The notes beneath the pieces were generated by a model that saw only the letters and a program-made list of their open reading frames with translations, was not told the origin of the DNA and ran no database searches. Positions 1 to 64,000 of a DNA stretch of 64,000 nucleotides are shown piece after piece (the first letter of the stretch is position 1; every line of letters starts with the position of its first letter). This DNA is from an uncultured Bacteroidia bacterium (GTDB lineage: Bacteria; Bacteroidota; Bacteroidia; Bacteroidales; UBA932). The stretch lies in assembly GCA_902789395.1 (NCBI GenBank), contig CADANY010000005.1:124001-188000 (forward strand), read 5' to 3'. Position numbers and translations under genes: made by a program.

Positions 1-100
1 CCCAAGAATCAGAGATTCTCGGGGACCCCCCGCTTAGGGCCCCTCCCTCTTATAGTGCCGAGGGTGGCATAGGTTTCAGAGGGGAAAGGCTTCCTTCGGA
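1..100 (-). repeat. Structured palindromic element, copy 1 (cut by window edge)
   Basis: This is the first of six related elements. Read on the minus strand, it has an inner arm ending in GAAACC (forward 72-77), a small TGCC/GGCA hairpin with loop ACCCTC, then TAAGAGGGAGGGG. After that come a perfect hairpin (forward 20-24 with 28-32, CGGGG/CCCCG) and another (forward 5-10 with 14-19, AGAATC/GATTCT). The second long arm would lie beyond base 1, so arm pairing cannot be tested. It lies just downstream of the upp stop codon, in the same sense as upp, so it would form the 3' end of that transcript. Its last hairpin resembles that of the truB copy rather than those of the other four. Confidence 0.75.
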
Positions 101-115
101 TCCGTGTTGGACCGG

Positions 116-769
116 CTAGAGTTTTCCGCCGAAGGCGAGGTCGCCGGCATCGCCGAGACCCGGGATGATCAGACTGCGGCTGGTCAGTTCTTCATCGATG
201 GCAGCCGTCCAAAGCGTAATATTGTCCGGCAAGGTCATCCGCAGGTGATCGACGGCATAGGCGCTGGCGATCGGAGAGACAAGATGGACCCGGGCGGGTT
301 CCCCGCCTTCCTTCTCCAGTGCTTTCAAAGCCACTTCGATCGAGGATCCTGTAGCAATCATCGAATCGGCCAGGATCAGGGTCTTCCCTGCGATATCCGG
401 ACAGATGCAATAATCGACTTTGATCTCGAAGTAATCTCCCTTCCCGGATTTTCGGTACGTCGCCACAAAAGCCGTTTCCGCATGATCAAAGAAATTCTGG
501 AGCCCGCGCTGAAGCGGCAGACCGGCCCGCAGGATCGTCGAAACGACGACTTTCGTATCAGGAGTACGGACAGAAGCGATGCCCAGCGGGGTGGTAACCT
601 CCTTCTCGGAGTAATCCAGGGTCTTGCTGATCTCATAAGCGAAGATCTCCCCGAGACGCTCGAGATTGGTTCGGAAACGCAGGCTGTCTTTCTGGATGGC
701 AATATCGCGCATCTCAGCCATGAACGAATTGAGGACGGAATTATTCTCCCCGAGATTAATGACCTTCAT
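116..769 (-). CDS. upp: Uracil phosphoribosyltransferase
   Basis: This cytosolic pyrimidine-salvage enzyme makes UMP from uracil and PRPP. The 217-residue product has the family's usual length. The PRPP-binding loop is visible at about residues 131-143 (LILADSMIATGSS), and the C-terminal uracil-binding end PGLGDAGDLAFG is present. I chose the ATG at 769 because the protein then begins MKVINLGENNS, as in Bacteroidetes homologues, and because a good promoter lies just upstream. The frame stays open upstream, but that part resembles nothing known. radC lies upstream on the same strand, and a structured repeat follows the stop codon. Confidence 0.95.
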   Translation of the reverse strand: MKVINLGENNSVLNSFMAEMRDIAIQKDSLRFRTNLERLGEIFAYEISKTLDYSEKEVTTPLGIASVRTPDTKVVVSTILRAGLPLQRGLQNFFDHAETAFVATYRKSGKGDYFEIKVDYCICPDIAGKTLILADSMIATGSSIEVALKALEKEGGEPARVHLVSPIASAYAVDHLRMTLPDNITLWTAAIDEELTSRSLIIPGLGDAGDLAFGGKL

Positions 770-796
770 ATCGCTTTTCGTATTGGTGACCGAAAG

Positions 797-827
797 CAAA
801 TATAATGTTTTATTCGATTTCGGGCAA
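797..827 (-). promoter_or_regulatory. Promoter of upp
   Basis: On the minus strand the -7 box TATATTTG (797-804) matches the Bacteroidetes consensus TAnnTTTG. A TTG lies exactly 20 nt upstream (825-827). The upstream box falls inside the 3' end of radC, so upp can be transcribed on its own. The predicted leader is about 20 nt. Confidence 0.65.
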
Positions 828-1520
828 TTTTTTTCCTGCCTGCGTGATTTTTTCCTCGGAGAAACTGTAATAACTGTCAGCGGCGACGATGACATGGTCC
901 AAAAGAAGGATATCGAAGGTCGACAGCGCCCTTCGGACGATGTCCGTCTGGCGGATATCACTCTCCCCCGGGCGGGGATTACCGGAAGGGTGATTATGGA
1001 CCAGGATGACGGAGCGGGCCTTTTTTTCCAAGGCACGCCGGGCCACCTGCCTGGGATCGATCACCGTCCGGTCCAGCGTCCCGCTCGTCAGCCGTTCCTT
1101 CCCGAGAAGATAGCCGGACGCATTCAGGAAGACACCCCAGCATTCCTCATGGTCCAATCCGCGGAGCCTGGGGATCATCAGGGCATAGATATCAGCGGCA
1201 TCGGCAACGCACCGTTTTTGCGGCGAAGACAGTTCCTGCAATGTCCGCCGTCCCAGTTCCAGTGCAGCCTGGAGGGTGAGGGCCTTCGCCATGCCGATTC
1301 CTTTGAAAGAACAGAATGTCTCCAGGGAAAAAGAAGAAAGAAGCGAAAGGCGGCCTTCGGCAGCAGAGAGAAGGGACCTCGACAGATCCAGGACGTTTTC
1401 TCCGTCCGTCCCCGAACGAAGGAGAACCGCCAGCAATTCGGCCGTACTCAAGGATGCAGGCCCTTTGGAGACCATTTTTTCACGCGGACGCTCGTCCGCA
1501 CAGAGATCTTTGATTTTCAT
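810..1520 (-). CDS. radC: RadC family JAB/MPN-domain protein
   Basis: This 236-residue protein has the standard RadC layout. A helix-hairpin-helix stretch lies at about residues 65-92 (FKGIGMAKALTLQAALELG), followed by a JAB/MPN domain. The metal-binding signature HNHPSG is at residues 175-180 and its partner Asp at 188. The family was first linked to DNA repair, but its biochemical role is still unsettled and many members accompany mobile DNA. It is transcribed divergently from the GH28-CE15 gene and in the same direction as upp. Confidence 0.93.
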   Translation of the reverse strand: MKIKDLCADERPREKMVSKGPASLSTAELLAVLLRSGTDGENVLDLSRSLLSAAEGRLSLLSSFSLETFCSFKGIGMAKALTLQAALELGRRTLQELSSPQKRCVADAADIYALMIPRLRGLDHEECWGVFLNASGYLLGKERLTSGTLDRTVIDPRQVARRALEKKARSVILVHNHPSGNPRPGESDIRQTDIVRRALSTFDILLLDHVIVAADSYYSFSEEKITQAGKKLPEIE

Positions 1521-1588
1521 TTTTTTCCGTCAAGGTACGCTTCCTTCCCAAAAGGCAGGGAAAGAAACGGAAATTCTTTTTTGAAATC

Positions 1589-4081
1589 ATGGTTTTAATG
1601 TCTAAATTGACGGCAATTATGAGACGTTTGACCACATTATCAATCGCTGTCTTACTTTCCTTGTCCGCTTTTGGGATGACGGATGAAGGAAGATGGCCTG
1701 ACGGGAGCCCCATCGACAAGTGGTTCCGCCAACAACCGAGACCTGTAAAAGGACGACAGGCCCGATCATTCTATATCACAGATTTCGGAGCCGTTCCCGA
1801 CAGCATGTCTGTTCAGACCGCCTCGATCCAGAAGGCTATCGATGTCGCTTCCGTAAAAGGAGGGACCGTCGTCATTCCCCGCGGGACCTGGCTCTCGGGT
1901 GCCCTGTTTTTCAAACCCAGGACCCATCTTTACCTCGAAGAAGGCGCTGTCCTGAAAGCCAGTCCGGCCCAGGCTGACTTTCCGGATGTGGAAGTCCATA
2001 TAGAAGGAGTCTTGCAACCCTGGTCCGCAGCCCTCGTCAATGCGGACGGGTGCGACGGCTTTACGATCCGCGGAAACGGAACGCTTGACGGAAACGGCCG
2101 CCCGTCCTGGGATGCGTTCTGGGCCCGGCGCAGGGAAAACCCCGATTGCACCAACCTGGAAGTCAGGCGCGCCCGCCTGATTGGCATCAACCGGAGTTCC
2201 TACATAACTATTGAAGGGATAAAACTCAGGAATTCCGCTTTTTGGAATCTCCACCTCTACAAATGCAACAAAGTCTATATCAGCGGAGTAAGTATCTTCG
2301 CCCCGGTCTCGCCCGTCAAAGCTCCGTCTTCGGACGGTATCGATCTGGACGCCTGCCAAGATGTCCACATCACCGGATGCGAGATGGCGACAGGTGATGA
2401 CCTCATCGCTCTGAAAGGAGGGAAGGGACCATGGGCCGATGAGAATCCTGACAACGGCACCAATGCGCGGATCCTGATTGAAGACTGCTCCTTCGGGCAT
2501 GGCCCCGGAGCCCTCGTCGTCGGGAGCGAATGCATCGGTGCGGAGAATGTTATCCTCAGAAGATGTTCCGTCGACGGAACAGATAAGGTCCTTTGGATCA
2601 AATTCCGCCCGGACACCCCGCAGCGGCATGCTCACTTCCGGATAGAGGAAGTTACGGGGAAAGCCCGCAATATACTCTACATCAAGCCATGGACCCAGTT
2701 TTTCGACCTGAAGGGCCGCACGGACCTTCCCGTTTCGGTTGCAGAGGACATCCGCGTCCAGAAATGTACCGTCCGGTGCACCCGGAGCCGGAATATTGCA
2801 GAATTTCCGGAGCAATACATGCTGAAAGGGCTTCATTTCCAGGAAAATAAATTCCGGTGGAACGACAACCGGGACGAAGACAAGGTCGCCCCTTATACCC
2901 TTCCGGACCCGCTGGTATTTGCCGATGGATCGCCTGTCGGTTCTCCGGAGCGTTGGTCCGAAAGGCGGAAGGAGATACTCGGTCTGTTCCAGCGCGAAAT
3001 GTATGGGGAAATGCCTCCTGAGGCTCCCATCTTCCTGAAAACCATAGAAGAGGGGACGACTCTTGGGGGTACGGCGCTGCGCCGGCAGGTCCGGATGACG
3101 TTCCGGGAGGACGGGAGCGGACCGCACATTGACTGGCTTATCCTTTACCCGGGTCATGTAAAAGAGCGGGTTCCGGCCGTCATCCTGCTGAATTATTATG
3201 GAAACCATACCGTGATTACCGACAAAGAAGTCCTGGTCCCAGACTGCTGGCTGGAAGACAACGAAGCTTTCGGGGTCAGCGGCAACCGGGCGACGGAGGC
3301 CGGCCGGGGTTCCCTCTCGGGAAGGAATACGGCAACGGTCTTCCCCGTCGACGAAATCCTTGCCCGTGGATATGCTTTCGTAACCGCCTGTTATGGAGAC
3401 ATTTCCCCCGACCCTGACACGTTCCAGAATCCGGACGGGCAGCTTTCTCTCGCAAGAACGGGCATCTTCGGATTGTGGGACAAAGACTGTACGACGGGGA
3501 CGCTGATGGCATGGGCATGGGGGCTCTGCAGGGGAATGGACATGTTGGAGAAGGATAGCAGGATCGATGCCGCAAGGGTTCTTGTGACAGGAAGTTCCCG
3601 TCTCGGGAAAACGGCTCTCCTGGCCGGTGCCTTCGACGAGCGTTTCGCCGTCGTCGCCCTCAACCAGACGGGTGGCGGAGGCGTTCCGCTGGCCAAACGG
3701 AACTTCGGAGAATACGTCGGATCCGAAATCGACCACTTCGGCTATTGGTGGTGCAAACGGTTCGCACGATATGCCGGGGCTGAAAAGAACCTGCCCTTCG
3801 ACCAGCATATGCTGCTCTCCTGTATCGCGCCGCGACCTCTTCTGGTAGAGGGTTTCAACAATCCCTGGTTCGACACCCGCGGGGAATTCCTGGCCCTGCA
3901 GGCGGCATCCCCCGTATGGACCTTCCTCGGAGCGGAAGGCCTGCCCGATGTCGAGTGGCCTGGACCATACGAGACGCAGGCCATCGGTCCTATCCTGGGA
4001 TATGTCCGCAGGGAAGGTTCGCACGGGATTTCCGCGATCGACTGGGAATGGATCCTCGATTTCGCGGACGGAACCTTTTAG
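1589..4081 (+). CDS. Secreted GH28 polysaccharide hydrolase fused to a CE15-type esterase
   Basis: This 830-residue two-domain enzyme probably acts on plant cell-wall polymers in the periplasm or outside the cell. A signal peptide is visible (LTTLSIAVLLSLSAFG), most natural from the ATG at 1619; ATGs at 1589 and 1598 lie in the same frame. Residues of about 55-400 form a pectinase-like beta-helix. GH28 catalytic signatures are present: SSDGID with D249, GDD at 269-271 and GHG at 303-305, although the usual NTD has become SSD. Residues of about 430-830 look like a glucuronoyl methylesterase (CE15), with the nucleophile motif GSSRLGK around S670 and a late SHG histidine. A polygalacturonase-type glycosidase joined to an esterase suggests attack on esterified uronic-acid polymers. 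The substrate is inferred. Confidence 0.82.
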   Translation: MVLMSKLTAIMRRLTTLSIAVLLSLSAFGMTDEGRWPDGSPIDKWFRQQPRPVKGRQARSFYITDFGAVPDSMSVQTASIQKAIDVASVKGGTVVIPRGTWLSGALFFKPRTHLYLEEGAVLKASPAQADFPDVEVHIEGVLQPWSAALVNADGCDGFTIRGNGTLDGNGRPSWDAFWARRRENPDCTNLEVRRARLIGINRSSYITIEGIKLRNSAFWNLHLYKCNKVYISGVSIFAPVSPVKAPSSDGIDLDACQDVHITGCEMATGDDLIALKGGKGPWADENPDNGTNARILIEDCSFGHGPGALVVGSECIGAENVILRRCSVDGTDKVLWIKFRPDTPQRHAHFRIEEVTGKARNILYIKPWTQFFDLKGRTDLPVSVAEDIRVQKCTVRCTRSRNIAEFPEQYMLKGLHFQENKFRWNDNRDEDKVAPYTLPDPLVFADGSPVGSPERWSERRKEILGLFQREMYGEMPPEAPIFLKTIEEGTTLGGTALRRQVRMTFREDGSGPHIDWLILYPGHVKERVPAVILLNYYGNHTVITDKEVLVPDCWLEDNEAFGVSGNRATEAGRGSLSGRNTATVFPVDEILARGYAFVTACYGDISPDPDTFQNPDGQLSLARTGIFGLWDKDCTTGTLMAWAWGLCRGMDMLEKDSRIDAARVLVTGSSRLGKTALLAGAFDERFAVVALNQTGGGGVPLAKRNFGEYVGSEIDHFGYWWCKRFARYAGAEKNLPFDQHMLLSCIAPRPLLVEGFNNPWFDTRGEFLALQAASPVWTFLGAEGLPDVEWPGPYETQAIGPILGYVRREGSHGISAIDWEWILDFADGTF

Positions 4082-4122
4082 CCCGACAGGAGGAAGAATT
4101 TCATTATTCCGGCAATTATTGC

Positions 4123-4130
4123 TACCTTAG
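4123..4130 (+). promoter_or_regulatory. Possible -7 box upstream of miaB
   Basis: TACCTTAG differs from TAnnTTTG at one base. A TTTC sits 20 nt upstream, where the upstream element is expected. The ATG of miaB is 19 nt downstream. Two mismatches in all make this a tentative call. Confidence 0.35.
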
Positions 4131-4148
4131 TGCGATAAAAGCGAAAGA

Positions 4149-5465
4149 ATGAAGAAAGTATATATTGAAACATACGGATGCCAGATGAATGTGAGCGATA
4201 CGGAAGTGATCTTCTCCATTCTCGGCAAAGAAGGTTACGGACGGACCGAATCGATGGACGAGGCGGATGTCATCCTCGCCAATACCTGCTCGGTGCGCGA
4301 CAACGCAGAGCAGCGGATCTGGGGCCGGATCGAGCAGTTCAATCTCCAGAAAAGACACCGGAAAGGAGTTATCGTAGGAATTGTCGGATGTATGGCCGAA
4401 CGCCTCAAGGACAAACTGTTGGACACGGGAAAAGTCGATCTCGTCGCCGGTCCGGATTCCTACCGTACCCTGCCGGCCCTTCTGAAGGAAATCACCCCGG
4501 ATCATCCGGGCATCAACGTCCTGCTCTCCCACGAAGAAACCTACGCGGACATCACCCCCGTGCGGACGGACCGGAACGGCGTTTCCGCCTTCATCTCGAT
4601 CATGCGCGGCTGCAACAATGTCTGCTCCTACTGCGTCGTCCCGTATACCCGGGGAGCGGAGCGCTCCCGCGACCCTCACTCCATCGTCAGGGAAGCCTGC
4701 GACGTTTTCCAAAAAGGGTATCGGGAAGTAACCCTGCTGGGACAGAATGTCGACAGCTATCTCTGGAAATCCGAGCAGGAAACCGTAAATTTCGCGGAGC
4801 TGCTCCGGAGAGTAGCCGCCGTCAACCCGCTCCTGAGGGTCCGTTTCTCTACGTCGCATCCCAAAGATATCTCCGACGAAGTCATCGAAACCATGGCCTC
4901 GATGCCGAACATCTGCCGCCACATCCACCTTCCCGTCCAGTCCGGCAGTACCCGGATGCTCGAAAAAATGCGTCGGAAGTACTCTCGGGAATGGTATCTC
5001 GAACGAGTCGCCAAAATCCGGGAGGTGATGCCCGACTGCGGCCTGACGACCGATGTCATCGCCGGATTCTGCTCCGAAACGGAAGAAGATCACCGGCAGA
5101 CCCTTTCCCTGATGGAAGAAGTCGGATTTGACTGGGCTTTCATGTTCCAGTATTCCGAACGGCCGGGAACGCTTGCCGCACGGAACTATCCCGACGACGT
5201 TCCCCCTGAGGTAAAGACAAGGAGACTGAACGAAATTATCGAACTCCAGAACAGGAAAGGACTCGAGAGTTACCGGAAAGACCTCGGCAAGCGGCTGACC
5301 GTCCTTGTCGAAGGCCCTTCGAAACGCAACCCCGACGATCTCTGCGGACGGGCATCGAACAACAAAATGTGCGTATTCCCGGCCGGAGGCCACCAGGTCG
5401 GCGACTATGTAGACGTTATCGTAGAGTCTTGTACATCAGCCACTTTAATTTGCTCTTTGGCATAA
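4149..5465 (+). CDS. miaB: tRNA-2-methylthio-N6-dimethylallyladenosine synthase
   Basis: This radical-SAM enzyme adds a methylthio group to i6A37 of tRNAs that read UNN codons. The 438-residue product has all three parts of the family. The N-terminal UPF0004 domain carries cluster-binding cysteines (YGCQMN, NTCSVRDNA, GCMAE). The radical-SAM motif is CNNVCSYC, at about residues 157-164. A TRAM domain fills the last ~65 residues. RGAERSRDP after the SAM motif is typical of MiaB rather than RimO or MtaB. glpK starts 15 nt after the stop codon. Confidence 0.95.
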   Translation: MKKVYIETYGCQMNVSDTEVIFSILGKEGYGRTESMDEADVILANTCSVRDNAEQRIWGRIEQFNLQKRHRKGVIVGIVGCMAERLKDKLLDTGKVDLVAGPDSYRTLPALLKEITPDHPGINVLLSHEETYADITPVRTDRNGVSAFISIMRGCNNVCSYCVVPYTRGAERSRDPHSIVREACDVFQKGYREVTLLGQNVDSYLWKSEQETVNFAELLRRVAAVNPLLRVRFSTSHPKDISDEVIETMASMPNICRHIHLPVQSGSTRMLEKMRRKYSREWYLERVAKIREVMPDCGLTTDVIAGFCSETEEDHRQTLSLMEEVGFDWAFMFQYSERPGTLAARNYPDDVPPEVKTRRLNEIIELQNRKGLESYRKDLGKRLTVLVEGPSKRNPDDLCGRASNNKMCVFPAGGHQVGDYVDVIVESCTSATLICSLA

Positions 5466-5480
5466 TCAATAACACGCAAT

Positions 5481-6959
5481 ATGGGAAAATACATCCTCGC
5501 CCTCGACCAGGGCACCAGCAGTTCGAGAGCGATTGTCTTCGACCATGAAGGCAATGTCCGCTCCGTAGCACAGAAAGAATTTACCCAGCACTTCCCCTGT
5601 CCGGGATGGGTCGAACATGATCCGCGCGAGATCTGGTCCTCGGAAGCCGCCGTTGTCGCGGAAGCCGTTGCAGAGATCGGCATTACCGGCAGTGACATCG
5701 CCGCCATCGGCATCACGAACCAGCGCGAAACAACGATCGTCTGGGACGCGGAGACCGGCGAACCGGTCCATAATGCCATCGTCTGGCAGGACCGGCGGAC
5801 CTCGGCATTCTGCGACTCCCTCAAAGAGCGCGGCCTGACGGAGATGATCCGGGAAAAGACCGGTCTGATCATCGATGCATACTTCAGCGGCACCAAGATC
5901 CGCTGGATTCTGGAAAACGTCCCCGGCGCCCGCCAGAAGGCGGAAGAGGGCCGACTCCGTTTCGGAACCGTCGATTCCTGGCTCGTCTGGAACCTGACCG
6001 GCGGCAAGGTCCATGTCACCGACGTCACCAATGCCTCCCGGACGATGCTGTTCAACATCCACACCCTTGAATGGGACAAAGAACTGCTTGACCTGTTGGG
6101 TGTTCCGGCATCGATGATGCCTCAGGTCCGCTCTTCCAGCGAGGTCTACGGCTATACGAAGACGGGTCTTTTCGCAGACAACGTCCCGATTGCCGGCATC
6201 GCCGGCGACCAGCAGGCCGCCCTCTTCGGTCAGATGTGTACGGACCCCGGTGCCGTCAAGAATACCTACGGAACCGGCTGTTTCCTGCTGATGAATACCG
6301 GAGAGAAGCCGATTCTCTCCCGGAACAACCTCCTCACGACTATCGCCTGGAAAATCGGCGACACGGTCAACTATGCCCTCGAGGGCTCGATCTTCGTCGG
6401 CGGTTCCGTCGTACAGTGGCTGCGCGACGGCCTCGGAATCATCAAGTCCTCCTCCGAAATAGAGGCGCTGGCCGCATCCGTTCCCGATAACGGCGGGGTC
6501 TATTTCGTTCCCGCCCTGACCGGTATGGGCGCTCCGTACTGGGACCAGTATGCCCATGGAACCATCTGCGGCATTACCCGCGGAACGACCGCGGCCCATA
6601 TCGCGCGCGCTGCCCTTGAAGGGATCGCTTTCCAGACGATGGATATCGTCGGAGCCATGGAAAAGGACGCCGGCGTACGTCTTTCCGAACTCAAAGTCGA
6701 CGGAGGCGCCTCCCGGAACAACCTCATGATGCAGTTCCAGTCCGATATCCTCGGTTCCTCGGTCATCCGTCCCGAAGTAACCGAGACGACCGCACTCGGG
6801 GCCTGCTACCTTGCCGGCCTTGCCGTCGGCTTCTGGTCCTCCCTCGATGAGGTCAAGAAGCAATGGAAGGCCGAACGGACCTTCAATCCTTCCGGTGCAG
6901 ACACGGCTCCTCTCAAAGCCGGCTGGGCCGATGCCATCAACAGAACCATTAACCGCTAA
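5481..6959 (+). CDS. glpK: Glycerol kinase
   Basis: It phosphorylates glycerol to glycerol-3-phosphate with ATP in the cytosol. The 492-residue protein is full length for the FGGY kinase family. It opens with the phosphate-binding loop [10 protein letters not shown] and has the substrate-binding TNQRETT and the C-terminal signature [15 protein letters not shown]. The glycerol facilitator gene starts 5 nt after its stop codon. The pair forms an uptake-and-trapping unit in which phosphorylation keeps glycerol inside the cell. Confidence 0.96.
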
Positions 6960-6964
6960 TTACT

Positions 6965-7705
6965 ATGCTTACCCAATCTATCTTCGAATTCCTGGGAACG
7001 ATGATTCTCGTTCTCCTCGGCGACGGCGTCTGCGCCGCATGTACCCTCAATAAGACCAAAGCCCAGGGAGCCGGCTGGGTCGTCATTACCCTTGCCTGGG
7101 GCTTTGCCGTCATGTGCGGCGTCTTCGTGGCCGGCCCGGTTTCCGGTGCCCATCTGAATCCTGCCGTCACCCTGGGTTTTGCCCTCGCAGGCCTCTTCCC
7201 CTGGGCAGGCGTCCTTCCGTACATCGTCGCCCAGATGCTCGGCGGTTTCGTCGGTGCCGTCCTTGTCTATGCCTTCTATGTAGACCATTTCGCAGCCACC
7301 TCTGACAATCCCGACGGTATGCTGGGATGCTTCTGCACCATGCCCGCCATCGAGCACAAGACCGTCAACTTTTTCAGTGAATTCATCGCGACCTTCGTTC
7401 TGGTCTTCGTCATCATGGCCATCGGAACGAAAGGGAACACCCCGATGGCCGGAGACGTCCCGGTCGGCCTCGGTGCTGTCGGCGCTTTCCCGGTCACGGC
7501 CCTGATCATGTCCCTCGGCATGTCCCTCGGCGCGACGACCGGATACGCCATGAACCCGGCCCGCGACCTGAGCCCGCGCTGCGCCCACGCGATTCTTCCG
7601 ATCCGCGGCAAGCGTGACAGCGGCTGGGGCTACAGCTGGATTCCGGTACTCGGCCCCCTCACGGGCGGCGCCTTTGCAGCCGTAATCTACCTGATCCTTT
7701 TCTGA
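6965..7705 (+). CDS. glpF: Glycerol uptake facilitator (aquaglyceroporin)
   Basis: This inner-membrane channel of the MIP family has 246 residues and six expected membrane segments. Both half-helix motifs are intact: NPA in SGAHLNPAVTLGFAL and NPA in GYAMNPARDLSPR. The Asp after the second NPAR is the residue that distinguishes glycerol channels from water-only aquaporins. It follows glpK by 5 nt, and a likely terminator overlaps its last codons. Confidence 0.94.
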   Translation: MLTQSIFEFLGTMILVLLGDGVCAACTLNKTKAQGAGWVVITLAWGFAVMCGVFVAGPVSGAHLNPAVTLGFALAGLFPWAGVLPYIVAQMLGGFVGAVLVYAFYVDHFAATSDNPDGMLGCFCTMPAIEHKTVNFFSEFIATFVLVFVIMAIGTKGNTPMAGDVPVGLGAVGAFPVTALIMSLGMSLGATTGYAMNPARDLSPRCAHAILPIRGKRDSGWGYSWIPVLGPLTGGAFAAVIYLILF

Positions 7706-7720
7706 GAATAAAGGATTTTT
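7694..7720 (+). terminator. Likely terminator of glpKF
   Basis: A 7-bp stem (ATCCTTT with AAAGGAT, 7694-7700 and 7710-7716) with a 9-nt loop is followed by a run of T (7717-7720). The stem is AT-rich, so strength is uncertain. It overlaps the glpF stop codon and sits just before the next promoter. Confidence 0.5.
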
Positions 7721-7722
7721 CG

Positions 7723-7730
7723 TATCTTTG
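7723..7730 (+). promoter_or_regulatory. -7 box for the 7739 gene
   Basis: TATCTTTG is a perfect match to the Bacteroidetes -7 consensus TAnnTTTG. It ends only 8 nt before the ATG at 7739, so the transcript would have almost no leader. No clear upstream TTG was found at the right distance. Confidence 0.55.
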
Positions 7731-7738
7731 CCCCCGAT

Positions 7739-8215
7739 ATGTCGTACTGGAAAACCCTTGCCGGATGGATCGTCGCAGCGGTTGTGGCCCTGAGCCTCAC
7801 CGGATGCGGCAACATCAAAAAGATTAAGGAGATACAGGTAACCTCCGTCGGCGTGAAATACGTCGCCCCAACGAGCCCCCGCTCGGTGGATGCGGTCCTG
7901 CTTCTCGAAATCGACAACCCGGCAATGGGGCTGACCCTCTCCGACGTAGACGGGACAGTCCGGAAAGACGGAGAGGTCCTCGGCTTCTTTACGGCCGGGG
8001 AACTCCCCTTGCAGGGGAAGAGCATCCAGGTTTACGAGCTCCCCTGCACCGCTACCCTCGCAGACAATATTTCAATCGTCCGGATCATGGGCCTGCTCGC
8101 CCAGATGAGCCTGGACGGCATGACTGTTGATATTACCCTCCATGTAAAACTGGACAACGGCATGGGCCGAACCCTTACGTTCAAGGACCTTGCCCTGAGC
8201 CAACTGACCCGATAG
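7739..8215 (+). CDS. LEA14-like lipoprotein
   Basis: This 158-residue exported protein has a hydrophobic N-terminus ending in a lipobox (LTGC, about residues 20-23), so it is probably anchored to a membrane by lipid. The rest resembles the LEA type 2 (water-stress and hypersensitive response) beta-sandwich fold: VTSVGVKYVAPTS, then LLLEIDNPAMGLTLSDVDG, where a conserved N-P follows the first strand pair. No catalytic residues are visible. The next gene starts 3 nt after its stop codon. Its function is unknown. Confidence 0.7.
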   Translation: MSYWKTLAGWIVAAVVALSLTGCGNIKKIKEIQVTSVGVKYVAPTSPRSVDAVLLLEIDNPAMGLTLSDVDGTVRKDGEVLGFFTAGELPLQGKSIQVYELPCTATLADNISIVRIMGLLAQMSLDGMTVDITLHVKLDNGMGRTLTFKDLALSQLTR

Positions 8216-8218
8216 ATC

Positions 8219-8719
8219 ATGAAAAGAGCCTTTGTCATACTGGTCCTTCTGCTTTCCGCCGCCGCGGCGGGAGCCCAGGATTTCACGGACAGCCTGAGCG
8301 TCCAGGCGGCCATCGACTCGACACTGAAAGGAAAGGATATCCTCAATATTATCCAGAATTCTTCCGGCGAGGTTTATATCCGCCAAAGCGACGCCGTTCG
8401 GAATGCTTTCCGGAAGTATGTGTCCAACAACGCTTCCCGGACGATTTCAGGTTACCGGATCCGCGTCTACTATGACAACGAGCAGCGGGCACGGGCCAAA
8501 TCGGAATCGATTGCCCGCGCTGTCGCAGGCCGCTATCCAGGAATCAAGGTCTACCGCACCTTCGAAAGCCCCAATTTCAAAGTCTCCGTCGGAGATTTCC
8601 GCTCCAAGGATGAGGCGCTGCGGCTTTTCAATGAACTGAAGATCCTCTATCCGACGGCATTCATCATAAAGGAGAATATCAACTATCCCCTGATTGATGC
8701 TGATGCCATTTTCAATTAG
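8219..8719 (+). CDS. Exported SPOR-like domain protein
   Basis: This 166-residue protein has a clear signal peptide (MKRAFVILVLLLSAAAAGAQ). The C-terminal ~75 residues (GYRIRVYYDNEQRARAKSES through FKVSVGDFRSKDEALRLF) look like a SPOR domain, a fold that binds denuded peptidoglycan. The family match comes from the alternating pattern and the VGDFRSKDEA turn; it was not searched. It lies between the LEA14-like gene and rpoN with 3-nt gaps on both sides, so the three are probably co-transcribed. Confidence 0.65.
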   Translation: MKRAFVILVLLLSAAAAGAQDFTDSLSVQAAIDSTLKGKDILNIIQNSSGEVYIRQSDAVRNAFRKYVSNNASRTISGYRIRVYYDNEQRARAKSESIARAVAGRYPGIKVYRTFESPNFKVSVGDFRSKDEALRLFNELKILYPTAFIIKENINYPLIDADAIFN

Positions 8720-8722
8720 CCG

Positions 8723-10180
8723 ATGAAACAGGGACTCGAGACCAAACTGACCCTCCAGCAGAAGCTTTCTCCGCTGCAGATCCAGACCATCAAGCTGATC
8801 GAAATGCCGATCCAGGTCCTGGAACCGTTCGTGCGTGAAGAGCTGAACAATAATCCCGTTCTGGACGATACGCCTCAGGCTGGGAAAGACGATGAGGGAC
8901 CGAAAGACGTCTCGATCTCCGAAATGGAAGACAACGAAAAGAGCGGCGGAAGCATGGAGGACAATTACTCCGACTATTCTGACGACGATATTCCCTCTTA
9001 CAACCTCCACGTCAACAACTGGGGGAAGGACGAGCGCCCGGAGTACAATACCTTCTCAGTCAAGCAGAGTTTCACCCAAAGCCTCCAGGAGCAGCTCGGA
9101 TTCAGGAATCTGAGCGAGCACGAGCGCAAGGTGGCGGAATTCATCATCGGCAGCCTGGACGACGCGGGATACCTGCGCCGCGACTTGGAAGCCCTCGTAG
9201 ATGATATGGCCTTCCGGGCCGGAATAGAAACGACTTCGGAAGAGATAGAAAAGATGCTTGGGATCATCCAGCAGTTCGAGCCCTCCGGCGTCGGTGCCCG
9301 GGACCTGCGGGAATGCCTGATGATCCAGCTCGAAGACAAGAAACAGACACCTTCCGTCCAAAACGCCCTCCGGATTATCCGCGACTCGTTCAACGACTTC
9401 ACAGGCAGGCATTTCCAGAAAATCATGACCCGTTTCCACCTTTCCAAGGATGAGATGCAGGACGCCATGAACGAGATCCGCCGCCTGAACCCGTCTCCGG
9501 GCGGCCAGGTCGACGATTCTTACGACGACAAGATCCAGCAGGTCGTTCCCGATTTCCGGCTGGATTATGAGAACGGGGAACTGATCCTGTCCATGCCCCG
9601 TTTTTCCATCCCGGAACTGCGGATCAAACGGGAATATGCAGACATTCTCGAGTCCGGCCGATACTCTGCAGAGCGCTCCCAGAAAGAAGCGGCAACCTTC
9701 GTCAAGCAGAAGATCGATTCCGCGAAATGGTTCATCGAAGCGCTCCGGCAGCGTCAGAATACCCTGGAAAGTACCATGCGGGCTATCATCAGCTACCAGC
9801 ACGATTTCTTTATCGACGGAGATGAATCCCATCTGCGGCCGATGGTCCTGAAGGATATCGCGGAAATCACCGGATTTGATATTTCTACAATTTCCCGGGT
9901 GGTCAACAGCAAGTGGATCGAGACTCATTTCGGTGTCTTCCGGCTCAAGGATTTCTTCTCGGAAGGTCTTGAGAACCAGGACGGAGAGGAAGTCTCGACC
10001 CGTGAGATTAAAAAGGTTCTCCGGGAATGTGTGGACAATGAAGACAAGCATAATCCACTAACCGACGATGAGCTCGTCGACGCCCTCAATGCGAAGGGTT
10101 ACAAGGTAGCAAGACGAACGATTGCCAAATACCGCTCCCAACTTGACATCCCCAAAGCCAGATTAAGGAGAGAGCTTTAA
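8723..10180 (+). CDS. rpoN: RNA polymerase sigma-54 factor
   Basis: This 485-residue protein is the sigma factor that needs AAA+ activators and recognises -24/-12 promoters. Region I is the glutamine-rich start (LTLQQKLSPLQIQTIKLIEM). It is followed by an acidic linker (residues ~50-95), the core-binding domain and a helix-turn-helix. The diagnostic RpoN box near the C-terminus reads ARRTIAKYRSQL. Length and order are normal for Bacteroidetes. ftcD begins 21 nt downstream. Confidence 0.96.
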   Translation: MKQGLETKLTLQQKLSPLQIQTIKLIEMPIQVLEPFVREELNNNPVLDDTPQAGKDDEGPKDVSISEMEDNEKSGGSMEDNYSDYSDDDIPSYNLHVNNWGKDERPEYNTFSVKQSFTQSLQEQLGFRNLSEHERKVAEFIIGSLDDAGYLRRDLEALVDDMAFRAGIETTSEEIEKMLGIIQQFEPSGVGARDLRECLMIQLEDKKQTPSVQNALRIIRDSFNDFTGRHFQKIMTRFHLSKDEMQDAMNEIRRLNPSPGGQVDDSYDDKIQQVVPDFRLDYENGELILSMPRFSIPELRIKREYADILESGRYSAERSQKEAATFVKQKIDSAKWFIEALRQRQNTLESTMRAIISYQHDFFIDGDESHLRPMVLKDIAEITGFDISTISRVVNSKWIETHFGVFRLKDFFSEGLENQDGEEVSTREIKKVLRECVDNEDKHNPLTDDELVDALNAKGYKVARRTIAKYRSQLDIPKARLRREL

Positions 10181-10201
10181 CTGATAACCAAACATGCAAG
10201 A

Positions 10202-11911
10202 ATGAAAAGAATAATCGAGTGCGTCCCCAACTACAGCGAGGGACGCGACCGTTCTGTTATCGACCGCATCGTCTCGGCGATTTCCTCTGTCAAGGGAGTC
10301 CGGGTCTTGGATGTGGACCCGGGAGAAGCGACCAATCGCACCGTCGTTACTTTCGTAGGTGAGCCTGAACCTGTTCTCGAAGCCGCTTTCCGTGGAGCCG
10401 AAAAGGCCAAGGAACTGATTGACATGCGACTCCATCACGGGGCCCATCCACGCAGCGGTGCAACTGATGTCCTTCCCCTCATTCCCGTTTCGGGCATTAC
10501 CCTGGAAGAATGTGCCATACTGGCCAGGGGGCTCGCTGAACGGCTCTATAAGGAGCTCGGCATCCCCTGCTACTGTTACGAAGCCGCTGCATTTACCCCC
10601 GAGCGCCGGAATCTGGCTGTCTGCCGAGCCGGCGAATACGAAGCGCTTCCCGAAAAGATGTCCGATCCTGCCCGGAAACCGGATTTCGGCGGAGCCTGGG
10701 ACGAGGTGGCCGCCAAAGCGGGAGCAACAAACGTCGGTGCCCGCAATTTCCTGGTTGCCGTCAACTTCAACCTCAACACGACTTCGACCCGCCGCGCCAT
10801 GGCGGTTGCTTTCGATGTCCGGGAAAAGGGGCGGAAGGCCCGTGAGGGCGGTTCCCTGACGGGAAAACTACTCAAGGATGACAAGGGCGACCAACTTTGG
10901 ATTCCCGGTACGTTGAAAGGGTGCAAGGCCATCGGCTGGTTCATTGATGAATACGGAATTGCTCAGGTGTCCATGAACATCACCGACATCGATGCCGTTC
11001 CGCTCCATATCGCTTTCGAAGAGGTCTGCCGCGCCGCAGCCGCGAGAGGACTCCGGGTAACCGGGACCGAAATCGTCGGGTTGGTTCCGAAAAAAGTCCT
11101 CATTGAGGCAGGACGATTCTATCTTGAAAGACAGCAGCGCTCCCTCGGTATTTCCGAAGAAGAAATCATCCGCATCGCCGTCAAATCGATGTCTCTTGAC
11201 GATCTCAAGCCGTTCAATCCCAAGGAGAAAGTCATTGAATATCTGATGGAAGACGAAGCGGAACTCGCACGCAGGGAGAAACTGATCCGAATGAGTGTCA
11301 AGGACTTCACAGCTGAGACCGCTTCCGAATCGGCTGCTCCGGGAGGCGGATCCGTATCCGCCTGCATGGGTGCACTCGGTGCCGCACTGGCTACGATGGT
11401 TGCCAACCTATCCGCCCACAAACGCGGCTGGGACGAGCGCTGGAAGGAGTTTTCAGACATAGCAGAAAAAGGCCAGGCGCTTGTCGGAGAACTGCTCTCT
11501 CTCGTAGACGAAGACACGGCAGCCTTCAACCGGATCATGGATGTATTCTCCATGCCGAAAGGAACGGAAGAAGAGAAAGCCGCCCGGGCAGCCGCCCTCG
11601 AAGAAGCAACGCTTTATGCCGCTTCCGTTCCCCTTCGGACAATGGAAGCTGCCCTGAAGGCCCTTCCGCTCGCACTTGAGATGGCCGAAAAAGGCAATCC
11701 CGCCTCGGCCTCCGATGCGGGCGTTGCGGCGCTTGCCGCCGTCGCCGGCATCCGCGGAGCCGCCCTCAACGTACGGATCAATGCCGCAGGACTGAAGGAT
11801 CCCGCTCCGGCAAGGCCGCTTCTCGAACGTGCCGACGCTATCGTCCGCGAAGCCCTTTCCCTCCAGGACAAAGTCCTCGATGCCGTTAATGACCACATAA
11901 GCCTCTCATAA
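10202..11911 (+). CDS. ftcD: Glutamate formimidoyltransferase / formimidoyltetrahydrofolate cyclodeaminase
   Basis: This 569-residue bifunctional enzyme handles the last step of histidine breakdown. It moves the formimino group from formiminoglutamate to tetrahydrofolate, then releases ammonia to give methenyl-THF. Residues 1 to ~330 are the formiminotransferase (IIECVPNYSEGRD, then DMRLHHGAHPRSGATDVLPL). Residues ~360-569 are the all-helical cyclodeaminase, opening with FTAETASESAAPGGGSVSA. The same fusion occurs in animals and in many Bacteroidetes. It precedes hutU, hutH and hutI, from which a structured repeat separates it. Confidence 0.95.
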   Translation: MKRIIECVPNYSEGRDRSVIDRIVSAISSVKGVRVLDVDPGEATNRTVVTFVGEPEPVLEAAFRGAEKAKELIDMRLHHGAHPRSGATDVLPLIPVSGITLEECAILARGLAERLYKELGIPCYCYEAAAFTPERRNLAVCRAGEYEALPEKMSDPARKPDFGGAWDEVAAKAGATNVGARNFLVAVNFNLNTTSTRRAMAVAFDVREKGRKAREGGSLTGKLLKDDKGDQLWIPGTLKGCKAIGWFIDEYGIAQVSMNITDIDAVPLHIAFEEVCRAAAARGLRVTGTEIVGLVPKKVLIEAGRFYLERQQRSLGISEEEIIRIAVKSMSLDDLKPFNPKEKVIEYLMEDEAELARREKLIRMSVKDFTAETASESAAPGGGSVSACMGALGAALATMVANLSAHKRGWDERWKEFSDIAEKGQALVGELLSLVDEDTAAFNRIMDVFSMPKGTEEEKAARAAALEEATLYAASVPLRTMEAALKALPLALEMAEKGNPASASDAGVAALAAVAGIRGAALNVRINAAGLKDPAPARPLLERADAIVREALSLQDKVLDAVNDHISLS

Positions 11912-11920
11912 CGATAACCG

Positions 11921-12041
11921 GTACAGGAGAGAGGGGCAGGGCCCTGAAACCGTCACTCCGTGACCCCTCCCTGAAGGGCCCCTCCCTCTTACAGTGCCGA
12001 GGGTGGCATGGGTTTCAGGTCCCTGCCCCTCTCCCCTGTAC
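11921..12041 (-). repeat. Structured palindromic element, copy 2 (between ftcD and hutU)
   Basis: Two 31-nt arms (11921-11951 and 12011-12041) pair at 29 of 31 positions. The 59-nt core between them, read on the minus strand, has the TGCC/GGCA hairpin with loop ACCCTC, the TAAGAGGGAGGGG strand, a CCCT/AGGG hairpin and a GTCAC/GTGAC hairpin. It lies 9 nt after the ftcD stop codon and 15 nt before the hutU ATG, antisense to the operon. In the mRNA it would form one long branched hairpin between two cistrons. Confidence 0.85.
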
Positions 12042-12056
12042 AAAACGTAATTGATA

Positions 12057-14075
12057 ATGACTTTTATCGAAGAAATCCTTACGGGGATCCCGGCGGAACT
12101 GCCGGAGGTAAAACCCTACGACCCCGAAGTCAACCACGCTCCTAAACGGAAAGACATCCTCTCTGAAGAAGAAAAAGTCCTCGCCTTGAAAAACGCCCTC
12201 CGGTACTTCCCGCAGCGGCATCATGCGATCCTCGCCCAGGAATTCGCTGAAGAACTCCGCACCTACGGACGCATCTATATGTACCGGTTCCGTCCTTCGT
12301 ACGAAATGTATGCAAGACCGATCGACCAGTATCCGGCCCGCTCCCGCCAGGCAGCCGCCATCATGGCCATGATCCAGAACAATCTGGACCCGAGGGTTGC
12401 CCAGCATCCTCACGAACTGATTATCTACGGCGGCAACGGCGCCATCTTCCAGAACTGGGCCCAGTACCGCCTGACGATGCAATACCTTGCAACCATGACG
12501 GACGAGCAGACCCTCGTCATGTACTCCGGCCATCCGATGGGCCTTTTCCCTTCCCACAAGGATGCGCCGAGGGTCATCGTAACCAACGGCATGGTCATTC
12601 CCAATTATTCGAAACCGGACCATTGGGAGAAATTCAACGCCCTCGGCGTCTCCCAGTACGGACAGATGACGGCCGGATCCTATATGTATATCGGCCCACA
12701 AGGCATTGTCCACGGCACGACGATCACGGTGATGAACGCAGCTCGGAAACAGCTCAGAGCCAAGGGGCTCAGCGGGGACGACCGGGGCGGACTGCTCTTT
12801 GTCACCGCCGGACTCGGCGGCATGTCCGGCGCCCAGCCGAAAGCCGGAAATATCGCCGGCGTTGTCAGCGTCACGGCTGAAATCAACCCCCTCGCGGCCG
12901 AAAAAAGATACGCCCAGGGATGGGTCGACGAACTCCACCGGGATCTCGACAGCCTTATGGACCGGATCCGCAAGGCCGTCACTGCAAAAGAAGTCGTTTC
13001 CCTCGCCTACGTCGGGAACGTCGTGGACCTGTGGGAGCGCCTCGCGGACGAAGGGGTCCATGTCGATCTCGGCTCCGACCAGACCTCCCTCCACAATCCG
13101 TGGGCAGGCGGTTATTACCCGGTCGGATACTCCCTCGAAGAATCCAAACGCATGATGGCAGAAGATCCGGAGCGTTTCAGGGAGGCGGTCCAGGCCTCGC
13201 TGCGACGCCATGTCGCCGCGATCAACCGGCTCGCTGCAAACGGGATGTACTTCTTCGACTATGGCAATGCCTTCCTGCTTGAGAGCTCCCGCGCCGGAGC
13301 GGATATCCTGCTGCCGGACGGACGTTTCCGGTACCCTTCCTATGTCCAGGACATCATGGGACCGCTCTATTTTGACTACGGGTTCGGACCGTTTCGCTGG
13401 GTATGCATGAGTGAAGACCCGGCCGATCTGGCGAAAACGGACGCCCTGGCCATGCAGGTTCTTTCCGACATCGCCAAGAACGCTCCGGAAGAAATCGCCG
13501 GACAGATGCGGGACAATATCCACTGGATCGAAGAGGCCGGACGCAACCACCTTGTCGTCGGATCGCAGGCCCGCATCCTCTACGCCGACTGTGAAGGCCG
13601 GACGAAAATCGCCCTGGCTTTCAATGAAGCGATCCGGAGCGGCGAGATTACCGCTCCGATTGTACTCGGGCGTGACCACCACGACGTATCCGGTACGGAT
13701 TCGCCGTTCCGCGAAACATCCAACATCTATGACGGATCCCAGTTTACCGCCGATATGGCGGTCCAGAACGTAATCGGCGACGCTTTCCGCGGCGCAACCT
13801 GGGTCTCGATCCACAATGGAGGAGGCGTAGGCTGGGGCGAGGTCATCAACGGAGGATTCGGTATGGTCATCGACGGCTCTGACGATTCCGCCCGGCACAT
13901 CCGGGAAATGCTGTTCTGGGATGTGAACAACGGCATCGCCCGCCGTTCGTGGGCTCGTAATGAGGGAGCCCGCATGGCCATCGAACGGGAAATGGCCCGC
14001 ACTCCGGGACTGAAAGTGACCCTCCCGAACCTTGCAGACGAATCATTAATCCGAAAAACACTCGAAAACGCATGA
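12057..14075 (+). CDS. hutU: Urocanate hydratase
   Basis: This NAD-dependent enzyme converts urocanate to imidazolonepropionate, the second step of histidine degradation. The product has 672 residues from the ATG at 12057; a TTG two codons earlier is a less likely start. Family landmarks are the NAD-binding stretch GLGGMSGAQPKA, the YADCEGRTKIA segment with the conserved Cys, and the C-terminal GVGWGEVINGGFG. The 672-residue length is typical of Bacteroidetes and eukaryote-like urocanases, longer than the ~555 of Proteobacteria. Its stop codon overlaps the hutH start (ATGA). Confidence 0.95.
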   Translation: MTFIEEILTGIPAELPEVKPYDPEVNHAPKRKDILSEEEKVLALKNALRYFPQRHHAILAQEFAEELRTYGRIYMYRFRPSYEMYARPIDQYPARSRQAAAIMAMIQNNLDPRVAQHPHELIIYGGNGAIFQNWAQYRLTMQYLATMTDEQTLVMYSGHPMGLFPSHKDAPRVIVTNGMVIPNYSKPDHWEKFNALGVSQYGQMTAGSYMYIGPQGIVHGTTITVMNAARKQLRAKGLSGDDRGGLLFVTAGLGGMSGAQPKAGNIAGVVSVTAEINPLAAEKRYAQGWVDELHRDLDSLMDRIRKAVTAKEVVSLAYVGNVVDLWERLADEGVHVDLGSDQTSLHNPWAGGYYPVGYSLEESKRMMAEDPERFREAVQASLRRHVAAINRLAANGMYFFDYGNAFLLESSRAGADILLPDGRFRYPSYVQDIMGPLYFDYGFGPFRWVCMSEDPADLAKTDALAMQVLSDIAKNAPEEIAGQMRDNIHWIEEAGRNHLVVGSQARILYADCEGRTKIALAFNEAIRSGEITAPIVLGRDHHDVSGTDSPFRETSNIYDGSQFTADMAVQNVIGDAFRGATWVSIHNGGGVGWGEVINGGFGMVIDGSDDSARHIREMLFWDVNNGIARRSWARNEGARMAIEREMARTPGLKVTLPNLADESLIRKTLENA

Positions 14076-15559
14076 CACACTATATCTCCAAAGACCGGCT
14101 TTCACTTGAAAAACTGAAAGAAATCATTGATACCCACACCAAAATCGCCCTCTCGGAAGAAGCGGTCAACGATGTCATCAAATGCCGGAAGTACCTGGAC
14201 AGCAAGATGGAAGACATCGGACGCCCGGTCTATGGCATTACAACCGGATTCGGCTCACTCTACAACGTAACGATTCCGGCAGACGAACTCTCCCAGCTCC
14301 AATATAACCTCGTCGTTTCGCATGCCTGTGGCGCCGGGGAGACCGTTCGCCCGGAAATTGTCAAGATCATGCTTTTCCTCAAGGCCCAGAGCCTTTCCTA
14401 CGGCCACTCCGGAGCCCAGCTTATCACAGTCCAGCGCCTGATCGACATGTTCAACGAGGACATCCTGCCGGTCGTCTACCAGCAGGGCTCGCTCGGCGCC
14501 TCAGGCGATCTGGCCCCGCTCGCCCACATGAGCCTCCCGCTCATCGGCCTCGGAGAAGTCCTGTACCGGGGACGGATCCGTCCCTCCGCCGAAGTCTGGG
14601 CGGAAAAAGGATGGGAACCGATCACACTGCAGTCCAAAGAGGGCCTGGCTCTTCTGAACGGGACGCAGTTCATGAGTGCCCACGCCGTTTGGTCGATCCT
14701 TAAGAGCATGCGGCTTTCCCGCTGGGCCGACCGGATCGGGGCCATGTCCCTGGATGCATACGACGGCCGTATCGAGCCGTTCCTGCCGCTGACCCACCAG
14801 CTCCGCCCCCATTTCGGGCAGATCGAGACCGGGAAAGTCTTTATGGAAACCCTGGAAGGAAGCGAACTGATCAACCGGCCGAAAGAGCATGTCCAGGACC
14901 CGTACAGTTTCCGCTGCATTCCCCAGATCCATGGGGCGGTAAAGGACAATATCCTCTATGTCAAGTCCGTTATTGAGAACGAAATCAACTCCGCGACCGA
15001 TAATCCGAATATCTTCCCGGACGAGGATATGGTCATTTCTGCGGGCAATTTCCATGGCGAACCGATCGCTATTCCGATGGACGCACTCGCCATTGCGATG
15101 TCCGAACTGGCCAGCATTTCGGAGCGACGGACTTACCAGCTGATCCACGGACTCCGGGGGCTCCCGAAGTATCTGGTCGCCAACCCGGGACTCAACAGCG
15201 GATTCATGATTCCGCAGTATACGGCAGCCTCGATCGTCAGCCAGAACAAGGGCCTTTGCTGGCCGGCTTCCTGTGATTCTATTCCTTCATCACAGGGCCA
15301 GGAAGATCATGTCAGCATGGGATCGAATTCCGCGACGAAACTCGTCCGCGTAGTCGACAATGTTGAGACCGTTCTCGGCATTGAACTTTTCAATGCGGCC
15401 CAGGCGCTCGAATTCCGCCGCCCGGCGAAGTCGTCACCCATCCTGGAACGTATCTTCACGGATTTCCGGAAAGTCGTTCCCTTCATAGACAACGATACAT
15501 ATATGCATCCCCTGATCGAGAAATCCGTCCAATTCCTCCGTCAGGAGCAGTATATATAG
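14072..15559 (+). CDS. hutH: Histidine ammonia-lyase
   Basis: It removes ammonia from histidine to give urocanate, the entry step of the pathway. The 495-residue protein carries the Ala-Ser-Gly triad that cyclises to the MIO cofactor, at residues 143-145 (LGASGDLAPLAHMSLPLIG). Its start overlaps the end of hutU by 4 nt, so translation is probably coupled. Copy 3 of the structured repeat begins 3 nt after its stop codon and separates it from hutI. Confidence 0.96.
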   Translation: MTHYISKDRLSLEKLKEIIDTHTKIALSEEAVNDVIKCRKYLDSKMEDIGRPVYGITTGFGSLYNVTIPADELSQLQYNLVVSHACGAGETVRPEIVKIMLFLKAQSLSYGHSGAQLITVQRLIDMFNEDILPVVYQQGSLGASGDLAPLAHMSLPLIGLGEVLYRGRIRPSAEVWAEKGWEPITLQSKEGLALLNGTQFMSAHAVWSILKSMRLSRWADRIGAMSLDAYDGRIEPFLPLTHQLRPHFGQIETGKVFMETLEGSELINRPKEHVQDPYSFRCIPQIHGAVKDNILYVKSVIENEINSATDNPNIFPDEDMVISAGNFHGEPIAIPMDALAIAMSELASISERRTYQLIHGLRGLPKYLVANPGLNSGFMIPQYTAASIVSQNKGLCWPASCDSIPSSQGQEDHVSMGSNSATKLVRVVDNVETVLGIELFNAAQALEFRRPAKSSPILERIFTDFRKVVPFIDNDTYMHPLIEKSVQFLRQEQYI

Positions 15560-15562
15560 CTA

Positions 15563-15697
15563 TTTCGGGGGACAGGGGGTATTCACCCGAAATCCATGGC
15601 TACCCTCGGCCATGTAAGAGGGAGGGGCCCGGCCGGCAGACCGGGAGGGGTCGGAGCGAAGCGGAGACGATTTCGGGGAATACCCCTGCTCCCGAAA
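15563..15697 (+). repeat. Structured palindromic element, copy 3 (between hutH and hutI)
   Basis: Arms of 31 and 28 nt (15563-15593 and 15670-15697) pair imperfectly but extensively. The core has the CATGGCT/GGCCATG hairpin with loop ACCCTC, then TAAGAGGGAGGGG, a CCCGG/CCGGG hairpin and a last hairpin closed by GTC/GAC around GC-GAA-GC. It lies in the sense direction of the operon, opposite to copy 2. It ends 23 nt before the hutI start codon and so could influence hutI translation or mRNA stability. Confidence 0.85.
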
Positions 15698-15720
15698 AGT
15701 GAAAAACAAAACGTGACCTT

Positions 15721-16938
15721 ATGAAGACAATCATCAATATCGGCGAACTTGTCGGAATCGTGCCGGAAGGCGTGCTCCGGAAGCAGGGAACTGAAATGGC
15801 GGAAACGGGCATCCTGCATGATGCCTGGATCGCCATCGAAGACGGACGGATCTCCGGATTCGGTCCAATGAACTCCCGCCCGGCCGACAAAGGGGAAGTA
15901 GTTGATGCTGAGGGAGGAATGGTCCTTCCTGCCTTCTGCGACAGCCACACCCACATCGTCTATGCCGGCAGCCGGGACGGTGAATTCCTGGACAAGATCA
16001 ACGGCCTCTCCTATGAAGAGATCGCTGAAAGGGGCGGCGGCATCCTCAATTCCTCAGATCTGCTCGGCCGGACCTCCGAAGAGGACCTGTTCCGCCAGAG
16101 CATCGCCAGAGCGCGGGAGATGATGGAAAAGGGAACCGGTTCGATCGAGATCAAGAGCGGGTACGGACTCAGCCCGGCCGGCGAGATGAAAATGCTCCGG
16201 GTCATCCGGCGCATCCGGGAGAGCATCCCCGCAAATGTTCGCGCCACCTATCTCGGCGCCCATGCCGTCGGACGCGGATATTCCCATGAAGAATATGTCC
16301 GGGCCGTCATAGACCTTCTCCCCGAAGCGGCGGGATGGGCCGATTTCGTCGACGTCTTCTGCGACGAAGGGTTCTTTACCGTGAGCGATACGGACCGAAT
16401 CCTGACAGCGGCGAAACCGTTCGGCCTCCGTCCCAAAATCCATGCGAACGAGCTGGCGGTCAGCGGGGGCGTCCAAATTGGCGTCCGGCACGACGCCCTG
16501 TCTGTAGACCACCTGGAACGGACTACCGACGCCGAAATCGAAACGCTGAAAGGCTCCGGGACCATGCCCACGATGCTGCCCGGTTCGTCCTTCTTCCTGG
16601 GAATTCCTTTCGGGCGCGCCAGGAACTTCATCCAGGCCGGCCTCGGAATCGCACTTGCCTCGGACTATAATCCCGGCTCCTCCCCTTCCGGAGACATGCG
16701 CTTTGTCATGGCCCTCGGCTGCATCAAGATGCGCCTTACGCCCGTAGAAGCCTTCAATGCCGTGACGCTGAACGGAGCTTATGCCATGGGCCTCAGCGAA
16801 GACACCGGTTCCATTACGGCGGGAAAAAGGGCGGATCTGATTCTGACCCGCCCCGGATGGACCCTTACACGCCTGCCTTATCTATATCAGAGCCCCTTTA
16901 TCAATCGCGTATTCCTGAGGGGAGAACCCCTATCGTAA
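15721..16938 (+). CDS. hutI: Imidazolonepropionase
   Basis: It hydrolyses imidazolonepropionate to formiminoglutamate, the substrate of FtcD, so the four genes form a complete route from histidine. The 405-residue amidohydrolase has the metal-binding HTH in CDSHTHIVYAGSRDGEF (about residues 77-80) and the late ASDYNPGSSPS, with its metal-binding Asp. The start is the ATG at 15721. Its 3' end overlaps that of the convergent P-type ATPase gene by 9 bp. Confidence 0.95.
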   Translation: MKTIINIGELVGIVPEGVLRKQGTEMAETGILHDAWIAIEDGRISGFGPMNSRPADKGEVVDAEGGMVLPAFCDSHTHIVYAGSRDGEFLDKINGLSYEEIAERGGGILNSSDLLGRTSEEDLFRQSIARAREMMEKGTGSIEIKSGYGLSPAGEMKMLRVIRRIRESIPANVRATYLGAHAVGRGYSHEEYVRAVIDLLPEAAGWADFVDVFCDEGFFTVSDTDRILTAAKPFGLRPKIHANELAVSGGVQIGVRHDALSVDHLERTTDAEIETLKGSGTMPTMLPGSSFFLGIPFGRARNFIQAGLGIALASDYNPGSSPSGDMRFVMALGCIKMRLTPVEAFNAVTLNGAYAMGLSEDTGSITAGKRADLILTRPGWTLTRLPYLYQSPFINRVFLRGEPLS

Positions 16939-18807
16939 AGCGCGCATCGCGTTAAGAACCGCAAGGACGGTGACGCCGACGTCTGCGAAAACTGCCATTC
17001 CGAGCGTTGCGAGTCCGCATGCAGCCAGCACCAGGACAAGCAACTTGATCCCGATGGCAAACCACATATTTTCCCGTGCGATCCGGAGGGTCCGGCGCGC
17101 GATGCGCATAGCCAGGGCGACTTTGGACGGCTTGTCATCCATCAGGACGACATCCGCCGCTTCGATGGCCGCATCGGAGCCGAGGGCGCCCATCGCGATG
17201 CCGAGATCGGCCCGTGCGAGTACGGGAGCATCATTGATCCCGTCCCCGACAAAGGCCAAAGGCCCCTCTCCGAGCAGGGATTCGACCCGGCGGACCTTAT
17301 CTTCCGGGAGCAGTCCGGCATAATAGGCATCCAGTTTCAGCGTCCCGGCAACGGATCCGGCGATGGATTCCTGATCTCCCGTCAGCATGACAACACGGCT
17401 GACACCGGTTCCATGGAGGAACTGTATCGCTTCGGCAGCATCGTCTTTGATACGGTCGGAAATGACAATGTGTCCGGCATATTCCCCATCGACGGCGACA
17501 TGGACAATCGTCCCGACCTGGGAACAGGGGTGCCAGGCAGCCCCTATTTCGTTCATCAGTTTATCATTGCCGACGGCTACCCGGCTCCCGTTGACAAGAG
17601 CGGTCAGCCCTTTTCCTGCAATTTCAACGATATCCGCTATGGTGCAGTCATCCTGCTCATCAGGATAAGCCTCCCTCAGGGCTGCCGCGACCGGGTGGGA
17701 AGAGTGGCGTTCGACATGGGCGGCCAGATGGAGAAGCTGCGTCTCGCTGAGCTTTTCAGGATGGACAGCCGTCACGGTAAAGACCCCTTCCGTCAGGGTC
17801 CCGGTCTTGTCGAAAACAACGGTCCGGATCCGGGAGAGCGTATCCATGAACGAGGCGCCTTTTATCAGGATACCCTTCCTCGAAGCGCCTCCGATCCCGC
17901 CGAAAAACGTCAGCGGGATGGAGATGACCAGCGCACAGGGGCAGGAGACGACAAGAAACATCAGCGCCCGATAGATCCAGGTCCCCCATGCCCCGGTGAT
18001 CAGGGAAGGTATGATGGCGAGCAGGACCGCCAGAAGGACGACCACCGGCGTGTATATCCGGGCAAACCGGGTAATGAAATGCTCGCTTCTGGACTTATTC
18101 TCCGCCGCCTCCCCAACCAGCTTCAGAATTCTGGAAGCGGTTGATTCACCGGCACTTTTACTGGTTTTGACGCGAAGGACGCCGGATAGGTTGACGCAGC
18201 CAGAAAGAATCTCCTCGCCTTCCGAGACCTCCCGGGGTACACTTTCCCCGGTCAGGGCGACGGTATCCAGCGAAGAGCGTCCCTCGACGACGGTTCCGTC
18301 AAGGGGCACCCGTTCCCCGGGACGGATCAGGATCATGGACCCCGGCACAACGTCCTCGGGAGCGACTTCTGTCCATGTCCCGTTCCGCTCGACCCGCGCC
18401 GAGTCGGGACGGATATCCATCAGATGGGCGATGGACTTTCGGGAACGGCCTTCGGCAATTCCCTCAAAGAGTTCTCCGACCTGGAAAAAAAGCATGACGA
18501 AAACGGCTTCCGGGAACTGAGGGGAAGCATCCGACAGAAAACCGATGGCCAGCGCACCGAGGGTCGCCACGCTCATCAGGAAATTCTCGTCCATCGCCTC
18601 GCCATGGATGAGGGCCTCCGCCGCTTCAGAGAGGGTTTCCCATCCCACAATCAGGTATGGGACCAGATATAGGAGCAGATACTGCCAGGTTTTCCAATCC
18701 GTATGCCTTTCTATCAGAACGGCCAGAGCTAGCAGGACGGACGCCGAGAGGATCTTGATCAGACTTTCCCTGATCTCTCCTCCTTCGTGATGATGTTCAT
18801 GTTCCAT
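16930..18807 (-). CDS. Heavy-metal P1B-type ATPase (Zn/Cd/Co type)
   Basis: This inner-membrane pump of 625 residues exports divalent metal ions at the cost of ATP. The transmembrane metal site is CPC (VVSCPCALVIS), the phosphorylated Asp is in DKTGTLTEG, and the hinge is GDGINDAPVLARAD. I chose the ATG at 18807, giving MEHEHHHEGGE; upstream codons in frame look non-coding and contain the promoter. The N-terminus has a short His/Glu-rich tail in place of the usual ferredoxin-like HMA domain. ZntA/CadA-like zinc or cadmium export is the likeliest role; the ion is inferred. Confidence 0.9.
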   Translation of the reverse strand: MEHEHHHEGGEIRESLIKILSASVLLALAVLIERHTDWKTWQYLLLYLVPYLIVGWETLSEAAEALIHGEAMDENFLMSVATLGALAIGFLSDASPQFPEAVFVMLFFQVGELFEGIAEGRSRKSIAHLMDIRPDSARVERNGTWTEVAPEDVVPGSMILIRPGERVPLDGTVVEGRSSLDTVALTGESVPREVSEGEEILSGCVNLSGVLRVKTSKSAGESTASRILKLVGEAAENKSRSEHFITRFARIYTPVVVLLAVLLAIIPSLITGAWGTWIYRALMFLVVSCPCALVISIPLTFFGGIGGASRKGILIKGASFMDTLSRIRTVVFDKTGTLTEGVFTVTAVHPEKLSETQLLHLAAHVERHSSHPVAAALREAYPDEQDDCTIADIVEIAGKGLTALVNGSRVAVGNDKLMNEIGAAWHPCSQVGTIVHVAVDGEYAGHIVISDRIKDDAAEAIQFLHGTGVSRVVMLTGDQESIAGSVAGTLKLDAYYAGLLPEDKVRRVESLLGEGPLAFVGDGINDAPVLARADLGIAMGALGSDAAIEAADVVLMDDKPSKVALAMRIARRTLRIARENMWFAIGIKLLVLVLAACGLATLGMAVFADVGVTVLAVLNAMRALR

Positions 18808-18826
18808 AATGCATTTTTTTACGATG

Positions 18827-18834
18827 CAAAGGTA
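18827..18834 (-). promoter_or_regulatory. -7 box of the P-type ATPase gene
   Basis: On the minus strand TACCTTTG matches TAnnTTTG exactly and lies 19 nt from the ATG at 18807. TTG triplets occur upstream at gaps of 14 and 25 nt, neither ideal. It is divergent from the mraZ promoter in the same 177-bp intergenic region. Confidence 0.5.
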
Positions 18835-18916
18835 GGAAGTGATCCTTGCAACCGGATTGCAAAATGATAGAAGGAAATGGAATTTCATATTTGTGGAAAA
18901 TTTTGGAAGAAAATGG

Positions 18917-18945
18917 TTGAAAATGGAAAATTATTTATATCTTTG
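18917..18945 (+). promoter_or_regulatory. Promoter of the dcw cluster
   Basis: TTG (18917-18919) and TATCTTTG (18938-18945) are separated by 18 nt, close to the Bacteroidetes arrangement. The leader to the mraZ ATG would be about 35 nt. No other strong promoter is evident before gltX, so this may drive most of the cluster. Confidence 0.65.
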
Positions 18946-18984
18946 TCCATCGTAGCGTGAAAGTATAGTTTAACAAAGAGAGTT

Positions 18985-19455
18985 ATGGTCAGATTCTACG
19001 GCAAAACGACCGGTAAGGTAGACGACAAGGGACGCCTCGTGTTCCCGGCCGTCTTCCGTGATGCGCTGGCAAGGGCCGGAGAAACTGACATGACCCTCAT
19101 TATCAAGAAAAGCGTCCACGGAGAGTGTCTGGACCTGTTTTCCTTGAAAGAATGGGAAATGAGGTCCGACAAAATCATGGATTCTCTTGACACGGAACTC
19201 AATCCCGATCACGCTGCCTTCTGGAGCAAATACAATGATGAAGTCTATTCCGTCGTCCCCGACGGGAAGCTTTGCCGCATCAACGTTCCGGAAGATCTTC
19301 TCAGAGCCGCCGGTATCACCAGGGAGGTTATTTTTGCAGGGGTCGGATATAAGATTGAAATCTGGGACAAGGAGAAACGTGAATCGTCTTTAATCTCCCA
19401 GGAGCAGTTCAGACAGACCGCCAAAGAAATCTCCCGCAACAAGCAGGAGGGGTAG
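18985..19455 (+). CDS. mraZ: Transcriptional regulator MraZ
   Basis: This 156-residue protein has the double SpoVT/AbrB-like fold that forms a DNA-binding ring and typically represses its own division cluster. The first swapped-hairpin motif is GKVDDKGRLVFPAVFR at about residues 11-26, and the second is VVPDGKLCRINVPEDLLRAA. It is the first gene of the dcw cluster, with rsmH starting 2 nt after its stop codon. I found no clear direct-repeat operator near the promoter. Confidence 0.93.
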   Translation: MVRFYGKTTGKVDDKGRLVFPAVFRDALARAGETDMTLIIKKSVHGECLDLFSLKEWEMRSDKIMDSLDTELNPDHAAFWSKYNDEVYSVVPDGKLCRINVPEDLLRAAGITREVIFAGVGYKIEIWDKEKRESSLISQEQFRQTAKEISRNKQEG

Positions 19456-19457
19456 GA

Positions 19458-20546
19458 ATGTCGGAATATCATACTCCGGTGATGCTCGATGAAAGCATTA
19501 CGGCGCTGATTACAAATCCACAAGGTACATACGCAGACTGCACTTTCGGAGGCGGTGGGCACACCGCTGAGATACTTTCACGCTTACAAGATGGCGGACG
19601 CGTCATCGCCTTCGATCGTGACAGTGATGCTCTTTCCAACGCCCCTGACGATCCCCGTCTGACGCTGGTCCACAATAACTTCCGCTTTATCGAGAACTAC
19701 GCCGAACTCTTCCGCCGCGAAGAGCCCGGGAGGAGGGTATTCTCCTCCGAACCCATGGCCACCCTCGACCATGTAAGAGGGAGGGGTCCGGTTTGCCGGG
19801 AGGGGTCGGAGCGAAGCGAAGACGGTTCGGAGGGGAATACCCTCCTCCCGGGAACCCCGGAAGTATTCGACGGAATTCTGGCGGATCTGGGGGTCTCTTC
19901 GCATCAGTTCGATACGGCCGAACGCGGTTTTTCCTTCCGGTACGACGCTCCGCTTGACATGCGGATGGGGCGGGAATCGTCAATAACGGCTGCCGATATC
20001 GTCAACACACGCTCCCAGGAAGACCTGGAGCGTATCCTGCGGCTTTATGGCGAAGTGGATGGAGCCCGGAACATCGCCCGGCTTATCGTCGCCGCCCGCG
20101 AAAAGGAAGAAATCCGGACGACCGGTGATCTTGACAGGGCAATAGAGAAAGCGCTGCCGAAAATGGCAGCGCACAAACAGCTCGCAAAGATCTACCAGGC
20201 CCTCCGCATCGAGGTCAATCAGGAAATGCGCTCCCTGGAGAAATTCCTCGACGGAGCAGCCCGGTGTCTCAAGCCCGGAGGACGCCTCGTCGTCATTACC
20301 TATCATAGCCTGGAGGACCGGATGGTCAAGAATTTCATCCGTACCGGCAACGTAGAAGGAAAAGAAGAGAAGGATCTTTTCGGACGTATCCATACGCCTC
20401 TTGTTTCTTCTCTTCGGAAGCCGCTCACCCCGGGCGAGGCGGAAATTGCAGGAAATACGAGGGCGCGGAGCGCAAAACTGAGGGTTGCGGAGAAACCCCT
20501 CCCTGACGGTCAGGGAGACAGGAAAGAATGGAGGAAGCAGGCATGA
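19458..20546 (+). CDS. rsmH: 16S rRNA m4C1402 methyltransferase with an in-frame repeat insertion
   Basis: It methylates N4 of C1402 in the decoding centre of 16S rRNA. The SAM-binding motif is at the N-terminus (DCTFGGGGHTAEIL), and ILADLGVSSHQFD and PLDMRMG are conserved. The protein has 362 residues against about 300-320 for relatives. The extra ~43 residues (about 90-132, including SSEPMATLDHVRGRG) are encoded by copy 4 of the structured repeat, just before the strand leading to DGILADLGVSS. Flanking sequence reads as normal RsmH, so the insert probably forms a surface loop and the protein stays active. The stop codon overlaps the ftsL start (ATGA). Confidence 0.94.
   Translation: MSEYHTPVMLDESITALITNPQGTYADCTFGGGGHTAEILSRLQDGGRVIAFDRDSDALSNAPDDPRLTLVHNNFRFIENYAELFRREEPGRRVFSSEPMATLDHVRGRGPVCREGSERSEDGSEGNTLLPGTPEVFDGILADLGVSSHQFDTAERGFSFRYDAPLDMRMGRESSITAADIVNTRSQEDLERILRLYGEVDGARNIARLIVAAREKEEIRTTGDLDRAIEKALPKMAAHKQLAKIYQALRIEVNQEMRSLEKFLDGAARCLKPGGRLVVITYHSLEDRMVKNFIRTGNVEGKEEKDLFGRIHTPLVSSLRKPLTPGEAEIAGNTRARSAKLRVAEKPLPDGQGDRKEWRKQA
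19725..19852 (+). repeat. Structured palindromic element, copy 4 (inside rsmH)
   Basis: Two 29-nt arms (19725-19753 and 19824-19852) pair at 28 of 29 positions, and the single difference is a G-T type pair. The 70-nt core has the CATGG/CCATG hairpin with loop ACCCTC, the TAAGAGGGAGGGG strand, a CCGG/CCGG hairpin and a terminal hairpin closed by GTC/GAC. It lies in the sense direction of rsmH. The frame used reads GAA-CCC-ATG-GCC-ACC and so avoids the TAA that follows the first hairpin. Confidence 0.9.
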
Positions 20547-20887
20547 AGGAAAAGAAGAAAAAGACATTCATGGAAAGGTTCCGCTCGTTCTACAAGGGAG
20601 AGTTTCTTCTGAATATCCATGCAGACGAGTACTTCGTCCATATTATCTGGGTCTTCTTCCTGGCGATGTTCATGATCTGGGCAGGGTACAAGATCGATAA
20701 CTCGCTGACGGTCATGGAAAGGAACAGGGCCGTGCTGGAGGATCTGGAGATCCAGTATACGCAGCGAAAGAGCGAACTGGTCAAACTGGACCGGATTTCG
20801 ACCATCCAGAAAAACCTGTCGGACCTCGGATCCGACCTGCAGCTGCCGGAGCGGCCGGCAACCGTGATTAAGAAAAAAGGAAAGTAG
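20543..20887 (+). CDS. ftsL: FtsL-like divisome protein
   Basis: This bitopic inner-membrane protein of 114 residues sits between rsmH and ftsI, the normal place of ftsL. It has a basic cytoplasmic start (KEKKKK), one membrane helix at about residues 38-55 (IIWVFFLAMFMIWAGYK) and a coiled-coil-like periplasmic part (ERNRAVLEDLEIQYTQRKSEL). I chose the ATG at 20543 because it overlaps the rsmH stop codon as ATGA; an ATG at 20528 is possible. Sequence identity within FtsL is very low, so the name rests on size, topology and position. Confidence 0.8.
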   Translation: MKEKKKKTFMERFRSFYKGEFLLNIHADEYFVHIIWVFFLAMFMIWAGYKIDNSLTVMERNRAVLEDLEIQYTQRKSELVKLDRISTIQKNLSDLGSDLQLPERPATVIKKKGK

Positions 20888-20889
20888 GA

Positions 20890-23016
20890 ATGGCAAAACA
20901 GCGTAAGAGAGTAAAGGAGAAAGCGCTTCTTGGAAAGGACAGGGTGGGATTCATCCTGGACGCCACGTATGCGTTCGTTCTTCTGCTGTCCGCCCTGATT
21001 TTTGTCAAGATTATCTATATCCAGCTGACCTACAAGGTTGATCCCCGGGTGGAGAACCTCTTCCGTCCGACTGTGACCAAACAGATCGACATGCCGAAAC
21101 GCGGGGCCATCCTGGCTTCGGACGGAAAGATTCTCGCGATCTCGACACCGGTCTACCAGATCTATATGGACTGCGCTATCCAGCGCGACGTTTTCAGGCA
21201 GGATCCTGAGAAGGGCGGGCTGAAAGAGCAGGAATGGAGGGATGAGGCAAAAGAACTTTCGAAAGGACTTGCCGCCATCTTCCAGGACAGGACCGCCGAG
21301 CAGTATTACCAGTTCATCCTAGCCAAACGGGAAGCCGATAAGCACTACGAGAAAATCGGGAAACCGGTCGACCATGCGACCCTTCAGCAAATCAAGGCCC
21401 TGCCTCTTTTCCGGAAAGGGCCCAACAAAGGTGGACTGATCTACAAAACCCTCGACAGCCGCCAGTATCCTTATGGAGCCATCGCCCGCCGGACGATCGG
21501 ATACGTAAAGGACAATTCCAACTCCAACGGCAACAATCTCATCGGCATCGAAGGGCGGTTCAATTATGAACTTCACGGCAAAGAGGGCCATGCATGGCTC
21601 CGGAAGGGAGAGAAAAACAACCGGATCCACAACTTCGACAGCACGGCCGTCAAGGCCGTTGACGGCAACGATGTTCGGACAACGCTGAATATTGACCTGC
21701 AGGACATTGCCGACCGGGCGCTGCGGAAGAACATCCAGGATGAAGAACGGATCAGCGGGGCCTGCGCCATCCTGATGGAAGTAGAGACCGGGGCCATCCG
21801 CGCGCTGGTCAATCTCCAACGGGACACGACGGTGGAAGGCCATCCCCTTTCAGAACGGATGAACCTGGCTATCAGCCAGATCGGCGAACCGGGTTCTGTC
21901 TTCAAGACGGTAACCCTGACCAGCGTCATCGAGGACGGATATGTCCATTCCGTCGACGAGACGGTCCCGACCTTCCGGGGCAATCTTCCCGGCTATTCCC
22001 GCGTCCGGACCGATCCCCATATCGTAGACTGGGAAGACAGTACCCACCGGAAAGAGATTCCGATCAAGCGGGGCCTGGAGATTTCTTCCAACTACGTATT
22101 CGCCTATCTGGCGACCAAGTACTACGAATCCCACCCGAAGAACTTCTACGACAAGATCTACCGGTATAAACTCGGAGAAAAATTCGATTTCGACATTGAC
22201 GGTCTCGGGACGCCGCAGGTCGTCACGCCGGACAACCCCTATTGGGAAAAGACCTCTCTGGCAACCGCCGGTTACGGCTATTCCATCGCCGTTACCCCCA
22301 TGCACCTGATTACCTTCTACAACGCGATCGCCAACGACGGGAAGATGATGCGGCCCTATCTGGTCGAAGATGTAGAGAAAGACGGAAAGATCCTTCGGAA
22401 ATACGGTCCGGGGATCCTCGGAAACATCTGCTCGAAAGCGACAGCGGATACCGTTACGCGGGCCCTCAAGGGTGTTCCGCAGTACGGTACCGCGAAAAAG
22501 CTCCGCCGCGCCAAACTGCAGGTTGCCGGTAAGACCGGAACGGCCCAGGTCGCCCTCCAGGCGGAAGACAAGCCCCGGAAGGGAGATCAGTACCATGACG
22601 AGCGGGGACGCAAGAAGAACCAGGGAACCTTTGTCGGCTTCTTCCCCGCCGACAACCCGAAATATTCCATCCTCGTGACCGTTTATTCCCGTCTGTCGCT
22701 GGGCAGTTTCTATGGAGGAGACGCTCCCGCCGCGACCGTCCGGGAAATCGTCGACGCCATCTATTCGATGGATACGACCTGCGGTGAAACGCTCCGAAGG
22801 GACGGAGCCCTTCCCGTCATGGAGGTCAGGGAAGCCGAAACGGCGGAAGGCAAAGTTCCGGACGTCAAGGGCTTCGGGCTGATCGACGCCATCTACGCCA
22901 TCGAAAACAGCGGGTACCGCTGCGCCTATGAAGGCAGCGGACACGTCGTCTCACAGTCCCCTTCCGGAGGGGCAGCTTTGAAAAACGGAGAAACCATAAC
23001 GTTGAAACTGAAATGA
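20890..23016 (+). CDS. ftsI: Division-specific peptidoglycan transpeptidase (PBP3) with PASTA domain
   Basis: This septal class B penicillin-binding protein of 708 residues has a cytoplasmic N-terminus and one membrane helix (FVLLLSALIFVKIIYIQL). A dimerisation domain is followed by a transpeptidase domain with the active-site motif SVFK (S336-K339), the SSN motif in EISSNYVFAY and KTG in VAGKTGTAQ. A C-terminal PASTA domain covers the last ~65 residues (VPDVKGFGLIDAIYAIENSG). Its stop codon overlaps the murE start (ATGA). Confidence 0.94.
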   Translation: MAKQRKRVKEKALLGKDRVGFILDATYAFVLLLSALIFVKIIYIQLTYKVDPRVENLFRPTVTKQIDMPKRGAILASDGKILAISTPVYQIYMDCAIQRDVFRQDPEKGGLKEQEWRDEAKELSKGLAAIFQDRTAEQYYQFILAKREADKHYEKIGKPVDHATLQQIKALPLFRKGPNKGGLIYKTLDSRQYPYGAIARRTIGYVKDNSNSNGNNLIGIEGRFNYELHGKEGHAWLRKGEKNNRIHNFDSTAVKAVDGNDVRTTLNIDLQDIADRALRKNIQDEERISGACAILMEVETGAIRALVNLQRDTTVEGHPLSERMNLAISQIGEPGSVFKTVTLTSVIEDGYVHSVDETVPTFRGNLPGYSRVRTDPHIVDWEDSTHRKEIPIKRGLEISSNYVFAYLATKYYESHPKNFYDKIYRYKLGEKFDFDIDGLGTPQVVTPDNPYWEKTSLATAGYGYSIAVTPMHLITFYNAIANDGKMMRPYLVEDVEKDGKILRKYGPGILGNICSKATADTVTRALKGVPQYGTAKKLRRAKLQVAGKTGTAQVALQAEDKPRKGDQYHDERGRKKNQGTFVGFFPADNPKYSILVTVYSRLSLGSFYGGDAPAATVREIVDAIYSMDTTCGETLRRDGALPVMEVREAETAEGKVPDVKGFGLIDAIYAIENSGYRCAYEGSGHVVSQSPSGGAALKNGETITLKLK

Positions 23017-24587
23017 AACTGAGAGAGATTATAGAGAATACAGGGGTTCTCCGGGTTACCGGAGATCTGGAACGGGAGATCGTTTCCATCACCGCCGACT
23101 CAAGGCAGGTCGTTCCTGGCTGCCTGTTCATCGCCGTAAAGGGATTCGCCAGCGACGGACATGCCTATATCGCCTCTGCCCTCGAAAAAGGAGCCGCCGC
23201 CATCCTCTTCGATGATCCGCAAGCCCTACCGGCGGCGAAGGGAGGTAATTCCTCCGAACCCATGGCCACCCTCGGCCATGTAAGAGGGAGGGGCCCGGCC
23301 GACGGCCGGGAGGGGTCACAGAGTGACGGTTCGGAGGGATTACCTCCCTCCTCCGCCGGCGCTTCCTGGATTCAGGTCGAACACTCCCGCCACGCCCTTG
23401 GCATCGCCGCAGACAATTTCTACGGCCACCCCTCCTCCAAACTCACCCTCGTCGGCATCACCGGTACCAACGGAAAGACCACGACCGTCACCCTCCTCTA
23501 CCACCTCTTCATGGGCCTCGGATACAACTGCGGACTCCTCTCGACCATTGCCAACTACGTCGGTGAGAAACGGACGGAGACGGAGAACACGACTGCCGAT
23601 CCGATCACGATGGGCAGGCTCATGGCAGAGATGGTCGAAGCCGGCTGCGAATACTGTTTCATGGAAGTCAGTTCGATCGGTGTCGAGCAGGAAAGAATCG
23701 CCGGACTGCGCTTCCGCGCCGGAATCTTTTCGAACCTCACCCATGACCACCTGGACTACCACAAGACCTTCGCAGAATACCTGCGTTGCAAGAAACTGTT
23801 CTTCGACAATCTCCCGCAGGATGCTTTCGCCATCACGAATATCGACGACCGGAACGGCCTCGTAATGGTCCAGAACACAAAAGCCAAGATTGTGACCTAC
23901 TCCTGCCGGAGCCTTGCGGACCACACCGCACGGATCCTCGAAGAGAGCTTCGAAGGAATGCTGCTCCGGCTGGACGGACAGGAAGCATGGACCCGGCTGA
24001 TCGGCCGGCACAATGCCTATAATATCCTCGCTATTTATACGACGGCTGTCTGCCTCGGCGCCGATCCGACCGAAACCCTTGTTGCGATCAGCAAACTCGC
24101 CTCCGCTCCCGGCCGGCTCGAGACACTCCGCGGCCCCCGCGACCTCTCCGTCGTCATCGATTACGCCCATACGCCGGATGCCCTGGAGAATGTGCTGGGA
24201 ACCCTACGCGAAATCGCTCCGGAGAAACAGCTCGTCTGCCTGTTCGGATGCGGCGGAGACCGCGACCGGACCAAGCGTCCCGAGATGGCGGCCATTGCCG
24301 AAAAGATGGCCGACCGTCTGGTCATTACTTCCGACAACTGCCGGACCGAGAATCCGGAAGCCATCATCGAAGAAATCAAGACCGGACTGACCAACAAGGG
24401 ACTGGCCAAGTCCATCAGCATCTCCGACAGGAGGGAAGCGATCCGGACGGCCATCCTGACGGCCGCTGACGGTGCCACCATCCTCCTTGCCGGGAAAGGT
24501 CACGAGACCTACCAGATCATCGGCAGGGAAAAACACCACTTTGACGAAAAAGAAATTGTTACTGAAACCTTCAATCTGATCCGATAA
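23013..24587 (+). CDS. murE: UDP-MurNAc-tripeptide synthetase with an in-frame repeat insertion
   Basis: This cytosolic Mur ligase adds the third stem-peptide residue to UDP-MurNAc-L-Ala-D-Glu. The ATP-binding motif TGTNGKTTT lies at about residues 150-158. The amino-acid selectivity loop reads DNCRTENP in place of the DNPR of diaminopimelate-adding enzymes, keeping the Arg but changing the Pro. The protein has 524 residues, about 44 more than relatives. The excess (about residues 73-116, including SSEPMATLGHVRGRG) is encoded by copy 5 of the structured repeat. It sits in the N-terminal domain between ILFDDPQALP and SWIQVEHSRHALG, away from the active site. Confidence 0.94.
   Translation: MKLREIIENTGVLRVTGDLEREIVSITADSRQVVPGCLFIAVKGFASDGHAYIASALEKGAAAILFDDPQALPAAKGGNSSEPMATLGHVRGRGPADGREGSQSDGSEGLPPSSAGASWIQVEHSRHALGIAADNFYGHPSSKLTLVGITGTNGKTTTVTLLYHLFMGLGYNCGLLSTIANYVGEKRTETENTTADPITMGRLMAEMVEAGCEYCFMEVSSIGVEQERIAGLRFRAGIFSNLTHDHLDYHKTFAEYLRCKKLFFDNLPQDAFAITNIDDRNGLVMVQNTKAKIVTYSCRSLADHTARILEESFEGMLLRLDGQEAWTRLIGRHNAYNILAIYTTAVCLGADPTETLVAISKLASAPGRLETLRGPRDLSVVIDYAHTPDALENVLGTLREIAPEKQLVCLFGCGGDRDRTKRPEMAAIAEKMADRLVITSDNCRTENPEAIIEEIKTGLTNKGLAKSISISDRREAIRTAILTAADGATILLAGKGHETYQIIGREKHHFDEKEIVTETFNLIR
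23229..23359 (+). repeat. Structured palindromic element, copy 5 (inside murE)
   Basis: Arms 23229-23260 and 23328-23359 (32 nt each) pair at 29 of 32 positions. This copy shows the core most clearly. Hairpin 1 is CATGGCC/GGCCATG (23261-23280); its loop CCCTC (23269-23273) can pair with GAGGG (23284-23288). Hairpin 2 is CCCGGCC/GGCCGGG (23294-23310). Hairpin 3 is GTCAC/GTGAC (23315-23327). It lies in the sense direction of murE and is read in the same frame as the rsmH copy. Confidence 0.92.
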
Positions 24588-24588
24588 T

Positions 24589-25899
24589 ATGTTCTACCAC
24601 CTTTTCCAATATCTTGAGAAAGCCGGGGTCGATATCCCGGGGAGCGGACTTATGCATTATATCTCTTTCCGCGCCATGATGGCCAGTGTCACGGCCGTCC
24701 TGGTCGCTCTCATAGCGGGCAAGGGAATCATCCGCTGGCTTCAGCGGAAGCAGATCGGCGAGACGGTCCGGGACCTCGGACTCCAGGGTCAGATAGAGAA
24801 AAAAGGGACTCCGACGATGGGAGGTATTATCATCCTCCTGTCCATCCTGACCGGCGTCATCCTTTTCTGCGACCTGACAAATATCTATGTGATCTTATTG
24901 ATTGTCAGCACCCTCTGGTGCGGCGGCCTGGGCTTTGCCGATGACTATATCAAGGTATTCAGGCACAACAAGAACGGACTCAGCGAAAAAGCCAAACTCG
25001 TCGGACAGATCGTCCTCGGCTTCATTATCGGCATCACCGTCTGGCAAAGCAAGGATATCGTCGTCCGCGAGAAAGTCATCGATCCTTCCATCGAAATCGT
25101 CGCCCAGGGAATGGGGAAAGATATCAACACCGAAACCCTGATTACAGACAGCGCCTACAAAGACGAAAACGTTGTCAAGAGCACCAAGACGACCATTCCT
25201 TTCGTCAAGAATCACGAATTCGATTACCGCTGGCTTTCTCCTTTCAAGGGAACCTGGGGCTGGTACGCCAAATGGGCGATCTACGTCCTGATGATCGTGC
25301 TGGTCATAACAGCCTGCTCCAACGGAACGAACCTTACGGACGGACTGGACGGACTGGCAGCCGGGACCTCGGCCATCGTTGGCGTTGTCATCGGTATCCT
25401 GGCATGGCTCAGCGGTAACCTGATTGATTCGAACTACCTGAATATCATGTACCTGCCAGGAACCGGGGAGATTGCCATCTTCATGTCAGCCTTTGTCGGA
25501 GCCCTGATCGGATTCCTCTGGTACAACTCCTATCCGGCCCAGGTCTTCATGGGCGATACAGGCAGCCTCGCCATCGGAGGCATCATCGGCGTAAGCGCCG
25601 TGCTGATCCGGAAGGAACTCCTTCTTCCCCTGCTCTGCGGCATTTTCTTCGTCGAGAGCCTATCGGTTCTGATGCAGCGAAGCTATTTCAAATTCACGAA
25701 AAAGAAATACGGCACCGGCCGCAGAATCTGGAGCATGACCCCGCTCCATCACCACTATCAGGATAAGAAAGAACTCCCGGGTGAAGTTCTATTCCATAAA
25801 CCGGTTCCCCCGCATCACGAAGCCAAGATCGTCAGCCGCTTCTGGATCGTCGGAATCATCCTCGCAGTATCAACGTTGGCATTATTGAAAATCAGATAA
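24589..25899 (+). CDS. mraY: Phospho-N-acetylmuramoyl-pentapeptide transferase
   Basis: This polytopic inner-membrane enzyme makes lipid I from UDP-MurNAc-pentapeptide and undecaprenyl phosphate. Conserved parts are GTPTMGG, the Asp pair in GFADDYIKV, TDGLDGLAAG and FMGDTGSLAIGG, and the cytoplasmic HHHY stretch. It has 436 residues against about 360 in E. coli. The extra length is a hydrophilic stretch after the fourth helix (about residues 150-215), a feature usual in Bacteroidetes. It starts 1 nt after murE ends. Confidence 0.95.
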   Translation: MFYHLFQYLEKAGVDIPGSGLMHYISFRAMMASVTAVLVALIAGKGIIRWLQRKQIGETVRDLGLQGQIEKKGTPTMGGIIILLSILTGVILFCDLTNIYVILLIVSTLWCGGLGFADDYIKVFRHNKNGLSEKAKLVGQIVLGFIIGITVWQSKDIVVREKVIDPSIEIVAQGMGKDINTETLITDSAYKDENVVKSTKTTIPFVKNHEFDYRWLSPFKGTWGWYAKWAIYVLMIVLVITACSNGTNLTDGLDGLAAGTSAIVGVVIGILAWLSGNLIDSNYLNIMYLPGTGEIAIFMSAFVGALIGFLWYNSYPAQVFMGDTGSLAIGGIIGVSAVLIRKELLLPLLCGIFFVESLSVLMQRSYFKFTKKKYGTGRRIWSMTPLHHHYQDKKELPGEVLFHKPVPPHHEAKIVSRFWIVGIILAVSTLALLKIR

Positions 25900-25904
25900 G
25901 CTCT

Positions 25905-27245
25905 ATGTCGAGAATCGTAGTATTGGGCGGAGCGGAAAGCGGTGTCGGAGCCGCAGTTCTCGCCAAGACAAAAGGATTTGACGTATTTCTTTCCGATTGC
26001 GGAAAGATCAAGGAGGAGTATCTTGAGATGCTCCGCAAGTGGGATATTCCATTCGAGGAAGGGGGCCATACGGAATCCCTCATCCTCAACGCAGATGAGA
26101 TTATCAAGAGCCCGGGAATCCCGTCCACAGCGCCGATGGTCTGCAAACTGCGGGACCAGGGGACCCATATCATATCCGAAATAGAGTTTGCCAGCCGCTA
26201 CGACACGGCAAAGAAAATCTGCGTGACCGGTTCTAACGGAAAGACGACAACGACTTCGCTGATCTATTTCCTTCTGCAGAACGCCGGACTCAACGTCGGC
26301 CTCGGCGGAAACATCGGGAAGAGCTACGCCTATCAGGTCGCAACCGAGCACTTTGATTATTATGTCTTGGAAATCAGCAGCTTCCAGCTTGATGACGTCT
26401 ACGATTTCAAACCGGATATCGCGATCATCACCAATATCACACCGGACCACCTCGACCGGTATGACCACCGGTTCGAAAACTACATTGCAGCCAAATTCAA
26501 GATTGCTAAGAACCTGACACCGGAAGACTGTTTCATCTTCGACAGCGATGATGAAATTACGGTCGGACACCTTGACGACATCATCCTCCGCTGCAAGCAA
26601 CTTCCCTTCAGCCAGAAGACGGAGGTCCGTCAGGGCGCATTCCTCAATGGAGACAAGATCACGATCCGCTTTGAACAGGAAGAAACCGACATCTACCTCA
26701 AGGAACTCGCCCTCGGAGGCAAGCACAACATCTACAATTCCATGGCCGCCGCCCTCGCCGCCAAGGCTACCGGCATCGACAATGCCGTCATCCGGAATTC
26801 CCTGGCGACCTTCCAGCCGGTCGAACACCGGCTTGAACCGGTCCTGAGCATCAAGGATGTCCTCTATATCAACGACTCGAAAGCCACAAACGTAGACGCG
26901 GCCTGGTACGCACTCGAATGCCAGAAAAAGCCGGTCGTATGGATCGTCGGCGGGACCGACAAGGGCAACGACTACAGCGTCCTCAATGATTTGGTCCGCG
27001 AGAAAGTCAAGGCCATCGTATGCCTCGGAGTCGACAACGCGAAGATCCATTCCGCCTTCGAAGCCATCGTCGGAAGCGACCATATCGTTGATACTCTTTC
27101 CGCCGAAGAAGCCGTCAAAGCTTCCGCCCGGTTCGCGGAAGCCGGCGATGTCGTCCTGCTCAGTCCCTGCTGTGCCAGTTTCGACCTTTTCAAGAACTAC
27201 GAAGACAGGGGTAAAAAATTCAAGGAAGCCGTAAGGGCATTGTAA
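25905..27245 (+). CDS. murD: UDP-MurNAc-L-alanine:D-glutamate ligase
   Basis: This cytosolic Mur ligase of 446 residues adds D-glutamate to UDP-MurNAc-L-Ala. The N-terminal nucleotide-binding fold starts IVVLGGAESGVGAAVLA. The ATP loop is VTGSNGKTTTTS (about residues 108-119), and HRLEPV and NDSKATN are family signatures. It starts 5 nt after mraY and ends 1 nt before ftsW. Confidence 0.95.
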   Translation: MSRIVVLGGAESGVGAAVLAKTKGFDVFLSDCGKIKEEYLEMLRKWDIPFEEGGHTESLILNADEIIKSPGIPSTAPMVCKLRDQGTHIISEIEFASRYDTAKKICVTGSNGKTTTTSLIYFLLQNAGLNVGLGGNIGKSYAYQVATEHFDYYVLEISSFQLDDVYDFKPDIAIITNITPDHLDRYDHRFENYIAAKFKIAKNLTPEDCFIFDSDDEITVGHLDDIILRCKQLPFSQKTEVRQGAFLNGDKITIRFEQEETDIYLKELALGGKHNIYNSMAAALAAKATGIDNAVIRNSLATFQPVEHRLEPVLSIKDVLYINDSKATNVDAAWYALECQKKPVVWIVGGTDKGNDYSVLNDLVREKVKAIVCLGVDNAKIHSAFEAIVGSDHIVDTLSAEEAVKASARFAEAGDVVLLSPCCASFDLFKNYEDRGKKFKEAVRAL

Positions 27246-27246
27246 T

Positions 27247-28614
27247 ATGGAAGAATCAGGAAGCAAGACCGGTTCGGGATTCTGGTCCATGATCGCGAAC
27301 TTCAAGGGTGACAAGGTAATCTGGATGATTGTCTTGATGCTCATGATGTTCTCTCTCCTGTCGGTCTTCTCCTCGACCTCTCTCCTGGCCCAGCAGATGA
27401 AAACCGACCGGCTGGCGATACTGAAAGAACAGATTTTGACTGTCGCCCTCGGACTCGGAGTCATCTGGGTCTGCTACCGGTTCGTCTCGATCAGACTCTT
27501 CGAGACACTCTCGCAGTTCGGATTCATCCTCTCCCTTGCTTTACTGGTCATCCTTGTCGGAAAGCTGAACCTCGGGTTCATAAAATCTGCCGAGATCAAC
27601 GGCGCCCAGCGTATCCTGAAAATGTTCGGATTCCAGATTCACGTTTATGAAATCATGAAGGTCGCAATGGTCATGTATCTGGCCTGGGCGGTCAACGCCT
27701 TCAAGGAAGACCGGCTCTGGATCGCCAACTACCTTGCGGGGCATTTCAAAAAGCTGGAGTTCCTCGCCTCCCCGCTCGCAAAGAAAATCATCTACATCTA
27801 CCTCCCGATCTTTATCACAACGGCCCTGATCCTGGTCGGCGGAACCTCGTCCGCCCTGTTCATCGGCGGAATCATGATCCTGACCATTTTTGTCGGAGGC
27901 GTAGACTTGAAAGAAATTCTCATCCTCGGGCTTTTTGCCGTCCTGTATCTCGGGTCCGCAGTCGCGCTGGACAAGCTTACGGACGGGAAAGTAGTCCTCT
28001 CCGGACGAATCCACACGGCCCTCCACCGTCTCGACAATGATGACAAATCCAACATGGAAATCCTGCTGACGGAAAAAAAGAACAGTAAGAAATTCCAGGA
28101 TGCAGCCGACCAGCTCAAGCAGCCGGTCAGCGCATTGATTGCCATCAAGGAAGGCGGCGTCCTCGGGAAAGGCCCTGGAGGAAGCACTCAGCGCTATGTC
28201 GTCCCGGTGATCTTCGGCGACTATATGTTCAGTTTCATCGTTGAAGAATACGGGCTGTTGGGAGCATTGATGATCCTGCTCCTCTACTCGAGCCTCATCC
28301 CGCGGGGAGCCCTCCTCGCAAAAAACTGCGATAATTATTACGGAAAAGTCGTCCTGGCAGGCCTCACGCTGACTATCTCCCTGCAGGCATTCATGCATAT
28401 CTGTATCAATGTCCACCTTGTCCCGCAAACGGGACAGACCCTGCCGCTGATCAGCCACGGAACCTCGTCATTCCTGGCCTTCTGCATCGCCTTCGGGGTG
28501 ATCCTCTCGATCAGCCGGGCCATCCACGCCAATCCGAAAGCACCCAGGAAAGAGGAGAAGACCGTCCAGGAAGAGACCGGACAGACAGAACCACTGGAGT
28601 ATAACGAAATATAA
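27247..28614 (+). CDS. ftsW: SEDS glycosyltransferase FtsW
   Basis: This polytopic inner-membrane protein of 455 residues polymerises lipid II at the septum together with FtsI. About ten hydrophobic segments are visible. The signature region GGVLGKGPGGSTQRYVVPV is followed by DYMFSFIVEEYGLLGA, where the Asp after the large loop is the catalytic residue known for SEDS proteins. The last segments contain LPLISHGTSSF. It lies between murD and murG, as is usual. Confidence 0.93.
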   Translation: MEESGSKTGSGFWSMIANFKGDKVIWMIVLMLMMFSLLSVFSSTSLLAQQMKTDRLAILKEQILTVALGLGVIWVCYRFVSIRLFETLSQFGFILSLALLVILVGKLNLGFIKSAEINGAQRILKMFGFQIHVYEIMKVAMVMYLAWAVNAFKEDRLWIANYLAGHFKKLEFLASPLAKKIIYIYLPIFITTALILVGGTSSALFIGGIMILTIFVGGVDLKEILILGLFAVLYLGSAVALDKLTDGKVVLSGRIHTALHRLDNDDKSNMEILLTEKKNSKKFQDAADQLKQPVSALIAIKEGGVLGKGPGGSTQRYVVPVIFGDYMFSFIVEEYGLLGALMILLLYSSLIPRGALLAKNCDNYYGKVVLAGLTLTISLQAFMHICINVHLVPQTGQTLPLISHGTSSFLAFCIAFGVILSISRAIHANPKAPRKEEKTVQEETGQTEPLEYNEI

Positions 28615-28618
28615 CACT

Positions 28619-29751
28619 ATGGAGTACAAAGCAATCAGGGCTATCATCAGCGGAGGCGGCACGGGGGGACATATTTTCCCGGCCATCTCAATCGCGAACA
28701 AACTGAAGGAACTCAACCCGGATACCGAGATCCTGTTCGTCGGGGCTGAGGGGAAGATGGAAATGGAAAAGGTCCCTGCATCGGGATACAAGATTGTCGG
28801 ACTTCCCATCGTAGGACTCCAGCGTCAGATGAACCTGAAAAACCTCTTGAATGACGTCCAGGTTCCGTTCAAGGTCCTGTCAAGCATCCGGAAGGCAAGG
28901 CAGACGATCCGCAGATTCCGTCCGGACATCGCCATCGGCGTCGGCGGCTACGCCAGCGGTCCCCTCCTTTGGGCGGCGACTGCGATGGGGATTCCTTCGC
29001 TCATCCAGGAGCAGAACGGATTTGCCGGGCTGACCAACAAGATGCTCGGGAGCCGTGTCAAATCGATTTGCGTTGCCTATGACGGGATGGAAAAGTTCTT
29101 CCCGGCCGAAAAAATCGTCATGAGCGGAAATCCGATCCGGAAAGAAGTTTCCCAGCCGGCAACGCCCGAAAAGCGGGAAGAAGCCTGCCGTTACTATGGC
29201 CTCGACCCGGAAAAGAAACACCTTTTCATCGTCGGGGGCAGCCTCGGGAGCCGGACGCTCAACAACGCAATGAAACAGTGGATTACAGACGGTTGTCCCG
29301 GAGGAGAAGATGTCGAGATTATCTGGCAGTGCGGAAAATACTACAAAGCCGGCATCGACTCGTTCATGGAAGGACGGATCATCCCCGACCTGCAGTGGTC
29401 CGATTTCATCAAGCGGATGGACCTGGCCTATGCCGCGGCGGATGTCGTCGTAACCCGGAGCGGCGCCAGCACTGTTTCGGAACTTTGCGCCATGGAAAAA
29501 GCAGCCATTTTCGTCCCCTCCCCGAACGTTGCGGAGGACCACCAGACCCACAATGCCATGGCTCTTGTCGAAAAGGACGCCGCAATGATCGTCAAGGACG
29601 CAGATGCGGTCAGCAAACTGCTTCCCACGGCCATCTCCCTCCTCCATAATCCCGAGAAGATTACATTCATGGAACATAACATCGCCAAACTCGCCTTGCG
29701 GGATGCCGCTCAGGTGATCTGCGACGAAGCATACAAGATACTCGGACTCAA

Positions 29752-29755
<4 letters not shown>
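28619..29755 (+). CDS. murG: Lipid II synthase (UDP-GlcNAc transferase)
   Basis: This membrane-associated GT-B glycosyltransferase of 378 residues adds GlcNAc to lipid I. The first glycine-rich loop is ISGGGTGGHIFPAI (residues ~10-23) and the second is GGSLGSRTLN. The donor-site stretch includes RSGASTVSELCAM. Its stop codon overlaps the start of murC by 4 nt (ATGA). Confidence 0.95.
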
Positions 29756-31104
<1,349 letters not shown>

Positions 31105-31105
31105 T

Positions 31106-31882
31106 ATGAAAGCATCGCTCAGGTTTACCCTCTCCCTCGCCGGCACCGCGCTACTTGCGGCGCTCCTGCTCCTGGTATCCGGAGCCGCAGCGAGACAGCG
31201 GCACCTGACGACATGCAAAGGGCTGGAAGTCACCATTCTCGACAGCCTGCAAAGATCGTTCGTCTCTTCAGAGGACGTCAAACGGTATATGGCTGACTAC
31301 GGAGACTATATCGGGCAGCGGATTGACAGCGTCAACCTCAAAAAGGTCGAAGACCTGCTCGACGGCCGGAGCGCGATCCGAAAGAGCGAAGCCTATGTCA
31401 CCCGGGACGGCATACTCCATATCGACATTACGCAGCGGGAACCTGCCGTCCGGTTCCATACGGGCGGAAACGGGTATTATGCCGATGAATCCGGCTTCCT
31501 GTTCCCGCTCCAGAGCAAATACACGGCCCGCGTTCCGATCATCGACGGAGCCGTACCCGTCACAGTCCCCAAGGGATTCAAGGGACGGCCAGAAGATCCG
31601 AAGGAGCAGTTGTGGCTTGACCAGGTACTGAACCTGATCCGCTATATCAGCCATGACAAGACTTTCAAGGACGCTTTCAGCCAGATTACCGTCCTCCGCG
31701 GCGGGGAACTGATCCTGATTCCGCGATCCGGTTCCGAACGGTTCTACTTTGGACAGCCCGGCGGATTCGACGGAAAATTCGAACGAATCCGGACCTATTA
31801 CGAGGCCATCGCTCCGGCCAAGGCTCCCGGCACCTACAGGAGCGTAGACGTCCGATACGATAAACAGATCATCTGCAGATAA
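31106..31882 (+). CDS. ftsQ: Cell division protein FtsQ
   Basis: This bitopic inner-membrane protein of 258 residues links early and late divisome parts. It has one N-terminal membrane helix (LAGTALLAALLLLVSGAAA), then a POTRA-like domain (VTILDSLQRSFVSSEDVKRY through ITQREPAVRF). The rest is a beta-rich FtsQ/DivIB domain. The position between murC and ftsA is standard. Sequence conservation is low, so the name leans on topology and context. Confidence 0.88.
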   Translation: MKASLRFTLSLAGTALLAALLLLVSGAAARQRHLTTCKGLEVTILDSLQRSFVSSEDVKRYMADYGDYIGQRIDSVNLKKVEDLLDGRSAIRKSEAYVTRDGILHIDITQREPAVRFHTGGNGYYADESGFLFPLQSKYTARVPIIDGAVPVTVPKGFKGRPEDPKEQLWLDQVLNLIRYISHDKTFKDAFSQITVLRGGELILIPRSGSERFYFGQPGGFDGKFERIRTYYEAIAPAKAPGTYRSVDVRYDKQIICR

Positions 31883-31896
31883 TAAAAACACCATCC

Positions 31897-33363
31897 ATGA
31901 TAACAGAGAAATACATAGCCGCCATTGACCTGGGAACTGCCAAGTTCGCCCTCAGCGTCGCCAAAGTGAAGGGGGACGACGTGCAGGTCATCTATTACCG
32001 GGAGGTCCCTGCCGTCGGCATGCGGAACAGCAATATCGCCATTCCGAAAAAGGCATCCGAACCGCTCGAAAAGTTGATTCATGAAGCGGAGAATGAACTG
32101 ATGATCAAGATTATGCAAGTTGTCATCGGACTCCCCCGCTACAGCGTCTCCCAGGAAATCGCCAACGGCAGTATCCCGAGGGGCAACCCGGACGAATATA
32201 TCACCCGCGAAGAGGTCGAGGCTCTCAAGTCCATCGCCGTCGAATCCTATCCGCTGGACGATCCGGATACCCAGATCATGTTCGGAGCCGTCGCGCAGTC
32301 CTTTTCCATCGACGACCAGATCCAGCTTGTCGAAGAAGATGTAATCGGGACCCTGAGTTCGACCCTTGAAGGCAGTTTCAAGGTTTTCGTAGGAAGCCGG
32401 CGGGCGACGACAGCTATTGATAAGATATTCAACAACCTCGGCATCGCGATTGCCAAGAAATACTTCCTCCCGGATGTCGTGGCTGATACCGTCCTCAGCG
32501 AAGAAGAGAAAGAGAACGGGGTCGCCCTGATTGATTTCGGAGCCGGAGTAACCTCCGTCGCCATCTACCATGGCGGAATCATGCGCCACTACGCGGCGAT
32601 TCCTTTCGGCGGCAGGTCCATTACCTCCGATATCCGCAGCGAATGCTCCATTTCCGAAAAACTGGCCGAAAACATCAAGCTGGCCTACGGAGCCTGCCTC
32701 CCGAACCGGCTTTCAAGCCTGAGCGAGAAGATTATCCAGATCCGGTACGAAGACTCTCCGTACAAGGAGGTTCCGGTCAAGTACCTCTCCGAAATCATTG
32801 ATGCGAGAGCCCGCGAAATCATCGATGCGATCCTGTTCGGGATCCAGGACAGCGGACTTGAAAAAGTTCTCCGGAGCGGGATCGTACTGACCGGAGGCGG
32901 AGCAAACCTCGCCAACCTGAAGAACCTTATCAAGGACATGAGCGGTTACAACGTACGTATCGGCTATCCGAAACACCTGTTCTCCGCTTCCGGTTGTATG
33001 GGCGTATACGATCCTTCCGCCACTTCGGCCATCGGTATGCTTCTCGCGGCTAAGCGGGACAACCTTCCGGACTGCGCCCTGGCCCCGGAGCCGACACGGG
33101 CGGAAGTCCCTGTCCAGGAGACGGTCGTAGAAGAAGAAACGGCCGACGAACCCATCCATCAGATGTCGGAAGAAGAATACCGGCACGGGACTTCCGGAAA
33201 ACTGATTGCGGATGAAGAATTCGGGGAAGCGGTCAAGGAAGAAAAGAAACAGAAGAAAGAGAAAAAGCCAAGCGTCTTCTGGACAAAGATCAACAACCGC
33301 CTGAGCGGCCTCAGGGACGGTTTTGACAAGCTCTATACGGATATTACGGACGATAACATTTAG
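31897..33363 (+). CDS. ftsA: Cell division protein FtsA
   Basis: This actin-like ATPase of 488 residues tethers FtsZ to the inner membrane. The first phosphate loop is AAIDLGTAKFALSV, the second ALIDFGAGVTSVAIY, and the adenosine motif is IVLTGGGANLANL. A long acidic and lysine-rich extension (about residues 405-465) precedes the C-terminal amphipathic helix (LSGLRDGFDKLYTDI), which should bind the membrane. ftsZ begins 4 nt after the stop codon. Confidence 0.95.
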   Translation: MITEKYIAAIDLGTAKFALSVAKVKGDDVQVIYYREVPAVGMRNSNIAIPKKASEPLEKLIHEAENELMIKIMQVVIGLPRYSVSQEIANGSIPRGNPDEYITREEVEALKSIAVESYPLDDPDTQIMFGAVAQSFSIDDQIQLVEEDVIGTLSSTLEGSFKVFVGSRRATTAIDKIFNNLGIAIAKKYFLPDVVADTVLSEEEKENGVALIDFGAGVTSVAIYHGGIMRHYAAIPFGGRSITSDIRSECSISEKLAENIKLAYGACLPNRLSSLSEKIIQIRYEDSPYKEVPVKYLSEIIDARAREIIDAILFGIQDSGLEKVLRSGIVLTGGGANLANLKNLIKDMSGYNVRIGYPKHLFSASGCMGVYDPSATSAIGMLLAAKRDNLPDCALAPEPTRAEVPVQETVVEEETADEPIHQMSEEEYRHGTSGKLIADEEFGEAVKEEKKQKKEKKPSVFWTKINNRLSGLRDGFDKLYTDITDDNI

Positions 33364-33367
33364 GATT

Positions 33368-34606
33368 ATGGAATTCGACAAAGATTTTATCCTTCCCAAA
33401 GACTGGAATATAGAGAATTCGATCATCAAGGTGATCGGAGTGGGGGGAGGCGGATGCAACGCTGTTACCTACATGTACAACCAGAAGATTGAAGGTTGCA
33501 GTTTCATCGTCTGCAATACGGATTCACAGGCGCTTCAAAAGAGCACCGTCCCGATCAAGATCCAGCTCGGAGAAGGACTCGGTGCCGGAACGGATCCGAC
33601 AAGCGGCCGGAACGCCGCCCTCGAATCCCAGGATACGATTGCAAAGATCGCCCTTGACAGCGGTACGAAGATGCTTTTCATTACCGCCGGACTCGGCGGC
33701 GGAACCGGTACCGGGGCATCTCCGGTCATCGCAGAAATGGCCAAGAAACGGGGCATTCTCACGGTAGCCGTCGTTACCCTTCCTTTCAGCAACGAAGGCA
33801 GCGAGTTCCAGTCCAAGGCCATTGACGGGGTCCGCGAACTGGAGAAAAATGTCGACAGCCTGCTGATTATCAATAACGACAAACTCTATGAATTCTACGG
33901 CGACGAACTGATCCAGGACGCCTTCCCGAAAGCGGATGAGGTGCTGGCGACAGCCGTAAGGGGAATCATCGAGATCATCAGCAAACCGGGATATATCAAC
34001 GTCGACTTCAAGGACGTGACCAATATGATGAAAAGCAGCGGCATGGCCCTGATGGGCTGCGGGACGGGAACCGGAGAACACCGCCTCGAGGATGCCGTCC
34101 GCGGCGCTTTCGAATCCCCGCTCCTCAACGATTTCGATCTCAAGACAGCGAAGAACGTCCTGATCAACATCACGGCTTCACGGAATGAGAAAGGAATCAA
34201 GATGAGCGATCTCGACCAGATCAACAAAATGATCAGCGAGTATACCGGAAGTGCCAATAAATTCAAACGGGGTATTATCTATGATGACGATCCGGAATGC
34301 GGAGATCTCGTCAAGATAACAGCCATCGCAACCGGCTTCGACATGGGACGGCTCGGGGACATCACCGATGTCAACCTCGGCAATCTGATCATCCTCGATC
34401 CGGATTTCACCTATACGCCGTCCCACGCTGAAAAAGGGATGGAAATCGACCTCCCCGAGATTCCTACGATCAAGATCGGATTCGGGACCAATACCAATGC
34501 CTGCACCTTCAGCTTTGATCCGAAGGATCCCCCGTGCCTTTATGTCAGCCCGGGTCAGTCCCTCAGTGACCTGGAAAGTACGCCGGCTATCAGAAGAAAA
34601 AAATAA
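33368..34606 (+). CDS. ftsZ: Cell division protein FtsZ
   Basis: This tubulin-like GTPase of 412 residues builds the division ring. The GTP-binding signature is GLGGGTGTGASP, with VIGVGGGGCNAV at the N-terminus and the T7-loop region after NNDKLYEFYGDELIQDAF. The ATG at 33368 gives MEFDKDFILPKDW; an upstream in-frame start would overlap ftsA and is not needed. The linker is short, and the end (STPAIRRKK) resembles the conserved tail that contacts FtsA. gltX starts 9 nt downstream. Confidence 0.95.
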   Translation: MEFDKDFILPKDWNIENSIIKVIGVGGGGCNAVTYMYNQKIEGCSFIVCNTDSQALQKSTVPIKIQLGEGLGAGTDPTSGRNAALESQDTIAKIALDSGTKMLFITAGLGGGTGTGASPVIAEMAKKRGILTVAVVTLPFSNEGSEFQSKAIDGVRELEKNVDSLLIINNDKLYEFYGDELIQDAFPKADEVLATAVRGIIEIISKPGYINVDFKDVTNMMKSSGMALMGCGTGTGEHRLEDAVRGAFESPLLNDFDLKTAKNVLINITASRNEKGIKMSDLDQINKMISEYTGSANKFKRGIIYDDDPECGDLVKITAIATGFDMGRLGDITDVNLGNLIILDPDFTYTPSHAEKGMEIDLPEIPTIKIGFGTNTNACTFSFDPKDPPCLYVSPGQSLSDLESTPAIRRKK

Positions 34607-34615
34607 AACACAGAT

Positions 34616-36292
34616 ATGGAAAGAAGAACAAGAGTAAGATTTGCCCCGTCGCCGACCGGTCCGCTCCACATGGGCGGAGTCCGTACAGCACTGTATAACT
34701 ATCTATACGCCAAGCAGAAAGGCGGAGATTTCATCATCCGAATCGAAGATACCGATTCCCACCGGTTCGTTCCGGGCGCCGAAAAGTATATCATCGAAGC
34801 CCTGTCCTGGTGCGGGATTATACCTGATGAGGGCGTAGACGAGAACGGAAAGGTCGTCGAGACCCCGTCAGCACGCCATCCCCATGCCCCATACCGCCAG
34901 TCCCAACGGAAGGCCATCTACCGCAAATATGCCGAACAGCTGGTCGAAGCCGGATGGGCCTATTATGCCTTTGACACGCCCGAAGAGCTCGAGGCGCGCC
35001 GCAAGGAGGCAGAATCCCAAGGAACAACCTTTATTTATAACCTCACGACCCGTAAGTCCCTCCGGAATTCCCTGACACTCAGCGAAGAGGAAACCCGTCG
35101 CCTGGTGGAAGAGACTTCCGGATGGACGGTACGGTTCAAAATGCCCGAGAACCGGATCGTCAAGATGGACGATCTGATCCGCGGACACATCGAAGTCAAC
35201 ACCGGGACCCTGGATGACAAGGTCCTCTGGAAACGGGCGGACGAACTGCCGACCTACCACCTCGCCAATATCGTGGATGACCACCTGATGGAGATTTCCG
35301 AGGTTATCCGCGGCGAAGAATGGCTCCCGTCCCTCCCGCTCCACTACCTGCTCTACGAAGCGTTCGGATGGACCGATACGATGCCCCGTTTCGCTCACCT
35401 TTCCCTCCTGCTGAAACCGGACGGGAAGGGCAAGCTCTCGAAACGGGACGGAGACCGGCTCGGCTTCCCGGTATTCCCGCTGCGATGGGTCAGCCCGGAA
35501 GGTGAAGTCTCCCGCGGTTACCGCGAGGACGGGTATTTCCCGGAAGCATTCGTGAATATGCTGGCCTTCCTCGGATGGAATCCGGGCGGAGAACGGGAAC
35601 TCTACACCATCGACGAACTCGTTGATGTATTCTCGCTCGAACGCGTCGTCAAATCCGGCGCCCGTTTCAACGCGGAAAAGGCCAAATGGTACAATAAGGA
35701 ATATTTGCGGCTGAAGAGCGATGCCGAACTGGCACGACTCTTTGTTCCGGTGCTTGAGCGTCATGGGATCCAGGTTGTCGAGTGCCCTGCATGTGCCCTG
35801 ACGGCCGGATCGGAACTCACTCCCGAAGGATTTGATTTCAAGAACCATATTTTTACCCTTGACTATGTCGAGCGGGTTGTCGCCCTTGTCAAGGAGAGAG
35901 CGACATTCGTAGAAGACCTCTGGACGGCTTCCGCCTGCCTTTTCAAAGCGCCTGAAGAATTCGTACAGAAAGATGTCGACAAATTCTGGAAGCAGGAGAA
36001 TTACGACTGTGCCTTCGAAGTCGCCCAGTTTATTACCGGGGCAGAATTCGGATACGATGACATCGACCCGTACTATAGGGGCCCGATGGGTAAAGCAGCC
36101 GTAGAGGAAGCCCTGGAGGGCTACATCAAAATGCGGGAATATCCGATGGGAAAGACGATGAATTGCCTGCGTCTTGCCCTGACGGGTGCGTCAAGCGGTC
36201 TTGGCATCGCAGATATCATCTCTTTCATCGGACGCGCTGAAACAGCGGCAAGGATGGGCTTTGCCGCCGAACGACTGGGAAGGATCCAATGA
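34616..36292 (+). CDS. gltX: Glutamyl-tRNA synthetase
   Basis: This class I aminoacyl-tRNA synthetase of 558 residues charges tRNA-Glu. The HIGH motif appears as HMGG in PSPTGPLHMGGVRTALYN, and the KMSKS motif as KLSKRDGDR, at about residue 280. The helical anticodon-binding domain forms the C-terminal third. It follows ftsZ by 9 nt and so may be read through from the dcw cluster. A strong bidirectional hairpin lies after its stop codon. Confidence 0.96.
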   Translation: MERRTRVRFAPSPTGPLHMGGVRTALYNYLYAKQKGGDFIIRIEDTDSHRFVPGAEKYIIEALSWCGIIPDEGVDENGKVVETPSARHPHAPYRQSQRKAIYRKYAEQLVEAGWAYYAFDTPEELEARRKEAESQGTTFIYNLTTRKSLRNSLTLSEEETRRLVEETSGWTVRFKMPENRIVKMDDLIRGHIEVNTGTLDDKVLWKRADELPTYHLANIVDDHLMEISEVIRGEEWLPSLPLHYLLYEAFGWTDTMPRFAHLSLLLKPDGKGKLSKRDGDRLGFPVFPLRWVSPEGEVSRGYREDGYFPEAFVNMLAFLGWNPGGERELYTIDELVDVFSLERVVKSGARFNAEKAKWYNKEYLRLKSDAELARLFVPVLERHGIQVVECPACALTAGSELTPEGFDFKNHIFTLDYVERVVALVKERATFVEDLWTASACLFKAPEEFVQKDVDKFWKQENYDCAFEVAQFITGAEFGYDDIDPYYRGPMGKAAVEEALEGYIKMREYPMGKTMNCLRLALTGASSGLGIADIISFIGRAETAARMGFAAERLGRIQ

Positions 36293-36315
36293 TCAAACAA
36301 ATACTCTCTTTCTTG

Positions 36316-36346
36316 CCGGGCCGGAGTCGTTGAGATTCCGGCCCGG
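36316..36346. terminator. Bidirectional terminator between gltX and truB
   Basis: A perfect 10-bp GC-rich stem (CCGGGCCGGA with TCCGGCCCGG) and an 11-nt loop lie between the convergent gltX and truB stop codons. T-rich sequence flanks it on both sides (CTTTCTT before it; CTTTATT after it). It can serve both genes. Confidence 0.75.
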
Positions 36347-36350
36347 TGCT

Positions 36351-37343
36351 TTATTCGGATAGAAGGAATAGGACTTCCTCAAGGGAGAGGGCGTTATCGA
36401 TGGAGTAGGCTCCGCTGCGGGTCCGGACAAGCGAGTCGAGGTGCGCTCCGCTGCCTAGGGCTTCGCCGAGATCGCGGGCGAAGGCGCGGATATAAGTGCC
36501 TTTACTGCAGGCGATGCGGATCCGCGCGAGAGGAAGGCCCTGAAGATCAGACGTATCCGCGACATGGATCCGAGAGGATGCAGTCCCTTCAGACGGCATG
36601 TTTCCGGAGAGGGGGTCCCTCCTGAAACCTGTGGCCGCCCGTGGCCTCATGAACGGGAGGGGCCCGGAATCGAAGGGAAAGGTGGACGATAGTTCACTAT
36701 CGGACAACGGATCTGAGATTCTGGGAGGGACTTGGGTTTCAGGAGGGACCCCCTCTCCGGAAACAGAGGCTGCTTCGAAGGAGAGCAGTTCCAAGGCTGA
36801 AATCTCGATTGTCGAACGATGAAGCGTCTCCAGGGCGGCGGCATCGAAATCCTCCCCTGCCGATTCGCCCCGCTGCACCTTCCGGTACATCCTACGGGCC
36901 ATCTCATAGGCCCGCACTCCATCGACAGACTTCGCGCTGAAAAGCGGGGCGACCTGCTCCTGAACGCCGAGGAAAGAAAGCAGGACGGCCTCTACGGAGT
37001 CCTTTGTAATATGTTCATAGGGGAAACGGCGGTCCACCTCTTTCTCAAGATCATACGAGGGAGTCGTCGCACCGAAACGGATGCCGGCCACGTACTCTTT
37101 GTCATGGGCTTGGAGAGCCTCCGCCCGTTTGGTCGCATTACCGATGCAGACGAGCAGTATTCCCGTTGCGAGCGGATCCAGGGTCCCGGCATGGCCGACT
37201 TTCAGGTTCTTCTTGCCAAAGTGCCGGATGGCAGCGTATTTGACCTTCCGGATTACGTCGGCGGAAGTCCACCGGTACGGCTTGTCAACAGGCAGGACAA
37301 TTCCGTCCGGATAGTCGTCGATGGACCTGGAGAACTTATCCAT
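36351..37343 (-). CDS. truB: tRNA pseudouridine-55 synthase with an in-frame repeat insertion
   Basis: It converts U55 to pseudouridine in the T loop of tRNAs. The catalytic Asp is in GHAGTLDPLATG, at about residues 50-60, and the RNA-binding motif is RIACSKGTYIRAFARDLG. The ATG at 37343 overlaps the end of rpiB by 8 nt; longer upstream starts fall within rpiB. The protein has 330 residues, while relatives have about 230-250. About 56 extra residues (~193-249, including FDSGPLPFMRPRAATGFRRD) are encoded by copy 6 of the structured repeat, read antisense. They lie between the strand ending ALELLSFE and RIACSKGTYIR. Both flanks look normal, so the enzyme is probably functional. Confidence 0.93.
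   Translation of the reverse strand: MDKFSRSIDDYPDGIVLPVDKPYRWTSADVIRKVKYAAIRHFGKKNLKVGHAGTLDPLATGILLVCIGNATKRAEALQAHDKEYVAGIRFGATTPSYDLEKEVDRRFPYEHITKDSVEAVLLSFLGVQEQVAPLFSAKSVDGVRAYEMARRMYRKVQRGESAGEDFDAAALETLHRSTIEISALELLSFEAASVSGEGVPPETQVPPRISDPLSDSELSSTFPFDSGPLPFMRPRAATGFRRDPLSGNMPSEGTASSRIHVADTSDLQGLPLARIRIACSKGTYIRAFARDLGEALGSGAHLDSLVRTRSGAYSIDNALSLEEVLFLLSE
36599..36765 (+). repeat. Structured palindromic element, copy 6 (inside truB, antisense)
   Basis: This is the largest copy, with perfect 31-nt arms (36599-36629 and 36735-36765). The 105-nt core starts with a GGCC/GGCC hairpin whose loop CCCGT (36638-36642) can pair with ACGGG (36653-36657). That replaces CCCTC/GAGGG of the other copies at the same positions. 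A perfect CGATAGT/ACTATCG hairpin follows (36687-36702), then GGATC/GATTC (36709-36721), which resembles the last hairpin of copy 1. It runs opposite to truB. Confidence 0.9.
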
Positions 37344-37770
37344 TGCAGGGGATCTTCGCGATCCGGCGGGCATGACGTCCGCCCTCGAAACCGGTCTCAA
37401 GCCAGGTATTCATGATCCGGACAGCCATCTGGTAAGAGATGAACCGGGCGGGCATGACGAGGACATTGGCATTGTTATGGGCCTTGACAAGACGCCCGAT
37501 TTCGCTGTTCCATGCCAGTCCGGCACGGATTCCCTGGTGTTTATTGAGCGTTATGGCCATCCCGTTCCCGGTACCGCAGAGGGCAATCCCGGCATCGACG
37601 GCGCCGCTCTCTACTGCGGCGGCCAGCGGGTGGGCGAAATCAGAATAATCTACGCTTACGTCGGAATCCGTTCCGAAATCGACGGTCTCATAGCCCTTGG
37701 ACTGCAGGAGACGGATAAGCTTTGTTTTGTAGGCATAGCCTGCATGGTCATTGCAAATACCGATTTTCAT
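37336..37770 (-). CDS. rpiB: Ribose-5-phosphate isomerase B
   Basis: This cytosolic enzyme interconverts ribose-5-phosphate and ribulose-5-phosphate in the pentose phosphate pathway. The 144-residue protein is the usual length for the RpiB/LacAB family. It starts IGICNDHAGYAYK and has the active-site Cys in IALCGTGNGMAI and the late NNANVLVMPARFIS. It lies 1 nt downstream of the HprK-like gene, and its last codons overlap the truB start. Confidence 0.95.
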   Translation of the reverse strand: MKIGICNDHAGYAYKTKLIRLLQSKGYETVDFGTDSDVSVDYSDFAHPLAAAVESGAVDAGIALCGTGNGMAITLNKHQGIRAGLAWNSEIGRLVKAHNNANVLVMPARFISYQMAVRIMNTWLETGFEGGRHARRIAKIPCNG

Positions 37771-37771
37771 A

Positions 37772-38872
37772 TCAGAGGTTTTTATTCATCAATCCACGGA
37801 AACAGACTTCTACAGCTTCACGGTCCGGCCGGCAGGAAAGCCGGTAGCAAGGGACCTGCATCGCAGCCTTTTCAATCGTCGGGACGAGGCTGTCCATGAT
37901 CTCGGGACTCCAGCGGATCGTAGATACGGCCGCAACGACACTCGCATAGGCCTGGAGTCCGAAAAGGCGTTCGATACGGTTCTCCGGAGCCTGCTCGAGC
38001 CGGACAAGGGCCCGGACCGGAGCGGAGACATTGCGGTAACAGAGGGTCTTCCCGCTCCAGGGAGAGCCGAAGACACGGGCCTGCCCGTCGATGAAACGGA
38101 TGACAGGGTTGTCATCGTTCATCAGGTCACACCCCGGGACATGCTCCAGCCAGAGACGGCTGTGCGTACTCTTTCCCGTCCCGCTGACGCCGAAAAAGAG
38201 CTGGGCCTTATCCTCGTACCGGATCACGGAAGAATGGAGCAGAATCGTCTGCAAAGGGGCCGTAGCGAAGGTATAGAGAATCATCAGACTCGTATTGAGC
38301 TGCATCATCGTCATTCTTCCTCCGACGCCTTCCCGGGGATAATACTCCCCGCTTCGGGCATCCGTACCCATGACGAAAACGCCGGCGCTGAGATCTTTCT
38401 CCGGGAAAAACTCATAAGCGATCCGGTCGTCTTTCCTGTATCCATAGAAAAAGGGAGGGACGTTATCAACTGAAACGACCTTTTCCCCGCCCAAGGCGGC
38501 TGCTCCGGCCTGGAAGGCCTCAGGGATGTGCCCGTGGACGGTCAGCGTAAAGAGCGGATCTCCTTCATTATCAACCTCGAAAGGCGCGTACTGTACAAAA
38601 TCGAGGGCATGCCTGAACGCATCCCTGTCCTCGTCGGAATAGGACTCCCAAAGCTCACGGGTCATCCGCTGCTTCCCCATCAGGGATGCGTTTGGCGCAA
38701 GCTGGTCCAGCCGGTCGGCCGGTACCGGAAGGATGCCGAGGTCTCCCCCTTCCCGAAGGACGGAGACGAGCTTCTCCTGCTCCGGCGTCAGGGCTTTGAA
38801 GGTCCATGGAGATTCCAGCGTAACGCGGATCCGGTGGCCGGCGATCTGATAGGTTCTGCTTTCCGATTTCAT
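37772..38872 (-). CDS. HprK-like P-loop kinase domain protein
   Basis: This 366-residue protein has an uncharacterised N-terminal half and a C-terminal domain resembling HPr kinase/phosphorylase. The Walker A motif GVSGTGKST lies at about residues 225-233 and is followed by NDDNPVIRF and FGSPWSGK, as in the HprK fold. True HprK phosphorylates Ser46 of HPr, but no HPr gene is nearby and the substrate is unknown. The ATG at 38872 is preceded by a good promoter, so longer in-frame starts are rejected. It is the first gene of a unit with rpiB and truB. Confidence 0.72.
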   Translation of the reverse strand: MKSESRTYQIAGHRIRVTLESPWTFKALTPEQEKLVSVLREGGDLGILPVPADRLDQLAPNASLMGKQRMTRELWESYSDEDRDAFRHALDFVQYAPFEVDNEGDPLFTLTVHGHIPEAFQAGAAALGGEKVVSVDNVPPFFYGYRKDDRIAYEFFPEKDLSAGVFVMGTDARSGEYYPREGVGGRMTMMQLNTSLMILYTFATAPLQTILLHSSVIRYEDKAQLFFGVSGTGKSTHSRLWLEHVPGCDLMNDDNPVIRFIDGQARVFGSPWSGKTLCYRNVSAPVRALVRLEQAPENRIERLFGLQAYASVVAAVSTIRWSPEIMDSLVPTIEKAAMQVPCYRLSCRPDREAVEVCFRGLMNKNL

Positions 38873-38878
38873 AGGACA

Positions 38879-38910
38879 CAAAGATGGCCAAAAAGATTGA
38901 AATATGCAAA
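38879..38910 (-). promoter_or_regulatory. Promoter of the HprK-like / rpiB / truB unit
   Basis: On the minus strand TTTG (38907-38910) and CATCTTTG (38879-38886) are separated by 20 nt, matching TTTG-N20-TAnnTTTG with one mismatch. It lies between the Sus-locus terminator and the ATG at 38872, with a leader of only a few nucleotides. Confidence 0.6.
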
Positions 38911-38911
38911 G

Positions 38912-38936
38912 AGGGCGGCCCTTTCCGGGCCGCCCT
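38912..38936 (-). terminator. Terminator of the SusC/SusD locus
   Basis: A perfect 10-bp stem (AGGGCGGCCC with GGGCCGCCCT) and a 5-nt loop lie 24 nt past the stop codon of the last Sus-locus gene. On the minus strand a CTTTG and later a TTTTT run follow. It separates that locus from the HprK-like gene. Confidence 0.7.
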
Positions 38937-38960
38937 GACTGATTACTTCGATATGGGATG

Positions 38961-40460
38961 TTACTCAATGACGCGGGTCATTGTAGCAGGAATCGCGGTG
39001 TCTGTATCAGTCCAACTAACGCCGGAGCGGGATCCCGAAGAAGTCGTATAACGACCATACCAACGGATGTTATAGAAGGTCGCAGGCGCACCGCCGGAAG
39101 TTACGGAACCAGGGATTATCTCTGCTGTCTTGCCATCTTCGGACATCCTGGCCCGACAGATAACATTTCCAATGCCCGAATTATAATATGTCTTTCCGGC
39201 CACATTGGTATACTGACCAGAGAGCAAAGCATTCATGGTTCCGCGAGTTGCATCCGTCCACGTAACTTTTGTATTTTCGTAGACTTTGAAAACCATTTCT
39301 GTTGTTTCCGGATCATATTCAACGACAGCGACAAAAGCTCCCTTTGCATAATCTTCATTGCTAAAACCGCCGAACCCATAGACATTCATATTCTTTTCCG
39401 GTTCGCCCATTTCAACCGTCCATGTATCAACAGAACTGCCTCGTGGTACATTCCATTTTCCCATCCACTTGTAGTACAGAGGGACACGGTCCTCGATGGA
39501 CAAATCGTAATATGCCCAGCGGCCCGTTACATATCCATTGTCCCCGTAGGCGACCACGATAGCATAGGCATCAGAGTTGAAATCCAGATTGTTGACGGTC
39601 TCCGTTACGTCTCCGGAAGCAAGTCCTGCGGCGAAAGAGGGCAACTGACCGCTCTCGACCTTGGCAAGAATCTCATTCCTCTTTTCCAGAGCAAGGACAG
39701 AGAATGCGTAATCCTCAACGTCGGCCACTTTAGACTTATCGACAATCGTATAGACATACTTCTCGCCCGAAACTTTCGATTGGATACTGATGACATCATA
39801 CTGATTAGGATATTTGTAACCGCCATCAACGACAGAAGCGCTCCAAGCATCCTTGGCCAGTACGGTTTCCGGATACTGAAGTACGTTGAAGGAGCCGGTA
39901 TGACCGCCGATCGAATAATTGACTAAGCCGGTCCGGGTCCCGGATTCTGTATTCTTGTCGATGGTGATTTTGACCGTCTGCTTCTCCTCGTCGACTGCGA
40001 CATGGATCCAGTTCTTGTCTGAAGTCATCGTGACCGGAAGATTGGAGACGAACGAGAACTCCTGGACAGTACCTTCGAAAGGAGAGGAAATATCGGTCAT
40101 ATTGAAACCACCTAAAACCTCACCGAACTGCTGTGCGGTCAGGGAGATTTCGTCCTTCCCGGACTTGATCGTAATCTTGGCATACCTGTTTTCCTTCCCG
40201 GTCCACTGAGGGGCGGTCACGGTAATTGTCATCCCGCTGACGGAAACGTTGCACCAGGGGCGGTCTGCCGTCGCAGAGACGGAGGATTCCGCCTCAACGA
40301 CAATCGATCCCGACCCGCCTTGCGGCGAGAAGACGAGTTTCTGACTTACGACGGTGATATTGTCATTGATTTCGTAAGTCGGCTGCTCCTCCTGGCAGGC
40401 GGCCGCCAACAGGGCGGCCCCAGCCAATATGATAAATAGATACTTTTTCATAAGCTTCAT
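38961..40460 (-). CDS. BACON-domain surface lipoprotein
   Basis: This 499-residue lipoprotein has a signal sequence ending in a lipobox (LLAAAC, cysteine near residue 22). Two BACON-like modules follow: about residues 38-115 (SSVSATADRPWCNVSVSG through KDEISLTAQQFG) and 120-210 (NLPVTMTSDKNWIHVAV through GHTGSFNVLQYPE). BACON domains are common in Bacteroidetes surface glycan-binding proteins. The C-terminal half is not recognised. It is the last of five genes in the locus, so a role in surface binding of the imported substrate is inferred. Confidence 0.75.
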   Translation of the reverse strand: MKLMKKYLFIILAGAALLAAACQEEQPTYEINDNITVVSQKLVFSPQGGSGSIVVEAESSVSATADRPWCNVSVSGMTITVTAPQWTGKENRYAKITIKSGKDEISLTAQQFGEVLGGFNMTDISSPFEGTVQEFSFVSNLPVTMTSDKNWIHVAVDEEKQTVKITIDKNTESGTRTGLVNYSIGGHTGSFNVLQYPETVLAKDAWSASVVDGGYKYPNQYDVISIQSKVSGEKYVYTIVDKSKVADVEDYAFSVLALEKRNEILAKVESGQLPSFAAGLASGDVTETVNNLDFNSDAYAIVVAYGDNGYVTGRWAYYDLSIEDRVPLYYKWMGKWNVPRGSSVDTWTVEMGEPEKNMNVYGFGGFSNEDYAKGAFVAVVEYDPETTEMVFKVYENTKVTWTDATRGTMNALLSGQYTNVAGKTYYNSGIGNVICRARMSEDGKTAEIIPGSVTSGGAPATFYNIRWYGRYTTSSGSRSGVSWTDTDTAIPATMTRVIE

Positions 40461-41816
40461 TTATTGACGTACGAATGAAGTGATGTACTGCAGGGAATGT
40501 GTTTCGGATTTCCAGTACCAGTTATCCGTAACATATCCGACACGGTCACTGGTGGAATAGGAATTCCGGCTCAGGAAATACAGGGCAAAAGTATCGGTTC
40601 CCCTGGCCCAATTACCGTTATCGGTCATGGTGATGGTATCTTTTCCGTCAATGTTGGAAAGGACACCCTTCATGCCGTAGTTTTGGGAGAAGGAGTAATA
40701 CCCCGTGGCGACGGAACGGCATCCCAGCAGGATGTAGTAACCCGTTTCCGTATCCTGCAGGATATGCTGGGTCTTGATTGAAATCGAACCGGTGCTGAGG
40801 TCATATTCCGCAACAATATCCAACTTGTCGTGAAGGCCGCTGATCAAGTACGACTTCCCCTCGACATCCTCCTTGAACTGTACACCGGAGATCGTATTGC
40901 CTTTGTTATAGTTAAGGGTCCAGTTACCGAGGAAGGAGGAGTAGGAGCTCCATCCTTCCGGAAGGGATCCCTGCAGGACCATCTCAGGATACTGGACGGA
41001 AACCAGCGTCGCTTTGTCACGGTCGAAGAGGAACGAAGAGAAGGTATAGTCACCTATAGACACGTCTTTGTAGAAACGAATGCCTTCCGGTGTAAAATTG
41101 TAAGCGACCGTTCCGGCTTTGTCCGCATCCCCGCCGAGGGTAATGGTAGCCTGACGGTTCACCAGGTCGAGGCTCACATTCGCGGGCTGGCCCTGGAATG
41201 TTCCATCGAAAGTACTCATGAATACAAGGTCGCTGGTTTCAGCGGTCTTTGTGACATACTGCTCCGGAGAAACCGTAAGGGGATACATCTTGTAATAGTT
41301 CAGCGACCGCTTTCCCTTCAGGATGACCTCCTCGGGGGTATGCTTGAGAACCAGGAATTCGAAATCTCCTTTTCTGGCCTGATAGCTGCCCGTCTCTCCA
41401 TAGAGATTCTTGCTGGAGCCGGAAGGCGTGGCGAAATAATGGAAATTGTAATTGAAGCTGTCAAATGCGATGACGGGCCCGTCATCGTTCGTCATCCGAT
41501 AGAGAGATGTCGAAGAATCACTGCCCATAAGTTCATTCCATACGGTCACCTGGGTGTCCGTGAAGGTCATCGTCATGACAAAACCGCCGATTCCCTGGGA
41601 TCCGGCACTGAAACTTGCACCTCCGTTGGGATAATAGTACATCACCCATCCCTGGCTGGAGCCGGTCAACACTTTCTGGATGTCAACGAGCGTCTCGGCC
41701 ATCCGTACGGAGGATGACTTCTCAAAGAGGTCCTCTTCCTGATAGAGGCAGGAAACGAGAGACATCGAAGCCATGACCGTTATCAAAAGGTATGATAGTA
41801 TTCTTTTCATAAGCAA
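40461..41816 (-). CDS. DUF4302-type lipoprotein
   Basis: This 451-residue lipoprotein has a signal peptide and lipobox (SLVSC, cysteine near residue 23). The body matches what I know of DUF4302: RMAETLVDIQKVLTGSSQGW, then MYYYPNGGASFSAGSQGIGGF and repeated beta-strand patterns. Such proteins accompany SusC/SusD pairs that also carry a zinc metallohydrolase lipoprotein. Its end abuts the BACON-protein gene and it starts 6 nt after the metallohydrolase gene. The function is unknown. Confidence 0.72.
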   Translation of the reverse strand: MLMKRILSYLLITVMASMSLVSCLYQEEDLFEKSSSVRMAETLVDIQKVLTGSSQGWVMYYYPNGGASFSAGSQGIGGFVMTMTFTDTQVTVWNELMGSDSSTSLYRMTNDDGPVIAFDSFNYNFHYFATPSGSSKNLYGETGSYQARKGDFEFLVLKHTPEEVILKGKRSLNYYKMYPLTVSPEQYVTKTAETSDLVFMSTFDGTFQGQPANVSLDLVNRQATITLGGDADKAGTVAYNFTPEGIRFYKDVSIGDYTFSSFLFDRDKATLVSVQYPEMVLQGSLPEGWSSYSSFLGNWTLNYNKGNTISGVQFKEDVEGKSYLISGLHDKLDIVAEYDLSTGSISIKTQHILQDTETGYYILLGCRSVATGYYSFSQNYGMKGVLSNIDGKDTITMTDNGNWARGTDTFALYFLSRNSYSTSDRVGYVTDNWYWKSETHSLQYITSFVRQ

Positions 41817-41822
41817 ATCACC

Positions 41823-42746
41823 TTAGTTGATCGTTAAAGAAGTAAGATCGACCTGACCGGCCTTGACCTCATCCTGGCGACGCAGGACGGTTGCACGGAG
41901 CTGGTCCATGTCGATTTCGAAAGTCCCTTTCATATAAGACTTGACAAGATCCAATTTCGCTTTGATAAGGGTCGCGCCTTCGGCGCCCGCCGTTTCCATC
42001 AATGAATCCCACCTTTCCTGGGTATTGGTAACATAGATAGACATCATTTCGGCGAAATCCTCCCGGTCGGAATGCTGGGCATAAGAAGAAATAAACCCTC
42101 TCTGCAGATAACCGGTATCGTAAGGGGAACTGCTCCAGTCGCTGGCCACATAGTCGTTCGGCGTAATCTGGCTGAACTCGACTGGGAAATCCTTGGTCTG
42201 GTTCAGGATATGCGTAAACTCATGGTGGATCGTCTTGATGTAGTAGTGGTTCAACCCTCCGATGGCGTCATAGCTGGAAGAATAGGTTCCCGCGAGGACC
42301 TGGGGAATCCAGTTTACACCCGTGAGATAGATCTTCTTGCCGCCTTCGGCCGTACCGAGGATCATGGTTCCGTTGTTGTTATACTCCCATTCCCCGATAA
42401 CGAAGAACATTTTCGGGAAGTACTGGCGTGTGAAATTCACGCCTGCCACCTCATCATAGGAATCGATGCAGAGATACTTGATAATATGGGCCATGATGAC
42501 GGCACAGTCAAAATCGGCAGGGATGGTATAGTAAGAGCGGTTCGATTCGTCAATCTGATAACGGTACTTGAAGTTGATGTTATAAGGATTGACGTAGTTC
42601 GCTTCCAGCCACTTGTCAAAATCATTCTGGACATAGTTGTCCATCATGATGATACTGTTCTCATCGAGCGGTTCATCCTTCCGGCAGGAAGACAGGACAG
42701 CCCCGAAGAGTACGGATACCAGTGCTAAAACAATATATTTTTTCAT
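41823..42746 (-). CDS. Substrate import-associated zinc metallohydrolase lipoprotein
   Basis: This 307-residue lipoprotein has a lipobox (LSSC near residue 20) and a zincin active site: HEFTH at about residue 175 in TIHHEFTHILNQ, with a downstream acidic ligand candidate in DREDFAEMMS. Family members sit beside SusC/SusD pairs, and a peptide or glycopeptide substrate has been suggested for the group. Here it is the third gene after susC and susD. It could trim the substrate at the cell surface before import; this is inference. Confidence 0.78.
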   Translation of the reverse strand: MKKYIVLALVSVLFGAVLSSCRKDEPLDENSIIMMDNYVQNDFDKWLEANYVNPYNINFKYRYQIDESNRSYYTIPADFDCAVIMAHIIKYLCIDSYDEVAGVNFTRQYFPKMFFVIGEWEYNNNGTMILGTAEGGKKIYLTGVNWIPQVLAGTYSSSYDAIGGLNHYYIKTIHHEFTHILNQTKDFPVEFSQITPNDYVASDWSSSPYDTGYLQRGFISSYAQHSDREDFAEMMSIYVTNTQERWDSLMETAGAEGATLIKAKLDLVKSYMKGTFEIDMDQLRATVLRRQDEVKAGQVDLTSLTIN

Positions 42747-42763
42747 ATTCGTTCCTCCTTCAT

Positions 42764-44374
42764 TTAGTTACGGGGATTCGGCTGAAGACCGGCATCGATA
42801 CATTTCTGCGGAACCTGGACAGCCTGACGGGGATCCCGGTATTCCATTGTATCCTCGATATGATCGATATTGCCGTTGGAGTCGACAAAACGACGGTAGA
42901 TCGTAATGCCATAGCGCTTGATATCAAACCAGCGGTCACCATTGCCCCACCTTTCGGCACGGCGGAAACGAAGGATCAGATGCAGCATACTCTCCTGTAT
43001 GGAACCTTCGGAATCGATGGCGAATGCAGGATGCAGACGTTTCTTCTGGGTCGGTTTATCCCAGAGATAGTAGTCCATACTGGTTTCAAACTCCTGAATG
43101 TCCGCAGGGGTCAACTTAATCTCATCCATTCCTTCAGGAACCGTGTAGAAATTGTTCGCCCAGAGATTCAGGTCCTCGCAGGCTGCGTCATACTGCTTCA
43201 GCAGCGTCTTGGCCTCGGCCCGGATCAAAAGGGTTTCGTCTGCCGTCAAAGCAGGGAAAATACCACGGTAATAGCCGGTACCGGTCACCTGATTCGTCGT
43301 CTGGAACTGATAGAAGACCTTCCAGAGAAGAACATAGCTCAAGGAACCGGAATTATACCGCCGGGGACGGAAAACGATGTCGGACATGGTAACGCCCGTC
43401 CGTTTCCAGGGAAGGGGTGCAATCAAGTCTTCCGTCGTCGCAATCTCGTTCGTGTACCCATAGTACTTGTTGGAACCGGAAGTATTCCGGTAAAGGGTAT
43501 ATCCGAGATTGCTGTAAGCGGAGGTCATCAGGAGATTGCACTTGTTATCCGTGCTGTTGTACAGCGTTCTTCCTTCCGTGATGCTGGGAGAATTGGCCTG
43601 CAGGGAAACATAATCGCGGAGAAGACTCTTCGGTGCAGAACCCAGGCACTCGTCGGCATACTTCAGGGCAAGATCCCATTTCTCATAATAGAGATAGAAC
43701 TTCGCGGCGAAGGCATTCGCAGCCTGACGGGTAAAATGCCATTTCGGAACGTCGTAATTATCTCCGACATATTTGAGACCTTCCTGGATGTCTGCATCAA
43801 TCTTCGCATAGACATCCGCAACGTTTCCGCGCTCGTAAGCCGGATTCAGACCTTTCTCAGGGGATTCCATATACGGAATGCCGAGATCGGTTGCGCTATG
43901 CTGGGAATTATAATGCAGACAGAAGACATTGACAAGGATAAAATGCGCATATGCGCGGCAGATCAGCGCCTCGCCATAGGCTTCGGCGATCCGTGAGCTG
44001 ACGGAAGGACCGCCCATTTCTTCGATGGCTTCAAGAGCTTGATTCGCAGCTGCGATACAGCTCCACCCATCAGACCATATATGCTCAGGATCAGAGTTGT
44101 TAGTCAACGTAACGTCTTTCCAGGCCCACAGTTCATGGAAGAACTCAGTCGGAGAGCCGGAAACGACGGCCGCATTGTTGTCAAGCTGGTCGGAAAGATA
44201 TTCGGTCACCGTTACATACCAATGCGTAGAGTAAGCAGACCGGAGAAGGGCCGTTACCTTTTCCTCCGTATCGATTTCGGTACGGTTATCCGGCATCGTA
44301 TCCAGATACTTTTCACAGGAGACCAGGCCCAACAATGCACATGCAAAGACGAAAATATATTTTTTCATTTTCAT
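42764..44374 (-). CDS. SusD-like outer-membrane nutrient-binding lipoprotein
   Basis: This 536-residue surface lipoprotein forms the lid over the SusC pore and binds the substrate. It has a signal with lipobox (LGLVSC), followed by the N-terminal SusD pattern (EKYLDTMPDNRTEID) and the TPR-like RAYAHFILVNVFCLHYN. The C-terminal RRAERWGNGDRWFDIKRYG is characteristic. It begins 13 nt after susC. The locus contains no glycosidase, so the substrate cannot be named from the neighbours. Confidence 0.93.
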   Translation of the reverse strand: MKMKKYIFVFACALLGLVSCEKYLDTMPDNRTEIDTEEKVTALLRSAYSTHWYVTVTEYLSDQLDNNAAVVSGSPTEFFHELWAWKDVTLTNNSDPEHIWSDGWSCIAAANQALEAIEEMGGPSVSSRIAEAYGEALICRAYAHFILVNVFCLHYNSQHSATDLGIPYMESPEKGLNPAYERGNVADVYAKIDADIQEGLKYVGDNYDVPKWHFTRQAANAFAAKFYLYYEKWDLALKYADECLGSAPKSLLRDYVSLQANSPSITEGRTLYNSTDNKCNLLMTSAYSNLGYTLYRNTSGSNKYYGYTNEIATTEDLIAPLPWKRTGVTMSDIVFRPRRYNSGSLSYVLLWKVFYQFQTTNQVTGTGYYRGIFPALTADETLLIRAEAKTLLKQYDAACEDLNLWANNFYTVPEGMDEIKLTPADIQEFETSMDYYLWDKPTQKKRLHPAFAIDSEGSIQESMLHLILRFRRAERWGNGDRWFDIKRYGITIYRRFVDSNGNIDHIEDTMEYRDPRQAVQVPQKCIDAGLQPNPRN

Positions 44375-44387
44375 AACACGCTAAATA

Positions 44388-47300
44388 TTAGAGACCTATC
44401 TTCAAAGTAAGCGTAAACTGCTTCGGAACAGGGACGGCGACACCGCCGGCATTGAAGAATTCCGGATCCTGACCGTTCAGTTTCTTATCGGCATAGAGCA
44501 GGCAGAGGTTAGTCGCCTGCAGTTTGAGAGAGAGACTGTTCATCCGCATCTTCTTAACGAAGTTCTTCGGAAGATCGTAAGAAAGGGAGACTTCCTTGAG
44601 GCGGACAAAATCACCCTTTGCGATACGCTCGCCTGAATAGTTGTAGGCGTTGTAGGCGTAGCTGAGGTTGCTGTAGTTGTAGGACTGCATGCGGGATGCG
44701 ATGACAGGGATCGTAGTGATATTCTCATCGCCAGGAACCGTCCAGCGGTTCTTATATTCCCTCGGCATGGAAGTCAGGTCGGAATAGCTCGAACGGAAGA
44801 CCTGGTCCAGACGGATGACATTACCGAAGGATCCGGTAATGAACACATTCAGCCTGAGGCCTTTCCACTCAAGGGTATTACCGATGGAACCCACGCCGGT
44901 CGGATCGGCCGTACCCTCATACTGGAGGTACTTGAGCTGCTCCGGATCGGAGAGCTGGAAGTTGATACCGGTTACCGTCACATTGCCGTCCGGACCGTAG
45001 AAGGTCGGAAGACCTTCCTCGTTAAGACCGGCGAACGGAATCGAGAAAATCGAGTGGTTGGTATAACCCTCCTGTGCGAAACCGCTTCCCCTGACAAGGT
45101 CGATGACGCGCATCGTGGTTATCAGCTTGGTAACCATATTGTGGGAGTGAGACCAGATAAAGTTCGTGGTCCACTTGAAGTCCTTCGAACGGATATTCTG
45201 GGTCGTGAGGGAAAGCTCATAACCGCCGGATTTCATCGCTGCGACGTTACCATATTTGGTAACCTCACCGCCAAGACCCATCGTATTCGTGATACCGATG
45301 AGGTCGAAGTTGTTACGCTTGTACCAGTCCGCCACGAAGTTGATCCGGTTGTCCAGGAAACCGAGTTCGACACCGAGGTTGAGCTCATGTTTCTTCTCAA
45401 AGGTCAGGTCCGGATTGGCGAGACGGGCGATCTCGATAGCGGTTTCCATGTCTCCGGCAGCAGGACGCCAGATATTTCCTGCAGAATAGACTGCATTAGA
45501 GTTGGTCACCCAGGACGGTCCGCTTTCCGCAGTCAGGGAATAGGAAGCCTTGAGGGCGGCATGGCTGAGGGTCGGCTGGAGAGGACGCATCCACGGCTCG
45601 TCGGAAACGTTCCAACGTCCGGAAACGTTCCAGGTCGGAAGCCAGCGGGCCGTACGGGAGCGGCCGAGGCGGTTGGATCCTTCGTAACGTACCGTTCCAT
45701 TGAGGCTGTACTTGCCCTTATAAGAGTAGTTGGCCGTGCCGAAGAAAGCGGCCCGACGCTCATGGGTATTGTCCATGGTGTAATAATCGGCACCATTTTC
45801 CGCGTCTTTCTTGAAGACCTTATAGTACCAGCTCGGGACTTCGCCCATGCTGTACTGCATGCCCCAGCCGCGGAACCAGGTTCCGTGACGGTCGTTGGAG
45901 TTGACCTCCATACCGCCGTAGGCACTGACCTGATGCTTGCCGGCGAAGGTGTGGTTATAGTTTCCGGAAAGACGGAAGTCCCAGCCGTTCATCTTGTTGT
46001 CCGTCTTCTGGAAGATACCGCCGTTCGGAAGGACGGACTCCGGAAGGGCATAACGGATATCCGGGTCGGTATACATATAGGAGTTGTTGTCCCGGATCGT
46101 CGTCGTATAGTCAGCCCGGTATGCCATCGCCTGGTTGGAACCGTCCAGGATATAGTGCTCGCGGGAGCTGCCGGAGTACTTGGACGCCACGAGGGCGGAA
46201 AGTTCCAGGTCCTTGAATACCTTCCACTTCAACTCGCCCTGGAACCTCAGGTTCGTAACATCCAGGTCCATATAGTTGTTCTCCAACTCATAGAGAATGT
46301 TGAAGGGAGCGTAGTTACGGGTATAGAAGACTTCCGGATCGAGGGTCCTGGAAGTATTCAGCGCGTAGGAATACGGGTTGATATCGAACGCACGGGTCAC
46401 CTCACCGCTGACGACGTTCGTCGTGCTTCCCAGGGTTCCCGGAGCCCGCTGCTGGCGGTAGGATGCGTTCGCGATCATATTGAGGGAGAGGTTCTCCAGG
46501 AGCTTATAGGTCGCATTGATATTCGCCGTATACCGGCGGACGGAGCTCTGGTCGGTCCATCCCTGGTCGTCCATGACCGACATGGAGGCGTAATAGTTGC
46601 CCCGGTCGGTACCGCCGCTCATGGAGATCGAGTGGTTATGCTGGACGTTATACTTGAAGAGGATATCGAACCAGTCCGTATTGCGGTACTCGGCTGCACG
46701 GAGATAAGCCGCCTTGGCTTCGTTCGTATTGGCGATGGCGAACTGCCCCGTTACCGGATCATAGGTTCCGAGGAGTTCGTACATCTTTCCATAGACACCG
46801 CTTGCCGAAGCATTTGCGGTAGAAGCGTAATTCAGCCATCCCTTCTGTTCCAGTTCCTGATAGATACCCATCTGGTCCTGGGAGTTCATGATGTTGAAGG
46901 TCGAATAGCTCGGCTTGCGGCGGACGGTGTATTCCCCGGTATAGCTGATCGAACTGTGGCCGGTACGGCCCTTCTTCGTCGTGACGACGATGACGCCCGC
47001 CATCGCACGCGCACCATAAATAGAGGTTGCGGAACCGTCCTTGAGGATATCAAAGCTCTCGATATCGTCGGAGTTCAGACCGGCGATAGCCGAGGAAATC
47101 AGCGTATTGGCATCACCTGAGCTAAGGTCTTCCGCATCGATTTCAACGATGTCTTCCATGATGACTCCGTCAACGACCCAGAGCGGTTTCGAGGAACCAT
47201 AGATCGAAGTTGCACCACGGACACGGATCTTCGGAGCGGTACCGAACGTACCGGAAACGTTCTGGACGGAAACACCGGCGACGCGGCCTTCCAGGGAACG

Positions 47301-47726
47301 GGAGATGTCAGCCATACCGCTAATCTTGGTGTCATCGGCATCAAGTTTGACGGCGGAACCGGAGAAGATCCGGCGGTCAACCTGGGTCATACCCGTAACG
47401 ACCGCCTGCTCCAGCATTTCAGAATCCGGATTCAAGACCACATTCACGAAATCCTTTACGGGTACTTTGGCTTCTTCATACCCCATGAAAGTAACGATGA
47501 TGTTCTTGGCTCCGGCGGGCACTTTGTCGAGGACAAAGTTACCGTCGAGGTCTGTGGTCGTTCCGACTTTCTGGTAGCCTTCAGCCATGACGTAGGCGCC
47601 GATGACAGGCTGGTTGTCATCGGATGCGATGACATGGCCCTTCACCGTCCTCGTCTGTGCAAAGGATACCCCTCCGAGAAGGGTCGCAGCGACACAGAGG
47701 ATCAAGGTTAAGAATTTTGAACGCAT
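44388..47726 (-). CDS. SusC-like TonB-dependent outer-membrane receptor
   Basis: This 1112-residue beta-barrel transporter imports a bulky nutrient with TonB energy. After a signal peptide (LILCVAATLLGGVSFAQ) comes the carboxypeptidase-like beta-sandwich (TVKGHVIASDDNQPVIGAYV). The plug follows (SGMADISRSLEGRVAGVSVQ, IRVRGATSIYGSSKPLWVVD), then the barrel, which ends FTLTLKIGL. It is the first gene of a five-gene unit. No anti-sigma factor or hybrid two-component regulator gene lies next to it. Confidence 0.94.
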   Translation of the reverse strand: MRSKFLTLILCVAATLLGGVSFAQTRTVKGHVIASDDNQPVIGAYVMAEGYQKVGTTTDLDGNFVLDKVPAGAKNIIVTFMGYEEAKVPVKDFVNVVLNPDSEMLEQAVVTGMTQVDRRIFSGSAVKLDADDTKISGMADISRSLEGRVAGVSVQNVSGTFGTAPKIRVRGATSIYGSSKPLWVVDGVIMEDIVEIDAEDLSSGDANTLISSAIAGLNSDDIESFDILKDGSATSIYGARAMAGVIVVTTKKGRTGHSSISYTGEYTVRRKPSYSTFNIMNSQDQMGIYQELEQKGWLNYASTANASASGVYGKMYELLGTYDPVTGQFAIANTNEAKAAYLRAAEYRNTDWFDILFKYNVQHNHSISMSGGTDRGNYYASMSVMDDQGWTDQSSVRRYTANINATYKLLENLSLNMIANASYRQQRAPGTLGSTTNVVSGEVTRAFDINPYSYALNTSRTLDPEVFYTRNYAPFNILYELENNYMDLDVTNLRFQGELKWKVFKDLELSALVASKYSGSSREHYILDGSNQAMAYRADYTTTIRDNNSYMYTDPDIRYALPESVLPNGGIFQKTDNKMNGWDFRLSGNYNHTFAGKHQVSAYGGMEVNSNDRHGTWFRGWGMQYSMGEVPSWYYKVFKKDAENGADYYTMDNTHERRAAFFGTANYSYKGKYSLNGTVRYEGSNRLGRSRTARWLPTWNVSGRWNVSDEPWMRPLQPTLSHAALKASYSLTAESGPSWVTNSNAVYSAGNIWRPAAGDMETAIEIARLANPDLTFEKKHELNLGVELGFLDNRINFVADWYKRNNFDLIGITNTMGLGGEVTKYGNVAAMKSGGYELSLTTQNIRSKDFKWTTNFIWSHSHNMVTKLITTMRVIDLVRGSGFAQEGYTNHSIFSIPFAGLNEEGLPTFYGPDGNVTVTGINFQLSDPEQLKYLQYEGTADPTGVGSIGNTLEWKGLRLNVFITGSFGNVIRLDQVFRSSYSDLTSMPREYKNRWTVPGDENITTIPVIASRMQSYNYSNLSYAYNAYNYSGERIAKGDFVRLKEVSLSYDLPKNFVKKMRMNSLSLKLQATNLCLLYADKKLNGQDPEFFNAGGVAVPVPKQFTLTLKIGL

Positions 47727-47805
47727 AAATATTGATATTAATGAAAAATGTCAAAAACAACGATCGATGGGCAAATTCCACCAATGACATATTGTTACAT
47801 TTTCG

Positions 47806-47836
47806 TAAAAGTAAGAAGAAAACACCAAAATCCAAA
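47806..47836 (-). promoter_or_regulatory. Possible promoter of the SusC/SusD locus
   Basis: On the minus strand TTTG (47833-47836) and TACTTTTA (47806-47813) are 19 nt apart, one base off TTTG-N19-TAnnTTTG. The leader to the susC ATG would be about 75 nt. Confidence 0.45.
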
Positions 47837-47877
47837 TACTTTTAGGGAAAAAGTGCACAAAATTTGTATTCTTTTTG

Positions 47878-47898
47878 TAACTTTGGAATAAAAGGAGG
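47878..47898 (+). promoter_or_regulatory. -7 box and strong Shine-Dalgarno of the 47908 gene
   Basis: TAACTTTG (47878-47885) matches TAnnTTTG. No upstream TTTG is found at the right distance. AAAGGAGG (47891-47898) lies 9 nt before the ATG and is a near-perfect Shine-Dalgarno sequence, uncommon in this phylum, where most genes lack one. Confidence 0.5.
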
Positions 47899-47907
47899 AC
47901 CGAAAAT

Positions 47908-48753
47908 ATGAAAAAATTTCTTCTCATATTGTCATGCTTCTGTCTGATGGGCGTCTACGCTTTCGGACAGGGCCAGATTACAACCCGCAAATACCGTCTG
48001 TCCGATTTTTCTGACAAAATCACGAAAGTCGTCCTCAGCGGCAATGAGATGTCCGACGGAGGACTCCGACAGGCCGTCATGGACCGCTGGACCCTCTCCC
48101 CCTTCGAATTCTGCACCGTAAACGATTTCCAGAAACTGATGAAATCCTCTGACTTCTACTTCCTTATGATTTCGGAAGGAAAGGACGGAGAAGGAGATGG
48201 AGCCGGAATCCGTTTCCTCTCTCTCTTCAAGGGCGGAGGAGCCGACCTCAACAGCCTCATGCAAGTCATTTCCATCCCGATCGGCAATACCGGCGGCATT
48301 TCCGGCCGCGAGCTGGTCTTCCTTCCGGCTTTTATCGATATCATGCAGGGATATACCCGCGAAGCGATGGAGAAGGAAATCAACGGATATACCAGCCTGA
48401 CCCGCTACAATGCCAATTACCGTAAAGACGGTAAAATCAAGCGGATTCTTTTTGCGGAAGATGATATCGCAGCTGCGGTGAACGAACCTTTCCGGGCTAA
48501 GAATATGGATTCGGACATGATCATCCTTTCCTCTGACGAAGCCGATAAGGCTTTCCTCGAAGGGTCGTTCAATACCCTCGTCAGCTATACCGTATTTCCG
48601 GAAGAGCCGGAGGAAGGATCCGTCGGCTATCTGATGCTCGTCGAGGCGGATACCCACACGTTGTATTATTTTAAGAAACAGAAGGTCTCCAGGGCAGAGA
48701 CGGCGGGCTTCCTTCCGGCCGATATCAAAACGCTCGGGAGAGGACGCAAATGA
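47908..48753 (+). CDS. Exported hypothetical protein
   Basis: I do not recognise this 281-residue protein. It has a signal peptide (MKKFLLILSCFCLMGVYAFGQ) and no lipobox. The mature part is mixed alpha/beta with no cysteine pairs beyond CTVNDF and no clear catalytic motif. The start is supported by a strong Shine-Dalgarno sequence. Its stop codon overlaps the M16 peptidase start as ATGA, so the two are likely made together. A periplasmic role is inferred. Confidence 0.7.
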   Translation: MKKFLLILSCFCLMGVYAFGQGQITTRKYRLSDFSDKITKVVLSGNEMSDGGLRQAVMDRWTLSPFEFCTVNDFQKLMKSSDFYFLMISEGKDGEGDGAGIRFLSLFKGGGADLNSLMQVISIPIGNTGGISGRELVFLPAFIDIMQGYTREAMEKEINGYTSLTRYNANYRKDGKIKRILFAEDDIAAAVNEPFRAKNMDSDMIILSSDEADKAFLEGSFNTLVSYTVFPEEPEEGSVGYLMLVEADTHTLYYFKKQKVSRAETAGFLPADIKTLGRGRK

Positions 48754-49979
48754 TTACAGGACAGACAAAAGAAGGCGTTCGATATGCCGTCCGGCAAGGA
48801 GGCCGGGCGGCTGCTTATTGTGCCCTGAGCATCCGGTGCGGGACCCGGGACGAAGCGGGGTATCCATCCGGTATCGCCCACTTTACAGAACACACCGTCT
48901 TCCGCGGCACCCGGCATAAATCAGCCTCGCAGATCAACAGCTGCCTGGACCGGCTCGGCGGCGAACTCAATGCCTATACGACCAAGGAAGAAATCGTCAT
49001 CCATGCGACCGTGCTGAAGGAAGACCTCCGGAAAGCAATGGACCTGCTGCTGGAACTGGCGACAACCCCGACCTTCCCGGAAGAGGAAATCGAGACGGAA
49101 CGGGGTGTCGTTCTGGAAGAAATCATCTCTTACAAAGACAGCCCCTCCGATGATATTTACGACCGCTTCGAAGAGGCCCTGTTTGCGGGCCATCCGCTCG
49201 GAACGCCGATTCTCGGGACTCTGAAATCCGTCAAGAAGATCAGCACAGATGACTTGAAATCATTTGTCAAAGAGCACTTTATCCCTTCTTCGATGGTTCT
49301 TTCCGTCGTTTCTCCGATGCCGGAAGAGAAAGTTGAAAGGGAGATCCGCCGGTGCACGGAACGGTGGTTTCCGGGAGTGGAAGGCGCGCCTCTGGAAGAG
49401 AGGGAAAGCATCCCGGCGCCGGACGTCTTTTTCGACAAAAGCATCGAGAAGAGAAACCATGAGACCAACGCCGTCATCGGAGGCCTCGCTCCCTCCCTGT
49501 ATGGAGAGAAAGAACGGATGGCGGCTATCCTCCTGGCAAACCTTCTCGGAGGGCCCGCCTCGAATTCCATGCTGGGTCAGGTGCTCCGAGAGAAGAACGG
49601 CTGGGTCTATGGGGTAGAATGCAGCTATACGCAATACGCCGACACGGGGATCATGGCCATTACCTTCGGGTGCGACCGGCCGAATCTCGAACGCTGCCTC
49701 GCCGAAACCGACAGGATCCTCCGCAAGGTCCGCACGGATCTTCTCGGCCCCCGCAAACTCAAGGAAGCCAAGAAACAGCTCCTTGGCCAGCTCGCCATCA
49801 GTTCCGAAAGCGGCGAGACCCAGTGCCTGTCGATAGGGAAAAGCCTTCTTTCTTTCGGACGGGTCCTATCTGCCGAAGAAAGCCGTCAGGCCATTGAGAG
49901 CATAACAGCCGAAGACCTCCGGGAGGCCGCCCGCAAGATTTTCCCGGAAGGAAAAGTCTGCCGTCTGATCTATAAATAA
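48750..49979 (+). CDS. M16 family zinc peptidase
   Basis: This 409-residue single-unit peptidase of the insulinase/mitochondrial-processing type is inferred to degrade or process peptides. The inverted zinc motif HxxEH is HFTEH (about residues 48-52), and the third ligand lies in ETERGVVLEEI, about 75 residues later. The C-terminal inactive-like domain contains the usual R/Y pair region (REKNGWVYGVECSY). No signal peptide is visible, so it is probably cytosolic. The O-methyltransferase gene begins 2 nt after its stop codon. Confidence 0.9.
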   Translation: MITGQTKEGVRYAVRQGGRAAAYCALSIRCGTRDEAGYPSGIAHFTEHTVFRGTRHKSASQINSCLDRLGGELNAYTTKEEIVIHATVLKEDLRKAMDLLLELATTPTFPEEEIETERGVVLEEIISYKDSPSDDIYDRFEEALFAGHPLGTPILGTLKSVKKISTDDLKSFVKEHFIPSSMVLSVVSPMPEEKVEREIRRCTERWFPGVEGAPLEERESIPAPDVFFDKSIEKRNHETNAVIGGLAPSLYGEKERMAAILLANLLGGPASNSMLGQVLREKNGWVYGVECSYTQYADTGIMAITFGCDRPNLERCLAETDRILRKVRTDLLGPRKLKEAKKQLLGQLAISSESGETQCLSIGKSLLSFGRVLSAEESRQAIESITAEDLREAARKIFPEGKVCRLIYK

Positions 49980-49981
49980 TT

Positions 49982-50620
49982 ATGGAAACGCCTGAGAACC
50001 AATATATCCTATCGCATAGCACCCCTGAAGAAGAGGCGCTTCGATGGATTACGCGCCAGACCCATATCCGAACCCACTATCCGAGGATGCTTTCCGGTCC
50101 CGTCCAGGGCCGCCTGCTCCGGATGCTGACCGAACTGACCGGGGCGAAACGCGTCCTGGATATCGGGACCTTTACCGGTTATTCCGCCGTTTGCCTGGCC
50201 CTTGGGCTTTCCGAAGGAGGCCATGTCGACACCCTGGAAAACAATGACGAACTGGAAGATCTGATACGGGAAGGATTCGACCGGGCCGGAGTCACCGGCC
50301 GGATCAGCCTCCATATCGGCAATGCCCTCGATCTCCTTGATAGGCTCTCCGGGGAAGATCCTTATGATCTCGTCTTCATCGATGCCGACAAACGGGAATA
50401 CCCGGAATACTATGCAAAAGTTTTTCCCCTCGTCCGCCCCGGCGGACTGATCCTCGCGGACGATGTGCTATGGGACGGGAAACCCTACGCAGAGACGGTC
50501 CCGGAGGATGCGCAGACCCGGGGTATCTGCCGTTTCAACGAGCTCGTTGCTGCAGACCCCCGGGTCGAAACGGTTCTTCTTCCGCTCCGTCACGGACTCT
50601 CCCTTATCCGGAAGAAATAA
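49982..50620 (+). CDS. Class I SAM-dependent O-methyltransferase
   Basis: This 212-residue enzyme resembles the caffeoyl-CoA and catechol O-methyltransferase family (methyltransferase 3). SAM motif I is VLDIGTFTGYSAVCLALGL, and the metal-site Asp motif is LVFIDADKREYPEYY. Motif ILADDVLW with the second Asp pair follows. The acceptor is unknown; bacterial members act on catechols or small phenols. Its stop codon directly abuts that of the convergent GH109-like gene, with no space for a terminator between them. Confidence 0.9.
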   Translation: METPENQYILSHSTPEEEALRWITRQTHIRTHYPRMLSGPVQGRLLRMLTELTGAKRVLDIGTFTGYSAVCLALGLSEGGHVDTLENNDELEDLIREGFDRAGVTGRISLHIGNALDLLDRLSGEDPYDLVFIDADKREYPEYYAKVFPLVRPGGLILADDVLWDGKPYAETVPEDAQTRGICRFNELVAADPRVETVLLPLRHGLSLIRKK

Positions 50621-52003
50621 CTATTTGGCAAAAGCGTAGCGGAATCCGTCAACCTTGTTCCAGGCGCCCCGGGTAAAATCCGGGAAAGCGACCGGAGCCG
50701 AACCATGTTCGAGAGAAAGGCGGCCGAGCGCTCCGATGCAGGACCATTCCGCCAGGTCATACACATCGATATCGAGCGGGAGTCCGTTGTTCAGGCAGTA
50801 CATCAGGCGATAATCCATGATAAAGTCCATGCCGCCGTGACCGCCGACTTCCTTGGCAAGCGTCGTCAGTTCTTCATTGAGGATCGGATTCGGGAACTTG
50901 GCAACCAGGGCGTCCAGCTGTTCCGGTTTCATCGGACGGTGGGCATTCAGGTTATCGATGTCCGGAACGCCTTCCGGTGCGGATGACGGGCGCAGAAGGA
51001 CCTGCTGCACAGGATATTTCGAAGCATAACCCTCTGTTCCCGTCAGCTGGTACATCCGGCTGTACGGACGCGGGGTCATGACATTGTGCTCTACGAGAAT
51101 GCTCTTTCCCTTTTCGGTCCGGATCATCGTCGTCGTCACATCCCCGTCGACGAACGTCTCCGACGGAAGCCCGCGGTCGGCCATGTGCTTTTTCCCATTG
51201 AAAGAATCCGTGTCCATCGCAACCAGGGATTTCATCCGGTCGCCGCGGTGGATGTTCAGAACCTGGCAGACGGGTCCGAGTCCATGGGAAGCATAGAGAT
51301 CGCCCCGGTACTTGCTGTTGAAATCCAGACGCCAGTTCTTCCAGTACGCATCCCAGAATTCGTCCAGGTTGTGGAGATAGGCTCCTTCGGCATGGATGAC
51401 CTCGCCGAAAACTCCGGCCTGCGAGAGCGCGAGCATTTTCAGTTCAAAGAAATCATAGCAGCAATTCTCAAGGATCATGCAGTGGCGCCGGGTCTGTTCC
51501 GACTTGTCGACCAGGGCCCAGCACTCTTCCAGGGTCATCGCAGAGGGGACTTCGATGGCGACATGCTTTCCGTGTTCCATGGCGCACATGGCAACCGGGA
51601 AATGATGCAGCCAGTCCGTACAGATATAGACCAGATCGACGGCAGGATCCGCACACAGTTCCTCATAAGACTTTTCCTCGCCGGAATAGCCTTTGGCGGG
51701 AAGCCCCTTTTCTTCCAGATACGAAAGGCTCCTCACGGCACGGTCTGTCTCGACGTCGCAGACAGCGGCGACGTGGCACCCGGGGACAAAGGTCAGGCGC
51801 TCTACGGCATCGGAACCTCGCATCCCGAGACCCACGACCCCGACCCCCACGTCAGCGATCGGGTCAGCGGCGAACTGTAACATATCCGTCTGCCCGGCCG
51901 CCCTTGCGGGGACAGGCGTCTCAATCAAAGTATCCTGCTTTCTTCCACAAGAGAGGAGAAGAAGGAAAGATACTGCGACAAGAGTAAGAATCCGACGTTC
52001 CAT
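50621..52003 (-). CDS. Gfo/Idh/MocA family lipoprotein, GH109-like glycosidase
   Basis: This 460-residue protein has a signal with lipobox (LLLLSC, cysteine near residue 19) and then a Rossmann NAD-binding domain with GVGVVGLGMRGSDAVE. HVAIEVPSAMTLEECW and LYASHGLGPVCQVLNIHRGD match GH109, a family that uses NAD in an oxidation-elimination route. Known activity is alpha-N-acetylgalactosaminidase. GH109 enzymes often have a Tat signal; this one looks like a Sec-exported lipoprotein, which raises the question of how NAD is bound. It begins 11 nt after metG. Confidence 0.75.
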   Translation of the reverse strand: MERRILTLVAVSFLLLLSCGRKQDTLIETPVPARAAGQTDMLQFAADPIADVGVGVVGLGMRGSDAVERLTFVPGCHVAAVCDVETDRAVRSLSYLEEKGLPAKGYSGEEKSYEELCADPAVDLVYICTDWLHHFPVAMCAMEHGKHVAIEVPSAMTLEECWALVDKSEQTRRHCMILENCCYDFFELKMLALSQAGVFGEVIHAEGAYLHNLDEFWDAYWKNWRLDFNSKYRGDLYASHGLGPVCQVLNIHRGDRMKSLVAMDTDSFNGKKHMADRGLPSETFVDGDVTTTMIRTEKGKSILVEHNVMTPRPYSRMYQLTGTEGYASKYPVQQVLLRPSSAPEGVPDIDNLNAHRPMKPEQLDALVAKFPNPILNEELTTLAKEVGGHGGMDFIMDYRLMYCLNNGLPLDIDVYDLAEWSCIGALGRLSLEHGSAPVAFPDFTRGAWNKVDGFRYAFAK

Positions 52004-52014
52004 ATCTATGACAA

Positions 52015-54207
52015 TTAATTGATAACGGCTCCGTTGACAAGGGCTTCCTGCGGGGTAATGAACCGCATCTTCCCGTCTCCCTGTTTAGCCATCAGGATCA
52101 TTCCCTTCGACTCGATTCCACGGATTTTCCGGGGAGCCAGATTCGCCAGGATGCAGATCTGCTTGCCAACCATTTCTTCAGGAGTATAATATTCCGCGAT
52201 ACCGGACACGATCGTACGCTGGTCGATCCCCGTATCGATCGTCAGTTTCAGGAGTTTATCCGTCTTAGGGACCCGTTCGGCTTCGAGGACGGTCGCCGTC
52301 CGGATATCCATCCGGGCGAAATCGTCATACTGGATCTCTTCCTTCTGCGGCTCAATCGTCCGGGCTTTCTCCTCAGCCAGTTTGGCAGCTTCGGCGGCCT
52401 CCCGCTCTGCCTTGATTGTATTCAGACGGGCGATCTGGGCCTCCACGACATCATCTTCGATCTTTTGGAACAGCAGTTCCGCTTCCCCAAGCTTATGCCC
52501 GGGAGCAAGGATTTCGCTCTCGCCGAGCTGATTCCAGGTCAGAAGGGGCAGGCCGGGGACAATCAGCATTTTACCCTTCCTGCGGGTATGGAGGGCGGCC
52601 CCTTCCCCTTCCGTAAAGAAATTCTCCGTCGGACGTCCCTCACCCGCACGGTAGTCCATCCCTGCATCAAGGGCGACACGGAGGATGCCGCGAAGCTTCT
52701 CTGCGGAGAACGGGGTAAAGGGCTCGAAAGCGATGGCCAGATCCGCGCAGATCTGGAGGCAGGTATACAGGATCGAAGCCGTCCGGTCCATGTCTGTCTT
52801 CGCGACCTTCCAAGGTTCGGCATCGGAGATATACTTATTGCCTATGCGGGCGATATTCATCGCCTCTTTCAACGCCTCTCTGAAGTGATAGGTCTCAATA
52901 TACTTTTCCAGGGCCTCCTTGCAGGGAATGATCGACGCAAGCGTCTCTGCATCAATCGGTTCCGGTTTCAGATTCTGCGGAACGGCTCCTCCGAAATACT
53001 TGTGTGTCAGGACGACGGCACGGTTGACGAAATTGCCGAAAACGGCGACGAGTTCGGAATTGTTCCGCTGCTGGAAGTCTTTCCAGGTAAAGTCATTGTC
53101 CTTCGTCTCCGGAGCATTGGCGGTCAGGACATAGCGGAGCACATCTTCCTTTCCCGGGAAGTCGCGCAGGTATTCATCGACCCATACGGCCCATCCGCGG
53201 GAGGTCGAAATCTTGTCCCCCTCAAGATTCAGGAATTCATTGGAAGGTACATTATCCGGAAGAACATAGTCTCCATAGGCCTTCATCATGGACGGGAAGA
53301 CAATACAATGGAAAACGATGTTGTCCTTTCCGATAAAATGGACAAGGCGCGTATCTTCCGACTTCCACCATTTCTCCCAACTCTCCGGAAGAAGCTCCTT
53401 GGTATTGGAAATATACCCGATTGGGGCGTCGAACCAGACATAAAGGACTTTCCCTTCCGCGCCTTCAACAGGAACGGGAACACCCCAGTCAAGGTCGCGG
53501 CTGACGGCCCTCGGCTGCAGACCTCCGTCCAGCCAGCTCTTGCACTGGCCGTAGACGTTGCTTTTCCACTCTTTATGCTGCTCGAGGATCCAATCCCGGA
53601 GCCAGGGTTCATACTGGTCCAGCGGAAGGTACCAGTGCATGGTCTTTCTCTTTTCAAGGGCACCGCCGCTTAGGCGGGACCGCGGATCGATCAGTTCCTC
53701 CGGGCTGAGGGTACTGCCGCATTTCTCGCACTGGTCTCCATAGGCATGGGGGTTGCCGCATTTCGGACAGGTTCCTTCTATATACCGGTCTGCGAGGAAG
53801 GTCCCCGCCTCTACGTCATAGTATTGCTCGCTCTCGCGGGTGATGAACTTTCCCTCGTCATAGAGCTTACGGAAGAACTCCGAGGCGTTCTCGTCATGGA
53901 CCCGGGACGTCGTACGGGAATAGATATCGAAATTGATCCCCAGTCCCGCGAAGGCATCCTTCATGATTTTGTGATACTTGTCGACGATATCCTGTGGGCT
54001 GACGCCCTGCTCACGGGCTTTGATGGTAATCGGCACCCCATGCTCATCCGAACCGCAGACGAACACGACATCTTCACCCCGGAGCCGGAGGTACCGGACG
54101 AAAATATCGCCGGGGATATAGGCGCCGGCCAGGTGGCCGATATGGACCGGGCCGTTCGCGTACGGAAGGGCGCAGGTCACGAGGGTTCTCTTGAATTTCT
54201 TTTCCAT
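52015..54207 (-). CDS. metG: Methionyl-tRNA synthetase
   Basis: This class I synthetase of 730 residues charges tRNA-Met. The HIGH motif is HIGH in [18 protein letters not shown]. The zinc-binding knuckle is [18 protein letters not shown], and the KMSKS motif is KISTSR. A C-terminal tRNA-binding EMAPII-like domain covers the last ~110 residues ([18 protein letters not shown]). It starts 3 nt after dnaG ends. Confidence 0.96.
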
Positions 54208-54210
54208 ATT

Positions 54211-56208
54211 TTATCTTTCGATTTTTTCCCTGCCAAGCCGGATATTGATCTTCCTTTTCATTGCATTGACAGATTCTATTTCTTTCAGGATCCCGGGCTG
54301 TTGCTCCGGAGTCGCCGCCGTCAGGTCTTTCATCAGCTTTTTCAGGCGGGACTGCATCATCTTGTCATGATAGGCCAGAATCGCACGGGGGACGAAATTG
54401 GTCAGCCAGGACGAATGGGCCGTCAAGGCCCTGGAGAAATCATCTACCGAGAGAAGGTAGCGATCCTCGAAAAGCTGGGCGGTTATGGTCGCTATTCCCC
54501 GGTCTTCCCCGTCAAGGAGCGTACGGATGATCTGCTTCTGCTCATACCCTTCGTCATAAAGCTGGAAATACCGCTCATAAACTACCCGGTAGATAGTATT
54601 GACAAAAGGAACCCCGTCGAGCGCCGCATCGATGAAATCCGCGACGGACTGGGGTTCATCCCCGCTATAGAACTCAGAATCGGACGGAAATTCCAGTGGG
54701 GTCGTCCCGTCACGAAGGATGAAGGAGAGCAGTTCCCGCTCACTCGGAGCAACGATGGGATCCTCCTCGACGAGGGCGGATTCCGCCTGGGCTACAGGCG
54801 TTCCCGGCTCTTCCGGAGCAGGGCCGGAGGGCTGCTCTTCAACCGACGCCTCCTCAGCCGATTTCTCCCGCTCAGCACGGACGGCCTCGGCCCTGCGTTC
54901 CTCCAACTCCTTCTCCCGGGTACGACGGATCCGGTCGAAGAGGATATCGGACTCGATGCCGAACTTGAGGGCGCAGTCGCCGACATAGACAGAGCGCTTG
55001 ACCGCATCGGGAATCCCGGCAATCGTATCGGCGATATCATTGATAACGGTCGCCCGTTTCAAGGGATCCCGTCCCGCATCTTTCAGCAACAGATCGGTCT
55101 TGAATCCGATGAAATCCTGCTCGTTTTCGGCAATGAACTGCCGGACTTCCGCGAGGGTATGTTTCCGGGCGAACGAGTCGGGATCATCTCCGTCAGGAAG
55201 CAGGACGATCTTGACGTTCATATCCTCTTTCAGGACCATATTGATCCCCCGGAGGGCGGCGTGGATTCCGGCGGAGTCCCCGTCATACATGATCGTTACG
55301 TTCGGGGTAAAACGCTTCATCAGACGGATCTGCTCGACCGTAAGAGAAGTCCCGCTTGAGGCGACGGTATTCAGGATACCCAGCTGGTGCATGGACAGGA
55401 CATCGAGGTATCCCTCGACAAGATAGACCTTGTCCATCCGGGCCATTTCGTTCTTGGCAAAGTAGATCCCATAAAGGGAACGGGACTTGACGTAGATCTC
55501 CGATTCCTTGGAATTTACATACTTTGCAACGGTCTTGTCCGTCTTGAGGGTCCGCCCGCCGAAGGCGATGATCCGGCCGCTGACGGAATGGACCGGGAAC
55601 ATCACCCGCTCATAGAAACGGTCGTACAGGGATCCGTCGTCCCGGCGGGCGCAGAGTCCGGTCTCAAAAAGATAATCATCCTTGAACCCCTCCGCGCGGG
55701 CCGCTTTTGTAAAGGTATCCCTCCCCTGCGGCGCCCAGCCTAGGCCGTATTTTGCGATCGTCTCATCCTCGAGTCCACGGGAATGGAAGTAAGCCAGGCC
55801 GACGGCCTTGCCTTCGGGGGTCGTAAGCTGATCCCTGAAAAACTTCCCGGCGAATTCGGACACGACCAGAAGGCTTTCATGGCGCTGTCTGGCAGCGATC
55901 TCCTCGGCCGTTTCTTCCTTTTCCTGGATCGTGATGTGGTATTTGTTGGCGATGTAGCGAAGTGCTTCCGAAAAGGTAAGCCGCTCATAATCCATCAGAA
56001 AGCCGACTGCTGAGCCGGCTTTTCCACATCCGAAGCATTTATAGATGCCCCTGGAGGGTTCGACATGGAACGAGGGTGTCTTTTCGTTGTGGAAGGGACA
56101 GCACGCCCAATAACTGCTACCCTGACGTTTCAAGGTAACGAAATCCCCGACGATATCTTCAATCTTGACGGTATCGAGGATGAGCTGAACTGTCTCCTGC
56201 GGTATCAT
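54211..56208 (-). CDS. dnaG: DNA primase
   Basis: It makes RNA primers at the replication fork. The 665-residue protein opens with a CHC2 zinc finger (CCPFHNEKTPSFHVEP to YKCFGCGKAG, residues ~36-66). The primase core includes the TOPRIM glutamate in VYLVEGYLDVLSMHQ and DGDSAGIHAA. A Pro/Glu-rich linker (about residues 445-480) precedes the helicase-binding C-terminal domain. Its start codon overlaps the stop codon of the small membrane-protein gene (ATGA). Confidence 0.95.
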   Translation of the reverse strand: MIPQETVQLILDTVKIEDIVGDFVTLKRQGSSYWACCPFHNEKTPSFHVEPSRGIYKCFGCGKAGSAVGFLMDYERLTFSEALRYIANKYHITIQEKEETAEEIAARQRHESLLVVSEFAGKFFRDQLTTPEGKAVGLAYFHSRGLEDETIAKYGLGWAPQGRDTFTKAARAEGFKDDYLFETGLCARRDDGSLYDRFYERVMFPVHSVSGRIIAFGGRTLKTDKTVAKYVNSKESEIYVKSRSLYGIYFAKNEMARMDKVYLVEGYLDVLSMHQLGILNTVASSGTSLTVEQIRLMKRFTPNVTIMYDGDSAGIHAALRGINMVLKEDMNVKIVLLPDGDDPDSFARKHTLAEVRQFIAENEQDFIGFKTDLLLKDAGRDPLKRATVINDIADTIAGIPDAVKRSVYVGDCALKFGIESDILFDRIRRTREKELEERRAEAVRAEREKSAEEASVEEQPSGPAPEEPGTPVAQAESALVEEDPIVAPSERELLSFILRDGTTPLEFPSDSEFYSGDEPQSVADFIDAALDGVPFVNTIYRVVYERYFQLYDEGYEQKQIIRTLLDGEDRGIATITAQLFEDRYLLSVDDFSRALTAHSSWLTNFVPRAILAYHDKMMQSRLKKLMKDLTAATPEQQPGILKEIESVNAMKRKINIRLGREKIER

Positions 56209-56501
56209 TCTTTGGTAAAATCGACTTCCTTCGCATCGGAAAGATCCGTGATCTTGATCTTCCCGTCCTCCGGCGTGTCGGACGGGCGCCGCTCAGCACG
56301 CTCTTCACGGGCTGTCTGCTTTTTTTCCAATTCTTTTTCCCGGGCAACGACCATAAGGTCGCGGCACCCGATAAAGACGAAGAGACCGCCGAGAATAATT
56401 CCGAAGGGACGGCGCAATCCCATCAGCAGGAGTCCGACGACGAGAACGACGACGGCCTTCAGGATCCTTGATTTTCTGCTTGTATATCCGAAAGTAAACA
56501 T
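56205..56501 (-). CDS. Small membrane protein, unknown
   Basis: This 98-residue protein has two adjacent hydrophobic segments (ILKAVVVLVVGLLLMGL and FGIILGGLFVFIGC, about residues 13-43) and a charged C-terminal tail. I do not recognise the family. The ATG at 56501 is chosen over a TTG three codons earlier. It is translationally coupled to dnaG by an ATGA overlap and begins 26 nt after recQ. Confidence 0.65.
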   Translation of the reverse strand: MFTFGYTSRKSRILKAVVVLVVGLLLMGLRRPFGIILGGLFVFIGCRDLMVVAREKELEKKQTAREERAERRPSDTPEDGKIKITDLSDAKEVDFTKE

Positions 56502-56527
56502 ATCCTGCAAAATTAATCAATTCTGCA

Positions 56528-58738
56528 CTAATTGGCAACCTCGCAGAGGAACTTGATGCGTACGAGACGGATTTCTTTTTCGTCATAGTCGCTTCCGAGG
56601 TCGCGGATGGCGTCGGCGACCGAATCAGAGAGGGCCTCGTCATGGAAATAGGCATAAATCTCGTCCACGACATCGTCGTCGAGGTTTTCGCGGATATAAT
56701 AGTCCAGATTCAGTTTCGTTCCGGAAGATACGATCGCTTCGATCTCCGTCAGGAGCGTATCCATATCCATACCCTTCGCTGCCGCGATGTCCTCAAGGTC
56801 CATCCGACGGTCGATGCTTTGGATGATAAAGACCTTGTTCACAGACTTGTGGGCGATCGTCTTGACGACAAAATCATCCGGACGGACAATGTCATACTCG
56901 TCGACATACATCTGGATCAGTTCGATAAAGTCCTTTCCGTATTTCTTGGCCTTGCCCTCACCGACGCCCTGGCAGTTCTTCAGTTCCTCAAAGGTAACAG
57001 GATATAGGATCGACATGTCTTCGAGGGACGGATCCGAGAAAATAATCCAGGGCTGGAGTTTCAGCTCGCGGGAAATATCTTTCCTAAGGTCTTTCAGCAT
57101 GGCAAGGAGGACCGGATCCCCGCCCCCGCCGCCTTTCATGACATGGGCCGGGATATCATCATCCTCTTCATCGACATAGGCATCGCTGGTGAAAGCCCGG
57201 TCCTCAACCAGCATCAGTTCGGTCGGATGTTCCAGGAAATTCCGTCCTTCCGGCGTGACGGATATCAGTCCATAGGTTTCAATCTCCTTGTCCAGCAAGT
57301 GCAGGATGAGTCCCTGGTGGAGGACGGCGGACCAGAATTTGACGGAATGGTCCCGTCCGGCTCCGAAAAGTTCGAGTTTATCGTGACGGTAAGACTTGAT
57401 CAGGGCGTTGGTTTCCCCTGCAAGGATATTGGCGATATGGGTAATTTTGAAATGCTCGGGCAGGGATTCGATCAGCTCGATGGCAAGGGCCATCTCCTCG
57501 CGCCCGTCGAAACGGGCCTTCGGATGCAGGCAGTTATCGCAGCAGCCGCAGTTCTCCTGCGGATAATCTTCGCTGAAATAATTGAGAAGCAGCTTCCTGC
57601 GGCACTGGCTGGATTCCGCATAGGCGACCGTTTCAGCCAGAAGCTGACGACCGATCTCCTGTTCGGCAATCGGCTTTCCCTGCATGAACTTCTCCAGTTT
57701 CTGGATATCCTTGTAGCTATAGTACGTAATGCAGATCCCTTCCCGGCCGTCCCGGCCGGCGCGTCCCGTTTCCTGGTAATAGCCTTCCAGACTCTTGGGG
57801 ATATCGTAGTGGATGACAAAGCGTACGTCGGGTTTGTCAATGCCCATCCCGAAAGCGATCGTAGCGACGATGACGTCAATTTCTTCCATCAGGAACTTGT
57901 CCTGGTTCTCCGTCCGGGTCTTCGCATCCAGTCCGGCATGGTACGGAAGAGCCTTGATCCCGTTGATACTCAAGGTCTGGGCCATCTCCTCGACTTTTTT
58001 GCGGCTGAGGCAGTAGATAATACCGGACTTGCCGGGATTCTGGCGGATGAACTTGATGATATCCTTTTCGGGCTCGACCTTGTCACGGATTTCGTAATAG
58101 AGGTTGGGCCGGTTGAACGAGGACTTGAATACGGTCGCATCCTGGATCCGGAGGTTCTTAAGTATATCGCTCTGGACCTTCAGGGTGGCCGTCGCCGTCA
58201 GGGCGATGATCGGAGCGTTCTGGATGCCCTCGATGATCGAGCGGATTTTCCTGTACTCGGGGCGGAAATCATGGCCCCACTCGGATATACAGTGAGCTTC
58301 GTCGATGGCATAGAAAGAAATCCGGATCTCGCGGAGAAGGGCGATATTCTCTTCCTTGGTCAGCGATTCGGGAGCGACATAGAGAAGTTTCGTCACGCCG
58401 GAGAGGAGATCCCGCCGCACTTCGGCGATCTGTCCCCTGCCGAGGGAGGAATTCAGGAAATGGGCAATCCCGTCTTTTTCGTGCGAGACAAATCCCCGGA
58501 TTGCATCGACCTGGTTTTTCATCAGCGCGATCAGCGGCGAAATGACGATGGCAGTCCCTTCCATCACGAGAGCCGGCAGCTGGTAGCACAGCGATTTGCC
58601 GCCTCCGGTAGGCATCAGCACGAAGGCATCCTTCCCGCTTATCAGGTGATTGATAATACGTTCCTGGTCGCCTTTGAAGGAATCATATCCAAAAAATTCC
58701 TTGAGGCGGGCGTGGAGGATAGACGAATCGACGGACAT
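56528..58738 (-). CDS. recQ: ATP-dependent DNA helicase RecQ
   Basis: This 3'-5' helicase of 736 residues works in recombination and fork repair. Walker A is MPTGGGKSLCYQLPA and the DEAH box is AIDEAHCISEWGHDFRPEY. The zinc-binding RQC part contains CRRKLLLNYFSE and CGCCDNC, followed by winged-helix and HRDC regions. A glycine run (KGGGGGDP, about residue 535) marks the linker before HRDC. It heads the minus-strand group that continues into dnaG and metG. Confidence 0.95.
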   Translation of the reverse strand: MSVDSSILHARLKEFFGYDSFKGDQERIINHLISGKDAFVLMPTGGGKSLCYQLPALVMEGTAIVISPLIALMKNQVDAIRGFVSHEKDGIAHFLNSSLGRGQIAEVRRDLLSGVTKLLYVAPESLTKEENIALLREIRISFYAIDEAHCISEWGHDFRPEYRKIRSIIEGIQNAPIIALTATATLKVQSDILKNLRIQDATVFKSSFNRPNLYYEIRDKVEPEKDIIKFIRQNPGKSGIIYCLSRKKVEEMAQTLSINGIKALPYHAGLDAKTRTENQDKFLMEEIDVIVATIAFGMGIDKPDVRFVIHYDIPKSLEGYYQETGRAGRDGREGICITYYSYKDIQKLEKFMQGKPIAEQEIGRQLLAETVAYAESSQCRRKLLLNYFSEDYPQENCGCCDNCLHPKARFDGREEMALAIELIESLPEHFKITHIANILAGETNALIKSYRHDKLELFGAGRDHSVKFWSAVLHQGLILHLLDKEIETYGLISVTPEGRNFLEHPTELMLVEDRAFTSDAYVDEEDDDIPAHVMKGGGGGDPVLLAMLKDLRKDISRELKLQPWIIFSDPSLEDMSILYPVTFEELKNCQGVGEGKAKKYGKDFIELIQMYVDEYDIVRPDDFVVKTIAHKSVNKVFIIQSIDRRMDLEDIAAAKGMDMDTLLTEIEAIVSSGTKLNLDYYIRENLDDDVVDEIYAYFHDEALSDSVADAIRDLGSDYDEKEIRLVRIKFLCEVAN

Positions 58739-58904
58739 AAAATTTGAATTTTGTCTAATTTAATCATTATTCGGATAACCTCCAAATTTTTACTTTTATT
58801 TTATTTGTAATAAAAAAAACACACTGGTTTCGGAATATTTTTGCGATATTTGCAAATTGTACGGTTTAAACCGGATAATAGACAACAAACTAATTAGTAA
58901 GGAT
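58739..58904. other. AT-rich divergent intergenic region, recQ / FKBP gene
   Basis: This 166-base region holds both divergent starts. A TATTTTTG -7 box (58836-58843, plus) fits TAnnTTTG for the FKBP gene and would leave a leader of about 55 nt. No upstream TTTG lies at the right spacing. I found no convincing promoter for recQ. Confidence 0.4.
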
Positions 58905-59654
58905 ATGAAAATCTACAAATTCTTTGCGATCGCTTCAGCCGCTGTGCTGTTCGCCGCATGCGGCACGAAAGCCGTAGAAGGCACGAAAGACGTGCAGGCC
59001 CTCTTCCCGACGAAGGGCCAGATCGACTCCGTCAGCTACCTGATGGGTGTCAACTTCGGGACGACCCTCAAGGGCAATAACTTCGGTGACCTCAATTACG
59101 CCGAGATGGTCAAGGGTATCAAGGACTTCATGAACGCCGAGGGTACGAACTACCAGGATTCCACCTTCCTCGCCCAGTTCAAGATCAACCCGATGGGCAT
59201 GAACGAAATCATCCAGGGCTATCTTGACAAGCGCACGGACTACACCGCCGCCCTCAACCGGGAGAAAGGTGAGAAGTTCCTCGCCGCCAACAAGGTGAAG
59301 GAAGGGGTCGACACGACTGCTTCCGGTCTCCAGTACAAGATCATCGAGCCGGGTAACGACGTCCACCCGACCGAGGTTGACACGGTATGGGTCAACTACA
59401 AAGGCACCCTGATCGACGGTACCGTTTTCGATGAGAACAAGAACATCCGCTTCACCCTCAACCGCGTCATCCCCGGATGGACCGAAGGTATCCAGCTTCT
59501 CGGCGAGGGCGGAAAGGCCCAGCTCTTCATCCCGGCCGAACTCGCATACGGCATGCAGGGCAACCGCGGCATCGAGCCGAACTCTACCCTTATCTTCGAC
59601 GTTGAGCTGATCAAGGTCGGCAAATTTGTCGAGAAAGAAGAAGCCAAGAAGTAA
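58905..59654 (+). CDS. FKBP-type peptidyl-prolyl isomerase lipoprotein
   Basis: This 249-residue exported folding catalyst is probably anchored in the outer membrane, facing the periplasm. The lipobox is LFAAC (cysteine near residue 19). An N-terminal dimerisation-type domain (about residues 35-140) precedes the FKBP domain (VNYKGTLIDGTVFDENKN, VIPGWTEGIQLLGEGGK, IPAELAYGMQG and FDVELIKV), as in Mip and FkpA. The ATG at 58905 gives a proper signal peptide; the open frame further upstream does not. The DUF3127 gene begins 8 nt after its stop codon. Confidence 0.9.
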   Translation: MKIYKFFAIASAAVLFAACGTKAVEGTKDVQALFPTKGQIDSVSYLMGVNFGTTLKGNNFGDLNYAEMVKGIKDFMNAEGTNYQDSTFLAQFKINPMGMNEIIQGYLDKRTDYTAALNREKGEKFLAANKVKEGVDTTASGLQYKIIEPGNDVHPTEVDTVWVNYKGTLIDGTVFDENKNIRFTLNRVIPGWTEGIQLLGEGGKAQLFIPAELAYGMQGNRGIEPNSTLIFDVELIKVGKFVEKEEAKK

Positions 59655-59662
59655 TCCGACGC

Positions 59663-60046
59663 ATGGCTGCACTTGAAATCGAAGGAAGAATCGCTTCCAA
59701 ACTCGCCCTCCAGTCAGGACAGTCCGCCCGCGGACCCTGGTCCCGCCAGGAATTTGTCCTGGAATATCAGGACGGTTCCTTCCCGGTCAGCGTATGCTTT
59801 ACGGCCTGGGGAGATGACAAGGTCAACGAGTTGAACCGTTTCCAGGTTGGAGACAAAGTCAAGGTCTCCTTCAATATCCGGGGAAGGGAATACAACGGCC
59901 GCTGGTACAATGATCTCCGTATCTGGCGGATCACCTCAGCGGACGCTGCTCCCTCCCAGCAGGCTCCCGCTCCCGAAGCGGCGCCGGCTCCGACCTACGC
60001 AGACCTGCCCCCCGCAGGGGGAACTGAAGACGATCTTCCGTTTTAA
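59663..60046 (+). CDS. DUF3127 protein with SSB-like acidic tail
   Basis: This 127-residue protein matches the Bacteroidetes DUF3127 family, thought to have an OB-like fold (LEIEGRIASKLALQSGQSARG, then VKVSFNIRGREYNGRWYNDL). A Pro/Ala-rich linker (about residues 92-118) leads to the last residues EDDLPF. These closely resemble the DDDIPF tip of single-stranded DNA-binding protein, which recruits repair and replication enzymes. A role at single-stranded nucleic acid is inferred. Confidence 0.8.
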   Translation: MAALEIEGRIASKLALQSGQSARGPWSRQEFVLEYQDGSFPVSVCFTAWGDDKVNELNRFQVGDKVKVSFNIRGREYNGRWYNDLRIWRITSADAAPSQQAPAPEAAPAPTYADLPPAGGTEDDLPF

Positions 60047-60050
60047 GCTA

Positions 60051-60080
60051 AGAAGCTGCCTCAGAGGGCAGCTTCTTTTT
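60051..60080. terminator. Bidirectional terminator, DUF3127 gene / ABC permease
   Basis: A perfect 10-bp stem (AGAAGCTGCC with GGCAGCTTCT) with a 6-nt loop is followed by a T run (to 60080) on the plus strand. It overlaps the last codons of the convergent permease gene and lies 5 nt past the DUF3127 stop codon. Confidence 0.75.
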
Positions 60081-61284
60081 TCATATCTTTCCGCTCAATG
60101 ACTTTGCCTTCGATATAAACGGCCATACTGGCGAGTATATAGTAGACAATGATCTGGACGGTCATCCCGATGATTTCGGGGGCGATGGCGGACAGGGTTC
60201 CGGCATTACAGAGATTCATATAGGCCCGTACGCCAAAGGTTGTCGGGAAGATATAGGAAACCGCCTTCCAGAAACCCGGGAAATTGGCCGTCGGCCAGGT
60301 AAATCCTGTCAGCAAGGCCGCAATCGGCGTAACCGCCAGCAGAAGCACGAGGACAGTCTCGCGCCGGGTAATCAGGGAACTCCAGGTAAAACTGAAGAAG
60401 ATAATATCCGTCACAAAGAAGAGCAAAAGGACCAGCACATCCGTCCAGGAGCAATGCATCGGAAGATGGAACAGACCGGGAATCAGCAAGGTCCCGTACA
60501 TTCCGAGACAGAGGAAGATGACGAAGTAAGCCGCTCCTCTGCCGAGGACGACCCGTCCCATCCCGTGTCCGCTCAGATCTGCCGTCAGCCGGGCGAAGCT
60601 CCGGTGCTCTTCCCGAAGGGTTCCGGCGAGCATCGAAGATCCATAGAACATAACCTGCTGAAGAATCAGCATCATCGCCATGTAGACAAAGAACATCGTA
60701 AAAGAGATCGGGCGGTTGAACAGGAGCTCCGCATCATAGCCGACGGGTTCAATAAGGGCCGCCGCGTCCTGTCCCGTATAACCCGCCGCCGCATAATGCT
60801 CGGCCTGGATAGAATGGATCTCATCCAGCATGACGAGGTTCGAGGCCATGGTCATATTCTTATAATAAAGGAACGTTGACATGTCCGCAAAAGTCGAGAC
60901 TGTCGCCTGTTCCATCCGGGCGAGGCGCTCATCGAAATCCGGCGGAAAATAAAGGATGCCATGGATCTTCTGGTCTGCCATCAGCTTTTCAGCCTCGGCC
61001 ATGGACACGCAGTCATAGGCAACGGCGCATTCCCGCGTCGCGTCGAATTCCCGGATATAGCGTCGGCTGTATGACCCCTGTGAGAGATCCACGACGGCAA
61101 CCGGCATCTCATCGACGACACCGTCCCGATAGATAAAATTGTACAAGAGCGGATAGACGAGACCTGCAAATCCAAAGATCAGAAGCACACCACTGTCATG
61201 GAAGATCAGTTTCAATTCATTGACGAAAATGTTGAAACCGTCCTGGAGCCACCGTCCCGCGTATGTTTTTCTATTGTTGCTCAT
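60061..61284 (-). CDS. ABC-2 type transporter permease
   Basis: This 407-residue inner-membrane protein has one N-terminal membrane helix (LLIFGFAGLVYPLLYNFIY), a large periplasmic domain (about residues 50-190) and five more helices towards the C-terminus. This is the ABC-2 permease layout of YbhR/YhiH-type exporters. It lies 2 nt after a second permease gene of the same family, and the two probably form a heterodimer. The operon also has HlyD and TolC genes. No ATPase gene is present in the window. Confidence 0.85.
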   Translation of the reverse strand: MSNNRKTYAGRWLQDGFNIFVNELKLIFHDSGVLLIFGFAGLVYPLLYNFIYRDGVVDEMPVAVVDLSQGSYSRRYIREFDATRECAVAYDCVSMAEAEKLMADQKIHGILYFPPDFDERLARMEQATVSTFADMSTFLYYKNMTMASNLVMLDEIHSIQAEHYAAAGYTGQDAAALIEPVGYDAELLFNRPISFTMFFVYMAMMLILQQVMFYGSSMLAGTLREEHRSFARLTADLSGHGMGRVVLGRGAAYFVIFLCLGMYGTLLIPGLFHLPMHCSWTDVLVLLLFFVTDIIFFSFTWSSLITRRETVLVLLLAVTPIAALLTGFTWPTANFPGFWKAVSYIFPTTFGVRAYMNLCNAGTLSAIAPEIIGMTVQIIVYYILASMAVYIEGKVIERKDMKKEAAL

Positions 61285-61286
61285 GA

Positions 61287-62465
61287 TTAGTTTCTGGGAT
61301 AATTCTGGTATTTATACGCTCCATAAAGCCGCTTTGACGTAATGAAGGGAAGGAAGATGAAAAGCAGCATGGCTACAAGGTACGGCCACCAAGTTGCGAA
61401 TCCAGCACCGTAGATCACTTCGCGGACGAAGATCTGGTAATAATACCGCAGCGGGAAAACCATCGACAGTCCCTGAAGACCGGCCGGCAGGGACCCGATC
61501 GGGAGGGTATACCCCGCGAACGAGAATCCCAGAACACTGTACAAGGCACTGATACAAACCGAAAGCCGGAGGGTCGGGACAAGGGAAACGATGAACACGG
61601 CAACAGCCTCGTACGAAAGGACCATGGCGAGCATCGCGAGGATCATCCATCCGATCGATCCCCGGATGGGATAATGCATGAAGCCGAAGATAATCAACTG
61701 GACCGAAACCCCCAGCACGGTGAACAGAATCGTATAGGGAATCAGTTTTCCGGCGACCGCCGTAACAATGGAATCCCCGGACCGGGCGAGAAGGTGCCGG
61801 GATGTCCCGTATTTCAACTCGGAACCGACCGCGTAGGAAACGACCAGCAGGATACTCATCGCCAGAATCGTCGCCAGGACCATGTTGTTAAGATAATACC
61901 CGTAGTTTGTAGGGGCGTTGCCGATCATGTGTGCATCGACGACGATCGGCTGGATCCGGCCCATGATTTCCCGCTCATTGACGCCTTTTGCCCGCAGGAC
62001 TTCCCGCTGGACGGCACCGGCGGTCAGATTGACCATCGTAAGGACATCCTTATAGGACAGCGATCCTCCGATCACAGGGTTCATCGTATTGACATAAATC
62101 CCCATTTTCGGGCAGCGGTTCGACAGAATTTCTTCGTTGAACCGCTCCGGAATCACGATAAAACTGCATACGCGCCCGGTTTCCATCTCTTTGCGAGCCT
62201 CCGTTACGGTCCCGAAACGGACGACACTCCCGAGCTGGGTCGCGTCCAGCTGCCGGACGAAGTTCCTGGATGTCGAAGAATTGTCCATATCGACGACGCC
62301 GATGGGCAGATTCTGAGGCAGCCCTTCTCCGAAGAAAGTCAGGAGGAATACGGTCAGTACCGTCATGACCCCTACGGAGCCGAGCAGGTAGACCGGCCGG
62401 CGTCTCATCAGGTGGACCTCCCGTCGGATGACCGCATCCAAATTATGGAATAATCTCTGTTTCAT
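61287..62465 (-). CDS. ABC-2 type transporter permease
   Basis: This 392-residue permease is the partner of the next gene. The first helix (YLLGSVGVMTVLTVFLLTFF) is followed by a periplasmic domain with VVDMDNSSTSRNFVRQLDAT, a pattern seen in ABC-2 exporters, and then five C-terminal helices. Its start codon overlaps the HlyD stop codon by one base (TAATG), so the genes are tightly coupled. Confidence 0.86.
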   Translation of the reverse strand: MKQRLFHNLDAVIRREVHLMRRRPVYLLGSVGVMTVLTVFLLTFFGEGLPQNLPIGVVDMDNSSTSRNFVRQLDATQLGSVVRFGTVTEARKEMETGRVCSFIVIPERFNEEILSNRCPKMGIYVNTMNPVIGGSLSYKDVLTMVNLTAGAVQREVLRAKGVNEREIMGRIQPIVVDAHMIGNAPTNYGYYLNNMVLATILAMSILLVVSYAVGSELKYGTSRHLLARSGDSIVTAVAGKLIPYTILFTVLGVSVQLIIFGFMHYPIRGSIGWMILAMLAMVLSYEAVAVFIVSLVPTLRLSVCISALYSVLGFSFAGYTLPIGSLPAGLQGLSMVFPLRYYYQIFVREVIYGAGFATWWPYLVAMLLFIFLPFITSKRLYGAYKYQNYPRN

Positions 62466-63457
62466 TATTTTTCGTTACTGATCATGATGACACTCATACC
62501 CGGACGAAGCCCCTCGACGCGGCCTTCCGGCCGAGCCCGGACCTCGAAGGTCTTGGTGTCGAATTCGCCGATCTCCTTCGTAGCACGCCAGGTAGCGTAC
62601 GACTCGCGCGCGGCGATATAGTAGACAGTCGCCGTGATTTCCTTATTGTCAAGCGCGGGCACTCTCAGATGCAGCTTATCCCCGTTTTTCATACTGTGGA
62701 GACGGTCTTCACGGATATTGAAAGTCAGCCACATATCGTCCAGATCCTGGACCGTCATAATCGGGGATCCCTGTCCGACAAGTTCGCCGACCTTCGGATA
62801 GCGGTCGGTAATGATTCCGTTCGCAGGTGAGGTCAGATAGAGTTCGCCCGTATAAGAATTGACCAGTTCGACTGCCGCATTGGCCCTCTCTACGAGAGCG
62901 ACGGCAGCATCTTTGTCTTCCTGGCGTGCTCCCTTTACAGCCATGTCATACTGGGATTTAGCGGCTTTCGCCGTTGCAACTGCCGCATTGTACTGGGCTT
63001 CTATTTCATCGAACTTCTGGTCAGAAACGACTTTCTGATCGTGGAGCGTTTTGATTCGGTCATAGGACTTTTTCATGACGGACTCCCCGACCAAGGCTTT
63101 CTGCCACATTTCATAAGCACCGGTAATCTGCTCTTTCTGCGCGCCGTTGTAGGCTTTGTTCCGCTGGGCGACGGCGGCTGCCCTGGCGGCATTTGCTTCC
63201 GCGATCTTGGACCGGATTTCAGGAGAGTCGATTACGACGAGGGTATCTCCCTTGCAGACCTGCTGTCCCTCTTCCGCACGGAATTCTTCCACTCTTCCCG
63301 GGACCTTGCCCGAAACGCGATACTCGGTAGCTTCGGCCTCGCCCTGGATGACGATCGCTTTCGGTTTGGAGACAATATAGCCTATAATAGAAACGGTCAG
63401 TACGATAGCGATAAGCGCTGCAACTCCAATCAGGAGATTATAGTTTTTCTTTGCCAT
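62465..63457 (-). CDS. HlyD-family periplasmic adaptor
   Basis: This 330-residue membrane-fusion protein joins an inner-membrane exporter to TolC. It has an N-terminal membrane anchor (LLIGVAALIAIVLTVSIIGYI). A lipoyl-like half motif (VSGKVPGRVEEFRAEEGQQV) precedes an alpha-helical hairpin (about residues 75-185). The second half motif (LYLTSPANGIITDRYPKVGE) and a beta-barrel (LDDMWLTFNIREDRL) follow. It belongs to the YbhG/EmrA-like group and begins 12 nt after the TolC gene. Confidence 0.9.
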   Translation of the reverse strand: MAKKNYNLLIGVAALIAIVLTVSIIGYIVSKPKAIVIQGEAEATEYRVSGKVPGRVEEFRAEEGQQVCKGDTLVVIDSPEIRSKIAEANAARAAAVAQRNKAYNGAQKEQITGAYEMWQKALVGESVMKKSYDRIKTLHDQKVVSDQKFDEIEAQYNAAVATAKAAKSQYDMAVKGARQEDKDAAVALVERANAAVELVNSYTGELYLTSPANGIITDRYPKVGELVGQGSPIMTVQDLDDMWLTFNIREDRLHSMKNGDKLHLRVPALDNKEITATVYYIAARESYATWRATKEIGEFDTKTFEVRARPEGRVEGLRPGMSVIMISNEK

Positions 63458-63469
63458 AATATGTATTGT

Positions 63470-64000
63470 TTATTTTTCAATTATTGGGGAAAGGCCGCCT
63501 TGGGCCTTGAGAAGATTCGTATGTGCCATCTGGAGTTCAATCCCGGCATCAATCGCCTCGGAATGGGCCTGGAGCCAGGCCGTCTGGGCGCCGAGCACCG
63601 TATGGGTATCAACCGTTCCGGCCTCGAACCCAAGGGTTGCCATCCGCAGGTTCTCCTCCGCACTGGCCAGGTTGTTTTCCGTCATTGTGATTTTTTCACA
63701 GGCCTCGTCGAAGAGTTTGCGCTCGCGAGTGACCTGAAGACGGATCATCTCGCAGGCATCATCGTATTTTTCCTGGTAGATCCGTTCCTCTGCTTTCGCT
63801 TTCCTGTATTTGTTCTGGGCCTCGAATCCATGGAAAAGCGGAACATTGACCAGCACACCGGCATTCCACATCCCTCCGAATTCTTTCTGGAACCCATTGT
63901 AGAGATTCGGGTTCGAAACGAGATAATTGGCTGTCAGGGCAACCCGCGGCATCAGATCCGCCCGGGCGATTTTTGCCTTTTTGTCATAAATCCGGGTTGC
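63470..64000 (-). CDS. TolC-family outer-membrane efflux protein (5' part missing)
   Basis: Only the C-terminal ~176 residues are in the window; the frame continues past base 64000 (ATRIYDKKAKIARADLMPRV). Long amphipathic helices (KYDDACEMIRLQVTRERKLF and AEENLRMATLGFEAGTVDTH) and the strand VLVNVPLFHGFEAQNK are typical of the second TolC repeat. It is the most upstream gene of the exporter operon seen here and supplies the outer-membrane channel. Confidence 0.88.
   Translation of the reverse strand, partial: ATRIYDKKAKIARADLMPRVALTANYLVSNPNLYNGFQKEFGGMWNAGVLVNVPLFHGFEAQNKYRKAKAEERIYQEKYDDACEMIRLQVTRERKLFDEACEKITMTENNLASAEENLRMATLGFEAGTVDTHTVLGAQTAWLQAHSEAIDAGIELQMAHTNLLKAQGGLSPIIEK

Follow-up and report, generated by a model that had tools for sequence, protein, structure and literature searches.

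A palindromic, probably mobile repeat carried in frame by murE and other housekeeping genes in a Bacteroidales genus

Accounts of palindromic repeats residing within protein-coding sequences concern mainly Rickettsia and Wolbachia, both of them reduced intracellular bacteria. The palindromic elements of Rickettsia (RPE, especially RPE-1 to RPE-3) and Wolbachia (WPE) go back to Ogata et al. 2000, 2005, as relayed in PMC2229807, PMC10969869 and PMC3767692. The last of these reports that one gene region can hold different families, and a loss of repeat identity in Rickettsia elements is reported in PMC6649704. The element described here shares with RPE and WPE a palindrome of about 100–170 nt, tens of dispersed copies and frame-keeping insertion into unrelated conserved genes, which are left unbroken. 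It differs in its occurrence in Bacteroidales, its conserved and probably pseudoknotted core, its locus-specific arms and the inversion of its core at orthologous sites, and in contrast to Rickettsia elements its arms stay nearly perfect. Because lineage and core differ, we refrain from classing it with the RPE and treat it as a separate family that acts like RPE and WPE but has an invertible core and locus-specific arms. Near-perfect inverted repeats with dynamic gain and loss are also found in coding genes of Nematomorpha mitochondria, where the identity of the arms was attributed, as a proposal, to conversion or template switching (PMC6649704). Those palindromes are mitochondrial and not described as one repeated element, whereas here a family with a common core recurs throughout the genome.

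Two bacterial systems offer further parallels. MITEs containing open reading frames (ERIC, Correia/NEMIS and YPAL; PMC2229807) are likewise small non-autonomous hairpin repeats that fuse with genes in frame. Unlike these, the element has no terminal inverted repeat common to its copies, since the outer arm differs between them, and no clear target duplication, and no related autonomous element was found in a search for Y1 transposases. REP/RAYT systems (PMC3733652) also consist of dispersed palindromes and the genome does contain a RAYT gene, but this gene has its own palindrome and is not flanked by copies of the element, which is longer, often lies within genes and has a multibranched core.

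The window, which refers to the whole 64-kb stretch of DNA that was analyzed, contains the element in several genic and intergenic positions (Table 1), with five occurrences of the core string compared to 0.00 expected by chance. As proposed in an earlier note on this DNA, the copy in murE is located within the gene and in frame, comprising 131 nt that are open in the murE frame. Its arms of 32 nt each are spaced by 67 nt, and the predicted RNA fold of –91.8 kcal/mol (z = –8.2) was equalled by none of 200 shuffled sequences. The murE product matches PF01225, PF08245 and PF02875, the three Mur ligase domains, and its alignment to solved structures breaks at the insert in the N-terminal domain, at about residues 83–108. 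In a structure alignment of RsmH, query residues 81 to 135 replace only about 6–8 residues of 1wg8 and 3tka. Judged from these alignments, both insert positions are consistent with loops.

Table 1. Coordinates of the element in murE, its parts and further copies in the window.
Feature	Position	Strand	Remarks
Host gene murE	23013..24587	+	524 aa; about 43 residues from the element
Palindromic element in murE	23229..23359	+	in frame
Left arm, outer stem	23229..23260	+	91% complementary to 23328–23359
Core hairpin 1	23261..23280	+	CATGGCC-ACCCTC-GGCCATG
Proposed pseudoknot, murE copy	23284–23288 (GAGGG)	+	with loop CCCTC of hairpin 1
Core hairpin 2	23294..23310	+	CCCGGCC-GAC-GGCCGGG; AGGGG on either side
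Core hairpin 3	23316..23326	+	TCAC-AGA-GTGA
Right arm, outer stem	23328..23359	+	pairs with 23229–23260
rsmH copy	19725..19852	+	gene 19458–20546; in frame; orientation and frame of the murE copy
truB copy	36599..36765	+	gene 36351–37400 on –; in frame; core opposite to gene
Intergenic copy	15569..15693	+	between hutH-like and hutI-like genes
Intergenic copy	11921..12041	–	
Partial copy running past the left end of the window	1..94	–	whole copy at G000:C5:123949–124094

In order, the element consists of a left arm with a terminal GAAACC, hairpin 1 (loop ACCCTC), TAA, GAGGG, AGGGG, hairpin 2 (CCC..GGG), AGGGG, hairpin 3 and a right arm (beginning with GGTTTC). A partner of the GAGGG type for the CCCTC loop is present in 148 of 151 copies. 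We propose that loop and partner pair to form a pseudoknot in the core, as would fit the rare covariant variants CCCGT/ACGGG (truB, L030), found in the divergent truB copy of the window, and, by our own reading, CCCCC/GGGGG (G062); since most copies are invariant here, the pseudoknot stays a proposal. The arms, of 22–30 bp per copy, pair within each copy and differ greatly between copies. In an alignment of 11 copies, 18 of the 22 pairs of the outer stem have changed on both sides with 99% remaining paired and no G-U, a covariation equalled by 0 of 500 shuffles, and paired changes are also found between the arms of close orthologues. Pairs of the type G.T outnumber A.C by 110 to 23 in the arms of copies from relatives, whereas the own genome shows no such excess (17 to 14); the excess in the relatives' arms leaves room for either strand-level selection or a bias of the search. 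A subtype with an extra hairpin (GGGGTCCCCGAGAATCT..) inside hairpin 2 was observed at L016, L020 and L022 of the own genome.

A covariance model built on 11 copies (R1) detects about 32 distinct copies in the own genome, and the family is also found in BLAST searches. Of 101 species of the genus that were sampled, 74 carry the element, in a patchy distribution. In an order-wide sample, the only positive genomes besides its own were G226, with 5 copies, and G278, with 13. G226 (L353) belongs to another genus of the same family and G278 (L352) to another family, and both have the core architecture of the element. An exact-pattern scan of named genomes retrieved two metagenome-assembled genomes of Bacteroidales, one from yak rumen. 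Phage and plasmid collections and viral contigs contained no match, and spread by phage or plasmid was dropped as an explanation on that ground. Identity with an Rfam family was ruled out, since no Rfam covariance model matched at its gathering score and a second search yielded only hits at chance level.

Comparison of orthologous sites reveals copies in different states of gain, loss and rearrangement. In a close trio of genomes (G005, G061 and G062) and in G028, the site in the MTTase gene contains the element in G062, the element with inverted core in G028, a partial remnant in G061 (L297) and another repeat family in G005. At the site in the M20 gene, G061 carries the element, G062 a divergent member and G028 a repeat of another family. 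An intergenic site of G061 (L283) has retained joined arms only, a scar of core deletion. The GT2 gene is without element in G061 and carries it with the core in plus orientation in G005 and in minus orientation in G062, between nearly equal arms. By subtraction, the element adds 138 and 147 nt to the filled alleles, and each of these lengths is divisible by three. On the left, the outer arm corresponds to sequence of the element-free allele, and the outer arm on the right repeats it in inverted form, which fits an extension of the arms into host DNA by fold-back copying. This gene hints at a target-site duplication of 8–10 nt, where the empty allele of G061 is itself possibly a product of deletion, and none is clear from the comparison of the trio. 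In truB of G061, G062 and G005 (L206, L207 and L214), the arms are identical over 24 bp between flanks differing by about 10%, unlike in other orthologous sets.

In total, an inverted core between similar arms was found at five orthologous host sites (YgiQ, MurB, TruB, MTTase and GT2) in genomes that are mostly drafts, where a short-read assembler could flip the core between 26-bp repeats. At each of the five, the frame stays open and intact with the core in either orientation. Since the arms of unrelated copies differ widely, we favor inversion over independent insertion, with the strongest case at the YgiQ and GT2 sites, whose arms are near identical. The element is absent from murE and rsmH in the 29 other species aligned per gene, several of which have repeat-like peptides of unrelated sequence at these loops (SLDFARDD, SRDKPGNDG, IPGQAGNDG and SAQDDTLSEH). 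These loops thus appear to tolerate insertion repeatedly, as other repeat families are found there in other species. Seemingly, such families occupy the loops at L048 and L047 (murE) and at L076–L078 (rsmH).

The conserved core with its proposed pseudoknot, the very stable fold and the excess of G.U-type over A.C-type pairs in the arms of relatives would all be expected of a functional structured RNA, such as an attenuator, terminator or riboregulator, that is kept for its fold and tolerated in genes by chance. We consider this unlikely in light of the free and flipping orientation of the core relative to the host gene, the different presence in close relatives, an outer stem composed almost only of Watson-Crick pairs without G.U in the 11-copy alignment and the lack of a match in Rfam.

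With respect to its mobilization, the palindromic and dispersed nature of the element and the single RAYT-like gene of the own genome (G000:C2, L325:1933–3040) could suggest a REP moved by a resident Y1 transposase. RAYT-like Y1 transposases do exist in the genus, but 21 neighborhoods of such loci, the only transposase class that was sought, contained no element, and the element-rich genomes G004, G016, G027 and G066 are without a Y1 hit at E<=1e-5. The own RAYT-like gene is flanked by copies of ATATCGTCCCCCTAT, an unrelated palindrome that is likely its own REP. We regard mobilization by RAYT as very improbable and, given the lack of proximity and the separate palindrome, have dropped it.

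The frames used by genic copies bear on how the element came to reside in coding sequences. The peptides SSEPMATLGHVRGRG and SSEPMATLDHVRGRG read by the earlier note in murE and rsmH are both found with equal orientation and frame, and the peptide common to these two unrelated essential enzymes does stem from the element in both genes. The claimed sameness of orientation and frame thus holds for murE and rsmH but does not extend to truB, whose copy has the opposite core orientation and another frame, so that it covers two of the three genic copies in the window. The arm-to-arm lengths of these copies, 128, 131 and 167, are each 2 modulo 3 as noted, but the rule vanishes in a wider sample of 46 genic copies, which split 18:14:14, and we thus ascribe it to chance.

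For a broader view, we examined 156 copies with flanks and scanned their read-through open reading frames with Pfam. The copies from relatives were those with top scores in the covariance model, and decayed copies are therefore under-represented. About 52 of the 156 are in frame within Pfam-recognized, mostly housekeeping genes of 23 host families, a count that is approximate since some copies (L163, L164, L166, L194, L205, L206, L207 and L176) were assigned by similarity of the host flank to a scanned sibling, and whose members are non-independent where hosts recur across related species. Hosts include MurE, MurB, RsmH, TruA, TruB, TrmB, RibF, DapF, AroB, RecR, a TilS-like protein, M20 peptidase, radical SAM enzymes of the MiaB/RimO and YgiQ types and a THUMP-like protein. 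A copy outside the window (L007, G000:C5:216304–216422) is located between hisD and hisC in one 824-aa open reading frame; the two genes are separate in most sampled relatives, and in G001 a single frame spans both.

An anchor could be placed for 50 genic copies, in 21 of which the gene runs in the direction of the core and in 29 against it. The counts in the six frames (10, 10, 1, 5, 11 and 13) are compatible with those predicted from the openness of each frame in 95 non-genic copies (13.3, 8.2, 1.1, 9.1, 10.3 and 8.0; chi2 p = 0.29) and less so with uniform use (p = 0.036). In 30 copies, both flanks are open and coding on the same strand. When a frame was chosen for each flank separately, the two agreed in 26 of these copies, 25 of which are open through the element, the five exceptions being gene ends on inspection. 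Since the use of frames tracks openness and flanking frames agree, the data support a scenario in which the element inserts irrespective of frame and purifying selection acts afterwards, together with probable read-through translation. Selection for a stop-free frame, one of two explanations offered in the earlier note, is supported in this way. The other, insertion with preferred orientation and reading frame, had in its favor the agreement between murE and rsmH and now appears exceedingly improbable in view of the use of both orientations and all six frames, the opposite copy in truB and the opposite core orientations at the same sites in relatives. The note had counted equal use of all frames together with disrupted genes against its proposal; all frames and orientations are indeed used, but no clearly disrupted host gene was found among the 156 copies. 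Translational bypassing as in mitochondrial byps, where ribosomes would skip a very stable hairpin within essential genes, is hardly credible either, as it would require neither an open frame nor a length divisible by three, yet flank frames agree in 26 of the 30 copies above and 25 are open through the element.

Taken together, we assign a probability of about 0.77 to the element being a non-autonomous, MITE-like palindromic mobile repeat, which is tolerated in frame and whose core is flipped or deleted by recombination between its arms. Comparison of genomes establishes, at the level of sequence, that the element is dispersed, is read through in frame, has been gained or lost, has an inverted core at some sites and has left deletion scars. 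What we infer is that the inserts are translated, that recombination and template switching play a role and that a folded strand is moved in trans. Such an element would consist of a conserved folded core of about 60–70 nt between two long self-complementary arms, which, as a folded strand, might be moved by an enzyme acting in trans and insert into both intergenic DNA and genes. Copies in genes would survive where they add a multiple of three bases, provide a stop-free frame and fall into a tolerated loop, and because only these survive they would yield inert peptide inserts on translation, whatever their orientation and open frame. As the arms flank the core as inverted repeats, recombination between them, or fold-back replication, could flip or delete it, and template switching between arms may keep their pairing while the sequence drifts.

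A bolder view, which we consider highly unlikely, holds that the core inverts often enough to serve as a protein switch, providing one essential enzyme with two different peptide inserts in one population. A dedicated recombinase or fold-back replication would in this case drive a coding invertible cassette in housekeeping genes. In a keyword-searched open-access subset of the literature, we have not found a description of locus-specific arms in housekeeping genes between which a conserved core is inverted.

On the reading as a tolerated mobile repeat, the genus offers a natural experiment on how essential enzymes cope with inserts of about 40 residues and on the arms of a palindrome that stay matched while drifting. 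This Bacteroidales genus is large and diverse, its genomes carry up to tens of copies each, and the sample covers more than 20 host families and about a hundred species. From the inversion of the core between orthologous sites, recombination between the arms or fold-back replication could be read out directly.
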